Source of the DNA: Catellatospora vulcania
GTDB taxonomy: Bacteria; Actinomycetota; Actinomycetes; Mycobacteriales; Micromonosporaceae
NCBI RefSeq assembly: GCF_009720385.1
Contig: NZ_WARX01000001.1
Span: forward strand, 558,001 to 622,000
Reading direction: 5' to 3'
DNA length: 64,000 bases
Shown: positions 1 to 64,000 of the stretch, in pieces
How the letters are laid out: the number at the start of each line of letters is the position of its first letter
Numbering within the stretch: the first letter of the stretch is position 1
The notes under the pieces: model-generated
What the model was told of the DNA's origin: nothing
What the model saw: only the letters and a program-made list of their open reading frames with translations
Database searches by the model: none
Made by a program: the position numbers and the translations under genes

Positions 1-1
1 C

Positions 2-1165
2 CCCAACGGCAACCTCGCCGCGGGCCGCCCGACCACCGAGACCAGCCACACCCAGTCGTACGGGTCGGGCAACGCGGTCGACGGCGACGTGAACACGTAC
101 TGGGAGAGCGTCAACAACGCCTTCCCGCAGTCGATCACGGTGGACCTCGGCGCGAACGCGAACGTCAACCAGGTCGTGCTGAAGCTGCCGCCGTCGTGGG
201 GCACCCGGACGGAGACCCTGCAGGTGCTGGGCTCGACGGACGGCTCGAACTTCAGCAGCCTGGCGGGTTCGGCCGGCTACACCTTCAACCCGGCCACCGG
301 CAACAGCGCGACGATCAACTTCACCGCCGCGTCGCGCCGCCACATCCGGGTGACGGTCACCGGCAACACCGGCTGGCCCGCGGCGCAGTTCAGCGAGTTC
401 GAGGTCTACGGGGGCGGCACCCCGCCCGTGCAGACCCCGGCCATCGGCCTGTCCTCGTCGAGCCTGTCGTTCGCGAACCAGACCGTCGGCAGCACCAGCG
501 GCGCGCAGGCGGTGACGGTGACCAACACCGGCACGGCGTCGGCGACGCTGGGCTCGGTGAACGTCAGCGGCGACTACGCCCGCACCACCACCTGCGGTTC
601 CTCGCTGGCGGCGGGCGCGTCCTGCACCATCTCGGTGACGTTCACGCCGACCACGTCCGGGGCCCGCTCCGGCACGGTCAGCTTCACCAGCAACGCGCCG
701 GGCAGCCCGCACACGATCAACCTGGCCGGCAACGGCGTCACCGCGAACACGAACCTGGCGCTCAACCGCCCGGTGACCGAGAGCGGCCACGCCGACGTGT
801 ACGGCGCGGGCAACGCGGTCGACGGCAACGCCAACTCGTACTGGGAGTCGCTGAACAACGCCTGGCCGCAGACCATCACGGTGGACCTCGGCGCGACGAC
901 CTCGGTCTCCCGCATCGTGCTCAAGCTGCCGCCCGCGGCGGCCTGGGCCACACGTACCCAGACCCTGTCGGTCCTGGGCAGCACCAACAACACGTCCTAC
1001 ACCACGGTCAAGGCCTCGGCGGGCTACGTGTTCAACCCGTCCTCGGCCAACACCGTCACCATCACGTTCCCGGCGACCAGCCAGCGCTACCTGCGCCTGA
1101 GTGTCACCGGGAACACGGGCTGGCCCGCGGGTCAGCTCTCGGAGTACGAGGTATACGCCTCGTAA
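2..1165 (+). CDS. C-terminal part of a secreted protein with two discoidin (F5/8 type C, CBM32-like) modules
   Basis: The gene is cut by the left edge, and the reading frame is open from base 2. Two discoidin modules are visible (roughly residues 1-137 and 253-387 of the fragment). Each carries the NAVDG...YWES and ITVDLGA signatures and ends in a SE(F/Y)EVY strand. Between them lies an Ig-like ASPM/Hydin (choice-of-anchor D) domain of about 100 residues. Such modules bind carbohydrate in the C-terminal part of extracellular glycoside hydrolases or lyases, so the missing N-terminal part is probably catalytic. That is inference, since no catalytic domain is in the window. A hairpin repeat follows the stop codon. 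Confidence 0.85.
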   Translation, partial: PNGNLAAGRPTTETSHTQSYGSGNAVDGDVNTYWESVNNAFPQSITVDLGANANVNQVVLKLPPSWGTRTETLQVLGSTDGSNFSSLAGSAGYTFNPATGNSATINFTAASRRHIRVTVTGNTGWPAAQFSEFEVYGGGTPPVQTPAIGLSSSSLSFANQTVGSTSGAQAVTVTNTGTASATLGSVNVSGDYARTTTCGSSLAAGASCTISVTFTPTTSGARSGTVSFTSNAPGSPHTINLAGNGVTANTNLALNRPVTESGHADVYGAGNAVDGNANSYWESLNNAWPQTITVDLGATTSVSRIVLKLPPAAAWATRTQTLSVLGSTNNTSYTTVKASAGYVFNPSSANTVTITFPATSQRYLRLSVTGNTGWPAGQLSEYEVYAS

Positions 1166-1215
1166 TCCACCCCGGCCCCGGTGGAGAGGGTGAGCGGCCC
1201 TCTCCACCGGTTGAG

Positions 1216-1270
1216 TGAAAGGAAGGGCACCTTCACAACGCTCCGCGTTGTAGAAGGTGCCCTTCTTAAC
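1216..1270. repeat. Palindromic repeat of the GAAGGTGCCCTTC type, copy A
   Basis: An inverted repeat pairs GAAGGGCACCTTC with GAAGGTGCCCTTC around a short CTCCGC loop, extended by ACAACG/CGTTGT. Related elements lie at 3641-3694 and 57743-57796. It sits just after the stop of the discoidin gene and could end its transcription, although it also looks like a dispersed repeat. Confidence 0.75.
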
Positions 1271-1362
1271 ACCGGCAGGAGGGTCGGCCCTGGCCGATGC
1301 GTGATCCGGTTTACCGGTTCGCCCGGCAACCGTCACGCGGCCGACCGGTTACAGTGACCGGC

Positions 1363-2361
1363 GTGACGCGCAGACTCGCCGAAGTGGCGAAGTACGTGGG
1401 GGTGAGCGAGGCGACCGTGAGCCGTGTGCTCAACGGCAAGCCCGGCATCTCCGAAGCGACCCGAACCGCCGTACTGACCGCCCTGGACGTGCTCGGCTAC
1501 GAGCGGCCCACCAAGCTGCGCGGGGAACGGGCGCGCCTGGTCGGCCTGGTGCTGCCCGAACTCCAGAACCCGATCTTCCCGGCGTTCGCCGAGATCGTGG
1601 CGGGGGCGCTGGCGCAGCGGGGCTTCACCCCGGTGCTGTGCACCCGCACCGAGGAGGGCGTGGCCGAGTCGGCGTACGTCGACATCATGATGGAGCAGCA
1701 GGTCTCCGGCGTGATCTTCGCGGGCGGGCTGTACGCGCAGGCCGACGCCGAGCACGAGCACTACCACCGGCTGCGCCAGCGCGGCCTGCCCGTGGTGCTG
1801 GTCAACGCCGCCATAGACGGACTCGGCTTCCCGGTCGTGGCCGCCGACGACGCGGTCGCGGTGGACCAGGCGTACGGGCACCTGTCGTCGCTGGGCCACA
1901 CGAAGATCGGCCTGCTGCTCGGGCCGGTCGACCACGTGCCGTCGGCGCGCAAGCTCGCCGCGTTCCGCAAGCGCACCGGGCAGAAGAACCCGCCGGTCGC
2001 CCGCACCATCTACTCGATGGAGGCGGCGCAGGCCGCGGCGGTACGTCTGATCAAGGAGGGCGTGACCGGGCTGGTCTGCGCCTCCGACGTGTTCGCGCTC
2101 GGGGCGGTGCGCGCGGTGCGCCGGATGGGGCTGCGCGTGCCGGAGGACATCTCCGTGGTCGGATACGACGACTCGCTCTTCATGGCCTGCACGGACCCGC
2201 CGCTGACCACGGTGCGCCAGCCCATCGGCGCGATGGGCACGGCCGCGGTGGCGATGCTGGTGTCGCAGGTGGACGGCGGCGAGGTCGCCCCGGACGAGTA
2301 CCTGTTCGACCCCGAGCTGGTGGTACGCGGCTCGACCGCGGTGGTCGCCGCCTCCTCCTGA
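1363..2361 (+). CDS. LacI-family transcriptional regulator
   Basis: A 332-residue LacI/GalR regulator. The N-terminal helix-turn-helix reads RLAEVAKYVGVSEATVSRVL and is followed by the hinge helix and a periplasmic-binding-protein-like sensor domain that ends with the usual VVGYDDS segment. GTG 1363 is preferred because it puts the helix-turn-helix at the N-terminus and lies 7 nt after TACAGT (1350-1355), a likely -10 box of a leaderless transcript. Two CCGGTT half-sites (1312-1319 and 1344-1351) flank that promoter and may be an autoregulatory operator. The effector is unknown. The adjacent carbohydrate-binding protein suggests a sugar-responsive regulator. Confidence 0.9.
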   Translation: MTRRLAEVAKYVGVSEATVSRVLNGKPGISEATRTAVLTALDVLGYERPTKLRGERARLVGLVLPELQNPIFPAFAEIVAGALAQRGFTPVLCTRTEEGVAESAYVDIMMEQQVSGVIFAGGLYAQADAEHEHYHRLRQRGLPVVLVNAAIDGLGFPVVAADDAVAVDQAYGHLSSLGHTKIGLLLGPVDHVPSARKLAAFRKRTGQKNPPVARTIYSMEAAQAAAVRLIKEGVTGLVCASDVFALGAVRAVRRMGLRVPEDISVVGYDDSLFMACTDPPLTTVRQPIGAMGTAAVAMLVSQVDGGEVAPDEYLFDPELVVRGSTAVVAASS

Positions 2362-2427
2362 CCCGCCCGCGCCGACTGTGGCCGTCGCGTCAGCACGACG
2401 TGACGGCCGCTGGTAGGTCGGCGGCGC

Positions 2428-2865
2428 TCAGCCGCGGCGCATCGGCACGTGCGGGATGCCGTCCTCGATGAACTCCGGGCCGCTCGCGGCGAAGCCGTAC
2501 TTCGCGTAGAACTTCGCCAGGTGCGACTGCGCGTCCAGCACCGCGGGGCGGTCGCCGACCGCGGCCAGCGCCGCGGTTAGCAGCTGCCCGGCCAGGCCGT
2601 CGCCGCGCGCCTCGGGGGCGGTCACCACGCGGCCGATGCGGCACACCGGGCCGCCCGGCTCGGCGTCCTCGAGCATGCGCAGGTAGGCCACGGGCCTGCG
2701 GTCCACCTCGTACCACAGGTGCCGGGTGCCGGGCTCGCCGTCACGGCCGTCGAGCTCCGGGTAGGGGCACGACTGCTCCACGACGAAGACGTCCACGCGC
2801 AGCTTCAGTAGGGCGTAGAGGGTCGCGGCGTCCAGGTCCTGGAAGCTCGCCGTACGGAAGATCAT
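2428..2865 (-). CDS. GNAT-family N-acetyltransferase, ElaA-like
   Basis: A 145-residue protein matching the ElaA branch of GNAT acetyltransferases. It has the early LYALLKLRVDVFVVEQ segment, a central HLWYEVD...AYLRML strand pair, the acetyl-CoA loop IGRVVTAPEARGDGLAGQLL and the C-terminal FYAKYGFA...EDGIPHVPM tail. ATG 2865 fits family length; an upstream in-frame start at 2919 would add a poorly conserved extension. The physiological substrate of ElaA proteins is not established. The gene is monocistronic and points away from the ABC locus. Confidence 0.88.
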   Translation of the reverse strand: MIFRTASFQDLDAATLYALLKLRVDVFVVEQSCPYPELDGRDGEPGTRHLWYEVDRRPVAYLRMLEDAEPGGPVCRIGRVVTAPEARGDGLAGQLLTAALAAVGDRPAVLDAQSHLAKFYAKYGFAASGPEFIEDGIPHVPMRRG

Positions 2866-2945
2866 TGGCTCTGCCGAGATCACCTCTGGATCGTAGTCGG
2901 TGAGACGGCTCACCCTCACTACCGCTCACGTCCCGCTGTGAGCGA

Positions 2946-2975
2946 GTATTTGAACTGACTGGTCGGTTCAAATAC
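2946..2975. promoter_or_regulatory. Palindromic operator upstream of the ABC/YhgE pair, probably for the TetR regulator at 6033
   Basis: GTATTTGAAC (2946-2955) and GTTCAAATAC (2966-2975) are a perfect 10-bp inverted repeat around a 10-nt centre. The core ACTGACTGGTCGGT is itself nearly symmetrical and resembles TetR/AcrR-type operators. The site ends 12 nt before the GTG of the ATPase gene, where it would block transcription. Assignment to the TetR gene three genes downstream is inference from context. Confidence 0.7.
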
Positions 2976-2987
2976 TTTGGAGGCGGC

Positions 2988-3716
2988 GTGGAGCGGGCAC
3001 TGCTGCGGGCCGAGGGGCTCGGACTGCGTACCCGCCGGGGGTGGGTCTTCCGGGATCTCGACCTGGTGGTCCACCCGGGTGAGCTGGTCACGCTGACCGG
3101 GCCCGCCGGTGGCGGGCGGACCAGCGCGCTGCTCGCGCTCGGCGGCCGGTTCCGGACCACGCACGGGGCGCTGACCCGCGGGCGTACGGCGCTAGGCCTG
3201 GTCCCCGGTGTCAACGAGCCGGAGCCCGCGCTCACCGTCGCCGAGCACGTAGGGGAGCGGCTGCGCCTGATCGGCCAGGTCCGGCCCTGGCACCGGCGCA
3301 GCCGGCACGCGCTGCTCGCCGCCGAGTCCGACGCCCTGGTCCGCGACCTGTCCCCGCTCGACCGGCACCGCCTGATGATCAAGCTTGCCCTGCTGGAGGA
3401 CCCCGACGTGCTGCTCGTCGACGACATCGACGTGGGCCTGACCCCCACCGAGACGCAGACCCTGCTCAGTGAACTCGATGCCACCGGTCGGGCCGTCGTC
3501 GCCGTGTGCCGAGACGCCGCCGCTGTCGCCGGTGCTCCCGTTCCGCGCTGCACGCCGGCCGGCACCACCGCTCCGCTCGCCGTCCCGCACGGCACCGGTG
3601 CCCCGCATGGCACCCTGACCAGCCCTTCCGCTCCGGGTGGGAAAGGAAGGGCACCTGCTACATCGCGGAGCGATGTGAAGGTGCCCTTCCTTTCGTCGGT
3701 GGGGGTGGGGCGGTGA
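2988..3716 (+). CDS. Degenerate ABC ATPase partner of a YhgE/Pip-type membrane protein
   Basis: A 242-residue protein with the layout of an ABC ATPase but altered motifs. The Walker A loop is GPAGGGRTS, with Arg in place of the canonical Lys. The signature segment is LSPLDRHRL rather than LSGGQ, and Walker B reads LLVDDID without the usual Glu. It overlaps the YhgE-like gene by 4 nt (GTGA), so the two are probably translationally coupled. GTG 2988 has a GGAGG Shine-Dalgarno 4 nt upstream. After about residue 165 the sequence becomes low-complexity, and the last ~25 residues are encoded by a dispersed palindromic repeat. ATP hydrolysis is uncertain. Confidence 0.8.
   Translation: MERALLRAEGLGLRTRRGWVFRDLDLVVHPGELVTLTGPAGGGRTSALLALGGRFRTTHGALTRGRTALGLVPGVNEPEPALTVAEHVGERLRLIGQVRPWHRRSRHALLAAESDALVRDLSPLDRHRLMIKLALLEDPDVLLVDDIDVGLTPTETQTLLSELDATGRAVVAVCRDAAAVAGAPVPRCTPAGTTAPLAVPHGTGAPHGTLTSPSAPGGKGRAPATSRSDVKVPFLSSVGVGR
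3641..3694. repeat. Palindromic repeat of the GAAGGTGCCCTTC type, copy B, inside a coding region
   Basis: The arms (3641-3665 and 3671-3694) pair GAAAGGAAGGGCACC with GGTGCCCTTCCTTTC and CATCG with CGATG around a short centre. It lies inside the 3' end of the ATPase gene, 19 bp before the next start codon. The ATPase C-terminus is therefore read from repeat DNA. Confidence 0.75.
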
Positions 3717-5860
3717 GTCTGGGCAGGTTGGAGTTGCGGCGGTTCCGGCGGCATCGGATGACGCGGGCCGCGCTGGTGGTGCTGACCCTGGTGCCGCTGC
3801 TGTACGGGGCGCTGTACCTGTGGGCGTTCTGGGACCCCTACGGCAACATGAACCGGATCCCGGTGGCGCTGGTGCTGGAGGACCGGACCGCGAGCGACCC
3901 GGACGGCGGGCAGGTGCACGCCGGCCGGGACCTGGCCGAGGAGCTGGAGCAGCGGCAGGTCTTCGGGTGGCAGCGGGTCGACGCGGCGCAGGCGGCCGAC
4001 GGGCTGCGCGACGGGACCTACCAGCTGATGCTGCGTATCCCGGCGGACTTCTCCGCGGCGCTGGTCACCGGGCCCGACCCTGCCGCGACGGCACGGGCCG
4101 GGCAGCTCACCGTCGTCAGCGACGACGGGGTCAACTACATCTCAGGGATGCTGGCGCGCAGCGCGTTCACCGAGATCCGGGCGGCCGCGGCCGAGTCGGC
4201 GGCGGCGAAGTACTTCGACGGCATGCTGATCGGCTTCAGCGACGTGAAGTCGGCGCTCGGCGAGGCCGCCGACGGCGCAGGCGAGCTGGCCGGTGGCGCG
4301 ACGGACGCCCGGGACGGCGCGGACGCGCTGGCGCACGGCGCGGACAGCGCCCAGGCCGGGGCGGGCACCCTCGCCGACGGGCTGGCGCGGGCCGAATCCG
4401 GCTCCCGCGAACTGGCCGGCGGCCTGGCCACCCTGGAAGCCGGATCGGCACAACTCGCCGACGGCGCGGCGCGGGCCGCCGCGGGCGGGGCACGGCTCGC
4501 GTCCACGGTGGACGGCGTCGCCGACCGGGTCGAACCGGTGCTGCGCGAGCACGCCGACACCATCGAGCAGGGCGCCAGGACCGTCGCGGCGGCGGCCGAG
4601 GCGCTCGCGGCCCACCTGGACGCGCTGCCGCAGCTCGCCGACCAGGCCGTACGCCGCACCGCCGAGGTCGTCACGACGCTGGACGCGCTCGCCGAGGCGC
4701 ACCCCGAACTCGCCGACGACCCGGCCTTCACCGCCGCCCGCCGGGCCGCCTCGGCCGCCGCCGACACCGCGCGGGACCTGGCACACCGGCTCGACAGCGC
4801 GGGACTGCCGCAGGTCAAGACGAAGCTGACCGAGGTCGCGGCAGCCGCCCGTGCGGTGGCGCAGGCGGCCCCACACCTGGCCGACGACGTAGCCGCGGCC
4901 CGGCGCAGCGTCGACGAGCTGGCCGCGGGCCTGGCCACCCTGTCGACGGGCGCGGACCGGCTGCACGGCGGTGTCGCCGAGGCGGCCACGGGCGCGAAGT
5001 CGCTGCACGGCGGCCTGTACCGGCTGTCCACCGGGGCACGGCAGCTCGACGGCGGGCTGGTCCGGCTCTCCGGCGGCGCGGGCGAGCTGGCGGACGGGCT
5101 GGCGCAGCTCGACGACGGAGCCCGCAAACTGGCCGACGGGCTGACCGACGGGGCGAAGCAGGTGCCCGGCTACGACGCGGACACCCGGGCGCAGCGGGCC
5201 GGGGTGCTGGCCGCCCCGGTGACCCTGGAACGCGACGTGTGGCACGCGGCGGCCGCGTACGGGGCCGGGTTCGCGCCGTACTTCCTGGCGCTGGCGCTGT
5301 GGGTGGGCGCGATGCTGACGTACATGCTGCTGCGGCCGCTGACCCGGCGGCACCTGATGACCGGCGCACCGGCCTGGCGGGTCGCGCTGGCCGGCTGGCG
5401 GCCCGCCGTCGCGGTCGGGTTCGCGCAGGCCACGGCGCTGTACGCGGTCCTGCTCCTGGCCCTGCACCTGGACCCGGCCCACCCCTGGGGCATGTACGGC
5501 TACCTGCTGGCCACCACGCTCGCCTTCACCGCGGTCCTGCAACTGCTCGGCGCGGCGCTCGGCTCGGCCGGCCGCCTGGTCGCCCTGATCCTGCTGATGC
5601 TCCAGCTCACCGGCTCGGGCGGCACCTATCCCGTGGTCACCAGCCCCGGCTTCTTCCAGGCGATCCACCCGTACCTGCCGATGACCTACGTCGTCGACGG
5701 CCTGCGGCGCCTCATCCTCGGCGGCTCCACGACCACCGTCGTCACCGGCGTGACCGTCCTGCTCGCCGTGACCGCCCTGGCCCTGACCCTGACCGCCCTC
5801 ACCGCCGCCCGAGCCCGCCGCCTCACCCCCGACAAACTCCACCCCGCCCTCACCATGTGA
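3713..5860 (+). CDS. YhgE/Pip-domain membrane protein
   Basis: A 715-residue integral membrane protein. One N-terminal transmembrane helix (about residues 20-40) precedes a long extracytoplasmic region (about 45-500). That region is rich in Ala, Asp and Gly and full of LADGA/LAGGA-type heptads, typical of the coiled-coil YhgE/Pip domain. Five or six C-terminal helices resemble an ABC-2 permease. The start is GTG 3713, overlapping the upstream stop. In related actinomycetes such proteins pair with a small ABC ATPase and a TetR regulator, which is the arrangement seen here. Export of a lipid-like or toxic substrate is plausible but unproven. Confidence 0.88.
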   Translation: MSLGRLELRRFRRHRMTRAALVVLTLVPLLYGALYLWAFWDPYGNMNRIPVALVLEDRTASDPDGGQVHAGRDLAEELEQRQVFGWQRVDAAQAADGLRDGTYQLMLRIPADFSAALVTGPDPAATARAGQLTVVSDDGVNYISGMLARSAFTEIRAAAAESAAAKYFDGMLIGFSDVKSALGEAADGAGELAGGATDARDGADALAHGADSAQAGAGTLADGLARAESGSRELAGGLATLEAGSAQLADGAARAAAGGARLASTVDGVADRVEPVLREHADTIEQGARTVAAAAEALAAHLDALPQLADQAVRRTAEVVTTLDALAEAHPELADDPAFTAARRAASAAADTARDLAHRLDSAGLPQVKTKLTEVAAAARAVAQAAPHLADDVAAARRSVDELAAGLATLSTGADRLHGGVAEAATGAKSLHGGLYRLSTGARQLDGGLVRLSGGAGELADGLAQLDDGARKLADGLTDGAKQVPGYDADTRAQRAGVLAAPVTLERDVWHAAAAYGAGFAPYFLALALWVGAMLTYMLLRPLTRRHLMTGAPAWRVALAGWRPAVAVGFAQATALYAVLLLALHLDPAHPWGMYGYLLATTLAFTAVLQLLGAALGSAGRLVALILLMLQLTGSGGTYPVVTSPGFFQAIHPYLPMTYVVDGLRRLILGGSTTTVVTGVTVLLAVTALALTLTALTAARARRLTPDKLHPALTM

Positions 5861-5913
5861 CCTCGCCCGCGAGGCGATGTGGCACGGTGGAGTCGCGCGC
5901 CCGCGGGCGGCTT

Positions 5914-5973
5914 GCAGTTTCGGGGAAAGTGCACAAAACGGTGCTCCATTACCCGCAGTTTCCCCGAAACTGC
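5914..5973. repeat. Intergenic inverted repeat with 15-bp perfect arms
   Basis: GCAGTTTCGGGGAAA (5914-5928) is exactly complementary to TTTCCCCGAAACTGC (5959-5973), with 30 nt between. It lies between the YhgE gene and the TetR gene and may terminate the former, but has no T-tract. It also looks like a dispersed palindromic element. Confidence 0.6.
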
Positions 5974-6032
5974 GGGCCGGGGGCCGGACGCGGGAGGCGG
6001 AGGTGGGGTTGAGGGAGCGAGGAGGGGGCGGG

Positions 6033-6635
6033 GTGGACGGGCGGAGTGCTCGGCGGGATGTGACCCGGCAGAAGTTGTTCGAGGCGACCATGGCGCTCAT
6101 TGCGGAGCAGGGGTTCTCCGACACGACGGTGGATCAGATCGCCGAGCGGGCCGGGGTGGCCAAGGGGACCGTCTACTACAACTTCGCGTCCAAGAGCGTG
6201 CTGTTCGAGGAGCTGCTGCGGTACGGGGTGGGGCTGCTGACGGCCGACTTCGAGGCCGCGGTGGCGGGGCGGGCGCCGACCGCGGCCGTGGAAGCGCTGG
6301 TGCGCGCGGAGCTGGGCTTCATCCAGCGCTACCGGTCCTTCGCGCAGCTGCTGCTGTCGGAGATGTGGCGCACCCAGCGGGACTGGCAGCAGACGCTGCG
6401 CCTGCTGCGCGAGGAGGCGATCACCGTGATCGCGGTGACGCTGCAGGCGGGCGTGGACAGCGGGGAGTTCGCCGCCGACCTGGACGTGCGCCTGTCGGCG
6501 TCGGCGCTGTTCGGGGTGTGCCTGGTGGTGGCGCTGGACTGGCTGGTGTTCACCCCCGAGCAGCCGATCGGGCAGGTGGAGGCGGCGGTGCTGGCGATCG
6601 TGCGCAGCCGTGCCGCCGTCAACGTGCAGCCCTGA
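6033..6635 (+). CDS. TetR/AcrR-family regulator
   Basis: A 200-residue protein. The TetR helix-turn-helix lies at about residues 10-55 and includes TTVDQIAERAGVAKGTVYYNF. It is followed by an all-helical ligand domain with the aromatic-rich segment FAQLLLSEMWRTQRDW. GTG 6033 has a GAGG-type ribosome site about 8 nt upstream. The gene lies downstream of the ABC/YhgE pair in the same orientation and probably represses it through the palindrome at 2946-2975. The inducer is unknown. Confidence 0.9.
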   Translation: MDGRSARRDVTRQKLFEATMALIAEQGFSDTTVDQIAERAGVAKGTVYYNFASKSVLFEELLRYGVGLLTADFEAAVAGRAPTAAVEALVRAELGFIQRYRSFAQLLLSEMWRTQRDWQQTLRLLREEAITVIAVTLQAGVDSGEFAADLDVRLSASALFGVCLVVALDWLVFTPEQPIGQVEAAVLAIVRSRAAVNVQP

Positions 6636-6708
6636 TCAGCTGCATGCCCACGCCGGGCGGCCCGTCTCGGTGCGGCCGTATCCGCGCCGGCTGGCATACT
6701 CGCCGGTT

Positions 6709-6957
6709 ATGAGGTTGTCGCGGGGCTGGTCGCTGTTCCTGATCGGGGTCGGCGTGTGGACCTGGCTGATCTGGCCGCGGTTCGCGCTGGCGATCTGGGA
6801 CGACCCGCGGGCCTGGGCGAGCGGCGTGTCCGGCGACGGTTCGCCGACGAGCTTCCTCTGGGTGCACGTCCTGCTGATCGGGGCGTCGCTGGCCATCGGC
6901 ACCACCGTCGGCGTGCTCGGCGTCCGGGGCGTGCTGGCCGGCCGGCGCGAGCGCTGA
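6709..6957 (+). CDS. SCO4848-family small membrane protein
   Basis: An 82-residue protein with two predicted transmembrane helices (about 6-25 and 48-72). The N-terminus MRLSRGWSLFLIGVGVWTW and the SPTSFLWVHVLL segment match the uncharacterised actinobacterial SCO4848 family. ATG 6709 lies 8 nt after CATACT (6695-6700), so the transcript is probably leaderless. Its stop codon abuts that of the convergent VOC gene in a shared TGATCA. The function is unknown. Confidence 0.85.
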   Translation: MRLSRGWSLFLIGVGVWTWLIWPRFALAIWDDPRAWASGVSGDGSPTSFLWVHVLLIGASLAIGTTVGVLGVRGVLAGRRER

Positions 6958-7326
6958 TCAGCCGGGCAGGTGGCAGACCGCCTCGACGTTGTTGCCGTCG
7001 CGGTCGCGTACGAACGCCCCGAAGTAGTTCTCGTGGTATTCGGGCCACACCCGCGGCTCGTGCAGCACCTCGGCGCCCGTCCGCACGGCCGCCTCGAAGA
7101 ACGCGGTGACCGCCGCACGGTCGGCGGCGACGAAGGCGATGTGCGCCTCGCGGGCGACGCCGTCCGTGGTGACCGGTCCGAGCCAGAACACCGGCCGGTC
7201 GACGCCGTAGCCGATGACGTCGCCGAACTCCAGGATGCGCCGCCCACCGAGCGGCTCCAGCACGGTGTCGTAGAAGTACGCGGCCGCCTCGACGTCGGCG
7301 ACCTGGATCGACAGGTGATCGAGCAT
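6958..7326 (-). CDS. VOC-superfamily (glyoxalase/bleomycin-resistance-like) protein
   Basis: A 122-residue single-domain vicinal-oxygen-chelate protein. It starts MLDHLSIQVADVEAAAYFYD, contains the central AHIAFVAADRAAV strand-turn and ends DRDGNNVEAVCHLPG. These carry the His and Glu positions used for metal binding in this superfamily. ATG 7326 is chosen over the in-frame GTG at 7335 because VOC proteins begin at this position. The substrate cannot be inferred; the gene is convergent with its upstream neighbour. Confidence 0.88.
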   Translation of the reverse strand: MLDHLSIQVADVEAAAYFYDTVLEPLGGRRILEFGDVIGYGVDRPVFWLGPVTTDGVAREAHIAFVAADRAAVTAFFEAAVRTGAEVLHEPRVWPEYHENYFGAFVRDRDGNNVEAVCHLPG

Positions 7327-7401
7327 GCCCGTCACCCTATCGGCGGCGGCCGGCCCCGCCGCACGTCCGGCCCGGGGCGCGCCGCCGTCCCGCGCCGCCG
7401 G

Positions 7402-8268
7402 TCAGGAGGCAGGCCCCCGCCGTTCCAGGAATCCGGCGATCAGCGGGGCGATCTCGGGCAGGCACTCCTCTAGCGCGAAGTGCCCGGTCGCGAACAGGTG
7501 CAGCTCGGCGTCGGGCAGGTCGCGCAGGTAGGCCCGCGCGCCCGGGACGAGGAAGAACGCGTCGCCGGTGCCCCACAGGACCAAGGTCGGCGGCCGGTGC
7601 TCGCGTAGCCAGCGCTGCCACACCGGGTACAGCCCGAGGTTGGTGTGGTAGTCCAGCATCAGGTCGATCTGGGCGTCCTTGCGGCCGGGCAGGTCCAGGT
7701 AGTGCTGGTCGAGGGTCCAGCCGTCGGGGGCGATCCGCTCCGGGTCGCTCGTGCCGCCCTCGTACTGGCTGCGGGTCACCGGTAGCACCAGCAGCTCGGC
7801 GACCGCCTCCCGGGCTCCGGGCAGGCCGGGCCGGTGCCCGGTGAGGCCGCGGGCGAGGTCGGACAGGCCTTCGTCGTACGCGTTGGCGTTCTGCACGATC
7901 AGGCCCGCGATCCACTCCGGATGCCGGGTGGCCAGGCGCATCCCGACCGGTCCGCCGAAGTCGAAGGCGTACAGCGTGAACGGGGCCAGGCCGAGCCGCT
8001 CCACGAAGCCCTCGATCACGTCGGCCAGCCGCTCGAACGTGTACGTGAACCCCGGCGGTGCCTCGGTCTGCCCGGACCCGGGGTAGTCGGGCGCGACGAC
8101 GTGGCAGCGCCCGCCGAGCGCGTCGATCAGGCGCCGGTACTGCGCCGACGAGCTGGGGAACCCGTGCAGGAGCAGCAGCGTGGGCGCGCCCGGGTCCCCG
8201 GCCTCGCGATAGAACACCCGCACCCCGCCGACATCGACGAACCGGTGCGCGACCTGGGGAATCTCCAC
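7402..8268 (-). CDS. Alpha/beta-hydrolase, epoxide-hydrolase/haloalkane-dehalogenase type
   Basis: A 288-residue alpha/beta-hydrolase. The oxyanion segment is HGFPSS. The nucleophile elbow reads FDFGG, which puts Asp (about residue 103) in the nucleophile position as in epoxide hydrolases and haloalkane dehalogenases rather than Ser. The catalytic His is in ATGHFALEE near the C-terminus. GTG 8268 is preferred. The longer frame to 8343 would run into the aroF terminator palindrome, whose sequence would encode the extra N-terminus. The substrate is unknown. Confidence 0.85.
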   Translation of the reverse strand: MEIPQVAHRFVDVGGVRVFYREAGDPGAPTLLLLHGFPSSSAQYRRLIDALGGRCHVVAPDYPGSGQTEAPPGFTYTFERLADVIEGFVERLGLAPFTLYAFDFGGPVGMRLATRHPEWIAGLIVQNANAYDEGLSDLARGLTGHRPGLPGAREAVAELLVLPVTRSQYEGGTSDPERIAPDGWTLDQHYLDLPGRKDAQIDLMLDYHTNLGLYPVWQRWLREHRPPTLVLWGTGDAFFLVPGARAYLRDLPDAELHLFATGHFALEECLPEIAPLIAGFLERRGPAS

Positions 8269-8321
8269 ACCATCCCGAACTGCCCGCCGTGCGCCCGGGA
8301 CACGGTCGCGGTGGAAGGAAA

Positions 8322-8382
8322 GATCGCCGTTTCCGGTCAGCACCTGCGGGGAGACCCGAGGTGCTGACCGGAGACGGCGATC
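8322..8382. terminator. Long hairpin terminator downstream of aroF
   Basis: The 24-bp arms at 8322-8345 and 8359-8382 pair with a single G-T mismatch around a 13-nt loop. It lies 16 nt beyond the aroF stop on the minus strand and upstream of the hydrolase. No clear T-run follows. Confidence 0.65.
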
Positions 8383-8398
8383 CTGGTAGCGAGCGGGG

Positions 8399-9457
8399 TC
8401 AGACGGTCGCGCGGCGGGCGGTGACGGCCTGGGCCAGGGTGGCCAGGGTCTGCTCGGTGGTCTCCCAGCTCATGCACGCGTCGGTGACGGACTGGCCGTA
8501 GGTCAGCGGCTGCCCGGAGTCGAGGTCCTGGCGGCCCGCGACGATGAAGCTCTCCAGCATCACGCCCGCGATGCCGGCCTGGCCGCCCGCGACCTGCGCC
8601 GCGATCTCGTCGGAGACGACAGCCTGGCGCTCGTGGCTCTTGCCGCTGTTGCCGTGGCTCGCGTCGATGACCAGGCGGTGCTTCATGCCGGCCTTCTCGG
8701 TCATGGCCAGCGTCGCGGCCACCGACTCGGGGCCGTAGTTCGGGCCGGTGCGGCCGCCGCGCAGGATCACGTGGCAGTCCTCGTTGCCGGTGGTGGTGAC
8801 GATCGCCGCCCGGCCGTCGTGGTCCACCCCGAAGAAGACGTGGCTGTTGCGGCCCACCTCGCAGGCGTCGATCGCGCCCTGGACGCCCCCGTCGGTGGTG
8901 TTCTTGAAGCCGACCGGCATGGACAGGCCCGACGCGAGCTGGCGGTGCACCTGGCTCTCGATGGTCCGGGCCCCGATCGCCCCCCAGGTCACCGCGTCGG
9001 CGATGTACTGCGGGCTGGTCGGGTCGAGGAATTCGCAGCCCACCGGCACACCCAGGTCGAGGATGTCGAGCAGCAGGGTCCGCGCGGTACGCAGCCCGCG
9101 GTGCACGTCGTAGGTCCCGTCGAGCCCCGGGTCGTTGATGAGGCCCTTCCAGCCGATCGTGGTGCGCGGCTTCTCGAAGTAGACCCGCATCACCACGCAC
9201 AGCTCGCGGGAGTGCTTCTTCGCGGCCTCGGCCAGGCGGCGGGCGTAGTCCATGGCCGCCTCGGTGTCGTGCACCGAACACGGGCCGACCACGACCAGCA
9301 GCCGGTCGTCGCGACCGGTGAGCACCTCCCGCACCTCCTGGCGGGACCGCTCCACCAGCGCGGCGCGATGATCGCCGAGCGGCAGCTCCGTGAGCAGTTC
9401 GCGCGGCGGCCGTAGCGGCTCGAAGGACAGGACGTGGACGTCGTTGGTCTGGGTCAT
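8399..9457 (-). CDS. aroF: Class I 3-deoxy-D-arabino-heptulosonate-7-phosphate (DAHP) synthase
   Basis: A 352-residue class I (AroFGH-type) DAHP synthase. It condenses phosphoenolpyruvate and erythrose 4-phosphate in the first step of the shikimate pathway. Diagnostic motifs are VVGPCSVHD near residue 50, EKPRTTIGWKG, GCEFLDPTSPQYIAD and the metal-site segment VIDASHGNSGK. ATG 9457 is preceded by a GGGAGA ribosome site. The same frame stays open far upstream to 11131, but that extension is not coding. The 5' region contains a leader peptide rich in aromatic codons and a terminator-like hairpin, indicating attenuation by aromatic amino acids. Many actinomycetes use the unrelated class II enzyme, so this may be a second isozyme. 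Confidence 0.93.
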   Translation of the reverse strand: MTQTNDVHVLSFEPLRPPRELLTELPLGDHRAALVERSRQEVREVLTGRDDRLLVVVGPCSVHDTEAAMDYARRLAEAAKKHSRELCVVMRVYFEKPRTTIGWKGLINDPGLDGTYDVHRGLRTARTLLLDILDLGVPVGCEFLDPTSPQYIADAVTWGAIGARTIESQVHRQLASGLSMPVGFKNTTDGGVQGAIDACEVGRNSHVFFGVDHDGRAAIVTTTGNEDCHVILRGGRTGPNYGPESVAATLAMTEKAGMKHRLVIDASHGNSGKSHERQAVVSDEIAAQVAGGQAGIAGVMLESFIVAGRQDLDSGQPLTYGQSVTDACMSWETTEQTLATLAQAVTARRATV

Positions 9458-9536
9458 CGGAAGGTCTCCCGCTCCGTGGGGGGACGGGCCCCGCACCTCG
9501 GAATGTCCCAGGCCAGCCCGTCCATGACATGGCAAA

Positions 9537-9561
9537 GGGCGAAGACGAGACGTCTTCGCCC
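9537..9561 (-). terminator. Putative attenuator terminator in the aroF leader
   Basis: On the minus strand a perfect 11-bp stem, GGGCGAAGACG/CGTCTTCGCCC, closes on a 3-nt loop and is followed by TTTGCC. It lies between the leader peptide stop (9586) and the aroF start (9457), where an attenuator would act. Confidence 0.65.
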
Positions 9562-9563
9562 TG

Positions 9564-9621
9564 CTGGCTCTGGGTGGAATCGCGGTCAGCGCATAGAACC
9601 GCCGGCTCCACCCAGAGCCAG
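9564..9621 (-). promoter_or_regulatory. Pause/alternative hairpin of the aroF attenuator
   Basis: A 15-bp perfect inverted repeat has one arm at 9607-9621, inside leader codons 7-11, and the other at 9564-9578, just after the leader stop. A ribosome stalled on codons 2-5 would cover the first arm. The freed second arm could also pair, with one bulge, with 9507-9516 further downstream. Which fold excludes the terminator is not resolved by eye. Confidence 0.6.
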
Positions 9622-9639
9622 CGTAAAGCGCCAATACAT
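9586..9639 (-). CDS. Leader peptide of the DAHP synthase gene (17 aa, starts M-Y-W-R-F)
   Basis: A 17-codon reading frame, MYWRFTLALGGAGGSMR, lies 128 nt upstream of aroF. Tyr, Trp and Phe, the three end products of the pathway, occupy codons 2, 3 and 5. Such clustering of rare aromatic codons in a short 5' frame, followed by alternative hairpins, is the hallmark of ribosome-mediated attenuation. A leader peptide ahead of aroF is known in Corynebacterium glutamicum. No good Shine-Dalgarno is visible. A TAGGCT -10-like box (9655-9660) lies 15 nt upstream, so the 5' UTR may be very short. Confidence 0.7.
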   Translation of the reverse strand: MYWRFTLALGGAGGSMR

Positions 9640-9835
9640 GCGAACCACGCGGGAAGCCTACCCCATGTGACCGCATCGATCCAGAGCGCTGTCCGCCGGA
9701 ACCGGACAACGGGGCCGAGACCTCCGCTCCGGCCCGGTCGACTGAGCGCGGCTGTGGTGATGGACTCATGGCAGGCGTCACGTCGATACGTTTACTGTGG
9801 GCGCTCGGAACCGACACGACGAGGGAGGCGGCCCG

Positions 9836-10498
9836 GTGCCCGCAGCGCAAGACCTGCCCGCCGAACCGATGCACGCCACCCGCACGCTGTCGGACAACGT
9901 CTACCGGTGGCTGCGCGACCAGATCGTGCTCGGCAAGATCGGGCCCAACGAGCCGCTGGTCGAAGCCCTGATCGCGGAGAAGCTCCAGGTCAGCCGTACG
10001 CCCATCCGGGAGAGCCTGCAGCGGCTGGCCGCCGACGGGCTGATCGTGTCCCACCGCCGCCGCTGGATCGTGCGCCAGCACGGCCGCGACGAGATCGTGG
10101 CCATCTACGAGGTGCGCATGGCGCTGGAGTCGTTCGCGGCCCGCTTTGCCTGCGGGCGGGCGACCGATGTCGAGCTCGCGGCCATCGCGGCGCACTGCGA
10201 CACCTGGTCGGCCGGCGGCCCGCCCGACGAGTTCGTGGTCTTCAACGACCGCTTCCACCACCTGATCGTCGAGGCCGCGCACAACCCCCGGCTGGCCCGC
10301 GTCATCGAGCAGAACCACCTGTACTACTTCAACGAGCAGATCGCCGGGCACTACCGCCCCGACGAGATCATCGCCTCCCAGGCCGAACACCAGGACCTGG
10401 TCGAGGCGCTGCGCAAGCGCGACGCGGACGGCGCGGCCGAGCTGTCCCGCCGGCACGCCGAGGAAGCCCTCGAACTGATCCTCGCCCGCCTGTTCTGA
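9836..10498 (+). CDS. GntR-family regulator, FadR subfamily (FCD domain)
   Basis: A 220-residue regulator. The N-terminal winged helix (about 15-75) has LIAEKLQVSRTPIRESLQRL and is followed by an FCD ligand domain. Asp and His residues in FNDRFHHLI and AEHQDLVEAL match the usual metal-binding positions. GTG 9836 follows a GGGAGG ribosome site. It is divergent from the aroF leader across a shared intergenic region. FCD regulators usually sense small carboxylic acids; the effector here is unknown. Confidence 0.88.
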   Translation: MPAAQDLPAEPMHATRTLSDNVYRWLRDQIVLGKIGPNEPLVEALIAEKLQVSRTPIRESLQRLAADGLIVSHRRRWIVRQHGRDEIVAIYEVRMALESFAARFACGRATDVELAAIAAHCDTWSAGGPPDEFVVFNDRFHHLIVEAAHNPRLARVIEQNHLYYFNEQIAGHYRPDEIIASQAEHQDLVEALRKRDADGAAELSRRHAEEALELILARLF

Positions 10499-10543
10499 CC
10501 CGCGTCCCGGGCGCGGATCCCGGCCCGGCGTTAGTCTGCGGGG

Positions 10544-11197
10544 GTGCCCTACACCGGAGACGTGAGCCGCGGCGCGGCCGCCGACGTACGCGAACTCGAC
10601 GACCTCGTCATCAGCAAGGTGTCCGTCGGCCCCCACGACAACAACGCCTACCTGCTGCGCTGCCGGCACACCGGCGAGCAGTTGCTGATCGACGCCGCCA
10701 ACGACGCGGACACCCTGCTGGCCCTGGCCGGTGACGCGGGCCTGGCCACCGTGGTGACCACGCACCGGCACGGCGACCACTGGCAGGCGCTCGCCGAGGT
10801 CGTTGCGGCCACCGGCGCGACACCGGTCGCGCACCCGGACGACGCCGACGAGCTGCCGGTCAAGGCGCAGACCGTCGCGGAAGGACAGACGGTCCGCGTC
10901 GGGCAGGCCGAGCTGGAGGTCATCCACCTGGTCGGGCACACTCCCGGTTCGATCGCGCTGCTCTTCCGTGACTCGCACGGGCATCCGCACCTGTTCACCG
11001 GTGACTCGCTGTTCCCGGGCGGGGTCGGCAACACCTGGGGCGATCCGCAGGCGTTCGCGTCGCTGCTGCACGACGTCGAGACGAAGCTCTTCGACCGGCT
11101 GCCCGACGAGACCTGGTTCTACCCCGGCCACGGCAAGGACAGCACGCTCGGCACGGAGCGGCCGGCGCTCCCGGCCTGGCGCGAACGCGGCTGGTGA
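10544..11197 (+). CDS. Metallo-beta-lactamase-fold hydrolase (glyoxalase II-like)
   Basis: A 217-residue MBL-fold protein. The metal motif HRHGDH (residues 74-79) lies after a long N-terminal strand region. Further ligands are in GHTPGS, FTGDSLF and the C-terminal FYPGHG, the pattern of glyoxalase II-like thioesterases. GTG 10544 follows TAGTCT (10532-10537) by 6 nt, so the mRNA is probably leaderless. It does not overlap the GntR gene and may be transcribed separately. The substrate is unknown. Confidence 0.88.
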   Translation: MPYTGDVSRGAAADVRELDDLVISKVSVGPHDNNAYLLRCRHTGEQLLIDAANDADTLLALAGDAGLATVVTTHRHGDHWQALAEVVAATGATPVAHPDDADELPVKAQTVAEGQTVRVGQAELEVIHLVGHTPGSIALLFRDSHGHPHLFTGDSLFPGGVGNTWGDPQAFASLLHDVETKLFDRLPDETWFYPGHGKDSTLGTERPALPAWRERGW

Positions 11198-11207
11198 CCT
11201 CCGCGCC

Positions 11208-12428
11208 TCACCCGCTGAGCCCGTCGCGGCGGCGCTCCAGGAAGGCGCGCTCTGCCTCGTTGCCGGTGCCGGTGATCGCGGCCTGGTAGGCGGCGTCGGC
11301 GTCGGCGTCGCGGCCCAGCCGGTGCAGCAGGTCCGCGCGAACCGCGTGGTACACGTGATAGCCGTCCAGGTCCAACGTGTCCAGCACCGCCAGGGCCCGG
11401 CCAGGGCCGTCCACCTCGGCCACCGCGACCGCGCGGTTCAGCGCCACGATCGGGCTGGGCGTCAGTGCCAGCAGGCGGTCGTACAGGGCGAGCACGCGCG
11501 GCCAGTCGGTGGCCGCGGCGTCGGGTGCGGTGGCATGCACCGCGCTGATCGCCGCCTGGAGCTGGTACGGACCCAGCTGCCGCTGCCGCAGGCACCGGTG
11601 GACCAGGGCCAGCCCCTCGGCGATCAGCGTGTGGTCCCAACGGCTGCGATCCTGTTCGGGCAGTGGCACCAGCTGCCCGCTCGGCGTGGTGCGCGCCGCC
11701 CGGCGGGATTCGGTGAGCAGCATCAGGGCGAGCAGGCCCAGCGCCTCCGGCTCGTCGGGCATCAGCTCGGCGAGCAGCCGCCCGAGGCGGATCGCCTCCT
11801 GGCACAGGTCGGCCCGCACCAGCGCGTCCCCGGAACTGGCCGTGTACCCCTCGTTGAAGACGAGGTAGACGACGGCGAGCACGGACCGCAGGCGGGCGGG
11901 CAGGTCGGCGTCGCGGGGCACCCGGTACGGGATGCCCGCGCCCTTGATCTTGTTCTTGGCGCGGACCAGCCGCTGCGCCATGGTCGCCTCGGGCACCAGG
12001 AAGGCGTGCGCGATCTCGGCGGTGGTGAGGCCGCCGAGCAGCCGCAGGGTCAGCGCCACCTGGGCGGTGACCGCGAGCGCCGGGTGGCAGCAGGTGAAGA
12101 TCAGGCGGAGCCGGTCGTCGGGCACGGGCCCCTCCTCGGTCGGGCGGTCCGCGGCGAACAGCAGCGCGGCCTGCGCGTGCCGGTCGTCGCGGGAGGCCTC
12201 GCGGCGCAGCCGGTCCACGGCCCGGTTGCGGGCCGTGGTGATGATCCAGCCGGCCGGGCTCGGCGGCACGCCGCCGTCCGGCCAGCGCCGCACCGCCTCG
12301 GCGAAGGCGTCCTGGACCGCCTCCTCGGCGAGGTCGATGTCACCGAACGCCCGCACCAGCACGGCCACCGCGCGGCCGTACTCCGCGCGGAAGACGCCGT
12401 CGACGCCGGCCGACTCGGGCCTCGGCAA
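11208..12428 (-). CDS. ECF42-type RNA polymerase sigma factor with C-terminal TPR-like extension
   Basis: A 406-residue sigma factor. Sigma region 2 (about 12-80) includes [14 protein letters not shown] and [12 protein letters not shown]. Sigma region 4 (about 120-170) includes [22 protein letters not shown] long C-terminal DUF6596/TPR-like extension from about 185 is typical of ECF42. ECF42 genes characteristically sit beside DGPF/YCII genes, as here. The start is likely TTG 12428, one base after the stop of the upstream DGPF gene (TGAGTTG), implying coupled translation. No classical anti-sigma gene is present. In this group the C-terminal extension is thought to regulate activity. Confidence 0.9.
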
Positions 12429-12429
12429 C

Positions 12430-12777
12430 TCAGGCCTCGGAGTGCAGGGGACGTACCTCGATGGGCAGGGTGACCGCGCGGGCCGCCTTGGCCGCCCACT
12501 CCAACGCCACGTCCAGGTCCGGCGCCTTGATGATCCAGAAGCCGCCGATGTGCTCCTTGCCCTCCAGGTAGGGGCCGTCGGTGAGCAGGATGTCGTCGCC
12601 CTTGGCGCGGACCACGGTGGCGGTCTCCGGCGGTTGCAGGCCGTCCTTGAAGACGACCACGCCGGCCGCGTCGAGTTCGGCGTTCAGCGCGTCGAGGGCC
12701 CGCAGCACGGGGTCCAGGACCTCGGGCGGCGGCGGCCCGCCGTCGGGCTGGTAGATGCTGAGCAGGTACTGCTTCAT
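12430..12777 (-). CDS. DGPF/YCII-related protein, partner of the ECF42 sigma factor
   Basis: A 115-residue YCII-superfamily protein. The family motif appears as [18 protein letters not shown], with Tyr in place of Phe in DGPF. It starts [12 protein letters not shown], as is common in these proteins. It is the first gene of a two-gene unit with the ECF42 sigma gene. DGPF proteins are commonly the conserved partners and targets of ECF42 factors, but their biochemical role is unknown. Confidence 0.88.
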
Positions 12778-12954
12778 GGCGGTGCTCCTCGTCTCGGCGA
12801 CCGGTGACGTCGCGGCCGCTCACCCTCTATACGAACAGGGTCCGCCCGGATCGACACCCACCGGCGCGGTGTGGCGCAGGTATCGATCGGCAGCCCTTCC
12901 CGAGGGTGCGGGTGCGGCGGTAACGTGAGCGCTCCCCGCCCCTCGGAGAGTGCC

Positions 12955-13161
12955 ATGCCGGTCACCGAGCCCGTCGTCGCCGACAGGTTGCTGCTGGTCA
13001 GCGTGCTGACCGTCGGCGACTGCGTGATGGAGCTGTCCGAGACGGTGATGGTCCGGCCGGGCCAGCGCACCTGGGTGCAGGGCAGCGCCTACTTCGTGCA
13101 GTCGCCGAACGGGCAGACCCGCCGGGTGGAGGGCCGCGTCCACCCGTTCAGCCGCGGCTGA
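12955..13161 (+). CDS. Hypothetical small protein (68 aa)
   Basis: A 68-residue frame starting at ATG 12955, with a GGAGAG ribosome site 5-6 nt upstream. The sequence is a compact beta-rich domain (RLLLVSVLTVGDCVMELSE, then RTWVQGSAYFVQSP) with a single Cys. No family is recognised. A hairpin follows the stop. Competing frames on the other strand have no ribosome site. It is probably real but short. Confidence 0.5.
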   Translation: MPVTEPVVADRLLLVSVLTVGDCVMELSETVMVRPGQRTWVQGSAYFVQSPNGQTRRVEGRVHPFSRG

Positions 13162-13181
13162 GCCGACGCGGGACCGTGGCC

Positions 13182-13212
13182 GGGGGCATCCCCGTGTTCC
13201 GGGAACGCCCCC
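13182..13212. terminator. Hairpin between convergent genes
   Basis: GGGGGC (13182-13187) pairs with GCCCCC (13207-13212) around a loop that can itself fold through CCCG/CGGG. It separates the 68-aa gene from the convergent permease pseudogene. Confidence 0.45.
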
Positions 13213-13217
13213 AACGG

Positions 13218-14683
13218 TCATTCCTGGGCGAGCAGCATGGATAGACGCAGGCGGCGTACGGACAGCGCGGGCAGCACGGCGGCGAGCCCGGACAGGGCTG
13301 TCCCGGCCAGCGCCGCGGCTGCGGTGACCGCCACCGCCGACGCGGGCACGCCGGTCGCGAACCGGTCCACGAAGAACAGCCCGACACCCGCTCCCACCAG
13401 CGCTCCCGCCGCCCCGATGAGCACGCCCTCGTACGCGATCAGCCGGGTCAGCGCCCCGTCGCCCCAGCCCGTCGCCTGCAGGGTCGCCAGCTCGGCCGCG
13501 CGCTCCCGGACGTTGAGGTAGAGCACGTCGGCCAGGGCCAGCACGGCCAGCGCCAGCGTTGCCGCGACCGCGACCGTGTCCACGGCACGGACCCGCAGCG
13601 ACACCGCGTCGCCGAGCAGCGTGCCGGTGACGTTGCCGTGGAACACCCAGGTCAGGGTCAGCAGCGTGGTGAACGCGCCGACCCCGAGCGCGACCGCGGC
13701 GGCGGCCAGCAGCGTGCGGCCCGGCCGGCGCCGGGTGTTGCGCAGCGCGGCCGACAGCACGGTGTGCCCGGTCCGCGAGCGCCGCGCCCGGCGGACCGGG
13801 GAGACCAGCGGGGCCAGCGCGGTGCCCGGGTGCGCGCGGGCGGCCTGGATCGCCGGGATGACCGCGGACACCACGGCCAGCAGCAGTGCCAGCGGCACCG
13901 CCACCAGCGCCTGCGATGTTCCGGCGGGCACGTCCACGACCCGGCTCAGCGGCACCGCGAGCCCGGCGGAGACCAGCCCGGCGGCCAGCCCGACGACCGC
14001 CACCTCGCCGGTGACCAGGGCTGCCAGCCGATGGCGGGGCCAGCCGACGCAGGCCAGCACGGCGAGTTCCCGCCTGCGGTCGCGTACCGCCGCCGTGGTG
14101 GCGTTGGCCAGGAACAGCACGCAGACGACCAGGATCAGGCCGAACAGCAGCACGCTCTTGCGGTCGACCGCTTCCATGATCGCTACGGCGACGCCCTTGC
14201 GGCTCCACCACTCGGTCAGCCGCAGCTCGGGCCGGCCCAGCGGGCCGGCGGCCAGCTCCACGGTCTGCGGCTGCAGCGAGGAGCCGACGGTGATGTCGAC
14301 GTCGAGGCCGGTCGTGGCGCTTGGGCGGTGTGCGAGATGAGGGTGGAGCCCAGTGTCGCGATCGGAGCCGCCACGTCGACGCCCTGCACCGCCTGGATCG
14401 CGCGGTACTGCGCCGTGGTGATGCCGCCGTGGGTGCCGGACAGCTGGTTGGGCGCGACGGTGCCGTGCGCGTCCTCGACCGCGGTGCGGGAGCCCTTCGG
14501 GCGGACCAGGATGTCGTACGCCCCGCGGAAGTTCGCGTCGACCTCGCCGGTGACCTGCAGCCGGGAGGTGTTGACGGTGCCCGTCAGCACGGTGAAGCCG
14601 GTGGTGGCCAGCAGGATCGCGCCGAACAGTGCGCTGCTGCGCCACAGCCGGCGGCGCAGCTGCGACCAGATCATGGCGATCAC
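13218..14683 (-). pseudogene. ABC transporter FtsX-type permease, internally deleted and frameshifted
   Basis: The N-terminal part (14683 to about 14325, MIWSQLRRRLW through VAAPIATLGSTL) and the C-terminal part (about 14330 to 13218, TTGLDVDITVGSS onward) are both highly similar to the intact permease at 16051-18807. They lie in different reading frames, and about 500 codons of the extracytoplasmic domain are missing between them. The junction is near 14320-14340. The start, GTG 14683, overlaps the stop of the ATPase gene by 4 nt. The C-terminal FtsX half still encodes intact-looking membrane helices, but no full-length product is possible without a frameshift. Confidence 0.85.
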
Positions 14684-15435
14684 AGGCGGGGACCGCCCAG
14701 CCGGCTCAGCGTCTGTTCGGGCTGCTCGCCGCCGGCCAGCGACACGTCCTGCACGACCTCGCCGTCGCGCAGCCGGATGAGCCGGTCGCAGGCGGCGGCG
14801 ACGTGCTGCTCGTGGGTGGCGACCAGCACCGTCATGGCGTGCTCGGCGCGCAGCGCGGCCAGCAGGTCCAGGATCTCGGTGCCGGTGCGCGAGTCGAGGT
14901 TGCCGGTGGGCTCGTCGGCCAGCAGCAGGCTGGGCGCGCCGATCAGCGCGCGGGCGATGGCGACGCGCTGCTGCTGCCCGCCGGACAGCTGCGAGGGCAG
15001 CGAGTTCTCGCGGCCCGCCAGGCCCACGGCGGCGAGCAGCTCCCGGCCGCGGGCCGCCTTGTCGAACTTCACCCGGTACGGCACCACGGGTGCGATGACG
15101 TTGTCGAGTGCGGTGAGCGCGGGCAGCAGGTGGTAGCGCTGGAAGACGAAGCCGACGCGGCGGCGGTACGCGGTGAGCCGGCGGCGCTTCATGGAGGTGA
15201 TCTCCATGTCGTCGACGGTGACGGTGCCCGTGTCGGGGGCCTCGATCGCGCCGATGAGGTGCAGCAGGGTGGACTTGCCGGACCCGCTGGGGCCGGTGAT
15301 CGCGGTCATGGTGCCGGGAGCGAACTCCAGCGACACCCCGGCCACAGCGGGTATCCGCACGTCGCCGCCTCGGTAGTGCTTGGCCAGTTCGGCTACGCGC
15401 ACCGTGGCGCCGGCCCCCGTCGTGCTATCGGTCAT
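14680..15435 (-). CDS. ABC transporter ATP-binding protein, MacB/LolD type
   Basis: A 251-residue ATPase. Walker A is GPSGSGKST (about residue 41), the signature is LSGGQQQR, Walker B is LLLADEPT and the switch His is in VATHEQH. This is the MacB/LolD class that pairs with FtsX-type permeases. Its immediate partner downstream is a pseudogene, so it probably serves the intact permease at 16051-18807. ATG 15435 lies 7 nt after GACAGT (15443-15448), giving a leaderless transcript. The -35 region lies inside the palindromic operator at 15453-15471. Confidence 0.92.
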   Translation of the reverse strand: MTDSTTGAGATVRVAELAKHYRGGDVRIPAVAGVSLEFAPGTMTAITGPSGSGKSTLLHLIGAIEAPDTGTVTVDDMEITSMKRRRLTAYRRRVGFVFQRYHLLPALTALDNVIAPVVPYRVKFDKAARGRELLAAVGLAGRENSLPSQLSGGQQQRVAIARALIGAPSLLLADEPTGNLDSRTGTEILDLLAALRAEHAMTVLVATHEQHVAAACDRLIRLRDGEVVQDVSLAGGEQPEQTLSRLGGPRL

Positions 15436-15442
15436 GGCGATC

Positions 15443-15471
15443 ACTGTCGGTGCTACATTGTCACAATGCAA
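15443..15471 (-). promoter_or_regulatory. Promoter and palindromic operator of the ABC ATPase / PadR intergenic region
   Basis: CATTGTCACAATG (15456-15468) is a palindrome centred on 15462. On the minus strand TTGCAT (-35, within it) lies 17 nt before GACAGT (-10, 15443-15448). The same arrangement recurs at 18834-18852. The site separates the ATPase gene from the divergent PadR gene, so PadR is the likely ligand and may control itself as well. Confidence 0.7.
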
Positions 15472-15528
15472 GGCCCGTTCGGGCGGTTGTGACACAGCTG
15501 TGATGTCGAGAGGGGAGGGTGGTGTGCC

Positions 15529-16047
15529 ATGCCGATCCAGCATGCGGTGCTGGCCCTGCTGCGCGAGGGGCCGAGCCACGGGTACGAGCTGAAGAGCGCG
15601 TTCGAGTCCGCCGTCGGACCGCAGTGGGGCGCGCTCAACATCGGGCACCTATACCAGGTGCTGGACCGGCTCTCCCGGGACGGATTCGTCGACTCCAGCC
15701 GGCTGGCGCAGGAGGTCAAACCCGACCGCGTGGTGTACCGGATGACCGACGCCGGGCAGCGCGAACTCGGCGAGTGGATGACCTCGCCCAGCCCGCGCAC
15801 CTCCGGCTTCCGCGACGACCTGTTCCTCAAGGTGGTGGCCGCGACCCGCACCGGCGACCGCGACACAGTGTCCGAAGTGCTCGCCACGCAGCGCGCCCAC
15901 CTGCTGCGCGAGCTGCGCAACCTGGAGACGCTGCGCCGCGACCCCGCCCGCGAGACGGTGGTGCGCCTGCTGCTGGCCGCCGCCGCCCGGCATGTCACCG
16001 CCGACCTGACCTTCCTGGAGGATGTCGAGGCCGAGCTGCTCTCCTGA
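15529..16047 (+). CDS. PadR-family transcriptional regulator
   Basis: A 172-residue PadR regulator. It starts MPIQHAVLALLREGPSHGYELKSAF and has the winged helix with GHLYQVLDRLSRDGFV and VYRMTDAGQREL. A C-terminal helical dimerisation region contains LLLAAAARHVTADL. A strong GAGGGGAGG ribosome site precedes ATG 15529. It lies divergent from the ABC ATPase and convergent with the intact permease (stops 3 nt apart), so the locus reads ATPase-PadR-permease. PadR proteins often repress adjacent efflux genes. Confidence 0.92.
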   Translation: MPIQHAVLALLREGPSHGYELKSAFESAVGPQWGALNIGHLYQVLDRLSRDGFVDSSRLAQEVKPDRVVYRMTDAGQRELGEWMTSPSPRTSGFRDDLFLKVVAATRTGDRDTVSEVLATQRAHLLRELRNLETLRRDPARETVVRLLLAAAARHVTADLTFLEDVEAELLS

Positions 16048-16050
16048 ACC

Positions 16051-18807
16051 TCACTCCCGCGCCAGCAGCATCGCCAGGGGCAGTCGGCGCACCGACAGCG
16101 CGGGCAGCACCGCCGCCGCCCCGGCCAGCGCCAGACCGCCCAGGGCGGCCACGGCGCACACCGCGTACGCCGTGGGTGGGATGCCGCCGGCGAGCCGGTC
16201 GAGGAACAGCACTCCGGCGGCGGTCCCCAGGACCGCGCCGACGGCCCCGATCGCCAGGCCCTCGTAGGCGACCAGGCGGATCAGCGGGCCGTCGCCCCAG
16301 CCCGCGGCGCGCAGCGCGGCCAGCTCGGCGGCGCGTTCGCGGACGTTGAGGTAGAGCACGTCGGCCAGGACGAGAGCGGCCAGCGCGAGCGTCACGGCCA
16401 CCGCGACCGTGTCCACGGCACGGACCCGCAGCGACACCGCGTCGCCGAGCAGCGTGCCGGTGACCGCGCCGTGGAACGCCCAGGTGAGGGTCAGCAGCGC
16501 GGTGAACGCGCTCACGCCGAGGGCGACCGCGGTGGTGGCCAGGATCGTGCGGCCCGGTCTGCGCCGGGCGTTGCGCAACGCGGTGGTGAGCACGGTGCGG
16601 CTGGGCCGCGCACCCCGCCGCCGCCGCACGGTCGAGGCCTGCGGGGCCAGCGCCGCGCCGGGGTGGGCGCCGGCCGCCCGGATCGCCGGCACGAGCCCGG
16701 CGAGCAGTGCGAGCAGCAGCGCCAGCGGCGCGGCGGGCAGGCTCTGCGCCAGGGTGATCCGGACTCCGGCGGCCGCGCCGAGCGGCACGCTCAACCCGGC
16801 GGCGGCAAGGCCGGCGGCCAGGCCCACGAGGCCCACTTCGCCGGTGACCAAGGCGGCCAGCCGGTGCCGGGGCCAGCCGACGCAGGCGAGCACCGCCAGC
16901 TCGCGACGGCGGCCGTGCACCGCGGCGGTGGTGGCGTTGGCCAGGAACAGCAGGCAGACCACCAGGATGAGGCCGAACAGCAGCGCACTCTTGCGGTCTA
17001 CCGCCTCGATGATGGCGACGGCCACGCCCTTGCGCGACCACAGCTCCGCCAGCCGCAGCTCAGGGCGGCCGAGTTTGCCCGCGGGCAGCACGACCGTCTG
17101 CGGCTCCAGGGAGGAGCCGACGGTGATGTCGACGTCGAGACCGGTCGCCGCGCCGATCTCCTCCGCGGTGCGGCGGATGCGCTCGCGGGTGACCTCGTCG
17201 AGGGTGTGCACGTCGGAGACCCGTACCCGCACTGCGGAGATCGACTTTTCGGCCGCGTCCCGGCCGAGGATGCCCGGCAGCGCGGCGAGCGAGGTGAGCA
17301 GCAGCGGAGGGGAGACCAGATAACCCTGCGGAGCGCCGGACGGCCGCAGCGGGCGGTCGCGCAGCAGTTCCCGGCTCGCGGCGTCCGCACCCGCGGCCTC
17401 CGGCGCCTGGTACGTCTCCAGCGGCACCCGCCCCAGCGCGGAGTTGCCGTGCAGGCGGCCGGGATCGAAGACGCCCACCGGGTCGGCCGCGATGGTCGCC
17501 TCCTGGCGCATCACCGAGTTCAGCGACCGGAACGTGGTGTCGTTCAGGAACACCGGGAACCTGCCGCCCGACACCTGGTAGAAGCCGGTCCACCGGGTCG
17601 GGTCGGGCGCGCCCGCGACCGGGTTCAGCGAGCCGTCCGGTCCGGTCCGGTACTCGGGCAGCCCGCCCTGCAGGAGCATGTTGAAGGCCACGAGGGCCTC
17701 CCCGTGGAACCGGGACACGTCGCCGCGCAGCGCCACCGCATCGAGCAACCGCTCGCCCCGTGCGGTCACCGTGCTCGCGGCCAGCCGGGTCCGCAGCACG
17801 TCGCCACGGGTGCCGGGCAGGCCGGCCACCGTCGCGTCGGGCACCGTCGAGAAGGCGAGCCGCAGGCTCTCGTCCACGTAGGACTGATCGGCCACCAGCA
17901 CCGGCACGTTCTTGCCCACCTCGGCGGGCCGGGCGGCGTCCGTGCCGGTCAGGTAGCGCCCGGAGACGAGCGCTTCGTCGAGGCCGACGAGCCGTGCCTC
18001 CGCCGCCGGGTCGACGGCGGCGGCGCCGAGCACGGTCCACCAGACGACGGGCACGACCAGCCACTGCTGCGGGCCGACAGTGGTGCCGAGCGGCTCGAAT
18101 CGGCCGTCGGGCAGCAGCCGCACGATGGCGAACCCGGGCGCGCCCTCGCCGGCGTCGCCGTCGCCCGGCTGGGCCACGGAGGTGGTGCAGATGGGCTGCT
18201 TCGTGCCGTCTTCCTGCACCTCCAGCGGTGCGAGCGGGCAGCGGGGATCGTCGGGGCGGCTGGAGCCGTCCGGGTAGCGCAGGGTGCCCCCGTCCTGCTG
18301 CATGTTCTGCGGCGTGAGCAGCGGACGGGTGGTGACGTACACGTAGCTGGGGGCCTTGCGGTAGGACGAGAGCCCGCGGTCGGCCAGGAAGGCCGAGTCG
18401 AGCCGGATCAGCTGCCGGGACTTCGCCCGGTCCACCAGGTCCGTGAGGTCGACGGGGACGTGGCGGAGCACCGCGACGGAGCCGAGGTTCGCGATCGGCG
18501 CGGCCACCTCGATCCCGCGGATCGCCTGGATCGCCCGGTACTGCGCCTGGGTGATGCCGCCGAAGGTGCCCGACAGGTGGTTCGGGCCGACCAGGCCGCG
18601 CTGCTGCTCGATCGCGGTGCGGGCGCCCTTCGGGCGGACCAGGATGTCGTATGCCCCGCGCAGGTTGGCGTCGACGTCCCCGACGATCTGCAGGCGGGCC
18701 GTGTTGACGGTGCCGGTCAGCACGGTGAACCCGGTGGTGGCCAGCAGAACGGCGGTGAACAGGGCGCCCGTGCGCCAGGCGCGGTGGCGCAGTTGCGACC
18801 AGATCAT
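16051..18807 (-). CDS. ABC transporter permease, two FtsX domains with a large extracytoplasmic region
   Basis: A 918-residue permease. An N-terminal helix (about 12-32, following MIWSQLRHRAW) precedes an extracytoplasmic domain of about 500 residues. Two FtsX blocks follow, the first near RKSALLFGLILVVCLLFLA and the second near the C-terminus. ATG 18807 matches the start region of the duplicated pseudogene. No ATPase is adjacent; the one at 14680-15435 is the obvious partner. The promoter carries the same palindrome as the ATPase gene (18834-18852), so both parts should be co-regulated. Export of an antimicrobial peptide, lipid or lipoprotein is plausible but the substrate is unknown. Confidence 0.9.
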   Translation of the reverse strand: MIWSQLRHRAWRTGALFTAVLLATTGFTVLTGTVNTARLQIVGDVDANLRGAYDILVRPKGARTAIEQQRGLVGPNHLSGTFGGITQAQYRAIQAIRGIEVAAPIANLGSVAVLRHVPVDLTDLVDRAKSRQLIRLDSAFLADRGLSSYRKAPSYVYVTTRPLLTPQNMQQDGGTLRYPDGSSRPDDPRCPLAPLEVQEDGTKQPICTTSVAQPGDGDAGEGAPGFAIVRLLPDGRFEPLGTTVGPQQWLVVPVVWWTVLGAAAVDPAAEARLVGLDEALVSGRYLTGTDAARPAEVGKNVPVLVADQSYVDESLRLAFSTVPDATVAGLPGTRGDVLRTRLAASTVTARGERLLDAVALRGDVSRFHGEALVAFNMLLQGGLPEYRTGPDGSLNPVAGAPDPTRWTGFYQVSGGRFPVFLNDTTFRSLNSVMRQEATIAADPVGVFDPGRLHGNSALGRVPLETYQAPEAAGADAASRELLRDRPLRPSGAPQGYLVSPPLLLTSLAALPGILGRDAAEKSISAVRVRVSDVHTLDEVTRERIRRTAEEIGAATGLDVDITVGSSLEPQTVVLPAGKLGRPELRLAELWSRKGVAVAIIEAVDRKSALLFGLILVVCLLFLANATTAAVHGRRRELAVLACVGWPRHRLAALVTGEVGLVGLAAGLAAAGLSVPLGAAAGVRITLAQSLPAAPLALLLALLAGLVPAIRAAGAHPGAALAPQASTVRRRRGARPSRTVLTTALRNARRRPGRTILATTAVALGVSAFTALLTLTWAFHGAVTGTLLGDAVSLRVRAVDTVAVAVTLALAALVLADVLYLNVRERAAELAALRAAGWGDGPLIRLVAYEGLAIGAVGAVLGTAAGVLFLDRLAGGIPPTAYAVCAVAALGGLALAGAAAVLPALSVRRLPLAMLLARE

Positions 18808-18833
18808 GGCAAGCACCCGACCACTGTCAACCC

Positions 18834-18852
18834 TTGCATTGTCACAATGCAA
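18834..18852 (-). promoter_or_regulatory. Perfect 19-bp palindromic operator upstream of the ABC permease
   Basis: TTGCATTGTCACAATGCAA has perfect 9-bp arms around one central base. On the minus strand its TTGCAT half can act as -35 with GACAGT 18 nt downstream as -10. It matches the core of the site at 15453-15471, and both are followed on the other side by a GTGAC(A/G)CAGCTGTGATGTC block. The intergenic region was therefore duplicated with the permease. Confidence 0.75.
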
Positions 18853-18945
18853 GGCGATCCGGCACTCGTGACGCAGCTGTGATGTCCGCTGTGGATCGTG
18901 GCAGCATGGAGGCCGCATTCACGGCTCTCTACGGCGAGGACGGCG

Positions 18946-19518
18946 ATGGCACAGGTGATCGCGCACGTGACGATGTCGCTCGACGGCTACATGGCCGGGC
19001 CGGACGTGGACGTCACGCGCCCGATGGGACGCGGCGGCGAACGGCTGCACCAGTGGATCTTCGACGAGGCGAGCGAGGTGGACGCCGCGGCGGTCCGGCG
19101 GCAGTTCGCGCTGACCGGGGCGGTGCTGCTGGGCCGGCGCACGTTCGACGTCGGGGTGGGCGTCTGGGGTGACACGCCGTACCCGGTGCCCTGTTTCGTG
19201 CTGACCCACCACCCGGCGCCGGACCGGTCCGAACGCAGCGGCACGTTCACCTTCGTGCACACCGGCCTGTTCGCCGCGCTGGACCTGGCCGTCGCGGTGG
19301 CGGGCGAGCGGGCGGTGACACTGATGGGGGCGGACGTCGTCCAGCAGGTGCTGCGCGCCGGCCTGCTCGACGAGATCCACCTGCAGGTCGCGCCGGTGCT
19401 GATGGGCGGCGGCCGTAGGCTTTTCGAGCACCTCGGGACCGACCACATCGCACTCGAACAGCTCGCCGTCGAGCCGTCGCCGCACGTCACGCATCTGCGG
19501 TACCGAGTCGTGAAATAA
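18946..19518 (+). CDS. Dihydrofolate-reductase-fold family protein (RibD C-terminal-like)
   Basis: A 190-residue protein of the DHFR/RibD-C superfamily. It starts MAQVIAHVTMSLDGYMAGPD and includes the nucleotide-binding LLGRRTFD and VTLMGADVVQQVLRAGLLDEIHL segments and the APVLMGGGRRLFE motif. ATG 18946 is chosen because the family begins here. The longer frame starts in the duplicated control region. Members are usually stand-alone reductases of unknown substrate. It is divergent from the ABC permease. Confidence 0.88.
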   Translation: MAQVIAHVTMSLDGYMAGPDVDVTRPMGRGGERLHQWIFDEASEVDAAAVRRQFALTGAVLLGRRTFDVGVGVWGDTPYPVPCFVLTHHPAPDRSERSGTFTFVHTGLFAALDLAVAVAGERAVTLMGADVVQQVLRAGLLDEIHLQVAPVLMGGGRRLFEHLGTDHIALEQLAVEPSPHVTHLRYRVVK

Positions 19519-19567
19519 CAACGCCGGTCACTGGCCCCGGCGCGGCGCAGCGGCTACCTTCGGTCGC

Positions 19568-19840
19568 ATGTCTGCCGGTGAGGTCCTGCTCTGGGTGCTG
19601 CTCGGCTTGGCCGCGCTGGCCATCCTGGCCTTCGTGGGCATCGTGGCGAAGTTCGTGCTGAAGGGCGCCCTGTCGTATGCGCGTCGCAAACCCGCGCAGG
19701 CGGTGGGCTTCTTCGCCGTCCCGGGCAGCCTGGCCACCTTCGTCGCCACCTTCTTCGGGGCGGGCCTGCCGCTGGCCATGGGCCTCGGGATGATCATCGG
19801 GCTGGCCGTATTCCTGCTCGTCGCGATGGAGCTGGGTTAG
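19568..19840 (+). CDS. Small membrane protein (90 aa)
   Basis: A 90-residue protein with an N-terminal hydrophobic helix (about 5-30), a short basic loop (SYARRKPAQ) and a long C-terminal hydrophobic segment that may form two helices (about 45-88). No family is recognised with confidence. TACCTT (19555-19560) lies 7 nt before ATG 19568, so the transcript is probably leaderless. Confidence 0.65.
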   Translation: MSAGEVLLWVLLGLAALAILAFVGIVAKFVLKGALSYARRKPAQAVGFFAVPGSLATFVATFFGAGLPLAMGLGMIIGLAVFLLVAMELG

Positions 19841-19893
19841 CCAGGACACACCGGTGCGGACCGGGGACACCCGCCCGGAAGTGATCTGACGTG

Positions 19894-20054
19894 TATGGTG
19901 GAGAGACAGTTTCTTGTTTGTGGTTGCTTCACCTGCCTGGTTTCAGTACACCGGGATCGGTTCTCCTTCCGGATCGCCGTTGGTTTACCGCTGCTCGAGA
20001 CGGCCCATCCGGGCCTCGCAGCGAGCGTGGCCCATCCGTAAGAGGAGAACAACA
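19894..20054 (+). promoter_or_regulatory. Promoter and long 5' UTR of the cold-shock gene
   Basis: A TATGGT -10-like box (19894-19899) implies a 5' UTR of about 150 nt before the csp start. It is pyrimidine-rich with several short complementary segments. Long structured leaders are usual for cold-shock mRNAs, where they control translation with temperature. The strong AGAGGAGA ribosome site ends 6-7 nt before ATG. No coding frame here looks real. Confidence 0.5.
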
Positions 20055-20258
20055 ATGGCTTCTGGTGTCGTGAAGTGGTTCAACGCCGACAAGGGTTTCG
20101 GCTTCATCACCGTTGACGGCGGTGGCGCGGACGTCTTCGTCCACCACTCGGTCATCCAGCTCGACGGTTTCCGTGAGCTGCGCGAGAACGAGCGCGTCGA
20201 GTTCGAGATCGTGCAGGGCCCGAAGGGCCCGCAGGCCGAGGCCGTACGCCTCGTCTGA
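20055..20258 (+). CDS. csp: Cold-shock domain protein (CspA family)
   Basis: A 67-residue single cold-shock domain. RNP1 is KGFGFI and RNP2 is VFVHH, on the usual [19 protein letters not shown]-terminus. The family binds single-stranded RNA/DNA and melts mRNA secondary structure. The gene is followed by two hairpins and then by a DEAD-box RNA helicase, a functionally matched neighbour. Its base composition is slightly less GC-rich than the surroundings, as is usual for highly expressed csp genes. Confidence 0.97.
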
Positions 20259-20264
20259 CCCCCT

Positions 20265-20333
20265 CGCCACGCCCCTGAGCGTGGCGTGACATGCTCTTTG
20301 TCCGGTTCCGCGGCGCGAACGTCGCGGAACCGG
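20265..20333 (+). terminator. Two consecutive hairpins after the cold-shock gene
   Basis: CGCCACGC/GCGTGGCG (20265-20286) is followed by an 11-bp stem, CCGGTTCCGCG/CGCGGAACCGG (20302-20333). CTCTTTG lies between them. The first is a plausible terminator; the second may be a processing site or part of the helicase leader. Confidence 0.55.
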
Positions 20334-20434
20334 ATGCAGTACCCCACCATTTTCGGTTCGTTACCTGTCGACTCTCCCCGGCATCACCGGGTCGAGAGCC
20401 TTCGCGCGGCGTGCCGACAGCGAAAGGCTCCAAT

Positions 20435-21847
20435 TTGACCACCGCAGTACACAATTCGTCGGCTCACCCCGTGCGCCGTCGTCCCCGTCGCCGCCCCACG
20501 CAGACCGGCCAGCAGGCCGTCGCCAAGGCGATCCCCACCCCGACGCCGGTCGCGGCGGAGCCGGAGTTCACCGGCCCGGTGGCGACGAGCTTCACCGAAC
20601 TGCCGCTCCACCCCCTGCTCTCCGGCGTGCTCGCCAAGCAGGGCCTCACCGTGCCGTCGCCGATCCAGGCGCGCACCATCGCCGACGCCGTCGCCGGGCG
20701 CGACGTGCTCGGCCGCGCCCGCACCGGCTCGGGCAAGACGCTCGCCTTCGGGCTGCCGATGCTGACCCGCCTGGCGGGCCGCCGCGCCCGCTCCCGTCAG
20801 CCGCTGGCCCTGGTGCTGGTCCCCACCCGGGAACTCGCCGCCCAGGTCGCCGCAGCGCTGACCCCGTACGCCACCGCGCTGAACCTGCGCACCGTGACCG
20901 TCGTCGGCGGGCTGTCCCTGGGCCGCCAGGGCGATCAGCTGCGTACCGGCGCGGAGATCGTCATCGCCACCCCGGGCCGCCTCAACGACCTGCTCAACCG
21001 TGGCGACTGCAAGCTCGACCAGGTCGACATCACGGTGCTCGACGAGGCCGACCAGATGGCCGACATGGGCTTCCTGCCCCAGGTCACCTCGCTGCTGACG
21101 GCCACCGCGCCGGGCGGCCAGCGGATGCTGTTCTCGGCCACCCTCGACGGCGACGTCGACCGGCTGGTCCGGCGCTTCCTGAACAACCCGGCCCGGCACT
21201 CGGTGGACCCGCCGGCCGGCGCGGTCACCACCATGGAGCACCACCTGCTGCACGTCGACGCCGCCGACAAGGACACGGCCACGGCGCACATCGGGGCCCG
21301 CGACGGCCGGGTGATCATGTTCGTGAAGACCAAGCACCGCGCGGACCGGGTCGCCAGGCGACTGCTGGCCAGCGGCGTCACCGCGGCGGCGCTGCACGGC
21401 GGCAAGTCGCAGCCGCAGCGCACCCGCATCCTCGACCAGTTCAAGTCGGGCCAGGTCAACGCGCTGATCGCCACCGACCTGGCGGCGCGGGGCATCCACA
21501 TCGACGACCTCGACCTGGTCGTCAACTACGACCCGCCGAACGACGCCAAGGACTACCTGCACCGCGGCGGCCGGACCGCCCGCGCCGGGCGCACCGGCAC
21601 GGTCGTCACCCTGGTGGTGGCCGAGGAGCGGCGGGAGACCGCGCGGCTGCTCGCCGCCGCGGGCGTCGCCGCCCGGACCACCGCGATCCGCCCGCACGAC
21701 CAGGAGCTGTCCCGGATCACCGGGGCACGCACCCCGTCGGGCACCCCGGCCGTGCTGCCGACCCCGGCTCCGGCCGCGGCCGCATCCGGCACGGACGAGC
21801 CCGCCCGCCGCTCCACCCGCTCGCGGCGTGGCCGCCGGTCACGCTGA
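20435..21847 (+). CDS. DEAD-box ATP-dependent RNA helicase
   Basis: A 470-residue helicase. All core motifs are present: the Q region (FTELPLHPLLSGVLAKQGLTV), motif I ARTGSGKT, Ia PTRELAAQ, Ib TPGRL, II DEAD, III SAT, V ATDLAARGIH and VI HRGGRTARAGRTG. Motif VI differs slightly from the common HRIGRTGRAG. The N- and C-terminal tails are basic (RRRPRRRP and RSTRSRRGRRSR), suited to RNA binding. TTG 20435 with AAGG 7 nt upstream is preferred. The same frame extends to 20291 through the intergenic hairpin, which is unlikely to be translated. It probably acts in cold-stress RNA remodelling with the adjacent Csp. Confidence 0.93.
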   Translation: MTTAVHNSSAHPVRRRPRRRPTQTGQQAVAKAIPTPTPVAAEPEFTGPVATSFTELPLHPLLSGVLAKQGLTVPSPIQARTIADAVAGRDVLGRARTGSGKTLAFGLPMLTRLAGRRARSRQPLALVLVPTRELAAQVAAALTPYATALNLRTVTVVGGLSLGRQGDQLRTGAEIVIATPGRLNDLLNRGDCKLDQVDITVLDEADQMADMGFLPQVTSLLTATAPGGQRMLFSATLDGDVDRLVRRFLNNPARHSVDPPAGAVTTMEHHLLHVDAADKDTATAHIGARDGRVIMFVKTKHRADRVARRLLASGVTAAALHGGKSQPQRTRILDQFKSGQVNALIATDLAARGIHIDDLDLVVNYDPPNDAKDYLHRGGRTARAGRTGTVVTLVVAEERRETARLLAAAGVAARTTAIRPHDQELSRITGARTPSGTPAVLPTPAPAAAASGTDEPARRSTRSRRGRRSR

Positions 21848-21884
21848 CCGGACCCGCTCGCGGCGACGGAGCCGCTGTGTCATA

Positions 21885-21943
21885 GACGCCGGCCTATCTG
21901 ATCGAGTTTTCGTAGATCGAACTCGATCAGATAGGCCGGCGTC
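21885..21943. terminator. Perfect 24-bp hairpin after the helicase gene
   Basis: The arms 21885-21908 and 21920-21943 are perfectly complementary with an 11-nt loop; outer GTCATA/TATGAC adds further pairing. It is one of the longest perfect hairpins in the window and a likely terminator of the helicase gene. No T-run follows. Confidence 0.65.
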
Positions 21944-22107
21944 GTTGTATGACCAGCCGGCCGACGCGGCGGGACACGACAGGGCGCGGTGGGACGCGGG
22001 CGCGTGTGCGGGGGTGAGGGGTGGGTCGGTTGCGTGTCGTTGTCGGTGTGGCGACGCAGCGTGGTCGCGTTTGGACAGGCCGCCGACCCCTGCGGCACAA
22101 TGGCCGC

Positions 22108-22371
22108 ATGACGCGCTGGCAGTACGCACGGCTCGAATACCGGTCCGCAGGCACCCTGGGCGCGGACCGCTTCATGGACTGGGACGCGGTCTTCCACGGC
22201 CCGGACGGCGTCGAGCGGTGGGGCACCGACGAGCGCTTCGACGACCTGCGCCACCTGAACCGGGCCGGCGAGTCGGGCTGGCAGGCGTACGACCGGGGTT
22301 CGGTGTTCCTGCACACCGAGCCCTACCGGCTGCACGCCGTCACCTACTCGATGCGCCGCCGGGTCGCCTGA
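22108..22371 (+). CDS. Hypothetical small protein (87 aa)
   Basis: An 87-residue soluble protein, MTRWQYARLEYRSAG..., rich in Trp, Tyr and Asp. No family is recognised. ATG 22108 lies 6 nt after CACAAT (22096-22101), the spacing seen for other leaderless genes in this window. The frame shows normal high-GC third-position bias, so it is probably real. Confidence 0.7.
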   Translation: MTRWQYARLEYRSAGTLGADRFMDWDAVFHGPDGVERWGTDERFDDLRHLNRAGESGWQAYDRGSVFLHTEPYRLHAVTYSMRRRVA

Positions 22372-22383
22372 CGGCGACCTAGC

Positions 22384-23157
22384 TCAGGCGGTGCGGCGGC
22401 CCAGGTAGAGCAGGGTCTCCACGGCCAGCGTCACCTTCTCCGGCAGCCGCTGCAGCAGCGCCGTGAACAGCGCCTCGCGGGTCGCCTCGGGCAGGATCCG
22501 GTAGGTCGGCTGGGTCGACAGGTAGGACACGTAGTCGTCGGCCGACAGCGTGCGCTCCCACGTGTAGAGCCGCTCGGTCAGGTCGCCGAACTCCGGCAGC
22601 GCGGCCAGGTCCGGTCCCGGCCAGTACGCCGACAGGTCGGCGCCGTCGGAGGGCTCCTCGTCGATCATCGCGTGCGGGGCGTAACCGGCGTGCACCTCGC
22701 GGACCAGGGCACGCAGGTCGTCGTCGGCGATCCGGTCGAAGTTCCAGAACAGCGCGATCGTGCCACCGGGGGTCAGCGCCGCCGCGGCCCGCCGCCAGCG
22801 CTGCGAGCCGTCGGTCCACTGCCACGCCTGCGCGCAGAACAGCAGGTCGAAGGCGAGGTCGGGCTCGTACTGCTCCCACAGCGCGACCACGATGCGCACC
22901 GAGGAATGCCCGGCCAGCCGCTCGGACAGCAGCGCGGCCATCTTCGGGTCCGGTTCGACCGCGGTGATCTGCAGGCCGCGCGCCGCGAACGCGGTGGACG
23001 CCTTGCCGGTGCCCGCGCCCACCTCCAGCGCCTGCACCCCGATCCCGCTGTACGCGAGCACGTCGTCGACGAGGCCTTCCGGGTATCCGGGACGGATCCG
23101 GTCGAACTCCTCGGCGATCTCGCCGAACATGAGGCCCTGGGCGCGCGCGTCACTCAT
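22384..23157 (-). CDS. Class I SAM-dependent methyltransferase
   Basis: A 257-residue methyltransferase. Motif I is ALEVGAGTGKAS, the acidic motif II is TAVEPDPKMA, and the conserved AQAWQW segment is characteristic of a UbiE/small-molecule methyltransferase subgroup. ATG 23157 is chosen; the longer frame (to 23319) has an N-terminal tail without family character. The substrate is unknown. The gene is convergent with the 87-aa gene. Confidence 0.88.
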   Translation of the reverse strand: MSDARAQGLMFGEIAEEFDRIRPGYPEGLVDDVLAYSGIGVQALEVGAGTGKASTAFAARGLQITAVEPDPKMAALLSERLAGHSSVRIVVALWEQYEPDLAFDLLFCAQAWQWTDGSQRWRRAAAALTPGGTIALFWNFDRIADDDLRALVREVHAGYAPHAMIDEEPSDGADLSAYWPGPDLAALPEFGDLTERLYTWERTLSADDYVSYLSTQPTYRILPEATREALFTALLQRLPEKVTLAVETLLYLGRRTA

Positions 23158-23367
23158 TCGCGAGAGCGTAGTGCCATCGCGGCCGCGGCGACACCCGGGG
23201 GAAATGATCGGACGACCTCGATCGGCCGTCGGAACCCGCTCCGGGCGCCTGGTCCACCCGGCGGACTCTGGCTGGGGCGCGCTGGTGGAAGCCGCGGCCC
23301 GCGCCGTGCAGATCGGCATCGAGTTGCTCGGGCCGCAGGCGCCCGCCGTGCGGGGTACGTCGGCCGG

Positions 23368-23796
23368 CTAGGGCCAGTCGTCGCCCGCGTCGAGCCGGCG
23401 CTGCAGCAGCGTCGCCAGTGGCATCGACTCGCCGTCGCGGGCGCCCCGGCCGACGATCAGCGGCGGGTCGGCGGGCGGGACGTCCGCGCCGACCAGGCGG
23501 GCTCGCAGGGACGAAGGCACGCCGAGCACGTAGTAGCGGCCGTCCTCGGTGATCGCGAGGGTGCGGTTGCGGTGCACGTACCAGCCGCGCAGGTTGGTGC
23601 GGTAGCGGCCGCCGCCGTCGTACGCGAAGGCCGTCAGCGCTGTCGTGCGCAGGCCGCGTGCGGCGGCCTCACGGGCGAACCGGGTCACCAGCTCCATCGC
23701 CTGCGCCGTCTCCGCCGCCCGCCGGCGCTGATCGGCCAGGGCATGCTGCGCCACCGCATGATCGCGCTGTGCGCGCCACTCCGACTGCTCCGCCAC
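23368..23796 (-). CDS. Hypothetical protein with N-terminal coiled coil (142 aa)
   Basis: A 142-residue protein. Residues 1-45 are charged and helical, probably a coiled coil. They precede a beta-rich domain with RTTALTAFAYDGGGRYRTN and GWYVHRNRTLAITEDGRYYVL. No enzymatic motif or known family is recognised. GTG 23796 is the start. It lies alone between the methyltransferase and the first fused sigma gene. Confidence 0.7.
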   Translation of the reverse strand: MAEQSEWRAQRDHAVAQHALADQRRRAAETAQAMELVTRFAREAAARGLRTTALTAFAYDGGGRYRTNLRGWYVHRNRTLAITEDGRYYVLGVPSSLRARLVGADVPPADPPLIVGRGARDGESMPLATLLQRRLDAGDDWP

Positions 23797-23867
23797 AGCC
23801 CGACCCTAACCCGCCCGCCCGGACGGCCGTCAGCCGATCTCCGCCGCGCGGGGCAGCCGTCCAGCGG

Positions 23868-25310
23868 TCAGTTCGCGGGCATCACCGCCAGCCACCAGTC
23901 ACCGGTCAGGTGCTCGGCCTCCACGGTGATGGCGAGCAGGTCCGGATACGCGGCGGTCAGCCCGCGCGCCTTGGCGTCGTCGGAGGACGGGAAGAACTCC
24001 GACTGCCACGTCTGCTGCTCGTAATCCCACCAGGTCTTGACGTCCACGAGCACGCCGTTGATGCGCAGCCGCAGCACGCCGGGCGTCTGCGACCGGGCCA
24101 TGATGCGCACCCCGCCGCTGCGCCAGTCCAGCGTGGCGGTGCGCGGGCCGTCGGCGGTGAACAGCACGCTGGTACCCGTCGCGTACGCGGGCCGGTCCAG
24201 CGGAGGCAGCGTCGCCGGCCGCTCGGGCAGCTCGACCTGGTCGAACCCGACCGCCTCGCCGACGAGCAGGGCGAGCACGCCGTCCGAGGGCGCCACGGTC
24301 GACGGTTCCGGCAGCGGGGTGTCCGGGGTTGCGGGGTAGCTGTACGCCACGTCCAGGTCGAAGGTGACCGTGACCGGTTTGCCGACCTCGACACCGGCGG
24401 CGCGCAGGGTGTCCGCGGCGGGCGTGAGCCTGCTGTCGAAGGACAGCCCGTCCGTCTCGCAGTCCACCGCGCCGAGTTCGTGGCCGCCGACCCACACTTT
24501 GATCGCCAGCGTCAGCTCGTACCCGGAGTGCGTGCAGGCGGGGAAGAATGCCAGGTCGAGAGTGGACGGGGTGAAGGTCAGCCGGCCGCTCCCGGCGGCG
24601 AAGCCGGCCTGCGCGCGCGCTGTGAGGTGGTAACCCTGGTGGTATTCGGACACCCCGGCCAGGCCGTCCGGTTCGCGGCCGGGTCCGATGGCGTACCCGG
24701 CGACACCGGCCACGAGCACGGCCAGCGCCGCCGCGGCGGAGGCGAGCCGGCTGCGTCGCTGCTGCACGATGCGCCGGCGTACGCCCGCGAGGCGCTCGTT
24801 GCCGGCCGGGGCGTCCTCGTCGATCGCGGGAAGGGCCTGCAGGTCGGGGTCGAGCCGCAGCCGGGCCAGGCCCTTGGCGGCGTAGCTCTTCACGGAACCC
24901 GGGGAGATGTCCAGCGCCTTGGCGATCTCCGCCTCGGTGAGGTCCTCAAAGTAACGCAGCACCAGCACGACCCGCTGCTGGCGGGACAGCCGGCCCAGCG
25001 CCCGCCACACCTCGTCGCGCTCGTCGACGGCGGCCTGCGGCGCGGCCATCGGCTGCTCGGGCAGCGACTCGGCGGGACGTTCGCCGTTCCACCGGCGTCG
25101 CCACCAGGACCGGTAGGTGTTGAGCAGCACCTGCCGCACGTACGGTTCCGGGTCGCCGTGGATGCGCTTCCAGGCCGACCACGACTTGACCAGCGCGGTC
25201 TGCAGCAGGTCCTCGGCCAGCGCGTGCTCGCCGGTGAGCAGATACGCGACGCGCAGCAGGTGCCGCGACCGCGCCATGACGAACTCGTCGAACTCTGCCG
25301 TGCCGGCCAT
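23868..25310 (-). CDS. Transmembrane ECF sigma factor, SigE family, fused to an extracytoplasmic sensor (paralogue 1)
   Basis: A 480-residue protein with three parts. Residues 1-160 are a SigE-family ECF sigma factor (TIGR02983-like): region 2 has FDEFVMARSRHLLRVAYLLTG and region 4 has LTEAEIAKALDISPGSVKSY. Residues 189-208 form one transmembrane helix after a basic stretch. Residues 210-480 form an extracytoplasmic beta-rich domain with a Cys pair (259 and 284), a QTPGVLRL strand and a C-terminal ITVEAEHLTGDWW motif. ATG 25310 has AGGAGG about 10 nt upstream. The sigma domain would be held at the membrane, presumably until proteolytic release. The promoter (25348-25374) matches those of its three paralogues. 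Confidence 0.9.
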   Translation of the reverse strand: MAGTAEFDEFVMARSRHLLRVAYLLTGEHALAEDLLQTALVKSWSAWKRIHGDPEPYVRQVLLNTYRSWWRRRWNGERPAESLPEQPMAAPQAAVDERDEVWRALGRLSRQQRVVLVLRYFEDLTEAEIAKALDISPGSVKSYAAKGLARLRLDPDLQALPAIDEDAPAGNERLAGVRRRIVQQRRSRLASAAAALAVLVAGVAGYAIGPGREPDGLAGVSEYHQGYHLTARAQAGFAAGSGRLTFTPSTLDLAFFPACTHSGYELTLAIKVWVGGHELGAVDCETDGLSFDSRLTPAADTLRAAGVEVGKPVTVTFDLDVAYSYPATPDTPLPEPSTVAPSDGVLALLVGEAVGFDQVELPERPATLPPLDRPAYATGTSVLFTADGPRTATLDWRSGGVRIMARSQTPGVLRLRINGVLVDVKTWWDYEQQTWQSEFFPSSDDAKARGLTAAYPDLLAITVEAEHLTGDWWLAVMPAN

Positions 25311-25347
25311 GCTCCGCAAGCCTCCTGATCGCCGCCGTCAGCAATAC

Positions 25348-25374
25348 GTACCGGTTGGACGGCGGCGTCGGTGG
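25348..25374 (-). promoter_or_regulatory. ECF-type promoter of fused sigma paralogue 1
   Basis: On the minus strand CCACC (25370-25374) lies 16 nt before CGGTAC (25348-25353), 37 nt upstream of ATG 25310. The same -35/spacing/-10 layout precedes the other three SigE-family genes in this window. Confidence 0.7.
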
Positions 25375-25422
25375 GGTGGTGTCGCGAGAAAATCTCGCCC
25401 GTAGGTTACGGGCCGGGCCGGG

Positions 25423-26901
25423 TCAGCTGCTCTGCTGCGGGTAGATCGCCACGTACCAGTCGCCGACCAGGCGTTCGGGCTCGACCGTGATGGTGATCGT
25501 CGCGCCGGGGCGTGGTGCGAAGCGGAAGCCGTTGTCGTAGGGGAACGCGGGATCGAGCGCGACGCCGCTGCCGCCTTCCAGCCGCATGAAGGGCGTGCCG
25601 AAGTCCAGATTGGTCAGCAGCGCGCCGTCGACGAGGATGCGCAGCCGGCCGGGTGTCTGCGTGTTCGCCCACACGGTGAGCGGCCCGGTCCAGGTGAGCG
25701 TGGTGCTGTGCGCGCCCGAGGACTCCAGCGTGGTGACCGTCGCCGGGTCGACGCCGCTGTGCAGGGTGCGGTCCAGCGGCCCGTGGGACGCCGCCGTGCC
25801 CGGCCACGGAAGGTCCGCGTACGGGGCGACCTCGCCGATCGCGACCGCGACCGTCCCCGCGGGCAGCGGATCGTCGCCGTGCTGGCCGAATTCGAGGTCC
25901 AGCGTCACGACGGCCGGCTTGCCCGTGATCAGGCCAAGCGCGGCCGGATCCAGCATGGCGAAGAAACCGTCGACGCCCATGTCGCCCTCGCCGTTGCAGA
26001 GGTCCATGCCCCTGCCGGCCGTCCGCCCGTTCACCTGGACGTAGGCGATCAGCGTGTTGAGCTCTCCCAGGTGGCGGCAGGTGAGGAACAGCGCCTCCGG
26101 GCGGCCGCTCGGCGTCCAGGTGAGCGCCGGGTCGAGGTGGGGCGTGTAGTCGTGCTGGGCGGACGCGGTCAGCCGGTAGTAGTCGACGTCGGCGAACACC
26201 CGGCCGCTCTGCGCGAACTGCGGCACCTCGACCGGGAACGCGGGCTCCGGCATCGCGCGGGTGCGCAGGTGCGGCAGCAGCGCGTACGCGGCGATCAGCG
26301 CCAGCGCGAGCAGGCAGGCCGCCGCGATCCCGGCGATGCTGCGGCGGCGGCCCTGCGCGATGCGGCTGCGCACCGCGGCCAGCCGCTCGTTGCCGACCGG
26401 CCCGTCGTCGTCGGGCTGCGGCAGCTCCCGCAGCGTCGGGTCCAGCCGCAGCTTGGCCAGCCCCTTGGACGCGTGCGTCTTCACCGAACCGGCGGAGATG
26501 CCCAGGGTCCGCGCGATGTCGGCCTCGCTGAGGTCCTCGAAGTAGCGCAGCACCAGGACGACCTTCTGCTGCCGCGGGAGCCTGGCCAGGGCGCGGCGGA
26601 GCTGGTCGCGGTCGTCGACGGCGGTGTGCGGCAGGGGCGCGGCCCGTTCGGGCAGCGTCTCGGTGGGGCGCTCGCCGTGCCAGCGGCGTCGCCACCACGA
26701 GTTGTACGTGTTGGCCAGCACCCGGCGCACGTAGGGCTCCGGATCGCCGTCGATGCGCCGCCAGGCCGGCCAGGACCGGGCCAGCGCCGTCTGCAGCAGA
26801 TCCTCGGCCAAGCCGTGATCACCGGTGAGCAGGTACGCCACCCGCAGCAGGTGCCGCGACCGCGTCACCACGAACTCGTCGAACGTCGCCGTCTCGGCCA
26901 T
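25423..26901 (-). CDS. Transmembrane ECF sigma factor, SigE family, fused to an extracytoplasmic sensor (paralogue 2)
   Basis: A 492-residue paralogue of the preceding gene. Sigma region 2 has FDEFVVTRSRHLLRVAYLLTG and region 4 has LSEADIARTLGISAGSVKTH. After the linker NERLAAVRSRIAQGRRR comes one helix (about 190-210). The extracytoplasmic domain has the Cys pair at 275 and 302, the QTPGRLRI strand and the terminal ITVEPERLVGDWYVAIYP motif. AGGAGG precedes ATG 26901. The divergence from paralogue 1 is concentrated in the extracytoplasmic part, which suggests different signals. No separate anti-sigma gene is adjacent. Confidence 0.9.
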   Translation of the reverse strand: MAETATFDEFVVTRSRHLLRVAYLLTGDHGLAEDLLQTALARSWPAWRRIDGDPEPYVRRVLANTYNSWWRRRWHGERPTETLPERAAPLPHTAVDDRDQLRRALARLPRQQKVVLVLRYFEDLSEADIARTLGISAGSVKTHASKGLAKLRLDPTLRELPQPDDDGPVGNERLAAVRSRIAQGRRRSIAGIAAACLLALALIAAYALLPHLRTRAMPEPAFPVEVPQFAQSGRVFADVDYYRLTASAQHDYTPHLDPALTWTPSGRPEALFLTCRHLGELNTLIAYVQVNGRTAGRGMDLCNGEGDMGVDGFFAMLDPAALGLITGKPAVVTLDLEFGQHGDDPLPAGTVAVAIGEVAPYADLPWPGTAASHGPLDRTLHSGVDPATVTTLESSGAHSTTLTWTGPLTVWANTQTPGRLRILVDGALLTNLDFGTPFMRLEGGSGVALDPAFPYDNGFRFAPRPGATITITVEPERLVGDWYVAIYPQQSS

Positions 26902-26936
26902 CCCCGTCGCCTCCTGATCGTCCCGGTCGGCAACTG

Positions 26937-26963
26937 TGACCGCTTGGCGGGCCGATCAGGTTG
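26937..26963 (-). promoter_or_regulatory. ECF-type promoter of fused sigma paralogue 2
   Basis: CAACC (26959-26963) lies 16 nt before CGGTCA (26937-26942) on the minus strand, 35 nt upstream of ATG 26901. It is the same motif as at the three paralogous genes. Confidence 0.7.
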
Positions 26964-27006
26964 AACCGCCGTTCGGGCAGATCCCGGGATGGGTGAGGAT
27001 AACGGC

Positions 27007-27378
27007 GTGGAGATGTGGAACAACCCGTCGTGCTCGAAGTGCGCTGCCGCCCGGGAGACGTTCGAGCTCAACCAGGTGCCGGTGACGCTGCGGCCGTACC
27101 TGGACGCGCCGCCGACCGCGGCCGAGCTCGCCGACGTGCTGGACCGGCTGGGCGCGTCGCCGTGGGAGATCTGCCGGCTGGGCGAGCCGGTCGCCGCCGA
27201 GCTGGGCCTGGCCGGGTGGGACCGCGACGAGGCCGCCCGCCCGCGCTGGATCGCCGCGATGGTCGCGTTTCCGCAGCTCATCCAGCGCCCGATCCTCCTG
27301 CTCGACGACGGCACCGCGATCGTGGGGCGTACCCCCGAAGCCCTGGCCCAGGCGCTGTCCACGCCGACCACCGACTGA
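27007..27378 (+). CDS. ArsC/Spx-family thioredoxin-fold protein
   Basis: A 123-residue ArsC/Spx-family protein. It has the N-terminal NPSCSKCAAA motif (a CxxC pair), a cis-Pro segment in the middle and the C-terminal QRPILLLDDGTAIVGRTPE region found in glutaredoxin-dependent arsenate reductases. GTG 27007 with GAGGA 7 nt upstream is preferred over ATG 26989. It is followed after one base by an ArsB-like transporter, so arsenate reduction and arsenite efflux is an attractive reading. The second Cys and the lack of an arsR gene leave the role open. Confidence 0.82.
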   Translation: MEMWNNPSCSKCAAARETFELNQVPVTLRPYLDAPPTAAELADVLDRLGASPWEICRLGEPVAAELGLAGWDRDEAARPRWIAAMVAFPQLIQRPILLLDDGTAIVGRTPEALAQALSTPTTD

Positions 27379-27379
27379 C

Positions 27380-28603
27380 ATGGCGCAGGCGATCGTCCCG
27401 GCGGAGGCCGTCGGGACCGGGCCCACGCGCGCCCGGACCAGGTTCAGTGGGCTCGACCTGCTCGCGTTCGCGCTGCTCGGCACGGGGCTGCTCGCGGTGG
27501 CGACCCGGCTGGTGCCGCCCGCCGGGGCGGTGGCGACCGGCCGCCGGATCCTGCCCATCCTGATCTTCCTGGGCACGGTGATCGTGCTGGCGGAACTCGC
27601 CGCGCGGGCCGAGCTGTTCGACGTGATCGCCACCCGGCTGACCGGCTGGGCACGCGGCCGCAACGTCGCCCTGTTCGCGCTGTGCTTCGCCTTCGCCGCG
27701 GCGACCACGGCCCTGCTCAACCTCGACACGACGGCGGTACTGCTCACCCCGGTCATGCTGGCCACGGCGGCGCGGGCCGGCGTGCCCCCGCTGCCGTTGG
27801 CGATGACGACGATCTGGCTGGCCAACGGCGCGAGCCTGCTGCTGCCGGTGTCGAACCTGACGAACCTGCTGGCCGCCGACCGGATCGGGCTGTCCGTCGG
27901 CGGGTTCGCCGGAGCGATGGCCCTGCCGCAGGCCGCCGTGCTGGTCGCGGTCGGCGCCTGCCTGTGGATCTTCTACTGGCGCGGCAACCCCGCCCGCTAC
28001 ACCCCGCCCGCGCCGGTGCGGCCACGCGACCGCCGCCTGCTGCTGGCCGCGGCGGCCGCGTGCACGGTGTTCCTCGCGGGCGTGCTGTGGGGCGAGCGGC
28101 TGGAGCTGGTGTCGGCGGTCTGCGCGCTTCTGCTCGTCGCCGCGTACGCCCGCTGGGAGCGGGCCGCGCTGCGCTGGAGCCTGCTGCCGTGGCGGCTGCT
28201 GGTCCTGGTCACCGGCCTGTTCCTGACCGTCGAGGCGGTCGGGCGGCTCGGCCTGGCCGACCTGATGGGCGCCATGATCGGGGCGGACCCGGGTGCGGGC
28301 GGCGTGGTCCGGGCCGCCGTCACCAGCGGGCTGCTCGCCAACGTCGTCAACAACCTGCCCGCGTACGTGGCGGGCGAGGCGGTGGTGGCCGCCGGACACC
28401 GTGACCAGTTGCTCGGTCTGCTGCTCGGGGCGAACGTCGCCCCGCTGGTCACCGCGTGGGCCTCGTTGGCCACGCTGCTGTGGGCGCAGCGCTGCCAGGC
28501 CGCCGGGGTGCGCATCGACTGGGGCAGGTTCGCGCTGACCGGGGCGGTCACCGGGGCCGCCGCGCTGGCCGCCGGGACCGCGGTCCTGCTGCTGGTGCGG
28601 TGA
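27380..28603 (+). CDS. ArsB/NhaD-type ion transporter (SLC13/arsenite permease superfamily)
   Basis: A 407-residue membrane protein with 10-11 predicted helices. It carries the two inverted-repeat signature loops of the IT superfamily, LLPVSNLTNLLAADR and ANVVNNLPAYVA. The large N-terminal repeat ends near residue 200 and the second repeat follows a basic loop (PVRPRDRR). It begins one base after the ArsC-like gene, so the two form an operon. Arsenite export is the likely role. Transport of another oxyanion or of sodium cannot be excluded. Confidence 0.85.
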   Translation: MAQAIVPAEAVGTGPTRARTRFSGLDLLAFALLGTGLLAVATRLVPPAGAVATGRRILPILIFLGTVIVLAELAARAELFDVIATRLTGWARGRNVALFALCFAFAAATTALLNLDTTAVLLTPVMLATAARAGVPPLPLAMTTIWLANGASLLLPVSNLTNLLAADRIGLSVGGFAGAMALPQAAVLVAVGACLWIFYWRGNPARYTPPAPVRPRDRRLLLAAAAACTVFLAGVLWGERLELVSAVCALLLVAAYARWERAALRWSLLPWRLLVLVTGLFLTVEAVGRLGLADLMGAMIGADPGAGGVVRAAVTSGLLANVVNNLPAYVAGEAVVAAGHRDQLLGLLLGANVAPLVTAWASLATLLWAQRCQAAGVRIDWGRFALTGAVTGAAALAAGTAVLLLVR

Positions 28604-28604
28604 C

Positions 28605-29402
28605 TCAGGCCAGCAGGCTGTTCAGCTCGCCGTAGCTCAGGGCCCCGGCCAGCGTGTCGTAGGTGCCCTTGGCCAGCAGCTCCTCGGTCGCCCGGCGCAT
28701 CACCGCGTACGCCGCCTCGGCCACCGACGAGCCGAGGCTCACCCGGGCCACGCCGAGCGCGGCCAACTCGGCGACGGTCGGGGAGCCCGGCCCGGCCAGC
28801 ACGTTCAGCGGCGCGCCCACCCCGGCGACCAGCTCGGCGATGACGGCGGGGTCGGCCGTGCCGGGCACGAAGACGCCGTCCGCGCCTGCCGCGACATACG
28901 CCCGCGCCCGGGTGAGCGCGTCCGCGACGCCGCCGCCGCGCAGGAACGTGTCGACCCGGGCGTTGATGAACAGTCCCGGCCCGGCGGCCTCGCGGGCGGC
29001 GGCGATACGCCGGGCGGCCTCGTCCACCGGCAGCAGCGGCGCGGGGCCCACCCGGTCGCTGTCCTCCAGGTTGACCCCGGCCGCGCCCGTTGCGACCACC
29101 CGCCGGACCGTCTCGGCGACCCCGGCCGCGTCGTCGGCGAATCCGCCCTCGATGTCGGCGGTCACCGGCACGGCCACCGCGCCCGCGACCCGGGCGACCA
29201 GGTCGACCGCGCGGTCGCGGTCCAGCACGCCGCCGTCCGCCGCGCCGAGGCTCCAGGCCACCCCGGCGCTGGTCGTCGCGACCGCCGCCGAGCCCGCCTG
29301 CGCGGCGAGCCGGGCGCTGGCCACGTCCCAGGCGTTGGCCAGCAGCAGCGGGTTGCCGGGGGAGTGCAGGGCGCGGAAGGCGTCGTACTTGTCGATCGTC
29401 AT
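28605..29402 (-). CDS. Isocitrate lyase / PEP mutase superfamily enzyme
   Basis: A 265-residue TIM-barrel enzyme. Metal-site motifs ADIEGGF and NLEDS, the NARVD strand and the segment PLLLANAWDVASARLA place it in the PEP mutase/2-methylisocitrate lyase superfamily. The KKCG active-site loop of true isocitrate lyases is not seen. It probably cleaves or isomerises a 2-oxo acid C-C or C-P bond; the substrate is unknown. ATG 29402 matches family starts. It is divergent from the Ada-AlkA gene. Confidence 0.88.
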   Translation of the reverse strand: MTIDKYDAFRALHSPGNPLLLANAWDVASARLAAQAGSAAVATTSAGVAWSLGAADGGVLDRDRAVDLVARVAGAVAVPVTADIEGGFADDAAGVAETVRRVVATGAAGVNLEDSDRVGPAPLLPVDEAARRIAAAREAAGPGLFINARVDTFLRGGGVADALTRARAYVAAGADGVFVPGTADPAVIAELVAGVGAPLNVLAGPGSPTVAELAALGVARVSLGSSVAEAAYAVMRRATEELLAKGTYDTLAGALSYGELNSLLA

Positions 29403-29435
29403 GGGCCCAGTCCACCACGGGCCCCCGACCGCGGC

Positions 29436-29483
29436 TGGCAGGAAAACGACGTCAGCGCGCCCTGCCACCACGATGTCGTTTTC
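29436..29483. repeat. Interlocked inverted repeats in the PEP mutase / ada intergenic region
   Basis: TGGCAGG (29436-29442) pairs with CCTGCCA (29461-29467). GAAAACGAC (29442-29450) pairs with GTCGTTTTC (29475-29483). The two stems alternate, so they cannot both form a simple hairpin. In DNA they could be overlapping operators for the divergent promoters. Confidence 0.5.
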
Positions 29484-29523
29484 TCGCGAGTGCCCGGGTC
29501 CCCGCCCTGGTTACGGTGAAGTC

Positions 29524-30888
29524 ATGCACGAGGACTTCGAACGCTGCGTACGCGCGGTGCACTCCCGCGACGCCCGCTTCGACGGCTGGTTCTTCACCGC
29601 GGTGACCAGCACCCGCATCTACTGCCGGCCCAGTTGCCCGGTGCCGCCGCCGCAGGTGCGGCACATGACCTTCCTGCCCAGCGCCGCCGCCGCCCAGCAG
29701 GCCGGATTCCGGGCCTGCAAACGGTGCCGCCCCGACGCCAGCCCCGGCTCGCCGCAGTGGAACGCGCGCGCCGACCTGGTGGGCCGCGCCGTCCGGCTGA
29801 TCGCCGACGGGGTCGTCGACCGGGAGGGCGTGCCCGGCCTGGCCGGTCGCCTCGGCTACAGCACCCGGCAGGTGCAGCGGCACGTGCTCGCCGAACTCGG
29901 CGCGGGCCCGCTGGCGGTGGCCCGCGCCCGGCGTGCCCAGTCCGCCCGCACCCTGCTCGAGACCAGCACCCTGCCGATGGGCGACGTCGCCTTCGCGGCG
30001 GGCTTCGGCAGCATCCGCACCTTCAACGACACGGTCCGCGAGGTGTTCGGCCTGACCCCCGGCGAGCTGCGCGAACGGGTCGGCCGCGGCGCGCGGGCAC
30101 AGGCCGCGCCCGGCACCGTCACGGTCCGCCTGGCGTACCGGGCCCCGCTCGCCGCCGACGAGCTGTTCGCGCAGCTCGCCGCCGATACGCTGCCCGGTGT
30201 CGAGCAGTGGCTCGACGGGGCGCTGCGGCGGACCCTGCGGCTGCCGCACGGCACCGGCATCGTGGCGCTTCGCCCGGCCGCCGGGCACGTCGAATGCCGG
30301 CTGACCCTGGCCGACCTGCGTGACCTCGGCAGTGCCGTCAACCGGTGCCGGTGGCTGCTCGACCTCGACGCCGACCCGGTCGCCGTGGACGCCGCCCTGG
30401 CCGCCGACCCGCTGCTCGCGCCACTGGTCGCGGCCGTGCCGGGGCGGCGGGTAGCGCGCGCCGTGGACGGCGTCGAGCTGGCGGTGCGGGCCGTGCTGGG
30501 GCGAGAGGCGGCGGCGCGGCTCGTCATGGCGTTCGGCGAACCGGTCGACGACCCCGACGGGGGCCTGAGCCGCGTGTTCCCCGACGTGTCCGCACTGGCG
30601 GCGGGCGATCCGGCGGCGCTGGAGGTCGCGCCCGCGGTGGAGAAGGCGTTCTCGGCGCTCGTCGACGCGGTGGCTTCGGGCGGGCTGGACCTGGGTGTCG
30701 GCGCGGACTGGGCGGCGGCCCGGCAGAACCTGCGGGAACTGCCCGGACTGGACGAGTCCACGGTGGAACTCATCGCCATGCGCGCCCTCGGCGACCCCGA
30801 CGCCTGGCCCGGGACCGGGCGGCCCGGCGTGCCCGCCGACAGCTGGCGGCCCTGGCGGGCGTACGCCTTCGGGCACCTGGCCGGCTGA
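29524..30888 (+). CDS. Ada-type methyltransferase/activator fused to an AlkA-like domain lacking the catalytic Asp segment
   Basis: A 454-residue fusion. Residues 1-80 form the Ada phosphotriester methyl-acceptor zinc domain with Cys 34, 38, 65 and 68 (IYCRPSCP, ACKRC). An AraC-type helix-turn-helix follows (about 85-185), with GYSTRQVQRHV and AFAAGFGSIRTFNDT. Residues 200-454 form an AlkA N-domain and HhH-GPD fold. In the HhH hairpin the usual GxGPWTA reads GLDESTV. After ALGDPDAWP the segment that normally contains the catalytic Asp (PATD...) is replaced by PGTGRPG and about 20 residues are missing. The glycosylase is therefore probably inactive while regulation may persist. TACGGT (29512-29517) lies 6 nt before ATG. 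Confidence 0.88.
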   Translation: MHEDFERCVRAVHSRDARFDGWFFTAVTSTRIYCRPSCPVPPPQVRHMTFLPSAAAAQQAGFRACKRCRPDASPGSPQWNARADLVGRAVRLIADGVVDREGVPGLAGRLGYSTRQVQRHVLAELGAGPLAVARARRAQSARTLLETSTLPMGDVAFAAGFGSIRTFNDTVREVFGLTPGELRERVGRGARAQAAPGTVTVRLAYRAPLAADELFAQLAADTLPGVEQWLDGALRRTLRLPHGTGIVALRPAAGHVECRLTLADLRDLGSAVNRCRWLLDLDADPVAVDAALAADPLLAPLVAAVPGRRVARAVDGVELAVRAVLGREAAARLVMAFGEPVDDPDGGLSRVFPDVSALAAGDPAALEVAPAVEKAFSALVDAVASGGLDLGVGADWAAARQNLRELPGLDESTVELIAMRALGDPDAWPGTGRPGVPADSWRPWRAYAFGHLAG

Positions 30889-30936
30889 CCGGAACGGTGC
30901 CTTGGCGGGCGGCGCGGCCCGCGATATCGTGCGCCG

Positions 30937-31290
30937 ATGCGAGAGACGTCGATCAGTCGCGGCGCCGCCGGGATGCTCAGCGCGGCGCTGCTGGCCCTGG
31001 TGCTGGCCTACCTCTACGGGGCCGCCGCCTACCTGCTCACCGACGCGGCGTACTTCCCCGAGCAGTCCCCGCCCGGCTGGTCCTGGCCCGCCGTGCTGGT
31101 GACCATGTTCGGCTTCGTACCCGCTGCGGTCCTGCTGGTCTTCGCCTGGCGCGCGTGGAGTTCACCGCAGGTTCGGGCGGACCCGTTCACCCGCCGGCTG
31201 CTGGCCGCGGCCGGGGTGGCCACCGCACTGATGCTGCTGGTGATGGCCACGCCGCCCGGCTGGGAGCTGTTCGACTGGTACGTCAGCTGA
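30937..31290 (+). CDS. Small membrane protein (117 aa)
   Basis: A 117-residue protein with three predicted helices (about 11-33, 48-70, 88-106). The loop after helix 1 (LTDAAYFPEQSPPGWS) is probably extracytoplasmic. No family is recognised. TATCGT (30925-30930) lies 6 nt before ATG 30937. Its last 8 bases overlap the convergent DUF4231 gene. Confidence 0.65.
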   Translation: MRETSISRGAAGMLSAALLALVLAYLYGAAAYLLTDAAYFPEQSPPGWSWPAVLVTMFGFVPAAVLLVFAWRAWSSPQVRADPFTRRLLAAAGVATALMLLVMATPPGWELFDWYVS

Positions 31291-31762
31291 CCGGCTGCTG
31301 CTCCGGCTCCGAGCGGCGCACCGTGCGCTGCTCGGCCCACTGCGACGTCTCCGCGGCGACCAGGCTCTCCACGTTCTCGACCAGCAGCGTGTCGGCGCGC
31401 TCGCCGTCGTAGGGGACCGCGCCCGCGCTCCACACCACGGCCTCGCGCTGCATCGCGACCAGCGTCGCGCTGGCCCGGATCCAGCTCTCGCCCGGCCGGA
31501 CCAGCTGCCGCAGCCCGGCCAGCACCGCGACCGCGGCACCGAGCACCGCGGTGACGGCGGTCGACGCGCCGAGCGCGGCGGCGGCGGGGATGCTCGCGGC
31601 GATCACGACGGTCACCCCCTCCAGGGTGTAATTCGTGATGCGCTGACGGCTCACCTGCTTCGCGTACCAGCGCAGCCGCTCCTGCACGCTCATCGGCAGC
31701 TGCGTGCCACCGGGTGAGGTGAGCCCCTGCCACCAGCTGCGCTGCGCCGTGCCGTCCGCCAT
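31283..31762 (-). CDS. DUF4231 (SLATT-like) membrane protein
   Basis: A 159-residue protein. A helical N-terminus has RLRWYAKQVSRQRITNYTLEG. It precedes two adjacent hydrophobic helices (about 48-85) and a soluble helical C-terminus with GESWIRASATLVAMQREAVVWSAG. This is the layout of DUF4231, a relative of the two-helix SLATT effectors. SLATT proteins are often linked to nucleotide-signalling immunity, but no cyclase or other partner lies nearby, so no defence role is claimed. Confidence 0.8.
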   Translation of the reverse strand: MADGTAQRSWWQGLTSPGGTQLPMSVQERLRWYAKQVSRQRITNYTLEGVTVVIAASIPAAAALGASTAVTAVLGAAVAVLAGLRQLVRPGESWIRASATLVAMQREAVVWSAGAVPYDGERADTLLVENVESLVAAETSQWAEQRTVRRSEPEQQPVS

Positions 31763-31846
31763 CGCGTCCTCCCCAAAGTCCCGATGATGGTGGCACGCAA
31801 CAGGTCCGGGGACCAGACGTGATGGAGATTCCTGACAGCGGCCCGG

Positions 31847-33280
31847 CTACAGGGGCGGGCCGATGGAATGCACGACCACGAACCAGTCCCCGGCCAGTTG
31901 CTCGGGCTCGACCGTGATGGTGACCATGGTGCCCCGGGGGAAGGCGGAGGCGGGTTGGTTGGCGGAGGCGTCGTCCTGCTCGTAGTCCCAGAAGTCGAGC
32001 GTCTGCACCCGCTTGCCGTCGACGAGGATGTGCAGGCGGCCTGGTGTCTGCGCACGTGCCTGCACCGAGAGCGACCCGAGCCAGGCCAGGGTGGTGCTCT
32101 GCGTGCCGGGCTTCAGCAGGACGGCATCGCGCAGCGGCTCGTACAGCGGCTCCAGCGGGAGCAGTTGCTTCGGCGCGGCGGGCAGCGGATACCCGGCGAA
32201 GGGCACGGGTTCGCCGACACCCAACACGAGCGTGCCCCCCTCCGGCATCGGCGCGGGCGCGCAGTCCTGTTGGAACATCTCTCCGCGCCTGATCTGCCGG
32301 TTCCGGCAGACTCCACTGACCTGGGTGGACACCACCGCCGGGCGGCCGGCTTCGGTGAGCAGGTCGAACCATTCGACCCGCAGGTCCACCCGGCGGACGT
32401 CGTTGCACGACGCGGAGCGGTAGTGCGCACCGTTCACGAACACCGACACGCCCACCGACGATCCGGGCAGGTCGTGGAAGCACTCGACGAAGATGTCCAG
32501 ATCCTGGCCCGGCTCCGGAGTCCAGGTCAGCGTGACGCCCTGCGCGCGGGTCAGCTCGCCCGTGGTCGAGGCGAGGACCCGGCGGCCGTCGAGAAAGCGG
32601 GGCCCCGGCAGCTCCGAGGTCGCCGGTTCGGGCAGGGAATGGCTGCGCAGATACGGCGCGACGGCGTAGCCGGTGATGGCCGCCAGCACCACGACGCACA
32701 CCGCGGCGACCGCCGCGATCCGGTTGCGGCGGCGCTGTGCGATCCGTTCGTGCACCGCGGCCAGGCGCTCGTTGCCGACGGGAGCGTCTTCGCCGACTGG
32801 CAGGTCCCGCAGGCTGGGGTCGAGACGCAGCCGGGCCAGGCCCTTCGAGGCGTGGCTCTTCACCGCACCGGGGGAGATGTGCAGCGTCTGCGCGATCTCG
32901 GCCTCGCTGAGATCCTCGAAGTAGCGCAGCACCAGCACCGTGCGCTGCTGGCGGGACAGCCGCGACAGCGCCCGCCACACCTCGTCGCGTTCGTCGACGG
33001 ACGACTGCGGGGCGGGCCTGGCCCGCTCCGGCAGCATCTCGGTGGGGCGCTCGCCGTTCCAGCGCCGCCGCCACCAGGAGTTGTACGTGTTCAGCAGCAC
33101 CTGCCGCACGTAGGGTTCCGGGTTGCCGTCCAGCCGCCGCCACGCCGACCACGAGCGGGCCAGCGCGGTCTGCAGCAGGTCCTCGGCCAGCCCGTGGTCC
33201 CCGGTGAGCAGGTACGCCACGCGCAGCAGGTGCCGCGACCGCGTCGCCACGAACTCGTCGAACTCCGCCGTCTCGGCCAT
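31847..33280 (-). CDS. Transmembrane ECF sigma factor, SigE family, fused to an extracytoplasmic sensor (paralogue 3)
   Basis: A 477-residue paralogue of the genes at 23868 and 25423. Sigma region 2 has FDEFVATRSRHLLRVAYLLTG and region 4 has LSEAEIAQTLHISPGAVKSH. The linker NERLAAVHERIAQRRRNR is followed by one helix (about 188-207). The extracytoplasmic domain includes a Cys pair (FVECFHD and SASCNDV), further Cys residues (GVCRN, QDCAP), the QTPGRLHI strand and the terminal ITVEPEQLAGDWFVVV motif. ATG 33280 matches its paralogues; the longer frame to 33427 runs through the promoter. Confidence 0.9.
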   Translation of the reverse strand: MAETAEFDEFVATRSRHLLRVAYLLTGDHGLAEDLLQTALARSWSAWRRLDGNPEPYVRQVLLNTYNSWWRRRWNGERPTEMLPERARPAPQSSVDERDEVWRALSRLSRQQRTVLVLRYFEDLSEAEIAQTLHISPGAVKSHASKGLARLRLDPSLRDLPVGEDAPVGNERLAAVHERIAQRRRNRIAAVAAVCVVVLAAITGYAVAPYLRSHSLPEPATSELPGPRFLDGRRVLASTTGELTRAQGVTLTWTPEPGQDLDIFVECFHDLPGSSVGVSVFVNGAHYRSASCNDVRRVDLRVEWFDLLTEAGRPAVVSTQVSGVCRNRQIRRGEMFQQDCAPAPMPEGGTLVLGVGEPVPFAGYPLPAAPKQLLPLEPLYEPLRDAVLLKPGTQSTTLAWLGSLSVQARAQTPGRLHILVDGKRVQTLDFWDYEQDDASANQPASAFPRGTMVTITVEPEQLAGDWFVVVHSIGPPL

Positions 33281-33312
33281 CCCCGCGCTCCCGTCGCCGT
33301 CGTCAGGAACCT

Positions 33313-33339
33313 GTACCGGGTGGACCGGGAGGCTGGTTG
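33313..33339 (-). promoter_or_regulatory. ECF-type promoter of fused sigma paralogue 3
   Basis: CAACC (33335-33339) lies 16 nt before CGGTAC (33313-33318) on the minus strand, 32 nt upstream of ATG 33280. It has the same motif and spacing as the other three SigE-family genes. Confidence 0.72.
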
Positions 33340-33435
33340 CCCCTGCCGCCGATTCGCCGAAACCCTGTGTGGCACGTCCGACAGCAGACGCCCGACAGTC
33401 GCACGATGTTGACAGCGTCGCGGACACTACCGGTC

Positions 33436-33786
33436 ATGCCGAGAACCACGCGACGTGAACGCCGGGCCGCGGCGCGGGCTGCCGCCGATGCCGAACGCGC
33501 CGCCGCGGTGGGAATGGTCCGCTAGCTGGTGCCTGTCTTCTGGTGCGGCCTGCTGGCGGCGGCGCTGGCGGTATGGGCCGGGCGCAGCGAGCGGCGTGAC
33601 CTGTTGCTGGCGGCGAGCCTCGGGTCGGTGCTGGTGAACGCCTGCGCCGCCCGCATGATCAACAAAGCTCGCCCGGTCGCGGCGGGACAGTTCCCGGTGG
33701 CGTTACCGGGCCGGTACTACCCGATCCGGGGGACTGGTTCACCGGCGGCCTCGCTGCGGCGATCAACTGTCTGCCGTACCCGATGA
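33436..33786 (+). pseudogene. Possible relic of a small membrane protein, interrupted by TAG
   Basis: A frame begins at ATG 33436 with a basic, Ala-rich segment (PRTTRRERRAAARAAADAE) and stops at TAG 33523-33525. It then continues in the same frame with a hydrophobic helix and LLLAASLGSVLVNACAARMINKARP. That segment is reminiscent of the helices before the catalytic region of PAP2-type phosphatases. The catalytic motifs are absent, and the 3' end runs into the convergent msrB gene. This is the only plausible content of the 33340-33762 stretch. Confidence 0.35.
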
Positions 33787-34185
33787 ATTCTCGGGCTCCA
33801 GGTCCAGGCAGATGCTGTTGATGCAGTAGCGGGCGTCCTTGGCGGTGAAGCCCTCGCCGTCGAACCGGTGCCCCAGGTGCGAGTCGCAGTTGGCGCAGCG
33901 CACCTCGACGCGCAGCATGCCCATCGACCGGTCCTCGATGTAGCGGATGGTCCCCGGCAGTGCCTCGTCGAACGACGGCCACCCGCAGTGGCTGTCGAAC
34001 TTGGTCACGCTGTCGAACAGCGCCGCGTTGCAGGCCCGGCAACGGTAGGTGCCCGGGGTCTTGGTCTCCACGTACTTGCCGCTCCACGGGGCTTCCGTGC
34101 CCGCTTGGCGCAGCACGCGGAACTCCGCAGGGTTGAGGCGCACGCGCCACTCTTCCTCGCTCAGCTGGCTGACGTTCTGCTCCAT
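33763..34185 (-). CDS. msrB: Peptide-methionine (R)-S-oxide reductase
   Basis: A 140-residue MsrB that reduces the R epimer of methionine sulfoxide in proteins. Zinc is bound by Cys 49/52 (CRAC) and 97/100 (CANC). The catalytic Cys121 lies in RYCINS. The CGWPSF and GHRFDGEG motifs of the active site are intact, and Cys67 in SHCGWPSF is the usual resolving position. There is no signal peptide, so it is cytosolic. It is divergent from the polymerase gene. Confidence 0.96.
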   Translation of the reverse strand: MEQNVSQLSEEEWRVRLNPAEFRVLRQAGTEAPWSGKYVETKTPGTYRCRACNAALFDSVTKFDSHCGWPSFDEALPGTIRYIEDRSMGMLRVEVRCANCDSHLGHRFDGEGFTAKDARYCINSICLDLEPENSSGTADS

Positions 34186-34214
34186 GCCTCGACCGTACGC
34201 GGTAGCGTCGGGCC

Positions 34215-35240
34215 ATGCCCAAGGCCCCAGCGCTCGAGTACGAGGTCGGTAACCGTTCCGTAAGACTCAGCAGCCCGGAGAAGATCTGCTTCCCGGACCG
34301 CGGCTTCACGAAGCAGGACGTCTTCGAGTACTACCTGGCCGTGTCCGAGCCCATGCTGCGGTACATGCGGGACCGGCCCACCATGCTGCAGCGCTTCCCG
34401 GACGGCGTCGGCGGGGAGATGTTCTTCCAGAAGCGGGTGCCGGCCCGGGGCGTGCCCGAGTGGATCACCACTGCGGAGATCAAGTTCCCGAGCGGGCGCA
34501 AGGCCGACGAGCTGTGCCCGAAGGAGCCCGCCGCCCTGCTCTGGGCGGCGCAGATGAACACCATCGTGTACCACCCCTGGCCGGTCCGCGCGCCCGCCAC
34601 CGAGAACCCCGACGAGCTGCGCATCGACCTCGACCCGCAGCCCGGCACCGACTTCGCCGACGCGGTGAAGGTCGCGGGCCTGGCCCGCGGGGTGCTCGAA
34701 GACGCGGGCCTGGTCGGCTACCCGAAGACCTCCGGCGGCCGGGGCATCCACATCTACGTGCGGATCAAGCCGGACTGGCCGTTCATCGAGGCGCGCCGGG
34801 CCGCGATCGCGTTCGCCCGGGAACTGGAGCGGCGCGACCCCAAGCTGATCACCACGGCGTGGTGGAAGGAGGAGCGCGGCGAGCAGGTCTTCATCGACTA
34901 CAACCAGATGGCCCGCGACCGCACCATCGCCGCGCCGTACTCGCTGCGCGCCAACCCCCGCGCCACCGTGAGCACCCCGGTGACCTGGGACGAGCTGACC
35001 CAGGTCGAGCCGAACGACTTCGACCTGCGCACCGTGCCGCCACGGCTGGCCGAGGTCGGCGACCTGTACGCGGGCCTGGACGACGTGCACCACGACCTGA
35101 GCACGCTGCTGGAGTGGTGGGACCGCGACGAGCGCGACCGCAAGCTCGGCGAGATGCCGTACCCGCCGGACTATCCGAAGATGCCGGGCGAGCCGATGCG
35201 GGTGCAGCCCAGCCGCGCCCGCACCGACCACGCCGAGTAG
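34215..35240 (+). CDS. LigD-type polymerase/primase domain protein (Prim-PolC-like)
   Basis: A 341-residue archaeo-eukaryotic primase-type polymerase, the stand-alone form of the LigD polymerase domain. The catalytic DLDP (Asp138 and Asp140) is followed by the nucleotide-binding SGGRGIH motif near residue 175, then by FIDYNQ. Length and layout resemble mycobacterial Prim-PolC (Rv3730c), which sits beside LigC. Here a LigC-type ligase lies 1.6 kb away at 36876-37940. No ku gene is in the window. TAGCGT (34203-34208) lies 6 nt before ATG. It likely fills short gaps during end joining or excision repair. Confidence 0.92.
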   Translation: MPKAPALEYEVGNRSVRLSSPEKICFPDRGFTKQDVFEYYLAVSEPMLRYMRDRPTMLQRFPDGVGGEMFFQKRVPARGVPEWITTAEIKFPSGRKADELCPKEPAALLWAAQMNTIVYHPWPVRAPATENPDELRIDLDPQPGTDFADAVKVAGLARGVLEDAGLVGYPKTSGGRGIHIYVRIKPDWPFIEARRAAIAFARELERRDPKLITTAWWKEERGEQVFIDYNQMARDRTIAAPYSLRANPRATVSTPVTWDELTQVEPNDFDLRTVPPRLAEVGDLYAGLDDVHHDLSTLLEWWDRDERDRKLGEMPYPPDYPKMPGEPMRVQPSRARTDHAE

Positions 35241-35249
35241 CCGCAACCA

Positions 35250-35291
35250 CGGAGATGCCCCGCCACCTGTGCAGGTGGCGGGGCATCTCCG
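35250..35291. terminator. Perfect 20-bp hairpin between convergent genes
   Basis: The arms 35250-35269 and 35272-35291 are perfectly complementary with a 2-nt centre. It lies between the stop codons of the polymerase gene and the convergent peptidase gene and should act in both directions. Confidence 0.75.
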
Positions 35292-35301
35292 TAGGACGGG
35301 C

Positions 35302-36849
35302 TCACTGCGGCGGGCACACCGTGCCCGGCGGCGGCACCACCAGGTTGATCAGGAAGTCGTTGACGTGCTTGTTGATGCAGCGCGTCTCCGGGTAGGCGGT
35401 GTGGCCTTCGCCGTCCCAGGTGAGCACGACGCCCACACCGAGCATGTCGGCGAGCTTCTGGGTCTGCTCGTACGGCGTGGCCGGGTCGCCCTTGGTGCCC
35501 ACCACCAGGATCGGCGGCGCCCCGTCGGCCTTGCCGGTCGGGTAGGGATCGCGCTGGGCGGGCCAGACCGAGCAGGTCAGCATGCCCACCGCCAGCGGCG
35601 CGCCGAACAGCGGGTACTTCTGCCGCCACTCCGACTGCAGCTTGCGGATCTCCTCCACCGAAGCCGGCTTGCCGTCGTCGGCGCAGTTCACCGCGGCGTT
35701 GGCGTCGAACAGGTTGGTGTACTCGCCGTTGGCGTCGCGGTCGGCGTACGAGTCGGCCAGCGCGAAGATCGCCTCGGACTTGCCGTCCTGCAGGTCCGCC
35801 AGGGCCTGGCCCAGGTCGGGCCAGCGGGCCTGGGTGTAGAGCGAGGACACCACGCCCCAGAAGATCCAGCCGGCGGTGGCCTTGCGGCCGTCGGGGTTGC
35901 CGACGGGGTTGGTGTCGGCCTCCTGCATGAGCTTCTCGACGACCGCGCGGGCGTCGCCGTCGATCGGGCACTGGGTCTTGTTCTTCGCGCACCAGGCGGA
36001 GAAGTTGTCGAAGGCGCGCTCGAAGCCCATCGCCTGGCTCTCCGAGGACTGGATCGACGACTGCAGCGGGTCGACCGCGCCGTCGAGCACCATGGCCCGG
36101 ATCTCCTTCGGGTACAGCTGCGCGTACACCGCGCCGAGCAGGGTGCCGTAGGAGTAGCCGAGGTAGTTCATCTTGCCCTCGTTGAGGGCCAGCCGGATGG
36201 CCTCCATGTCCCGGGCGGCCTGCTCGGTGGCGAACAGGCCCAGCCGGTCGCCGTACTTGGCCTTGCAGCCGTCGGCCATCTTTTTGGTCAGCGCCAGGAC
36301 CTCGTCGAACTCCTCCTGCGTCACCGGGTCGGGCTCGCTGGCGAAGGTGGCGTCGAGGTCGGCGTCGGTGTAGCAGTCGACCGGGGTGGACCGGCCGACG
36401 CCGCGCGGGTCGAAGCCGACGATGTCGAAGCGCCGGGTGATCTCGGCGGGCAGGCCCAGCGTCAGGTACGCCGCGAGGTCCACGCCGGATGCGCCCGGCC
36501 CGCCCGGGTTGACCATGAGCGCGCCGATGCGGTCGCGCTGGTCGGTGGCGCGGGCGCGCATGACCTCGATGTCGAAGGTCTGGCCGTCGTCGGGCTTGTT
36601 CCAGTTCTGCGGCACCTTCACGATCTTGCATTCGAAGGTGTACCCGGACGGAGCCTTGCCGAGCAGGTCGGCGGCGATCTCCGGGCACAGCCGCCAGCCC
36701 GGTTCGGGGCTGACGGCGGCGGCCTCGGGGCGGCGGCCGAAGTCGGGCAGTGGGAGCACGCACCCGGTGGTGGTCAGTGCCGAGGCCGCCAGTGCGACGA
36801 CGGCGCGCACCACTTTCTTGTCAAGCCTGAGTCGCACGAGCGTGTTCAC
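35302..36849 (-). CDS. Secreted alpha/beta-hydrolase lipoprotein, tripeptidyl-aminopeptidase (TAP/SlpD-E) type
   Basis: A 515-residue exported hydrolase. The signal peptide ends at a lipobox-like LTTTGC (Cys 30). The oxyanion segment is NPGGPGASG, the nucleophile elbow is GYSYGT, and the TAP-like C-terminal domain supplies the Asp in GTKGDPATPY and the His in GEGHTAYP. Members remove N-terminal tripeptides from extracellular proteins in streptomycetes. GTG 36849 gives a normal signal peptide. Several Cys pairs suggest disulfides outside the cell. Confidence 0.9.
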   Translation of the reverse strand: MNTLVRLRLDKKVVRAVVALAASALTTTGCVLPLPDFGRRPEAAAVSPEPGWRLCPEIAADLLGKAPSGYTFECKIVKVPQNWNKPDDGQTFDIEVMRARATDQRDRIGALMVNPGGPGASGVDLAAYLTLGLPAEITRRFDIVGFDPRGVGRSTPVDCYTDADLDATFASEPDPVTQEEFDEVLALTKKMADGCKAKYGDRLGLFATEQAARDMEAIRLALNEGKMNYLGYSYGTLLGAVYAQLYPKEIRAMVLDGAVDPLQSSIQSSESQAMGFERAFDNFSAWCAKNKTQCPIDGDARAVVEKLMQEADTNPVGNPDGRKATAGWIFWGVVSSLYTQARWPDLGQALADLQDGKSEAIFALADSYADRDANGEYTNLFDANAAVNCADDGKPASVEEIRKLQSEWRQKYPLFGAPLAVGMLTCSVWPAQRDPYPTGKADGAPPILVVGTKGDPATPYEQTQKLADMLGVGVVLTWDGEGHTAYPETRCINKHVNDFLINLVVPPPGTVCPPQ

Positions 36850-36875
36850 TCCCCCCGGAACGGATCCGCCCGAGC

Positions 36876-37940
36876 CTACGGGGTACCCAGTACCTCGTCG
36901 ACGTTGAGGCTGATAGGACGGTCGAGCTGGTCATAGGTGCAGGACCGGGGGTCGCGGTCGGGGCGCCAGCGCTTGAACTGGGCGGTGTGCCGGAAGCGGT
37001 CGCCCTCCATCGCGTCGTAGCCGACCTCGACCACGAGTTCGGGGCGCAGCGGTTCGAAGCCAAGGTCCTTCCCCCCACTCCATCGGCTGGGCGCACCCGG
37101 CACGCGCTGACCCTCCGTCGCCGTCCCCCACGTGTGCTCGCCGGGGTTGCGGTAGGGCTCCAGCTCGTCCAGCAGCTCGGCCCGGCGTGCCGCGGTGAAC
37201 GCCGAACTCGCGCCGACGTGGTGCAGGACGCCGTGCTCGTCGTACAGGCCGAGCAGCAGCGACCCGACCACCGGCCCGGAGGTGTGGTACCGGAACCCGG
37301 CCACCACCACGTCCGCGGTGCGCGCGTGCTTGATCTTGAACATGAGCCGCTTGCCAGGGGAGTAGGGCATGTCGGCCGGTTTCGCGATGAGCCCGTCGAG
37401 CCCGGCCCCCTCGAACGCGGTGAACCACTCGCGGGCGGTGTCGGGGTCGGTGGTGACCGGGGTCAGATGCACCGGCGCCTCGACGTGGGCCAGGGTCCGC
37501 GCCAGCAGTGCCCGGCGCTGGGCGTACGGCTGGTCCATCAGCGACCGGTCGTCCAGGGCCAGCAGGTCGAACGCGATGATGTCGGCGGGGGTCTCCACGG
37601 ACAGCTTGTTCACCCGGGAGGCCGCCGGGTGGATGCGCTGGTTGAGCATGTCGAAGTCGAGGCGGGGGATGCGGTCGGCGTCGCGGCGGATGCAGACCAG
37701 CTCGCAGTCGATCACCGACCGGGCCGGGAACTGCTTGAGCGCCAGGTTCACGACCTCGGGGAAGTACCGCGTCAGCGTCTTGCCGCCGCGGCTGGCCAGT
37801 TCCACCTCGTCGCCGTCACGGAAGATGATGCAGCGGTAGCCGTCCCACTTGGGCTCGAACGTCATACCCGGTTCATCGGGAATCTTCGACACCGGCTTGG
37901 CCAGCATCGGTTCCACAGGGGGGTTCACCGGCAGATCCAT
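36876..37940 (-). CDS. ligC: ATP-dependent DNA ligase, LigC type
   Basis: A 354-residue ATP-dependent ligase with only the catalytic core: the nucleotidyltransferase domain plus an OB fold. Motif I is KWDGYR (adenylated Lys31). SRGGK, FDLLALD, DGLIAK (motif IV) and MFKIK (motif V) follow in order, and the OB domain ends with FKRWRPDRDP. There is no nuclease or polymerase domain, so it is LigC-like rather than LigD. The nearby stand-alone polymerase is the probable functional partner. ATG 37940 is chosen over the longer frame. Confidence 0.93.
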   Translation of the reverse strand: MDLPVNPPVEPMLAKPVSKIPDEPGMTFEPKWDGYRCIIFRDGDEVELASRGGKTLTRYFPEVVNLALKQFPARSVIDCELVCIRRDADRIPRLDFDMLNQRIHPAASRVNKLSVETPADIIAFDLLALDDRSLMDQPYAQRRALLARTLAHVEAPVHLTPVTTDPDTAREWFTAFEGAGLDGLIAKPADMPYSPGKRLMFKIKHARTADVVVAGFRYHTSGPVVGSLLLGLYDEHGVLHHVGASSAFTAARRAELLDELEPYRNPGEHTWGTATEGQRVPGAPSRWSGGKDLGFEPLRPELVVEVGYDAMEGDRFRHTAQFKRWRPDRDPRSCTYDQLDRPISLNVDEVLGTP

Positions 37941-38013
37941 GCCACCAGTCAACCAGCAAACCGCCCACCCCGCGCCAATCCCCCCGTTTTCCCAGCCCCT
38001 TCTCACCTTTCCC

Positions 38014-38076
38014 GTTGATCATGAACTTATGGCACGGCTCGGCGGCGTGTCGCGTCCACAACTTCATGATCGCCGC
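38014..38076. repeat. Palindromic repeat of the GATCATGAACTTATGGC type, copy 1 (forward)
   Basis: Outer arms GATCATGAA/TTCATGATC enclose a core resembling GGCACGGCTCGGCGGCGTGTC. It is one of four copies in 6 kb. It lies between ligC and the 145-aa gene. Confidence 0.8.
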
Positions 38077-38124
38077 GGGGCCAGAGCGGGCGTGCGCCGC
38101 TGAGTCGGCGGTATGGGGCAGGGG

Positions 38125-38562
38125 TCAGTTCTGGCCGACGGCGAGGGTGACGATCATTGGCAGCTCCTTGTCCGCCCATGCGACGACCACGCTGACGTGC
38201 CGGTCGTCGCGGCGCCACAGCGGAGCGGGGCCCCCGGCGACGCCGCACAGGTAGCCGGTCAGCGGCGGCTGCTCCTCCCCGCGTAAAGACCCTGCCAGGA
38301 CCTCGCTCAGATCGATCCGCTCGGGCTCGCCCCAGCGCTCGGCCGGCGCTGCGACCAGCCGATCGCAGACCGCCTCGTACTCCTCAAGGGTCGGCTCCAT
38401 CGCCTCGCGCCCGTCCCCGTCCCAGAAGTCGCGGCTGACCATCAGGTAGGCGACGTGCAGGCCGGGCTCGGCGAACCCGTCGGCCCGCTGCGTCATGGTC
38501 TCCGGGTAGGGCTCGGCCAGCAGCCGCCCGGCGGTCGTGATCCATTCATCCACGCGCGGCAA
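38125..38562 (-). CDS. Hypothetical protein (145 aa)
   Basis: A 145-residue soluble protein, PRVDEWITTAGRLLAEPYPE..., with a helical first half and a beta-hairpin C-terminus (RHVSVVVAWADKELPMIVTL). No family is recognised. TTG 38562 is preferred because GGAGGA lies 8-9 nt upstream. ATG 38583 would place that ribosome site inside the gene. With the SDR gene it lies between inverted repeat copies 1 and 2. Confidence 0.65.
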   Translation of the reverse strand: MPRVDEWITTAGRLLAEPYPETMTQRADGFAEPGLHVAYLMVSRDFWDGDGREAMEPTLEEYEAVCDRLVAAPAERWGEPERIDLSEVLAGSLRGEEQPPLTGYLCGVAGGPAPLWRRDDRHVSVVVAWADKELPMIVTLAVGQN

Positions 38563-38732
38563 GCTAACAGTTCCTCCCGACATCCGCGGCCCGCCAGGGG
38601 CGGGCGAACCGCTGACCTCGTTCGACCTGCCGGGCCGGTGGATCGGGGCAGGTCGAGAGCCCGCCGGTCGATCGCGTCGGGGGCAGGCCGAGAGGCGGCC
38701 GGACGATCGCGTCGTGTCGTGCCGTCCCCGCG

Positions 38733-39461
38733 TCAGGCCGCGCTCGGGCCGAGGCTGGTCTGCTCCTGCTCGAAGCGGAACTCGCGGATGAAACAGTCCC
38801 GCGGCTGGCCGACCGCGAACAGCACACAGTCGGCGACCGACCGCGCCGTGAGCATGGCGTCGGCGGCCCGCGGCCCGTCCTGCACGAAGTCCGGCGGGTA
38901 CAGCGAGATCACCCGGATGCCCTCGGGGCGCAGCCGGTGCGACAGGATGCCGGCGAGCCCAGCCTGCGCGTGTTTGGCCGCGTAGAACGCCGGATGGGCG
39001 GTCGAGCGGTGGTGGCCGGTCTCGCCGCAGCCGGAGATCAGGTTGACGATGTCCGGCCGCGCCGATGCCCGCAACAGCGGCAGCAGGTGCTTGACCAGCA
39101 ATGTGGTCCCGGTCGCCGCACCGCTGATCATGGACACGATGACGTCGTCGGAGGCGTCCTGCAGACCTGGCCCCTGCGCGTACGCGGCCGCGTTGTTGAC
39201 GAGCACGTCGAGGCGGCCGGTCCGCTCGGCGAGCGCCGCGGCGAATCCGCGTACGGCGTCGGGGTCGGCGAGGTCGCACCGGAACGCCTCGGCGCTGCCC
39301 GGCCCGGCCCGGTTGATCAGGTCGGCCGTGGCGGTGGCGGCGTCGATGTCCCGGGCGGACAGATACACGTGCGCGCCCCGGGCGGCGAAGTCGGTCGCAA
39401 GCAACCTGCCGGTGTCCCGCCCCGCGCCGGTGATCGCCATTCGCAGTCCCTCGAAGATCAT
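38733..39461 (-). CDS. Short-chain dehydrogenase/reductase (SDR)
   Basis: A 242-residue SDR. The cofactor loop is TGAGRDTG, the structural NNAA motif is at about residue 85, the catalytic Ser is in ISGCGETG, and Tyr/Lys are in YAAKH. An acidic residue after strand 2 (ARDID) would favour NAD(H) over NADP(H), but this is only suggestive. ATG 39461 is chosen. The substrate is unknown. Repeat copy 2 lies about 60 bp upstream of it. Confidence 0.9.
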   Translation of the reverse strand: MIFEGLRMAITGAGRDTGRLLATDFAARGAHVYLSARDIDAATATADLINRAGPGSAEAFRCDLADPDAVRGFAAALAERTGRLDVLVNNAAAYAQGPGLQDASDDVIVSMISGAATGTTLLVKHLLPLLRASARPDIVNLISGCGETGHHRSTAHPAFYAAKHAQAGLAGILSHRLRPEGIRVISLYPPDFVQDGPRAADAMLTARSVADCVLFAVGQPRDCFIREFRFEQEQTSLGPSAA

Positions 39462-39517
39462 TCCGAGATCCCACCACCTCCACCGCACTTGAGGTCAACC
39501 GGCCGCCTCCCGCCGCG

Positions 39518-39577
39518 GTGATCATGAACTCAGGCTCACGACACGCCGTCGAACCTGCCCATAAGTTCATGATCAAC
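39518..39577. repeat. Palindromic repeat of the GATCATGAACTTATGGC type, copy 2 (reverse)
   Basis: The outer arms GATCATGAACT/AGTTCATGATC pair perfectly over 11 bp. The asymmetric core GACACGCCGTCGAACC is in the opposite orientation to copies 1 and 3. It lies just upstream of the pectate lyase promoter. Confidence 0.82.
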
Positions 39578-39624
39578 GCGGCGGGGCGGGCGGTGGGCTG
39601 CAACAAACCTGCACATCGATTGCC

Positions 39625-39654
39625 TTGCATGCATGGAAAGCGCTTTCCTATGCT
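39625..39654 (+). promoter_or_regulatory. Pectate lyase promoter with a LacI-type operator in the spacer
   Basis: TTGCAT (39625-39630) and TATGCT (39649-39654) are spaced by 18 nt. The spacer holds GGAAAGCGCTTTCC (39635-39648), a perfect 14-bp palindrome with a central CG pair as in LacI/GalR operators. A repressor here would block polymerase. The regulator could be a LacI protein such as that at 1363-2361, but nothing in the sequence links them. Confidence 0.65.
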
Positions 39655-39723
39655 CGATTCTTACGTCGAGTTTCGTCGATGTTTCGATCTCTCGACGACC
39701 CGATCTCGCGGAAGGGAAGGCGC

Positions 39724-41394
39724 ATGAAGGTACGTTCCCGGCTCGCCACCGCCGCGGTGGCGGCCACGGTGGCGGCGGCGATGCTTTACGCGGGCACCGC
39801 CAACGCCGCAACGCTGTTCCAAGACGACTTCAACGACGGCAACTCGTCCGGCTGGACCACGTCCGGCGGGACCTGGTCCGTCACCACCGACGGCACCTCC
39901 GTGCTGCGGCAGGCGGGCACCAGTTCCGACGCCCGCGCCCGCGCGGGTTCGACGGCTTGGACGAACTACACGGTCACTGCGCGGGTGAAGCTGACCGCGG
40001 TCAACGGCGCGAACCGGTTTGCCGCGCTGCTGGCCCGTGCGCAGTCCAACACCAACTACTACTACCTGGCCCTGCGTACCAACAACACGGTCGAGCTGAA
40101 GAAGCTCGTCGGCGGGTCGTCGACGACCCTGGCCAGCGCGGCGGTGACCGTCACCACCGGTGCCTGGTACACGCTGAGTCTCAAGGTCACCGGCAGCAGC
40201 CTGCAGGGCACCGTCAACGGCGGGGCCGCCGTGTCCGCGACGGACGGCCAGTTCGCCACCGGGCAGATCGGGGTGGCCACCTACAACGCGGCCGCGAACT
40301 TCGACGACGTGCTGGTCGCCGACGCGGCCGGACCGTCGCCGAGCCCGAGCACCAGTGCGAGCGGCAGCCCGAGCGCGAGCCCACGGCCGAGCGGCAGCCC
40401 CAGCCCGAGTGCCAGCCCGAGTCCCAGTGCCAGCCCGAGTCCCAGCGGGCCGCCGCCGAACCCGCCGGGGCCGGGGCAGCCGGACGGGTTCGCGACCGTC
40501 GCCGGCTACGGCCAGGCCACCACCACGGGCGGAGCCGGCGGGCCGACCGTCACCGTGGACACCACCGAGGAGTTCCTGGACTACATCGCCCGCACGGGGC
40601 CGTACACGATCCAGGTGTCCGGCACGATCACGCTGCCGACCGGCACCACCGACGGCATGCACAACGTCAGCTCGGACAAGACGATCGTCGGCCTCGGCTC
40701 GACCGCGCGCCTGGTCGGCGGGGGCCTGAACATCGGCGTGCCGATCAGCGACGCGGTGACCTCACCGCCCGCGAACGCCGTACACAACATCATCATCCGG
40801 AACCTGTCGATCAGCGGCGCCACCGACGACCTGATCAACGTGCAGATGTTCTCGCACCACATCTGGATCGACCACAACGACCTGTCCGACGGCGGCGACG
40901 GCGCGCTCGACATCAAACGCGGCTCCGACCTGCTCACCGTGTCCTGGAACAGGTTCCACGACCACGACAAGACGACCCTGGTCGGCCACGACGACGCCAA
41001 CGGCGCGCAGGACACCGGCCGGCTGCGGGTGACCTACCACCACAACTTCTTCGACCGCTCCGACCAGCGCAACCCGCGGGTGCGTTTCTCGCCGCTGGTG
41101 CACGTCTACAACAACTACTACTTCGACAACAGCTACGGCATCGCGTCGACCAACGAGTCCGGCCTGTTCGTGGAGGGCAACTACTTCTTCAGCGTGAACA
41201 ACCCCGGCCGGGTCGAGTTCAGCGGGCCGCTGGGCCGGATGGTCGAGCGCAACAACATCCTCGTCGAGTGCAACCACCCCATCGAGGTGCGCGGCACCGT
41301 CACCGACCCGGCGACCTTCTACCCGTACACCGTGGACGACCCGGCGACCGTGCCGACCGTCGTCCCGGCGGGCGCGGGCGTCGGAAAGATCTGA
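39724..41394 (+). CDS. Secreted pectate lyase, PL1 family, with N-terminal jelly-roll module
   Basis: A 556-residue extracellular enzyme that cleaves polygalacturonate by beta-elimination. A signal peptide (about 1-28, ending ANA) is followed by a LamG/DUF1080-like beta-sandwich (about 30-200). A Pro/Ser linker made of SPSPS and SAS repeats (about 201-252) leads to the PL1 parallel beta-helix. Active-site features are HHIWIDHNDLSD, the DIKRGSD Ca2+ region and RNPRVR with the catalytic Arg near residue 450. ATG 39724 has GGGAAGG upstream. The second lyase starts 11 nt after its stop, forming an operon. Confidence 0.93.
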   Translation: MKVRSRLATAAVAATVAAAMLYAGTANAATLFQDDFNDGNSSGWTTSGGTWSVTTDGTSVLRQAGTSSDARARAGSTAWTNYTVTARVKLTAVNGANRFAALLARAQSNTNYYYLALRTNNTVELKKLVGGSSTTLASAAVTVTTGAWYTLSLKVTGSSLQGTVNGGAAVSATDGQFATGQIGVATYNAAANFDDVLVADAAGPSPSPSTSASGSPSASPRPSGSPSPSASPSPSASPSPSGPPPNPPGPGQPDGFATVAGYGQATTTGGAGGPTVTVDTTEEFLDYIARTGPYTIQVSGTITLPTGTTDGMHNVSSDKTIVGLGSTARLVGGGLNIGVPISDAVTSPPANAVHNIIIRNLSISGATDDLINVQMFSHHIWIDHNDLSDGGDGALDIKRGSDLLTVSWNRFHDHDKTTLVGHDDANGAQDTGRLRVTYHHNFFDRSDQRNPRVRFSPLVHVYNNYYFDNSYGIASTNESGLFVEGNYFFSVNNPGRVEFSGPLGRMVERNNILVECNHPIEVRGTVTDPATFYPYTVDDPATVPTVVPAGAGVGKI

Positions 41395-41405
41395 GGGGGT
41401 ACGCC

Positions 41406-43037
41406 ATGAGGACAGCGCATCGGGCCTGGGTCGCCACGGCCGTGCTCGCCGCGACGGTGGCGTTCAGCGCCGTCGCGGTCAGCCGGGCCGACGCGGCCAC
41501 CCTGTTCAGCGACGACTTCGCCGACGGCAACGCGAGCGGCTGGTCGACCTCGGGCGGCAGCTGGTCGGTCTCCGGCCAGGCCTACCGCCAGTCCGGCACC
41601 GGCGCGGACGCGAAGGCTCAGGCGGGCTCGACCGTGTGGACCGACTACACGGTGCAGGCCCGGGTGCAGCCGACGGCGTTCGGCAACAGCACCCGGGCCG
41701 CGGGGGTCGTCGCCCGCGCCCAGAGCACGACCAACTTCTACGCCCTGGTGCTGACCGGCGGCGGCACGGCGCAGCTGCGCCGCGTCTCCGGTGGCGGCGT
41801 GACGACCCTGGCCAGCGCGCCGGTCGCGGTCACGACCGGCACCTGGTACACGCTCGCGCTGCGGGTGAGCGGGTCCCAGCTGTCGGGCGCGGTCAACGGC
41901 GCGACGCTGGTCAGCGCGACCGACGGCACGTTCGCCGCCGGCCGGGTCGGGCTGACGGCGTCGTACGCGAGCGCGTTCTTCGACGACGTGACCGTCGACG
42001 GCGGCCCCGGCACCCCGCCGAGCCCGAGCCCCAGCTCGCAGCCGTCACCCAGCGCGTCGCCCAGCGCCTCACCGAGTCCGAGTGGCAGCCCGAGTCCGAG
42101 CGCGTCGCCGTCACGGCCGCCGAGCCCGTCGCCGAGCACCAGCCCCGGGCCGGTGCCGCCGAACCAGGCCGACGGCTTCGCGAGCGTCGACGCACTGGGC
42201 CAGAACGGCACCTACGGCGGCGTCGGCGGCCCGACGGTCGTGGTCGACACGACGGCCGAACTGCTGGCCGCGATCGACACCATCGGTCCGATGGTCATCC
42301 AGGTGCAGGGCACGATCACCATCGACAGCAAGCGGGGGGTACGCCCGAACAAGACGATCGTCGGGCTCGGCTCCAACGCCGTGATCAGCGGGGGCGGGTT
42401 CGACTTCTACCGCTCGTACAACGTGATCGTGCGGAACCTGACCTTCCTGAACGCCGAGGACGACGCGGTCAACGTGGGCCAGAACTCGCACCACGTGTGG
42501 ATCGACCACAACCGCTTCGTGGCGCCCGTCGACGGCTCCATCGACATCGTCCGCGGCGCGGAGTACGTCACCGTGTCCTGGAACCACTTCGACCACACCG
42601 ACAAGTCGATGCTGATCGGCCACTCCGACGGCAGCTCCAGCGAGGACGTCGGCCACCTCAAGGTGACCATCCACCACAACTTCTTCGACCACAGCCGCCA
42701 GCGCCACCCGCGCGTGCGCTGGGGCGACCCGGTGCACGTCTACAACAACTACTTCCTGGCCAACGAGCTGTACGGCGTCGCGTCCACCCAGGACGGCGGC
42801 GTGCTCCTGGAAGGCAACTACTTCCAGGACGTCCCCTTCCCGTGCTTCTCCGCGAGCGGCTACGCCGACAGCGGCCCCGGCCGCCTCGTCCAGCGCAACA
42901 ACATCTTCACCGGCTCCGGCCCCTGCGAGGTCTCCGGCACCGTAGCCGACCCCGGCGCCCACTACCCCTACACCGTGGCATCCCCGTCCACCGTCCCCGC
43001 AACGGTCACCGCCGGCGCAGGCGTGGGCCGCCTCTGA
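41406..43037 (+). CDS. Secreted pectate lyase, PL1 family, second tandem copy
   Basis: A 543-residue paralogue of the preceding enzyme with the same architecture: signal peptide (about 1-30), beta-sandwich (about 31-200), Pro/Ser linker (about 201-248) and PL1 beta-helix. Catalytic features are HHVWIDHNRF, DIVRGAEYVTVSWNHF and RHPRVRWG near residue 435. The enzyme domain has a Cys pair (PCFSASG and GPCEVSG) that is absent from the first copy. The GAGGGGG ribosome site overlaps the end of the upstream gene. The divergence suggests a different preference for pectin methylation or chain length. Confidence 0.93.
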   Translation: MRTAHRAWVATAVLAATVAFSAVAVSRADAATLFSDDFADGNASGWSTSGGSWSVSGQAYRQSGTGADAKAQAGSTVWTDYTVQARVQPTAFGNSTRAAGVVARAQSTTNFYALVLTGGGTAQLRRVSGGGVTTLASAPVAVTTGTWYTLALRVSGSQLSGAVNGATLVSATDGTFAAGRVGLTASYASAFFDDVTVDGGPGTPPSPSPSSQPSPSASPSASPSPSGSPSPSASPSRPPSPSPSTSPGPVPPNQADGFASVDALGQNGTYGGVGGPTVVVDTTAELLAAIDTIGPMVIQVQGTITIDSKRGVRPNKTIVGLGSNAVISGGGFDFYRSYNVIVRNLTFLNAEDDAVNVGQNSHHVWIDHNRFVAPVDGSIDIVRGAEYVTVSWNHFDHTDKSMLIGHSDGSSSEDVGHLKVTIHHNFFDHSRQRHPRVRWGDPVHVYNNYFLANELYGVASTQDGGVLLEGNYFQDVPFPCFSASGYADSGPGRLVQRNNIFTGSGPCEVSGTVADPGAHYPYTVASPSTVPATVTAGAGVGRL

Positions 43038-43060
43038 CGGCCACCGGCCCACCCCTCCGC

Positions 43061-43120
43061 GTTGATCATGAACTTATGGCAAGGTTCGACGGCGTGTCCC
43101 TGCCATAACTTCATGATCGA
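43061..43120. repeat. Palindromic repeat of the GATCATGAACTTATGGC type, copy 3 (forward)
   Basis: Arms of 18 bp (43064-43081 and 43101-43118) pair with one mismatch around a GGTTCGACGGCGTGTC core. It lies between the stops of the second pectate lyase and the convergent lipoprotein gene and could terminate both. Confidence 0.85.
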
Positions 43121-43141
43121 TCGGGTGGGTGGGTCGGTCGG

Positions 43142-43816
43142 TCACGGGTTGCCGGCGGGGCAGCCGACGTTCGAGTCCTCCTGGTACATGCGCTCGCCGC
43201 CGCGCCGCCGCCAGTAGTCGTACGAGCCGTCCCAGTCCATGGCCGAGGCGGGCAGCGTGCTCGGGACGCTGGAGACGAAGGCGACCACGTGGTAGCTGTA
43301 GCACCAGCCGCCGAAGATCCCGTCACCCTTGAACTGCATGCTCGGCGAGGCGTGGCTGAGCAGGTAGCGCTTGGCCAGCTCCTTGGTGCCGGTGCGGTCC
43401 GGGTTCGCGTGGTAGTTGACCCGCCACACCGGGATGGTCCGGTCGCGGCAGACCGCGCTGCGCCACATGGTGTCATCGACGACACGGACGTACACCGCCG
43501 AGTTCGAGCCGTACACGACAGTCACTTTCGGCTTACAGGTCGTGGGCGGCTTGGCCGCGGTCGTCGCCGGCCGCGCGGGCGAGGTCTTCGGGCGGGGCGA
43601 GGACGTCGCGACGGGGCTGGGGGCGGTGCTCGGTGCGGTACTCGCCGAGCTGCTCGCGGCGGGGGTGGGCGTCCCCGTGGCCGGTGCGGCCGATCCGGCG
43701 AGCGAGGCCGGCACGGCGTCCCTGGCGGGATCGTCGCAGGCGGAAAGCGGGGTCGCCGCGACGGCCAGCAGGGCGGCGACGGCGATACCGCGGAGGCGTA
43801 CAGAAAGCCGATACAT
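43142..43816 (-). CDS. Hypothetical lipoprotein (224 aa)
   Basis: A 224-residue protein with a lipoprotein signal peptide. The lipobox LSAC gives acylated Cys27. An Ala/Pro/Ser/Thr-rich linker (about 35-90) precedes a small domain with four Cys (TCKPK, AVCRD, GWCYS, VGCPAG) and many aromatic residues. It has no recognised family. The linker length suggests display on the cell surface. It is bracketed by repeat copies 3 and 4 in inverted orientation. Confidence 0.72.
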   Translation of the reverse strand: MYRLSVRLRGIAVAALLAVAATPLSACDDPARDAVPASLAGSAAPATGTPTPAASSSASTAPSTAPSPVATSSPRPKTSPARPATTAAKPPTTCKPKVTVVYGSNSAVYVRVVDDTMWRSAVCRDRTIPVWRVNYHANPDRTGTKELAKRYLLSHASPSMQFKGDGIFGGWCYSYHVVAFVSSVPSTLPASAMDWDGSYDYWRRRGGERMYQEDSNVGCPAGNP

Positions 43817-43870
43817 GATCGCGGCACGCTACCACCGGACTGCCGCTTCCGTCCCACCCGCTGTCAGTTG

Positions 43871-43933
43871 GTCGATCATGAACTTGTGGACATGACACAC
43901 CGTCGAGCCGTGCCATAAGTTCATGATCAACGC
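43871..43933. repeat. Palindromic repeat of the GATCATGAACTTATGGC type, copy 4 (reverse)
   Basis: Arms GATCATGAACTTG (43874-43886) and TAAGTTCATGATC (43916-43928) enclose GACACACCGTCGAGCCG, the reverse orientation of the core. It lies between the lipoprotein gene and the 197-aa membrane protein gene. Confidence 0.82.
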
Positions 43934-43952
43934 CGCGCGGGGGCGGGGCTGG

Positions 43953-44546
43953 TCAGCAGGGGCCGGGGGTGGTGGTGCGGGTTACGCGGAAGGTGGTGAT
44001 GGGGGCTACGGGCGGGTTCTCGACGGCGTATGCGGTGCCGTCGTGCTTGCGGAACTCCACCACGGCCTGCACCGACATCGGCACGAGGACCACGGTGAAG
44101 TCCTTGCCGGAGTCGCCGGTCGTGCCGATCACCACCCGCTCGGCCCGCCACGTGTCCCCGTCGAACTTCAGCAGCTTTTCCCAGTAGTACTTCGGGTCGC
44201 CCGGTCGCTGGATGAACAGGCCGACCTCCCGGCCCGGCGGCTTGCTGCCCCGCCCGGTGAGGTCCGCGCACCGCGGCACGGAGGCGTCGCTGGTCAACTG
44301 GAAGCCGACCGGTGACGGTGGTGCGGACGGCGGTGCGGACGGGGTGGCCGGTGGCGGCAGCGCGGAACCGGTGGCGGCCGGTGGCGGCGGCGTGGAGCCG
44401 GTGGCGACATCGGGGGACCGGCCGGGTAACGGCTGGTTGAGCAGCGCCACGGCCACGCCGATGAGGGCGGCCAGCGCGACTCCCAGCAGGGCCCAATGGG
44501 TTGCGCCCCAGCGACCTGTGGATGGCTTGTTCTCCGGCGCGGTCAT
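43953..44546 (-). CDS. Hypothetical membrane-anchored protein (197 aa)
   Basis: A 197-residue protein. One N-terminal transmembrane helix (about 17-37) precedes a Pro/Ala/Ser linker (about 50-80) and a compact extracytoplasmic domain (about 81-197). That domain has two Cys (PRCADL and the C-terminal Cys), the segment KYYWEKLLKFDGDTWRAERV and a TVVLVPMSVQAVVEF strand. No family is recognised. ATG 44546 is used; a longer fused frame upstream is not coding. Confidence 0.72.
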   Translation of the reverse strand: MTAPENKPSTGRWGATHWALLGVALAALIGVAVALLNQPLPGRSPDVATGSTPPPPAATGSALPPPATPSAPPSAPPSPVGFQLTSDASVPRCADLTGRGSKPPGREVGLFIQRPGDPKYYWEKLLKFDGDTWRAERVVIGTTGDSGKDFTVVLVPMSVQAVVEFRKHDGTAYAVENPPVAPITTFRVTRTTTPGPC

Positions 44547-44614
44547 CCCTTGTGGATACCGCACGTGGGCGAGGTGCGCCACCGCCCGCGTACGGTGAAT
44601 CCGCGACTCCGAGG

Positions 44615-45241
44615 TCAGCGGAGCGTGGCCTCGGCCAGGATCGTCGGCGAGCCACCGTCCCACACGCCGGTGAGCACCAGCCCCGTGCCGTCGGCGGAGC
44701 CCAGCATCCGGTGCACGGTCAGCTCGACGGTGCGGGTGACGATGCGGGCCGGGTCGGCGTCGGCGGCCTGCTCGATCGCGCCGACGACCGGAACGGCGGC
44801 GCCGGGGGCGCCGCTGCCGCGCAGCGACATGGCCGGGGCGCGTCTCTCCTGGCGGCCGTCGACGTCGACGAACTCGTCGGCCTCGCCGCCGCCGGTCAGG
44901 ATCGCGGTGGCCAGGGTCTGCAGGTATACCGGGTCGCCGGTGGCGTCGTACACCCAGCGTGTGCCGAGCACGGAGTGCTCCGTGGTGCCGACGAGCCACG
45001 GCTCGCCGCCGGGCAGCGGCGCGCCCCGGTAGGTCAGCGGGACGTGCAGCACCGGGCCGTCGCCGGCCTGGACCAGGAGCGTCTCGACGCCGACCTCGCC
45101 GTCGGGGTCGTCGAAGCGGCAGGCGGCCACCCGCCGCACGCCGGGCTCCGCCGGTCCCTGGTACCAGGAACGGCCGGGCAGCCACGAGTCGATCAGTTCG
45201 AACTTGGTCGGTCGGATGTCCGCGCGGTACAGAAGTGCCAT
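44615..45241 (-). CDS. Maltokinase N-terminal cap-like domain protein (CG0192 family)
   Basis: A 208-residue protein similar to the stand-alone cap domain of mycobacterial-type maltokinases. It starts MALLYRADIRPTKFELIDSW and has FDDPDGEVGVETLLV, the conserved YRGAPLPG and GTTEHSVLGTRWVYDATGDPVY segments. No kinase domain is attached or adjacent. The role of isolated cap-like proteins is unknown. An in-frame ATG at 45250 could add three residues. Confidence 0.8.
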   Translation of the reverse strand: MALLYRADIRPTKFELIDSWLPGRSWYQGPAEPGVRRVAACRFDDPDGEVGVETLLVQAGDGPVLHVPLTYRGAPLPGGEPWLVGTTEHSVLGTRWVYDATGDPVYLQTLATAILTGGGEADEFVDVDGRQERRAPAMSLRGSGAPGAAVPVVGAIEQAADADPARIVTRTVELTVHRMLGSADGTGLVLTGVWDGGSPTILAEATLR

Positions 45242-45371
45242 GTCCGGCATGGTAGACGCGTCCGCGGTGCGGCCGTCCGGGCGGCGGCGCGGGTGGCAGT
45301 GATCGCCGCCGACGCCGTGGGGGATCGGAAAAGAGCCGGTCAGCGGTGCCCGCGGCGCGTAGTTTCGACTG

Positions 45372-47108
45372 GTGGCCACCTTGTTGACGGTGAGCGTCGG
45401 CCTGCCCAAGGACGTCGACTGGCGCGGGCGCACCGTGCACACCGGGGTATGGAAACAGCCCGTGGACGGCCCGGTGCTGCTGCGCCGCCTCAACCTCGAC
45501 GGCGACGGCCAGGGCGACCTCGGCGGGCACGGCGGCGAGCAGCGCGCCGTGCTGGTGTACCAGCAGGACTCCTACCGCTACTGGCAGCGGGTGCTGGGCC
45601 GCGACGACCTGGTGCCCGGCCAGTTCGGCGAGAACTTCACCGTCGACGGGCTGCCCGACGACGAGGTGTGCATCGGCGACCGCTACCGGATCGGCGAGGC
45701 GGTGGTGGAGGTGACGCAGCCGCGGGTCACCTGCTACCGGGTGGGGCTGCGGATGAACGAGCCGCGGATGGCGGCGCTGATGGTCGCCCACCACCGGCCC
45801 GGCTTCTACCTGCGGGTGCTCACCGAGGGCCTGGTGCGGGCCGGTGACGAGTTCGTGAAGCTGTCGACCGGGCCCGAGGCGATGACGGTGGCCGAGCTGG
45901 ACGCGCTGCTGTACCTGCCGGGCCACTCCCGCGACGACGCCGCGCGGGCACTGCGGATACCCGCGCTCAGTCCGGGCTGGCAGACCTCGATGCGCGGGCT
46001 GCTGGACCAGGCCGACGGGCAGGCGGGCAACGCGGGGCTGGAGACGGCCGCCGCCCCGCCCGCGTGGGCCGGGTTCCGGCCGTTGACGATCACCGCGCTC
46101 GACGAGGAGGCGCGGGACGTGTTCTCGCTGCATCTGGCCGCCGCCGACGGGTCCCCGCTGCCCGCGGCGCTGCCGGGGCAGTTCCTGACGCTGCGGCTGC
46201 CCGGCCCGTCCGGGCCGCTCATCCGCAGTTATTCGCTGTCCGGCACGCCCGGCGACGCGGTGTACCGGATCAGCGTGAAGCAGGAGCCGCACGGCGCTGC
46301 CGGGGCGTATCTGCGCGCCAACGCCCGGCCGGGGCTGACGATCGAGGCCGCTGCGCCCCGGGGCACGTTCACCCTCGACGGCGGCGACGGGCCGGTGCTG
46401 CTGCTGTCGGCGGGCATCGGGGCCACGCCCGTGCTGGCCATGCTGCATGCCGTGGCCGCGTCGCAGCCGGACCGCGCGGTGTGGTGGGTGCACGGCGCGC
46501 GGGACGGCAGCCAGCACGTGTTCGCGGCGGAGAGCCGTGAGCTGCTCGGCCGGCTGCCGCACGCGCACGCGCTGATCTGCTACAGCCGGCCCGCCCCGCA
46601 GGACCGGGACTACACGACGGCCGGGCGGATCACCGCCGACGTGCTACGGGGCCTGGCGCTGCCGCCGGAGACGGCCGCCTACCTGTGCGGGCCCACGGAC
46701 TTCATGCGGGAGATCGCCGCCGAGCTCGGCGGGCTGGGGCTGGATCCCGGGCGGGTGCACAGCGAGCTGTTCGGCGCGGAGGCGGGCCTGACACCCGGCA
46801 TCGCCGCCGCACCCGCCCGGCCGCCGCACGAGCCGGACGGCGCGCCCGGACCGGGTCCGGCGGTGTCGTTCGTCCGCAGCGGGCTGACGGTGCCGTGGAG
46901 CCCGGCGTACGCCAGCTTGCTCGACTTCGCCGAAGCCTGTGACGTGCCGGTGCGCTGGTCCTGCCGGACCGGGGTGTGCCACACCTGCGTCAGCGGCCTG
47001 CTGTCGGGCCAGGTGGCCTACTCGCCCGAACCCGTCGAGGAACCCGGCGACGGCAACCTGCTGATCTGCTGCTCCGAGCCGACCACCGAGCTGGCCCTCG
47101 ACCTGTGA
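45372..47108 (+). CDS. MOSC - ferredoxin reductase - 2Fe-2S ferredoxin fusion
   Basis: A 578-residue three-domain protein. Residues 1-225 are a YiiM-like MOSC domain (GEQRAVLVYQQDSYRYW, GQFGENFTVDGLP, and QPRVTCYRVG with the candidate Mo-ligand Cys). Residues 235-465 are an FAD/NAD(P)-binding reductase domain with RSYSLSGTP and the GIGATPVLAML pyrophosphate loop. The C-terminus (about 490-578) is a plant-type ferredoxin with CRTGVCHTC and a distal Cys in LICCSEP. YiiM-type enzymes reduce N-hydroxylated substrates, and this chain would carry its own electron supply from NAD(P)H. TAGTTT (45360-45365) lies 6 nt before GTG. Confidence 0.9.
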   Translation: MATLLTVSVGLPKDVDWRGRTVHTGVWKQPVDGPVLLRRLNLDGDGQGDLGGHGGEQRAVLVYQQDSYRYWQRVLGRDDLVPGQFGENFTVDGLPDDEVCIGDRYRIGEAVVEVTQPRVTCYRVGLRMNEPRMAALMVAHHRPGFYLRVLTEGLVRAGDEFVKLSTGPEAMTVAELDALLYLPGHSRDDAARALRIPALSPGWQTSMRGLLDQADGQAGNAGLETAAAPPAWAGFRPLTITALDEEARDVFSLHLAAADGSPLPAALPGQFLTLRLPGPSGPLIRSYSLSGTPGDAVYRISVKQEPHGAAGAYLRANARPGLTIEAAAPRGTFTLDGGDGPVLLLSAGIGATPVLAMLHAVAASQPDRAVWWVHGARDGSQHVFAAESRELLGRLPHAHALICYSRPAPQDRDYTTAGRITADVLRGLALPPETAAYLCGPTDFMREIAAELGGLGLDPGRVHSELFGAEAGLTPGIAAAPARPPHEPDGAPGPGPAVSFVRSGLTVPWSPAYASLLDFAEACDVPVRWSCRTGVCHTCVSGLLSGQVAYSPEPVEEPGDGNLLICCSEPTTELALDL

Positions 47109-47132
47109 CCTCCGGAAGCCGCACCGCCGGGC

Positions 47133-47258
47133 TGCCGTAGATCGGCGCGGTGCCGTAGATCGGCGCGGGGCCGTAGATCGGCGCGGTGCCGTAGGTCTGT
47201 GCGGTGCCGCAGATCGGTGCGGTGCCGTAGGTCGGTGCGGTGCGGAAGATCGGTGTCT
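47133..47258. repeat. 18-bp tandem repeat, seven units
   Basis: Units of TGCCGTAGATCGGCGCGG recur every 18 bp from 47133. The first two are identical and the later ones drift (GTAGGTCTG, GCAGATCGG); the seventh is degenerate. Intergenic between the MOSC fusion and the glycosylase gene. No function is evident. Confidence 0.85.
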
Positions 47259-47292
47259 GGTGTCAGAAGCTGCGGTCTGAGCGCAGATCATG

Positions 47293-47311
47293 GCACGAAA
47301 CAGCGATCATG
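47293..47311. repeat. Half copy of the palindrome found at 55879-55943
   Basis: GCACGAAACAGCGATCATG differs at two positions from the right arm of the 55.9-kb palindrome. Only one arm is present here, immediately downstream of the glycosylase stop. Confidence 0.45.
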
Positions 47312-47324
47312 CAAGCTCGCTCGG

Positions 47325-48224
47325 TCAGAACGTCTTGAAGCTGCGGATCGGCATGCGGGGGCCGTATTTGGGCGCGCCGAGGCCGGAGGCTTCGATGAGG
47401 TGGCAGACGCGGCCGCGCTGGCCGGCGAACGGGGCGAGCAGCTCCAGCATCCGGGCGTCGGTGCCGCGGGGCTCCCCGGCGAGCGCGTAGCAGACGAAGT
47501 TCGGCAGGTGGAAGTCGCCGACGCTGACCGCGTCGGGGTCGCCGAACACCACGGCGGCGGTCTCGGCGGCGGTCCACGGGCCGATGCCGCGGATGGTCAG
47601 CAGGTGCGCCGTGAGGGCCGCGCTGTCGGGGCGGCGTTCCAGACGGCCGGCCTGCGCGGCGACCCGGCGCAGCGTGTCGGCGCGGCGCTGCTCCAGGCCC
47701 AGCGGATGGAACTCGTAGTAGGGCGTGGTCGCGATGACCTCCGGCTCGGGCGGCAGCCAGAGGTTCTCGACCGGCCCGGGGGCCTTGGCGCCGAACTTCC
47801 GGACGATCGCCGCGTACGCGCGGTACGCCTCGGTGCCGGTGACCTTCTGCTCGCACACCGCGCGCAGCAGCCGGGGAAAGGCCAGGCGGGTCGCCGGCAG
47901 GCGCAGCCCGGCGTGTTCGCGGGCGAGCCGGGCGACCAGCGGGTGCGCCCGGGACAGTTCGGCGAACCCGGTGACGTCGTCGCGCAGCCCGGCTATGGCG
48001 TCGGCCCGTTCGGCGAGCCATCCCGCGCCCGCGCCATACGCCTCGACCTGCAGGAACCCGCCCGCGGAGCGCAGTGCCAGGCTGCCCGGACCCTCGGGTG
48101 TCCGGGCAGCCAGCCAGTAGACGCCGTCGACCCAGCGTGAGCAGGGATCGTGGCGGCCGAGGCTGAGCTGCGTGAGCGTGCCGGCGATGTCGTATCGCTC
48201 AGGCAGCTCGTGTCGCTCGGTCAC
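47325..48224 (-). CDS. DNA-3-methyladenine glycosylase-like HhH-GPD protein
   Basis: A 299-residue AlkA/HhH-GPD DNA glycosylase. The helix-hairpin-helix is IRGIGPWTAAET, and the catalytic Asp follows in GDPDAVSVGDFHLPNF. Upstream is RLLRAVCEQKVTGTEA, which forms the lesion-pocket helix. It would excise alkylated bases from DNA. Unlike the Ada-AlkA fusion at 29524, this one keeps both the HhH Gly-Pro-Trp and the Asp, so it may be the working activity. GTG 48224 is the start. Confidence 0.9.
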   Translation of the reverse strand: MTERHELPERYDIAGTLTQLSLGRHDPCSRWVDGVYWLAARTPEGPGSLALRSAGGFLQVEAYGAGAGWLAERADAIAGLRDDVTGFAELSRAHPLVARLAREHAGLRLPATRLAFPRLLRAVCEQKVTGTEAYRAYAAIVRKFGAKAPGPVENLWLPPEPEVIATTPYYEFHPLGLEQRRADTLRRVAAQAGRLERRPDSAALTAHLLTIRGIGPWTAAETAAVVFGDPDAVSVGDFHLPNFVCYALAGEPRGTDARMLELLAPFAGQRGRVCHLIEASGLGAPKYGPRMPIRSFKTF

Positions 48225-48243
48225 GGCATCGAATCTGCCACGC

Positions 48244-49185
48244 TCAGCCGGCCAGCCACAGTGCGGGGGTGGTGGCGGGCTCCCAGCCGGACAGCGAGGT
48301 GTGCGCCTGGCGGCAGGAGTACACGACGCCCTGGTAGGTCACCCGGGCGCCGGTGGCGTAGCTGACGCCGGGCGCCCACGCCGGGTACGAGCCGGTCGGG
48401 CTGGGTGACGGGCTGCTGCTCGGCGAGGCCGGCGGGGACGCGCTGGGCGACCTGCTCGGCGACGGCGAGGCACTGGGTGGGGCGCTGGGCGACGCGCTCG
48501 GCGACGGCGGCGCGCTGGGCGACACCGACGGCGACGGGACGGTGTTGCCGAGCACCACGTCGGCGCACGAGTAGAACGCCTCCGGGCTGTCCGAGCGCTG
48601 CCAGATCATGTAGATCAGGTGGCGGCCGGGGTGCCCGGACGGGATGGTCCCGGCCAGGTTGTAGTAGCCGTCGGCGACCGCCGGGTTGGTGACGGTCAGG
48701 AACGGGCTGGCCTCCAGGTCGGCCCAGCGCAGCGGGGTGGCCGGGTTGTACCCGGGCCGGGTGATGTAGAGCTGCCAGGTGCCCAGGTGGGGGGCGGTGG
48801 CGCGGATCCGGAAGGTGTACGCCCCGGACGCCGGCAGCGTGGTCGTCGGCCAGTCGCTGCGGCCCAGGTCGAGCCCGGCGTACTTGGTGCGGTTGGCGCT
48901 GCACAGCTTGCCGTCGGGGATGATGCTGCGGTGCTGCCCGGCGGCGTTGGCGACGTTCACCTCGTTCCAGTCGTAGAGCGGCTGGGTGCCGCCGAGCGCG
49001 ACGACGGCCTTGCAGGCGTTGGTGTCGGGAGACTCGGGGCCTTCCAGGTAACACGTGTAGACCCGGCTGGCCGGCGTGGTCATGGTGCCGTGGCTCGACG
49101 CGGGCCCGGTCAGGGCGACGACGGCGAGGGTCGGGGCGAGGGCCAGCAGGGTCGTGGCGAGGGCAGCGCGGGTTGCGGCGCGCAT
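48244..49185 (-). CDS. Lytic polysaccharide monooxygenase, AA10, with C-terminal CBM5/12
   Basis: A 313-residue secreted copper enzyme. After the signal peptide (1-31) the mature protein begins at His32 (HGTMTTPASRVYTC), the N-terminal copper ligand. The second ligand is His133 in ATAPHLGTW. Four Cys positions fit the two disulfides usual in AA10. A Ser/Pro linker (about 215-265) leads to a CBM5/12 chitin/cellulose-binding module with YPAWAPGVSYATGARVTYQG and a terminal ALWLAG. GAGAGG precedes ATG 49185. The ~100-bp upstream region is unusually AT-rich for this window and probably holds the promoter. Confidence 0.94.
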   Translation of the reverse strand: MRAATRAALATTLLALAPTLAVVALTGPASSHGTMTTPASRVYTCYLEGPESPDTNACKAVVALGGTQPLYDWNEVNVANAAGQHRSIIPDGKLCSANRTKYAGLDLGRSDWPTTTLPASGAYTFRIRATAPHLGTWQLYITRPGYNPATPLRWADLEASPFLTVTNPAVADGYYNLAGTIPSGHPGRHLIYMIWQRSDSPEAFYSCADVVLGNTVPSPSVSPSAPPSPSASPSAPPSASPSPSRSPSASPPASPSSSPSPSPTGSYPAWAPGVSYATGARVTYQGVVYSCRQAHTSLSGWEPATTPALWLAG

Positions 49186-49285
49186 GCGTTCCACCTCTCT
49201 GTGGAAGTGTTCCAATAAGGAAACTTAACTAAGAGATGAATTTACGCCCCACGTCCATGACGATCAATGGGCTGCGCCCAGACCG

Positions 49286-50245
49286 TTACACGGCGGCGGA
49301 CGAGCCGCGCTGGGCGGCCAGCGCCAGCGAACGGTGCAGCAGTTTGCCGTCGCCGAGCAGGTGGCGCAGCTTCTTCTCCAGTCCGGCGATGGGCACCAGG
49401 TTCTGCGGGGCGCGGGGGTCCTTGTAGGGCAGGGAGGCGAAGCGGGGGATCGTCGCCGTCGACAGCTCGGCCAGCGAGACGGCCTGGTGCTCGGGCACCT
49501 CGGCCGAGCACTCCACCCGCACGATGCCCGCCCAGGGGGAACTGCCGCCGTGGGGCAGGCGCATGTACCAGGTCAACCGCTCGAACGCGCCCGTGATCCG
49601 GAAGACCGGGGTGCGCTCGGCGGGGCGCAGCGCGGCGACGACGCTGATCAGCCGGTCCGGGAGGTACTGCTTCTGCTGGGTCTTGATGTAGCCCAGGGTG
49701 CGCGGCAGAGCGTCGCGGCTGCGCAGCGGCCCGTCGACGATCAGCAGGTCACCGTCCTCGCGCAGCTGCTGGGATACCTTGATCTCCAACTCGGTGAGCG
49801 CCGCCTGCACCCGGTTGGACAGGTCGGCCTCGTCCGCGCCGATGACGGACTGCGCCTGGTAGTGGGCGGCTCGTCCGGCGTCCACGTCGGACGGACGTTC
49901 CGCGGAGGTGAAGAGCCTGCGCTCGACCTTCACGCCGGTGACGCTGGCCCCGGACGAGCGCTCGCAGCGCACCACCCCGGCGGCGTAGGAGCAGGCCAGA
50001 CCGGGGCGGGTGACCCCGTCGTGGTCCTCGATCCAGAGCCGGGCGTCGGTGCGGCGCACACCGTCGACGAGCAGCACCACGTCGGGTGCGCGTACGCCCG
50101 GCGGGGTCTCCAGGGGTCGCCAGTCCGCCGCCGGCAGCTCGATCTCGGCGTCGAGCTTGGCGCTGCTGGCCTCGGCGGGCCCCCGGTCCGCGCCGTCGAG
50201 GCTGGCGCCGAAGCCGGGATCCCAGGCGTCCACATGGAACTTCAT
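49286..50245 (-). CDS. nurA: NurA-like nuclease, partner of HerA
   Basis: A 319-residue protein and last gene of the herA-sbcD-sbcC unit. It has the NurA-type Asp motif VVLLVDGVRRTDARLW (about residues 56-71), a second acidic motif LLIVDGPLRSRD (about 168-179), a following GYIKTQQKQYLP with the conserved Lys, and WAGIVRVECSAEVP near the C-terminus. These match the NurA 5'-3' exonuclease fold, whose members form a complex with the HerA hexamer and resect DNA ends. The assignment rests on motifs plus gene context, since overall similarity to archaeal NurA cannot be measured here. Confidence 0.75.
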   Translation of the reverse strand: MKFHVDAWDPGFGASLDGADRGPAEASSAKLDAEIELPAADWRPLETPPGVRAPDVVLLVDGVRRTDARLWIEDHDGVTRPGLACSYAAGVVRCERSSGASVTGVKVERRLFTSAERPSDVDAGRAAHYQAQSVIGADEADLSNRVQAALTELEIKVSQQLREDGDLLIVDGPLRSRDALPRTLGYIKTQQKQYLPDRLISVVAALRPAERTPVFRITGAFERLTWYMRLPHGGSSPWAGIVRVECSAEVPEHQAVSLAELSTATIPRFASLPYKDPRAPQNLVPIAGLEKKLRHLLGDGKLLHRSLALAAQRGSSAAV

Positions 50246-50268
50246 GAGATCTGTCTACCAGCTCTCGT

Positions 50269-52746
50269 CTATCCGACCCGCTCCACGCGGGCCGTGCGGG
50301 CGTCCTTGCTGATCTCGAAACGGACCGGGATGCGCTCGGCCAGGGCCTGGACGTGCGTCACCACGCCGACCATGCGATCGCCGGTGGCGGCGAGGTTTTC
50401 CAGCGTGGCGGCCACCGTGTCCAGAGTGGACGCGTCCAATGTGCCGAAGCCCTCGTCGAGCATGATGGACTCCAGGCTCGCCGTCGGCGACAGGCCGCCG
50501 AGCTGGTCGGCGAGTGCGAGCGCGAGCGCCAGCGAGGCCTGGAACGTCTCGCCGCCGGACAGCGTGCGCACGGTGCGCCGCAGCCCCGCGTCGTGGTGGT
50601 CGACCACGAAGAACTCGCGGTCCTCGTGGATCAGGTCGTACTGCCCCGAGGACAGCTCGCGCAGGATCGCCGACGCCCCGTCGACCAGCGCGTCGAGCGC
50701 CTCCTGCAGCAGCCAGGCCTCGAAGTTGTTGGCCCGCAGGTGCGTGGCCAGCGCCGTGGCCACCTGCCGGTCGGTCTCGATCACGGCCCGCTGCGCGCGC
50801 AGCGCCTCGGCCTGGGCGCGCCGCTCCAGCAGCAGGTCCCGGGCGGCGGCCATGCGCTCCACGGTCACCGTGGCGGCCCGCAGGTGCTCCCCGGCCCCGG
50901 GGCGGGGCAGGTCGGCGGCGGCGAACAGCTCGTCGAGCCGATTCACCAGGGCTGCCGTGTGCTCGCGGGCCTGGACCAGGCGGGCCCGTTCGCCGTCGCG
51001 GGCGGCCTGGGCTGCCGAGGACTGCTCCCGGGCCCAGCCGTCGAGGGCACGCCAGGCGGCCGCCAGGTCGTCGCGGTCCGCGGCGGGCGGGGCCAGCACG
51101 GCGACGGTGTCGCGGGCCGTGTCGAACGAGCGCCAGCCGGCGGTGAGCCGGTCCTGGGCCTGCTGCGCGACCGCAGCAGCCCGCCGCTGGGTCTCGCGTG
51201 CGGTACGCAGCGCTGCCGTCGCCATGCTCAGTTCGCGCCGCAGCGCCTCGGACGCGGTCAGCTGCTCACGCAGCTTCGGCACCGGTGCGGCCCCGTGCAG
51301 CACCCGGGCCACCTCGGCGGCACGCACCCCGAGCTGCTCGCGCTGCGCGGACGCCTTCGCGTGCCGCACGCTCGCCTCGTTGACCTTGCGGTCGAGCTGC
51401 TCACGCCCGGCGCGGGCGGTGGTCACGGACTGCTCGGCCTGCTCCACGACCTTCTTGGCGGCGGTCATCGCGGGCTGGTCGGGCATGGCCGGCACGATCG
51501 CGACGTGCTGGGTGCAGACGGGGCAGTCGTGCCCGGCCTTCAGGTCCCGGCGCAGCCAGGCGGCTCGGTCGGAGGTCTGCGCCGCCTGCAGGGCCTGCTG
51601 CGCCTCGGCCAGCGCCCGCTCGGCCTGGCTCTGGCGGGCGACGGCGGTCTGCTGCGCGCCGAGCGCGGAGTCGTGCAGCTGCTGGGCCTGCGACGCGGCG
51701 GCGTCCAGCTCGGCGAGCTGGGTGCGCAGGCGCGACGATTCGGCGTGCGCCTCCAGCAGGCCGCGCAGCACCGTCGGGTCGGCGGCCGCCTCCAGCTGGG
51801 CGCGGACCTTCTCCTCCGACTCCTCGGCGGCGCCGACCGCGATCGCGGCGTCCTGCGCGGCGGCCGCCGCGGTGCGGGCCGTCTCGGCCAGCGTGGTCAC
51901 CCCGGCGGGCGCGACGACCGAGGTCAGCACGCGCAGCCGCTGCTCGGCGGCGGTCGCCTCCGCGCCGACCTGCTCGACCCGGCGCTGCGCCTCGAACAGC
52001 TCCGGCAGCGCGGCGTCGACGTCGGCGGCCAGCTTGCGGGCCTGCTCGACGCGCCGCTCGGCGGCTTCGAGGGCCTCGTCGGAGGCGGCCGCGGTGAGTT
52101 CGTTGAGCACTGGCTCGGTCGCGGCGAGTTTCGCGTTGGCCTCGCCGACCAGCGTGGCGGCCTTCTCCCGGATCTTCTCGTACACGTCCAGGCCCAGCAG
52201 GCGGACCAGGATCTCCTGCCGCTCCGCGGGCCGGGCGTGCAGGAACGCCGCGAACTCGCCCTGCGGCAGCACCACACACTTGATGAACTGGTCGTACGGC
52301 AGCCCCACCACGTCCGCGATCGCGTGGTCCAGCTCGCTGGGGGTGCCCGCGAGCGCCTCACCCAGCTCGTCCAGCAGGTCTTCGCCGTCCAGGCTGGACG
52401 CGTCGAAGCCCGGGGTCAGCGCCTGCAGTCCCGCAGCCCGGGTCGCCACCCGGCCCTTGCCGTCGCGGCGCACCACCCGCGTCGCCGCGTACCGGGTGCC
52501 GGCGGCCTCGAAGATGAGCCGCACCGCGGCCTCGGATGCCGACGGGGCGAGCGCGTGCGCGACGCTGCGGCCGCCGCCCCAGCGCGGGGCGGTGCCGTAC
52601 AGCGCGAAGCAGATCGCGTCGAGCAGCGTCGACTTGCCCGAGCCGGTCGGGCCGACCAGCGCGAAGAAGTCGCAGTCGGTCAGGTCGACCGTGGTCGGCT
52701 CCCGGAAGACGGTGAAGCCGCGCAGGTCCAGTCGCAGCGGCCTCAT
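50269..52746 (-). CDS. sbcC: SMC-like exonuclease subunit SbcC (Rad50 homologue)
   Basis: An 825-residue SbcC/Rad50 protein. Walker A is GPTGSGKST at the N-terminus (after LRGFTVFREPTTVDL). Two long Ala/Glu/Arg-rich coiled-coil arms flank the zinc hook CPVC (residues 408-411). The C-terminal lobe has the signature LSGGE and Walker B with LDEGFGTLD. It is shorter than E. coli SbcC (about 1,050 residues), mostly in the coiled coils. With SbcD it forms the ATP-gated nuclease for blocked or hairpin DNA ends. ATG 52746 lies 73 nt after the sbcD stop. Confidence 0.95.
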   Translation of the reverse strand: MRPLRLDLRGFTVFREPTTVDLTDCDFFALVGPTGSGKSTLLDAICFALYGTAPRWGGGRSVAHALAPSASEAAVRLIFEAAGTRYAATRVVRRDGKGRVATRAAGLQALTPGFDASSLDGEDLLDELGEALAGTPSELDHAIADVVGLPYDQFIKCVVLPQGEFAAFLHARPAERQEILVRLLGLDVYEKIREKAATLVGEANAKLAATEPVLNELTAAASDEALEAAERRVEQARKLAADVDAALPELFEAQRRVEQVGAEATAAEQRLRVLTSVVAPAGVTTLAETARTAAAAAQDAAIAVGAAEESEEKVRAQLEAAADPTVLRGLLEAHAESSRLRTQLAELDAAASQAQQLHDSALGAQQTAVARQSQAERALAEAQQALQAAQTSDRAAWLRRDLKAGHDCPVCTQHVAIVPAMPDQPAMTAAKKVVEQAEQSVTTARAGREQLDRKVNEASVRHAKASAQREQLGVRAAEVARVLHGAAPVPKLREQLTASEALRRELSMATAALRTARETQRRAAAVAQQAQDRLTAGWRSFDTARDTVAVLAPPAADRDDLAAAWRALDGWAREQSSAAQAARDGERARLVQAREHTAALVNRLDELFAAADLPRPGAGEHLRAATVTVERMAAARDLLLERRAQAEALRAQRAVIETDRQVATALATHLRANNFEAWLLQEALDALVDGASAILRELSSGQYDLIHEDREFFVVDHHDAGLRRTVRTLSGGETFQASLALALALADQLGGLSPTASLESIMLDEGFGTLDASTLDTVAATLENLAATGDRMVGVVTHVQALAERIPVRFEISKDARTARVERVG

Positions 52747-52819
52747 GCCCGGACCCTCCTCGTCGTTCCCGCGCCCCGTCGCCCGGCGGGAGCCGCGCCC
52801 CGGCGCGCAAGCCGCCCGC

Positions 52820-53983
52820 TCATCCGGCCACCTCCGTGTAAAGGCGCTCGAACAGGCTCTTGGTCGCGGCGTCCTCGTGCCCGCGGTGGGTCAGGTAGTC
52901 CGAGAACAGCTCCGGCGCGCTGCGCCCCGAGCGTTGTGGCCGGGCGTTGCGGGTCGCCGCGTCGGGCAGCACCGACGGGTCCACCCGGATCTCCAGCGCC
53001 CGCGGATACAGCTCCTGCACCTGCTCACGCAGCCCGGCGCGGGGCGGCTCGGCGACGTACACCCGCAGCCAGGCCTCGTCCTCGCCCTGCGTCTCGGCCT
53101 GTGCGGTCAGCTCCTCGAGCGTGCCGCGCAGCGTGCGCAGCGGGGTGACGCTGGGCAGCTCCACGGTGCGGGCCTGCGCCGACGTCTGCGCGGTCACCTC
53201 GACCATGGTCACGCTGGGGCGGTTCTCCTGCTCGCCGAAGTCGACCGCGATCGGGGAGCCGCTGTAGCGGACCGGGCAGGCCCCCGGCAGCAGCTGCGCC
53301 CGGTGCAGGTGGCCCAGCGCCACGTAGTGCGCGTTGCTCGGGAACACCGACGACGGCACGGCATAGCCGAGGATGCAGTGCGCGTCGCGCTCGCCGCCGC
53401 CCATGGTGCCGCCGACCACGGTCAGGTGCGCGGTGAGCAGGTTGACCGTCTTCGGGTCGGCGAACGCCTGCTCCGCCAGCCGCGACATCAGCCGCGCCAG
53501 GTGGTCGGCGTACGTCGCCTGCGCCTCCGCCTCGGTGAGGTCGAACATCTCCAGCGCGCGTACGGCATACCGCTGGGACAGGAACGGCAGCGCGACACAG
53601 CGCCACTCCTCACCGCCCCGGGTGGTGCCGGAGACGATGTGGTCGGCCGGGTTCTCGCTGATCCGGCCGCGCAGGATGATGCCCGCCGCGTCGGCCCAGG
53701 AGCGCAGCGCGTCCAGCGCCGCGCCGTTGTCGTGGTTGCCCGCGATGGCCAGCACCTGCGCCCCGGTGGCGCGCAGCGCGCTCAGCGCCCGGGTCACGAT
53801 CTTCGTGGCCTCCGGCGACGGCGCGGCCACGTCGAACAGGTCACCGGCGACGATGATCAGGTCGGGCTGCTCGGCCTGGGCGATCTGGACCACCGCGTGC
53901 AGCGCGGCGATCTGCTCCCCGGTGCGGGAGCGGCCCTTGAGCACCTTGCCGACATGCCAGTCGGAGGTGTGCAGAATCCGCAT
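52820..53983 (-). CDS. sbcD: Exonuclease subunit SbcD (Mre11 homologue)
   Basis: A 387-residue metallophosphoesterase. The dimetal motifs are present in order: ILHTSDWHVGK, VAGDLFD, AGNHDN and, further on, LTAHLTVVGG and YVALGHLHRAQ. The C-terminal capping domain has YSGSPIAVDFGE. It supplies the 3'-5' exonuclease and endonuclease activity of the SbcCD complex. It starts 15 nt after the herA stop, so the two are co-transcribed. Confidence 0.96.
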   Translation of the reverse strand: MRILHTSDWHVGKVLKGRSRTGEQIAALHAVVQIAQAEQPDLIIVAGDLFDVAAPSPEATKIVTRALSALRATGAQVLAIAGNHDNGAALDALRSWADAAGIILRGRISENPADHIVSGTTRGGEEWRCVALPFLSQRYAVRALEMFDLTEAEAQATYADHLARLMSRLAEQAFADPKTVNLLTAHLTVVGGTMGGGERDAHCILGYAVPSSVFPSNAHYVALGHLHRAQLLPGACPVRYSGSPIAVDFGEQENRPSVTMVEVTAQTSAQARTVELPSVTPLRTLRGTLEELTAQAETQGEDEAWLRVYVAEPPRAGLREQVQELYPRALEIRVDPSVLPDAATRNARPQRSGRSAPELFSDYLTHRGHEDAATKSLFERLYTEVAG

Positions 53984-53998
53984 TCGCCAGTCCTCGCC

Positions 53999-55750
53999 TT
54001 AGAAGGGGATCTCGTCGTCGGCCATGCCGTTGCGCGCGCCCGAGCCGACCACCGCGAACGGGTCGGTGGCGCTGACCATGCTGGCCAGCGTCGCCCGCGG
54101 CGCGGGGCCGGCCTCGCTCGGCCGGGTCGCCCAGGCCGGGAACGGGAACTCCACGGCCAGCGGCACCGGGATCTCCGGCTGGCCCACGAACATGGTGCCG
54201 GGCTTGGCCAGCAGCACCCGCTGGCGCTGCGCGGGCGGCAGGAAGCCGTACTCCGGCCGGCCCGCCTCGGCCGGGTCCAGCCGGCCGACGACCCGGATCG
54301 CCGAGTTGGCGACGATGCGCCGCTCCACTTCCGAGGCGGTCTGCTGCGCGCCGATCAGCACCACGCCCAGCGAGCGGCCGCGCTCGGCGATGTCGAGCAG
54401 CACGTCCTTGATCGGGCTGGAGCCGTCGCGCGGGGCGTACTTGTTCAGCTCGTCGAGCACCACGAACAGCAGCGGCTTGGGGCTGCCGGCCTTCTCCTTG
54501 CGCTCGAACTCGGTCTTCAGCGTCACACCGACCACGAAGCGCTGCGCCCGGTCCGGCAGGTTGTGCAGGTCGACGACGGTGACCTGGGCGCTCTCGGCGG
54601 TGGAGATGCTGTGCGCGCGGCGTTCGGGCAGGTCGCCGCGGATCAGCCGGGCCAGGTCGCGCTTGCTGTTGATCAGCCGCCGGGCGAACGCGTTGATCGT
54701 GCCGATGCCGACCGAGCTGCCCGACCAGGCGCCCCGGGTGTCCTCGTCGTTGAGCTGCTCGACCAGGTAGTCGACGAGCTGCTCGTAGCTGTTGATCCGG
54801 AAGCCGTCGAGGGTGATGCCGCCGTCGGTGGGCACCGCGTTCTTGGCCAGCTGCGCGGTGACCGAGTGCACCACCATCGTGTACTGCTGACGTTCGTCGT
54901 CGGCGTCGGCGAACACGTACGGCAGCAGCCGGTCGGTGCAGAACTGCGCCAGCGTCCAGTAGAACGGGTCCACGCCGGTGAGCCGGCTGGCCACGTCGGG
55001 GCTGCCCGTGGGGTCCCCGGCCCGTGCCGGGGCGAACACGCTCACCTGCGGGAACGGCGCGGCCTCCAGGCCGAGCTTGTGGTACTGCGCGCGGGTGCGC
55101 TCGTCCAGGCGGGTGTTCTGGTGGTCGAGGAACAGCAGGTCCTCGCCCTTGACGTTGAAGATGAGCGCCTTGGTGTTGACCGCGTCGCCACCGAACACGC
55201 CGGAGCGGAACACGGAGTAGAGCAGGAAGGTCGCGAAGCTGGTCTTCGTCGCGACGCCCGAGATGCCCGAGATGGACACGTGCGCGCCCCGGCTGCCGTC
55301 GAGGAAGTCGGCGTTGAGGTAGACCGGCTGGCCGTCGCGGCCGGTGCCGATCGGCAGGCGGCGGTGCATGCGGTCGAACGACAGCGCACTGTCGCGGGAA
55401 GCCCCCTGGGCCCGGAACGCGACCGCGCCGGGCAGCGGCGGCACGTACACCTCGGGCTCGACCCGGGTCACCGTGACCTCGGCCGCCTCCTGCACCTGCG
55501 CGGGCAGCATGCCCTCGGCGATGGCGAACACGTCGGAGTCGAAGCTCGCGCCCTCGTGGCGGGCCCGCACGCTGGTCACCACTCCGGCGATGGTGACCAT
55601 GCCGATGTCGGGCAGTGGCCGCTGGGTCACCACCACATCGTCCAGCTGCAGGTATGACCCTTCGGCGACCGCGACCCAGAAGGTCAGCGGACTCGCGTCC
55701 TCGGTGCCCAGCACCCGCCCGACCGGGGTTCCCGGCTGCTCCTCGCTCAC
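53999..55750 (-). CDS. herA: HerA-like DNA translocase (HAS barrel, FtsK/HerA ATPase)
   Basis: A 583-residue ATPase of the HerA-FtsK superfamily. The N-terminal HAS-barrel (PVGRVLGTEDASPLTFWVAV...) is followed by a Walker A variant GISGVATKTS, Walker B LLFVVLDELNKYAP and the sensor Gln in GAQQTASEVERR. HerA hexamers move duplex DNA to the NurA nuclease during end resection. GTG 55750 with an AGGG ribosome site is preferred; an in-frame GTG at 55786 is possible. It is the first gene of the unit herA-sbcD-sbcC-nurA, the gene set and order known from thermophilic archaea. Confidence 0.9.
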   Translation of the reverse strand: MSEEQPGTPVGRVLGTEDASPLTFWVAVAEGSYLQLDDVVVTQRPLPDIGMVTIAGVVTSVRARHEGASFDSDVFAIAEGMLPAQVQEAAEVTVTRVEPEVYVPPLPGAVAFRAQGASRDSALSFDRMHRRLPIGTGRDGQPVYLNADFLDGSRGAHVSISGISGVATKTSFATFLLYSVFRSGVFGGDAVNTKALIFNVKGEDLLFLDHQNTRLDERTRAQYHKLGLEAAPFPQVSVFAPARAGDPTGSPDVASRLTGVDPFYWTLAQFCTDRLLPYVFADADDERQQYTMVVHSVTAQLAKNAVPTDGGITLDGFRINSYEQLVDYLVEQLNDEDTRGAWSGSSVGIGTINAFARRLINSKRDLARLIRGDLPERRAHSISTAESAQVTVVDLHNLPDRAQRFVVGVTLKTEFERKEKAGSPKPLLFVVLDELNKYAPRDGSSPIKDVLLDIAERGRSLGVVLIGAQQTASEVERRIVANSAIRVVGRLDPAEAGRPEYGFLPPAQRQRVLLAKPGTMFVGQPEIPVPLAVEFPFPAWATRPSEAGPAPRATLASMVSATDPFAVVGSGARNGMADDEIPF

Positions 55751-55878
55751 CCGCAGAACCCTAGCGGTCACCAACGACAAACCCACCTCTCTCGCGCCCC
55801 GACAGTGACCAGCCCCCTCCCCGTGTCACCACCCCGACACCCCGCCGCCCCGCTCACCCGCTCCCGGCCACGCCGGTC

Positions 55879-55943
55879 ATGATCGCTGTTTCGTGTCGGA
55901 AAGCGAGGTCCAGCCCTACTTTCTGACACGAAGCAGCGATCAT
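55879..55943. repeat. Intergenic inverted repeat with 19-bp arms
   Basis: ATGATCGCTGTTTCGTGTC (55879-55897) pairs with 55925-55943 with one G-T mismatch around a 27-nt centre. It lies upstream of herA and downstream of the membrane-sensor gene. A single arm recurs at 47293-47311, so it is probably a dispersed element. Confidence 0.65.
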
Positions 55944-56039
55944 GGCCGGAAGCGGCGACCGTGGCGCGCGGTCAGGCGAGCGTGACGCGATCAGGCGATC
56001 TCGGTGTGGCCGTCGGCCGGGCCGATGGCCGCGAGGCGG

Positions 56040-57116
56040 TCAGGGTCGGTCCTTGCCGGGGATGACTTCGACTACCCAGGTGCCGGTGACGTTGCGTGGG
56101 GTGACGGTCAGGGTTACCCGGGAGCCGAGGGTGGGCGGGGTGAAGCCGACGACGTCCGGCAGGGGGCGGTAGGTCGCGGTCTGCCAGTAGACGCCGGCCT
56201 CGCCGGTCTCGTAGTTCCACCAGGTCGGCGATTCCACCTCGACGCCGTCGAGCGAGATGCCGAGAGTGCCGGGGGTCTGTGAGCGCAGACGCAGGTCGTA
56301 GCGGTCCTGCCAGACGATGGTGACGCTCATCGGGCGCAGCGGGTCGGCGGGGTCGCTGCGCAGCCACAGGTGCTCCTCCTCGGGCGCCTGGTCTACCCCG
56401 CCCATGACGAACACGCCCTCGAAGTCGACGACCGGGCGCAGGGTGGCGGGCCGGGCGGGCAGCGGGTAGTCGGCGTACGCCAGGTGCTCGCCGACGGCGA
56501 CGCTCAGCCACGCGGTCGGCGGCACCGGGAAGTGCTCGTTCCTCTGCTCCTGGTCGCGCCAGACGACCATGCCCGTCGCGGTCATCGTGAGGGTGGCCGG
56601 CGTACCGGTGCGCACGCCGAATTCCGCGGCCGTTGCCTGGTGGTCCGGCCACGAGACGCTGCTGCTGCCGTTGCCGCCGCAGGTGCCGCCGTGGTTGGGG
56701 TGGCCGTTGACCGTCATCTCGTATTCCAGCGCGCCGTCCGCCGCCCCGGTGCCGCAGCGGAAGAAGAGGCGCAGGTCCGTCGTCGTCGGGGTCCAGGTGA
56801 TGGTCACCGACGTCGTGCCCGGCGCGGACTTCGCGGCGGCCACCACATGGGCGCCGACGGCGTACTCCGGGAAGCCCTCGACAAGGCGCGGTAGCGGGCT
56901 CGGGGTGACCGCGGGTTCGGGGGCGCTGCGCAGGGCGGGCGTCACGCCGTACCCGATGAGGACCAGCGCGACCACCGCGGCGAGCGCGCCACCGACGGTC
57001 ATCCGGCGGCGGCGGCGCGTGGCGATCCGGCCCTGCACCTCGTCCAGCCGCAGGTGCTGGCTGAGACCGGTGGGCGGCGCGGAGCGGTCGTCCAGCAGCT
57101 CCTTCAGGTCGATCAT
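56040..57116 (-). CDS. Membrane-anchored sensor protein, separate partner of the SigE-family sigma factor
   Basis: A 358-residue protein that corresponds to the C-terminal half of the three fused sigma proteins. A cytoplasmic segment (1-38) includes LDEVQGRIATRRRRR, matching the fused linker. One transmembrane helix (about 40-58) precedes an extracytoplasmic domain with TITWTPTTTDLRLFFRC, the Cys pair 120/145, QTPGTLGISLDGVEV and a terminal VTPRNVTGTWVVEVIP. ATG 57116 overlaps the sigma stop by 4 nt (ATGA). It may act as an anti-sigma factor with its short cytoplasmic tail. No zinc-binding anti-sigma motif is visible. Confidence 0.85.
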   Translation of the reverse strand: MIDLKELLDDRSAPPTGLSQHLRLDEVQGRIATRRRRRMTVGGALAAVVALVLIGYGVTPALRSAPEPAVTPSPLPRLVEGFPEYAVGAHVVAAAKSAPGTTSVTITWTPTTTDLRLFFRCGTGAADGALEYEMTVNGHPNHGGTCGGNGSSSVSWPDHQATAAEFGVRTGTPATLTMTATGMVVWRDQEQRNEHFPVPPTAWLSVAVGEHLAYADYPLPARPATLRPVVDFEGVFVMGGVDQAPEEEHLWLRSDPADPLRPMSVTIVWQDRYDLRLRSQTPGTLGISLDGVEVESPTWWNYETGEAGVYWQTATYRPLPDVVGFTPPTLGSRVTLTVTPRNVTGTWVVEVIPGKDRP

Positions 57117-57607
57117 GCGAAGGCCCCCTCGATCGTGAGCGACTCGTCCAGTCGCAGCCGGGCCAGCGCCTTGGCGGCCTGGCTCTTCACGGTGCCGACG
57201 GACACCCCCATCACCTCGGCGATCTGCGCCTCGCTGAGATCCTCGAAGTAGCGCAGCACCAGCACGGCCCGCTGGCGGCGGGGCAGCCTGCCCAGCGCCC
57301 GCCACACCTCGTCGCGGGCGTCGACGCCCAGGTGCGGGTCGCTGCCGGCGGGTTCGGGCAGCACCTCGGTGGGCTGCTCGCCCCGCCAGCGCCGCCGCCA
57401 CCAGGTGGCGTACGTGTTGACGAGGATGCGGCGCACGTACGGCTCGGGATCGGCGTCGATGCGCCGCCACGCGCTCCAGGCTTTGACCAGGCTCGTCTGC
57501 AGCAGGTCCTCCGCCTGTCCCCAGTCGTGGGTGAGCAGGTAGGCGGTGCGGAGCAGCCGTGGCGAGCGGGTCGCCACGAACTCCGCGAAGGTGTCGCTGT
57601 GCGTCAC
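57113..57607 (-). CDS. ECF sigma factor, SigE family, stand-alone (paralogue 4)
   Basis: A 164-residue sigma factor, TIGR02983-like, closely related to the sigma parts of the three fused proteins. Region 2 has FAEFVATRSPRLLRTAYLLTHDW and DPEPYVRRILVNTYATWWRRRW. Region 4 has LSEAQIAEVMGVSVGTVKSQ. The chain ends at LRLDESLTIEGAFA, the exact point where the fused paralogues enter their linker. The sensor half follows as a separate overlapping gene. GTG 57607 is the start. The promoter (57636-57662) matches the other three. Confidence 0.92.
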   Translation of the reverse strand: MTHSDTFAEFVATRSPRLLRTAYLLTHDWGQAEDLLQTSLVKAWSAWRRIDADPEPYVRRILVNTYATWWRRRWRGEQPTEVLPEPAGSDPHLGVDARDEVWRALGRLPRRQRAVLVLRYFEDLSEAQIAEVMGVSVGTVKSQAAKALARLRLDESLTIEGAFA

Positions 57608-57635
57608 CGGTCCTCCAGGGTGTCGGTCGCCGGTA

Positions 57636-57662
57636 CTACCACTCGGCCGACCGAACGGGTTG
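57636..57662 (-). promoter_or_regulatory. ECF-type promoter of the stand-alone SigE-family gene
   Basis: CAACC (57658-57662) lies 16 nt before TGGTAG (57636-57641) on the minus strand, 28 nt upstream of GTG 57607. It shares the -35 and spacing with the three fused paralogues; the -10 differs slightly. Confidence 0.65.
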
Positions 57663-57742
57663 CCTGCTGCCCCGGAGCTGCCCGCAGGTCCCGAGAACCT
57701 ACCCGACCCCGTCGTCTACGCGCAGGTCAAGGCGTGTGGAGG

Positions 57743-57796
57743 GTTAAGAAGGTGCCCTTCCGCTACCTATAGCGATGTGAAGGTGCCCTTCCTTAC
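57743..57796. repeat. Palindromic repeat of the GAAGGTGCCCTTC type, copy C
   Basis: GAAGGTGCCCTTCC occurs twice (left and right arms) around CGCTACCTATAGCGATGT. Each arm is itself nearly palindromic, so both strands can pair. Its end overlaps the stop codon of the convergent RibD-like gene. Confidence 0.72.
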
Positions 57797-58503
57797 TTAC
57801 GGACGTGGCGGGTGAGGAGGAAGCCCTCGTCGGTGGTGAGGACGTGGGTGGTGGTCATCGGGCGGGGCGGGTGGGGCGGGCCGGCGGTGATGCGGCCGGA
57901 GCCGGGGCCGGCGAGCAGCGGGGAGAGGGTGAGGCAGAGGTCGTCGACGAGGTCCTGCTCGGTGAGGGAGCCGAGCAGGCGGGGGCCGCCCTCGCAGAGG
58001 AGCTGGGTGAGGCCCTGGTCGTGGAGCAGGCGCAGGCCGGTGGCCAGGTCGGGGATGTCGGCGACGTCGGCGACCGCGGACAGCGCGCGGCGGGCGGCCG
58101 GGTCGGCGGCGGGGCCGGTGAGGATCAGGGGGCGTACGGGGGCGTCGGCCAGCGCGGGCGCGGCGGGGTCCAGCCGCAGCGTGGCCGAGACCACGACCAG
58201 CCGGGGGTACGCGGGCAGCCCGTGCTCGCCCCGCCAGGCCCGGCGGGCGGCGTCCAGGGTGAGCGGCCGGTAGCGCTCGTCGCGCAGCGTGCCCGCGCCG
58301 ACGAGCAGCCCGTCGCAGAGTTTGCGCAGCAGCCGGAACACGCGCTTGTCGTCGTCGCCGGAGAGCCCGGCGGACAGCCCGTCCACGGCGACCGCGCCGT
58401 CCAGGCTGGATACGAAGTTCACCCGCAGCCACGGGGTCTGCGCGCGGGGGTGGAGCCGCACCAGGTCTTCGTCGTCCAGTGCGGCCAGGCAACCGGCGAT
58501 CAC
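57793..58503 (-). CDS. Pyrimidine reductase family protein (RibD C-terminal domain)
   Basis: A 236-residue RibD-C/DHFR-fold reductase. It has WLRVNFVSSLDGAVAVDG, DDKRVFRLLRKLCDGLLVGAGTLRDERY, RLVVVSATLRLDP and the glycine motif LLCEGGPRLLGSL. In riboflavin synthesis this domain reduces the ribosyl side chain, but no deaminase domain or other rib gene is near, so the substrate is uncertain. GTG 58503 overlaps the stop of the 39-aa Cys-rich protein (GTGA), implying translational coupling. Confidence 0.88.
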   Translation of the reverse strand: MIAGCLAALDDEDLVRLHPRAQTPWLRVNFVSSLDGAVAVDGLSAGLSGDDDKRVFRLLRKLCDGLLVGAGTLRDERYRPLTLDAARRAWRGEHGLPAYPRLVVVSATLRLDPAAPALADAPVRPLILTGPAADPAARRALSAVADVADIPDLATGLRLLHDQGLTQLLCEGGPRLLGSLTEQDLVDDLCLTLSPLLAGPGSGRITAGPPHPPRPMTTTHVLTTDEGFLLTRHVRK

Positions 58504-58619
58504 TCGCCCGCCGCCCCGGTGGCCGGGGGAGTGGGCTGCGGCGGCCGGTGCTGGCAGTCGCACCAGGACCGGCCCCGGCACTCGCGGTGGCGGCGCTCCC
58601 GGCACGCCTGGCAGATCAT
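58500..58619 (-). CDS. Small Cys-rich (zinc-ribbon-like) protein, 39 aa
   Basis: A 39-codon frame starts at ATG 58619: MICQACRERRHRECRGRSWC followed by DCQH and a Pro-rich tail. It has five Cys and two His in the pattern CxxC...H..C.....CxC.H, typical of a metal-binding knuckle. The stop overlaps the GTG of the reductase gene by 4 nt. Similar tiny CxxC...WCDCQH proteins are common beside such genes in actinomycetes. The function is unknown; it may act on or with the reductase. Confidence 0.75.
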   Translation of the reverse strand: MICQACRERRHRECRGRSWCDCQHRPPQPTPPATGAAGE

Positions 58620-58699
58620 GTGACCACTTTATCCGCGCGGCGGCCCGGGCACGGCCGGTGCGCCGACCCCGGCCGGGCGGCCGGCCGCGGCGGGCGGGG

Positions 58700-59770
58700 T
58701 CAGGGCGTGCCGATGACCGAGGTGACCTCGCCGTTGCGCTTGCGGGGCCGGCAGCCGACCACGACCAGGCAGTCACCGGCCTGCAGCGTGGCGACCTCCT
58801 GCCAGGGCAGCGCCTTGCCGTCGCGCAGCACGGCCACCACCGGCTCGGGGCAGTCACGGGTCGGCCGGCCGATCTCCTCCGGCCGCACCGGGCGTTCGAC
58901 CAGCTCCAGGCCGTCGCCGTGCACCAGCAGGTCCGAGAAGACCTCGCTGACCAGCGGTGACTTGGCGGCGACGCCGAGCAGCCGGCCGGCCGCCGCGGAC
59001 GAGGTGATCACCGCGTCGGCGCCGGAGCGCAGCAGCAGCGGCTCGTTCTCGGCCTCCCTGATCGCGACCGCGACCAGGCACTTCGGGTTGAGCTGGCGGA
59101 CGGTGAGGGTGGCCAGCACCGCGGTGTCGTCGCGGTTGGTGGCCACGATGACGCGTTTGGCGGTGTGCACCGACGCCTGGCGCAGCACCACCGCCCGGGT
59201 GGCGTCGCCGAGCACGGCGGCGAACCCGTCGCGGTTGGCCTCGTCGACGTACTCCTGCCGGCTGTCGACGACCACCACCTGATCCGCCGAGGTGCCGGAG
59301 GCCTGCAGCTGGCGGATCGCATTGGCGCCCTTGGTGCCGTATCCGATGACGACGGTGTGCCCTCGCAAGGTCTTCCTCCAGCGGTCGCGCCGCACCTGAT
59401 CGCGGTAGTTCTTGGTGAGCACCTGGAACGCGGTGCCGACGAGGATGGCCAGGAAGGCGATCCGCAGCGGCGTGATCACCAGTACGTTCACCAGCCGGGC
59501 GGTGGGGCTGACCGGCACGATGTCGCCGTAGCCGGTGGTCGACAGCGTCACCGTGGCGTAGTAGAGCGCGTCCAGCCAGCTCATCTCGCCGTCGGAGCCG
59601 TCCTTGTACCCGGTGCTGTCGGCCATCACCACGCACACGACGGCGGCCAGGATGCCCAGGCCGTACAGGACCCGGCGGGTGATCTGGCGGACCGGCTCGA
59701 TCTCGCGCTCGGGCAGCTTGATCTGTCCGCGCTCGATAGCGGCGGCGCTCTTCCACTTCGGCCCGGCCAT
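58700..59770 (-). CDS. Potassium channel with RCK domains
   Basis: A 356-residue K+ channel. Helix 1 (about 33-52), a pore loop with the selectivity filter TTGYGD (78-83) and helix 2 (about 92-118) form the 2TM pore. A cytoplasmic RCK-N domain (GYGTKG at 143-148, then VVVVDSRQEY) and an RCK-C/TrkA-C domain (about 270-350) follow. It resembles MthK/Kch-type channels gated by nucleotides or Ca2+. TACTCT (59777-59782) lies 6 nt before ATG, so the mRNA is probably leaderless. It is divergent from the ceb operon. Confidence 0.93.
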   Translation of the reverse strand: MAGPKWKSAAAIERGQIKLPEREIEPVRQITRRVLYGLGILAAVVCVVMADSTGYKDGSDGEMSWLDALYYATVTLSTTGYGDIVPVSPTARLVNVLVITPLRIAFLAILVGTAFQVLTKNYRDQVRRDRWRKTLRGHTVVIGYGTKGANAIRQLQASGTSADQVVVVDSRQEYVDEANRDGFAAVLGDATRAVVLRQASVHTAKRVIVATNRDDTAVLATLTVRQLNPKCLVAVAIREAENEPLLLRSGADAVITSSAAAGRLLGVAAKSPLVSEVFSDLLVHGDGLELVERPVRPEEIGRPTRDCPEPVVAVLRDGKALPWQEVATLQAGDCLVVVGCRPRKRNGEVTSVIGTP

Positions 59771-59903
59771 GCTCGGAGAGTATCCGACGAACAGCCGCCC
59801 AACCCTGACCGTACGAACGAATTAATAACCGTCGAACGGCCAACAACCCCGGCGTCGTCGCTGGCCACGCTCTGTCGATCATGCAGTGACGTAGGTAACA
59901 GAA

Positions 59904-59971
59904 TGGGAACGCTCCCATCACCTCCCTTGACACCCACGTAACCTCACGGCAATCTCATGGGAGCGCTCCCG
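59904..59971 (+). promoter_or_regulatory. Two CebR-type operators flanking the cebE promoter
   Basis: TGGGAACGCTCCCA (59904-59917) and TGGGAGCGCTCCCG (59958-59971) each differ by one base from the known 14-bp CebR box TGGGAGCGCTCCCA. Between them TTGACA (59927-59932) lies 17 nt before CAATCT (59950-59955). The second box therefore covers the start site. CebR represses cellobiose genes until cello-oligosaccharides bind; cebR itself is not in the window. Confidence 0.88.
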
Positions 59972-60053
59972 ACCATGTGGTCCACGCCACACGGGGCACG
60001 CGATCCCTACGCATCACCCCCCACCGCACATCGACGACCTGAGAGGGGTCAGG

Positions 60054-61358
60054 ATGAGCACGAACCTGCGGCGCCGTTCCTTCGCGGCGATCGCACTCGC
60101 TGCCGCCGTCACGCTCGGCGCAGCGGCGTGCTCGGAGGAGCCCACCAGCTCCACGAGCAACGAGCCGATCACCCTGAATGTGGATGTCTTCGGCAACTTC
60201 GGTTACGAAGAGCTTTACAAGCAGTACATGGCGGAGCACCCCAACATCAAGATCGTTGAGCGTGGCACCGGCTCCCAGCTGGACGCGCACAACCAGCAGC
60301 TGACCCAGCGGCTCGCCGCCGGCGCCGGCGCGGGTGACATCGTCGCGCTCGAAGAGGGCGTGATCATCTCCTACCTGGACAAGGCCAACCTGTTCACCGA
60401 CCTCGGTGAGTACGGCGCCAAGGACCTCGCGGGCAACTTCATCCCGTGGAAGTTCCAGCAGGGCACCACGGCCGACGGCAAGATCCTGGGCCTCGGCACC
60501 GACGTGGGCTCGATGGCCATGTGCTACCGCACCGACCTGTTCAAGAAGGCCGGCCTGCCGACCGACCGTGCCGCGGTCTCGGCCCTGTGGCCGACCTGGG
60601 ACGACTACATCAAGACCGGCCAGACCTTCAAGAGCAAGGTCAAGGACGCCGGCTTCATCGATGCGGTCACCAACACGTACAACACGATCCTGATGCAGAA
60701 GGCCGGTCAGGGCGCGGGTCACACCTACTTCGACAAGTCGGGTGCGATGGTCATCGACACCAACCCGGCCGTCAAGGACTCGTACGACCTCGCGGTCAAG
60801 ATCCTGGACGCGGGCCTGTCGGCCAAGCTGCAGGCCTGGACCCAGGAGTGGAACAACGGCTTCAAGAAGGCGCAGTTCGCCACCATCGCCTGCCCGGCGT
60901 GGATGACCGGTTACATCACCGAGCAGAACGGCGCCGACGGCAAGGGCAAGTGGGACATCGCTGCCGCGCCCGGTGGCGGCGGCAACTGGGGCGGCTCGTT
61001 CCTCGCCGTGCCGAAGCAGTCCAAGCACGCCAAGGAGGCTGCTGAGCTGGTCAAGTTCCTGACCAACCCGGCCGGCCAGACCGCCTCGTTCAAGTCGAAG
61101 GGCAACCTGCCCTCGTCGCCGCAGGCGCTGGGCGACCCGGCCGTCAAGGCGGCCGTGAACGAGTACTTCAGCAACGCCCCGACCGGTGACATCTTCGCCA
61201 AGGGCGCGCTGGACCTCAAGCCGGTCTACCTGGGCGCGAAGAACGCCCCGGTGCGCACCGCGGTCGAGAACGCGCTCCGCACGGTGGAGCAGGGCACCAA
61301 GTCGTCCGCCGACGCCTGGACCGCCGCCGTCACCGACGGCAAGAAGGCCGCCCAGTAA
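60054..61358 (+). CDS. cebE: Cellobiose/cello-oligosaccharide ABC transporter, substrate-binding lipoprotein
   Basis: A 434-residue family 1 solute-binding protein. A lipoprotein signal ends at LGAAAC (Cys26). The mature domain has NEPITLNVDVFGNFGYEELYK near the N-terminus and Trp/Tyr-rich ligand loops typical of sugar binding (WTQEWNNGF, CPAWMTGY, NWGGSFLAVP). It is the first gene after the CebR boxes and is followed by two sugar permeases and a beta-glucosidase, which fixes the assignment as CebE. GAGAGGGG precedes ATG 60054. The energising ATPase is presumably the shared MsiK encoded elsewhere. Confidence 0.93.
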   Translation: MSTNLRRRSFAAIALAAAVTLGAAACSEEPTSSTSNEPITLNVDVFGNFGYEELYKQYMAEHPNIKIVERGTGSQLDAHNQQLTQRLAAGAGAGDIVALEEGVIISYLDKANLFTDLGEYGAKDLAGNFIPWKFQQGTTADGKILGLGTDVGSMAMCYRTDLFKKAGLPTDRAAVSALWPTWDDYIKTGQTFKSKVKDAGFIDAVTNTYNTILMQKAGQGAGHTYFDKSGAMVIDTNPAVKDSYDLAVKILDAGLSAKLQAWTQEWNNGFKKAQFATIACPAWMTGYITEQNGADGKGKWDIAAAPGGGGNWGGSFLAVPKQSKHAKEAAELVKFLTNPAGQTASFKSKGNLPSSPQALGDPAVKAAVNEYFSNAPTGDIFAKGALDLKPVYLGAKNAPVRTAVENALRTVEQGTKSSADAWTAAVTDGKKAAQ

Positions 61359-61394
61359 GTAACGCCCGATGAAGCCGGGGTGGGCGGGGGGTGC

Positions 61395-61525
61395 ACGCCC
61401 CGCCCCCCCCCCCAGGCCGGCCCCCCCCCCAGGGGGGCCCCCCCCCTCCCCCTCCCCCAACTCCCCCGCCCCCCCCCCCCCCCCCCCCCGCGGGGGGGGC
61501 GGGCCCCCCCCCCCCCCCCCCCACC
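61395..61525. other. Extreme poly-C tract between cebE and cebF
   Basis: About 130 bases are almost pure C on the + strand, with C-runs of up to 22 and short G-runs (61435, 61490-61503). No gene or clear hairpin can be defined. The 302-bp cebE-cebF gap would normally hold a stem-loop that limits read-through. This tract may be a real G-quadruplex-forming element or a base-calling/assembly artefact. Bases 61526-61650 look like normal sequence without a gene. Confidence 0.8.
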
Positions 61526-61660
61526 CCGGCCATGGCAGTCGCAACCATCTGGGTCGCCCGCTACCGCAGTCCGTCGCATCGGCGCCGTCCCGCTCGCCGC
61601 GGGGGCCACCGTACGGACGGCGACCGCGGACTCCGCCGGCCGGCAAGCACAGGAGTGGTC

Positions 61661-62692
61661 ATGACAGTGCAATCCTCCACGCGACCTGAGGTCGCGCCAG
61701 GGCAGCGCAGGGGTGGGTCGAAGCCGCCCACGGAACAACCGCAGCGGAGCAGGGGAGTGCTCGGGCGGCTCGACGTCAAGTACTCCCCGTACCTCTACAT
61801 CGCGCCGTTCTTCGTGTTGTTCGGCGTCTTCGGCCTCTGGCCACTGATCTACACGCTGCGGATGTCGCTCTACGACTGGGACCTCGGCTCCACCGTCGAG
61901 ACCGCGAAATTCGTCGGGTTCGACAACTTCACGATGTTCCTCGGCGACGAGGACTTCTGGAACTCGGTCGTCAACACGATCGCGATGTTCCTCATGTCCA
62001 CGATCCCGCAGCTGATCCTCGCGCTGATCCTGGCCAACGCGCTCAACAAGCGCCTGCGCGGCCGCACGCTGCTGCGGATGGGCGTGCTGATCCCGAACAT
62101 CACCTCGGTGGCCGCGGTCTCCATCGTCTTCACCCAGCTCTACAACCGCGACTTCGGTCTCATCAACTGGGTCCTCGGCCTGTTCGGGGTCGATCCGATC
62201 GAGTGGTCCGCGCACAGCTGGTCGTCGTGGGTCGCCATCTCCTCGATGGTGGACTGGCGCTGGACCGGCTACAACGCACTGATCTTCCTGGCCGCGATGC
62301 AGTCCATTCCGCGCGACATCTACGAGTCGGCGTCGATCGACGGCGCGTCGGCCTGGCGGCAGTTCTGGACCATGACGGTGCCCATGCTGCGGCCCACCAT
62401 CATCTTCGTGACCATCATCTCGACGATCGGCGGCCTGCAGCTCTACGGTGAGCCGCTGCTGTTCACCGGCGGTGGCAACCCGCTGCTCGGCGGCTCCGAC
62501 CGCCAGTCGCAGACGGTGACCATGTTCCTGATGGAGCAGTTCTACATGAAGTTCGAGCTGGGGCGCGCCGCGACGGTCGCCTGGCTGCTCTTCATCCTGA
62601 TCATGATATTCAGCGTCATCAACTTCCTGTTCACCCGGAGTCTCCGGTCGGCCGACGGGAAGGCCAAGCAGAGGAAGGCCGTGAAGCTATGA
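61661..62692 (+). CDS. cebF: Cellobiose ABC transporter permease CebF
   Basis: A 343-residue MalF-type permease with six predicted helices (first at about 45-68, YSPYLYIAPFFVLFGVFGLW). The ATPase-coupling EAA loop reads YESASIDGASAWRQFWTMTV. ATG 61661 has AGGAG 5 nt upstream. The same frame is open further upstream through the poly-C tract, but that is a Pro/Gly run with no coding meaning. It overlaps cebG by 4 nt (ATGA). Confidence 0.94.
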   Translation: MTVQSSTRPEVAPGQRRGGSKPPTEQPQRSRGVLGRLDVKYSPYLYIAPFFVLFGVFGLWPLIYTLRMSLYDWDLGSTVETAKFVGFDNFTMFLGDEDFWNSVVNTIAMFLMSTIPQLILALILANALNKRLRGRTLLRMGVLIPNITSVAAVSIVFTQLYNRDFGLINWVLGLFGVDPIEWSAHSWSSWVAISSMVDWRWTGYNALIFLAAMQSIPRDIYESASIDGASAWRQFWTMTVPMLRPTIIFVTIISTIGGLQLYGEPLLFTGGGNPLLGGSDRQSQTVTMFLMEQFYMKFELGRAATVAWLLFILIMIFSVINFLFTRSLRSADGKAKQRKAVKL

Positions 62693-63599
62693 CCGCCACC
62701 GCTGTCCGGACCGGCGGTGCGGCCGCCCCCACCCCTGACCGCCGCCGTCGCCGCAAGGGCGGCGGGGCCGCCGAGCGGCTCTGGCAGGCCAGCCCGCTCA
62801 CCTACGTCACCCTGCTGGCCGCGGTGGCGCTGTCGATGTTCCCGCTGTACTACATGTTCGTCATCGCGACCCGCACCAACGACGCGATCGGGCAGACCCC
62901 GCCCCCGGTGACCCCGGGCGGGCAGATCGGCGGCAACATCGACCGGCTGCTCGGCAACGACAGCGCGGCGTTCATGACAGGCCTGGTCAACTCCGCGATC
63001 GTCGCGACGGTCGTCACCGTGTTCGTGGTGTTCTTCTCGTCGCTGGCCGGCTTCGCCTTCGCCAAGCTGCGGTTCAAGGGCCGCAACGGCCTGATGCTGG
63101 CGATCCTGATCACGATGATGGTGCCGACGCAGCTGGGCATCGTGCCGCTCTACCAGATGATGTACGAGTGGGACCTGCACAACAAGCTGCCCTCGATCAT
63201 CCTGCCGTTCCTGGTCAGCGGCTTCGGCGTGTTCATGATGCGCCAGTACGCGAGCCAGGCCGTGCCGGACGAGCTCATCGAGGCCGCCCGCATGGACGGC
63301 TGCAGCGTCTTCCGCACCTACTGGAACGTCGTGCTGCCGGGACTGCGTCCCGCCATCGCGGTGCTGGGCCTGTTCACCTTCATGGAGCAGTGGAACTCGT
63401 TCCTCTGGCCGCAGATCGCGCTGGGCGACCCCGAGAACCCGACCGTTCAGCTGTCCCTGCAGCGCCTTTCGCAGGGCTACTACAACGATTACTCCCAGGT
63501 GTTCGCGGGTACGCTGCTCAGTGTCGTGCCGTTGCTCGTGATCTTCATTATCTTCGGTCGTCAGATCATCGGCGGCATCATGGAAGGTGCAGTAAAAGC

Positions 63600-63603
<4 letters not shown>
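62689..63603 (+). CDS. cebG: Cellobiose ABC transporter permease CebG
   Basis: A 304-residue MalG-type permease with six predicted helices. The EAA loop is [20 protein letters not shown], followed by [15 protein letters not shown]. It pairs with CebF to form the channel. ATG 62689 overlaps the cebF stop and its own stop overlaps the bglC start by 4 nt (GTGA), so the operon is translationally coupled throughout. Confidence 0.94.

Positions 63604-64000
<397 letters not shown>

Follow-up and report, generated by a model that had tools for sequence, protein, structure and literature searches.

Three neighbouring genes of the soil actinobacterium Catellatospora vulcania each encode what is, judged by sequence comparison, a sigma factor and a membrane co-regulator joined in one chain. 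They lie on the minus strand of the 64,000-nucleotide stretch of DNA that was analysed (the window), and we read them as fusions because an unfused gene pair in the same window is homologous to both halves. ECF sigma factors are a main bacterial route for sensing the outside. With moderate confidence, we propose that an ECF sigma factor of the SigE family has been fused with a single-pass membrane partner, that the tether would hold the sigma factor off, and that proteolysis would release it.

The reading frames of P0007, P0002 and P0003 are open throughout, with no internal stops. For P0007 the start is most likely the ATG at 25310, over the TTG at 25319, because the MAxTAEFDEFV-like start of the paralogues is thereby restored. 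With SigE-family membership taken as a whole-protein TIGR02983 score over the NCBIfam cut-off of 141.55, all three belong (189.9, 188.2 and 192.3 bits, respectively); all three also match Sigma70_r2 and r4_2 above the Pfam cut-off, giving the sigma2 plus sigma4 combination of the ECF fold. A Kyte-Doolittle scan (19-residue window, threshold over 1.6) found one hydrophobic stretch per chain, best at residue 190 (P0007 numbering), 191 (P0002) and 188 (P0003). An earlier note on this DNA had described a complete SigE-family sigma factor, a conserved basic linker, one helix near residues 190-210 and an ectodomain of about 270 residues; TIGR02983, Pfam and hydropathy bear this out in all three genes, including the helix on which that description depended. 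The topology prediction that it called for, drawn only from hydropathy, charge and an AlphaFold2 model, places sigma inside, followed by one helix and an outside ectodomain. In the model, which is of P0003, a low-confidence hinge of about 13 residues (159-171) joins sigma to a single continuous helix (171-211), and the ectodomain is beta-rich. A family search, also suggested, returned 42 fused relatives, with one membrane segment in 41 of them and more K/R before the helix than after it in all 42; hydropathy, charge and the model thus predict the single helix C-terminal of sigma, positive side inside, of a membrane-linked ECF factor. Because the same layout recurs in these relatives, it is not an artefact of a single frame.

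Table 1. Features of the fused genes and of the split pair, in window coordinates.
Feature	Position	Strand	Remarks
Fused gene 1 (P0007, 480 aa)	23868..25310	-	sigma domain 1-155, linker, membrane helix ~190-208, ectodomain
Fused gene 1, membrane helix	24687..24743	-	best 19-residue hydropathy window
CCACC-N17-GGTA before fused gene 1	25349..25374	-	promoter-like; one mismatch to consensus
Fused gene 2 (P0002, 492 aa)	25423..26901	-	sigma 1-155, linker, helix ~191-209, ectodomain
Fused gene 2, membrane helix	26275..26331	-	best hydropathy window
CAACC-N17-GGTC before fused gene 2	26938..26963	-	promoter-like; one mismatch
Fused gene 3 (P0003, 477 aa)	31847..33280	-	sigma 1-155, hinge 159-171, helix 171-211 (linker + membrane), two beta domains within 229-473
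Fused gene 3, membrane helix	32663..32719	-	best hydropathy window and AlphaFold2 model
CAACC-N17-GGTA before fused gene 3	33314..33339	-	promoter-like; exact
Membrane partner gene (P0005, 358 aa)	56040..57116	-	homologous to linker, helix and ectodomain of fused genes
P0005 membrane helix	56931-56987	-	
P0005 N-terminal motif IDLKELLDDRS	57081..57113	-	without counterpart in fused linkers
Split SigE-family sigma gene (P0006, 164 aa)	57113..57607	-	
ATGA overlap, P0005 start and P0006 stop	57113..57116	-	
CAACC-N17-GGTA before P0006	57637..57662	-	promoter-like; exact

The sigma halves of the three chains are 74-81% identical, as against 32-38% for the ectodomains, which fits the earlier suggestion that different ectodomains serve different signals. 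Interleaving with unrelated genes, also claimed, holds for the third gene only; the first two adjoin, 103 nt apart. The ectodomain matched no Pfam family, and a PDB sequence search with it returned antibody chains only (E 0.31 or worse). The model predicts two beta domains weakly like carbohydrate-binding modules; membership of CBM6/35/36 is defined by a jelly-roll fold plus a sugar site, and no fold or sequence match to the ectodomain was counted as proof of function.

The split pair, at 56040-57607, was overlooked in the earlier note, and with it the fusion explanation. Outside the fused trio, P0006 is the closest relative in this genome of the P0002 sigma domain (67% identity), and P0003 aligns with P0005 over residues 172-470 (E 7e-22). 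From such comparisons, the fused chains most likely arose from two formerly separate, overlapping genes. The split partner had no Pfam family match up to E 0.1. Its cytosolic part measures 35-46 residues across 25 split genes of this genome; a class I anti-sigma factor is defined by a cytosolic ASDI domain, and PMC7406223 keeps those under 50 aa apart as potential class II. The partner is a putative anti-sigma factor.

We collected 72 relatives, of which 42 are fused, 26 are split and 4 are orphans. In a sample of 200 genomes of the family, with 10 candidates scored per genome, at least 37 of 200 counted as positive. The 72 leave out sensor matches under 250 residues and truncated duplicates; the omitted entries include partial fused chains (G049, G026), fragments (G001, G003, G007) and short matches such as L101 and L120. 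The fused form occurs in 11 of 11 genomes of the genus, at one to four complete copies each, some copies leaving fragments. The split pair occurs in 10 of the 11, in one of which (G006) the sigma frame ends early. Of the 25 split junctions that could be read, 24 show an overlap of sigma stop and partner start, either ATGA or GTGA, taking whichever start lay nearest the sigma stop; for the exception, L070, a CTG start was assumed, and the remaining one of the 26 pairs (L031), whose sigma frame ends early, was omitted. One genus has three genomes in which the partner directly follows a homologue (61% identity) of the gene that precedes the window's split sigma, with no sigma gene between; these partners begin MIDLGEI, and the remainder of the N-terminal motif is gone.

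In the sigma tree a single branch separates the fused chains from the rest (SH-aLRT 83, below the starred support level), needing one change against a shuffled mean of 21.0. The ectodomain tree needs two changes but does not reject a single fused clade (AU p 0.705). With both trees rooted by midpoint only, these results are compatible with a single origin of the fused form across both sets of relatives (42 fused, 26 split), the direction presumably being from split to fused. The earlier note had proposed a local expansion. The three paralogues are indeed there; each falls, however, in a different group common to other species of the genus, and the trio therefore looks like a set of old paralogues rather than a recent local burst. 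Fourfold-site differences between them are 26-36% in the sigma half and 42-57% in the ectodomain half (saturation 55%). Recent gene conversion was considered and is not claimed, because grouping in the sigma tree follows orthology, not genome.

Across this genome, 33 SigE-family sigma factors exceed the TIGR02983 cut-off among the 150 of 182 candidates scored. Eight are fused and 25 lie directly before a membrane gene, with none in neither class. On their tree the fused label needs four changes, of which the starred branches force only three and which may include re-splitting, suggesting about four separate fusions. Inclusion of L286, the sole below-cut-off match examined and one picked for its long frame, raises the number of changes to five.

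The fused linkers of this genome (27-38 residues in nine chains, L286 included) are shorter than all 25 cytosolic totals of the split pairs (46-122 residues; p 0.0003 with L286, p 0.0008 without). Among the 42 fused relatives a linker signature, PxGNERLxAVxxRI, is conserved (P and G each at 92%, R and V each at 100%). The split partners have a further N-terminal motif: DL[KR]xLLDERS or a close form is present in 24 of 25 and in 0 of 42 fused linkers, which were searched in two ways, the stored linker with a looser expression and its first 30 residues with a score matrix (highest score of a fused chain -1.3, against a leave-one-out median of 32.7 for the split ones). L067 (DLKQMLDERS) fails the printed expression and fits the looser one; L079 does the reverse. 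We infer that this motif is most likely the part of the partner that binds sigma, and that it was lost in fused chains instead of gained in split ones; it could also have disappeared as a side effect of the deletions that gave rise to the fusions.

CAACC-N17-SGTA precedes 26 of the 42 fused and 13 of the 26 split genes, with 8 further split genes at N16 (shuffles, mean 0.03); like the N-terminal motif, this pattern was derived from the same sequences in which it was counted, related sequences being counted repeatedly. Neither spacing gave an exact site in 16 of the 42 fused genes or in 5 of the 26 split ones, and CAACC lies upstream of 7 of 30 other SigE-family genes. Genome-wide, CAACC-N17-SGTAS gives 23 sites against 14 for a backward control, so that we claim no regulon past autoregulation; many of the 23 appear intragenic on rough inspection of open frames, ten loci having been viewed more closely. 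Over 11 genomes of the genus, this one included, CAACC-N17-SGTAC gives 174 sites against 80; among the matches listed, several recur near-identically across many species, perhaps as conserved coding sequence. Two species share an identical intergenic site, upstream of a small gene that presumably resembles PspC.

On the reading that we prefer, release by proteolysis, the chain would span the membrane, sigma inside and the two modelled beta domains outside, and at rest the covalent tether would keep sigma away from the chromosome. The earlier note had suggested that a tethered sigma factor may need release or unusual promoter access. Some external ligand, possibly a glycan, would set off two cuts, the first in the ectodomain and the second in the membrane helix, freeing a sigma fragment of about 18-20 kDa, both steps by analogy with IutY. 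Because the fused chains are without the partner's N-terminal motif, the released sigma would bring no inhibitor needing prior degradation. It would activate its own gene, and possibly those of its paralogues, through the CAACC-N17-SGTA site observed there. Regulated intramembrane proteolysis would take site-1 and site-2 cleavage upon a signal; the M50 protease family scores over its cut-off in this genome, as in 14 of 14 control genomes.

A bolder proposal, which we offer tentatively, makes the membrane anchor itself the anti-sigma device. Tethering would replace binding, the sigma-binding peptide would be lost, and activation would be a single cleavage; fast-diverging ectodomain paralogues would feed one promoter type, many sensors with one output. 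SigE-family sigma factors would be fused repeatedly because a short deletion in an overlapping gene pair would yield a working single-chain receptor.

We consider it rather unlikely that sigma works while tethered, with the ectodomain altering clustering or shape and RNA polymerase being engaged at the membrane, cleavage-free. It would then resemble membrane-bound one-component regulators such as ToxR and CadC; here the hinge could give reach, and the conserved linker signature exceeds the needs of a mere spacer. Sigma, however, has to join polymerase and then leave the promoter, our literature search found no tethered active ECF sigma factor, and the nearest studied fusion, IutY, works through cleavage (PMC5411451). 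It is more doubtful still that the fused sigma domains serve mostly as decoys titrating polymerase, promoter or partner, with the split pair as the working switch. The split pair's presence in nearly all genus genomes, beside fused copies that vary in number and are sometimes reduced to fragments, would suit such an arrangement; yet the fused sigma domains keep 188-192 bits and their mutual identity while the ectodomains drift, which argues for strong constraint, and three genomes retain a fused gene although the split sigma is missing from its locus. Finally, the chains are improbably nothing beyond a described actinobacterial membrane-linked group (ECF48, ECF52 or ECF53): the order of sigma, membrane helix and C-terminal domain is shared, and SCO4117 (ECF52) has an outside carbohydrate-binding module, but those groups are described with a cytosolic zinc finger before the helix (PMC8999054, PMC5826349), and none of the 42 fused chains here has more than one Cys in linker plus helix.

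The zinc signature of the anti-sigma domain is given as Hx3Cx2C (PMC7406223). No zinc-finger Pfam family was found in any of the three window chains up to E 1, and none lies between sigma and helix. The external domain of IutY is of the FecR type; the window chains have no FecR Pfam match up to E 1 (three of three) and so fall outside IutY/ECF243. A natural sigma/anti-sigma hybrid released by proteolysis, the Pseudomonas putida protein IutY (ECF243) likewise has its sigma domain, single membrane segment and external regulatory domain in one chain (PMC5411451, PMC8999054), but its signal comes from a siderophore receptor of the outer membrane (PMC5411451). The window chains differ in their actinobacterial host, SigE-family sigma domain and ectodomain without a Pfam family. 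Sigma/anti-sigma fusions are a kind already known, and the present chains a variant. The ordinary arrangement, a SigE-family (TIGR02983) sigma factor with a downstream membrane gene, is represented by the window's split pair, which shares homologous sigma, linker, helix and ectodomain, but makes two proteins from overlapping genes and has the additional N-terminal motif.

In mainly non-subscription literature we found no paper on how actinobacterial SigE (TIGR02983) sigma factors are held in check. Fused and split versions in one genome are a natural experiment on sigma control: their comparison points to one motif of about 11 residues, absent from the fused chains, as the probable sigma-binding part, and makes inhibition by the tether only directly testable.

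P0007, P0002 and P0003 are real open frames with one common layout, as the earlier note had claimed in describing them as single chains of sigma factor, membrane helix and sensor. All three exceed the Pfam cut-offs for Sigma70_r2 and r4_2 and the cut-off of NCBIfam TIGR02983, which bears out their proposed membership of the SigE family, and a single hydrophobic stretch lies in each chain at about residue 190, where a membrane helix had been expected. An AlphaFold2 model of P0003 (22 sequences; mean pLDDT 75.8, pTM 0.53) predicts sigma helices, a low-confidence hinge (159-171), a single helix spanning linker and membrane segment (171-211), and an ectodomain rich in beta structure. The sigma halves of the trio are 74-81% identical, whereas the ectodomains share 32-38%.

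A split counterpart, in which a sigma gene is followed by a separate membrane partner gene, lies in the same window. The partner aligns with residues 172-470 of P0003 (30% identity, E 7e-22), through basic linker, helix and ectodomain, and also matches ectodomain parts of P0002 (E 2e-10) and of the remaining trio member, P0001 in the alignments (E 5e-13). The presence of this pair and the homology of its partner to the fused chains show that the trio are fusions of a sigma factor with a protein that their nearest relative encodes separately.

Features in the window, with coordinates and strands
Feature	Coordinates	Strand	Remarks
Sigma-like gene	11208-12428	minus	Long C-terminal part without membrane segment; product may resemble the ECF42 type
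P0007, fused	23868-25310	minus	Promoter-like site one base off
P0002, fused	25423-26901	minus	Promoter-like site one base off
ArsC-family gene, then ArsB/CitMHS-type transporter gene 1 nt on	26989-28603	plus	Between fused genes, on the opposite strand
Ada metal-binding, AraC-type HTH and AlkA N-terminal domains	29452-30888	plus	Single chain; probably a DNA-alkylation response protein
DUF4231/SLATT-like small protein	31283-31762	minus	Pfam DUF4231, E 6.4e-14; begins 84 nt past P0003 on the same strand and could be co-transcribed with it
P0003, fused gene 3	31847-33280	minus	Promoter-like site exact
P0005, membrane partner	56040-57116	minus	358 residues; ATGA overlap with sigma gene end
P0006, split SigE-family sigma	57113-57607	minus	67% identity to P0002, residues 4-157; promoter-like site exact
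Gene preceding split sigma	57793-58857	minus	

Across the organism's own genome, where 150 of 182 candidates were scored, 33 genes exceed the TIGR02983 cut-off. In eight, the sigma chain itself continues into a membrane helix and an ectodomain; in the remaining 25, a membrane gene directly follows the sigma gene, with its helix starting at residue 36-47 and, in 23 cases, its start overlapping the sigma stop. Mapping the fused label onto a tree of these 33 genes requires four changes (4-4 in bootstrap trees; three forced by starred branches), and one extra below-cut-off gene, hand-picked for its long frame, raises this to five. If the changes are read as gains, the lineage of these genes has seen about four or five fusions; some changes may instead reflect re-splitting. 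Six further fused sigma-membrane chains (L260, L264, L268, L270, L278 and L286) have ectodomains differing from those of the trio and would stem from about four further fusion events. One clade of other fused chains shows weak PD40 propeller matches in two of three members.

We searched relatives with a profile, A1, of linker, helix and ectodomain. It matched all 11 genus genomes, own genome included, and, at E 1e-10, at least 37 of 200 sampled family genomes and 13 of 44 genera, a lower bound because scoring covered 10 candidates per genome. After removal of duplicates and matches shorter than 250 residues, 72 loci were kept: 42 fused, 26 split and 4 orphan ectodomain genes. The assignments point to Catellatospora as the genus of the 11 genomes and to fused forms also in Hamadaea, Rhizocola and Longispora, the last named via a genome whose chains are partial; another genome with that genus code carries four complete chains. 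Split forms are present in Micromonospora, Lentzea and a Jiangellales bin. The split pair occurs in all but one of the 11 genus genomes, and in one of those ten (L031) there is an early stop in the sigma frame. Fragments of such genes in three genus genomes, L092 (18295, 85 aa), L090 (16407, 71 aa) and L086 (13074, 261 aa), point to gain and loss within the cluster.

One branch of the sigma-domain tree parts fused from split forms (SH-aLRT 83), a single change where shuffled labels average 21.0, with none of 500 shuffles as low. The faster-evolving ectodomain tree needs two changes; constraining all fused forms to group together raises its score by 6.53 log units, and the constrained tree is not rejected (p 0.705). 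We infer from the abundance of split relatives, and on trees that are midpoint-rooted only, that the split form came first and the fused form later. As to the local expansion suggested earlier, the three genes fall into three groups that recur in other species, and so look like old paralogues rather than the product of a recent burst.

Split and fused forms differ where sigma and partner meet. Of the 25 split junctions that could be read, using a script that searched for the start nearest to the sigma stop, 24 have a partner start that overlaps this stop as ATGA or GTGA, and DL[KR]xLLDERS or a close form opens the separate partner in 24 of 25. Motif scoring found this type of motif in none of 42 fused linkers (median score -6.6, in line with their own shuffles, mean -6.2); these share PxGNERLxAVxxRI instead, ahead of the basic patch. 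The cytosolic part in the own genome spans 46-122 residues (median 54) in the split arrangement versus 27-38 in fused chains, and in every fusion clade it is shorter than in any of the 25 split genes (four clades, p 0.0008; five with the below-cut-off gene, p 0.0003). Three genomes of a single further genus have an ectodomain-plus-helix gene (L109, L110, L111) that overlaps the end of a presumably pyrimidine-reductase-like gene, with no sigma gene between the two; the window relative of the latter at 57793-58857 (61% identity over 199 residues) precedes the split sigma. The product of the ectodomain-plus-helix gene begins MIDLGEI and diverges from the motif after that. Taken together, these observations suggest that the motif may mediate contact with a sigma encoded separately.

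Upstream regions aligned within groups of the genus revealed a promoter-like site, CAACC-N17-SGTA, conserved 55-66 bases ahead of the start of both fused and split genes. Upstream of fused genes it is exact in 26 of 42 cases, upstream of split genes in 13 of 26, and eight further split genes have 16-base spacing; spacings of 12-15 and 18-22 occur in none of these regions, and 16 fused and 5 split genes have neither exact form. Shuffles average 0.03 sites per set, for a pattern itself drawn from the same sequences. Matches number 23 genome-wide against a background of 14, and 174 genus-wide against 80; genome-wide matches thus being not far above background, autoregulation through this site is supported and no wider regulon was discerned. 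CAACC is found as well ahead of 7 of 30 other SigE-family genes, four with 16 bases and then CGTC or CGTA, so cross-talk is possible. Two loci from two species (L220, L249) share an identical CAACC-N17-CGTAC 44 bases ahead of where a small membrane-protein gene may start, a possible regulon member.

An existing ECF group number may cover part of the fused clade (major classification, 10.1093/nar/gkaa1229). The nearest proven case is IutY; passages of PMC5411451 describe truncations throughout its periplasmic domain that yield constitutively active sigma, and a release requiring Prc and RseP. For SCO4117 (ECF52), release by proteolysis is proposed in the relevant passages of PMC5826349 and PMC8999054. 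However, the FecR-type domain that defines IutY has no Pfam match in the trio, and no zinc finger like the one that defines ECF52 was found in the fused chains. M50 (site-2 type) protease genes occur in the own genome and equally in every control genome. By analogy, the fused chains may nevertheless act as IutY and ECF52 do. The analysis shows the homology, the existence of both split and fused genes, the missing motif, the predicted topology and the conserved promoter-like site; from these we infer a model in which the membrane tether would keep sigma inactive, a signal would set off cleavage of the chain, and the freed sigma would switch on its own gene.
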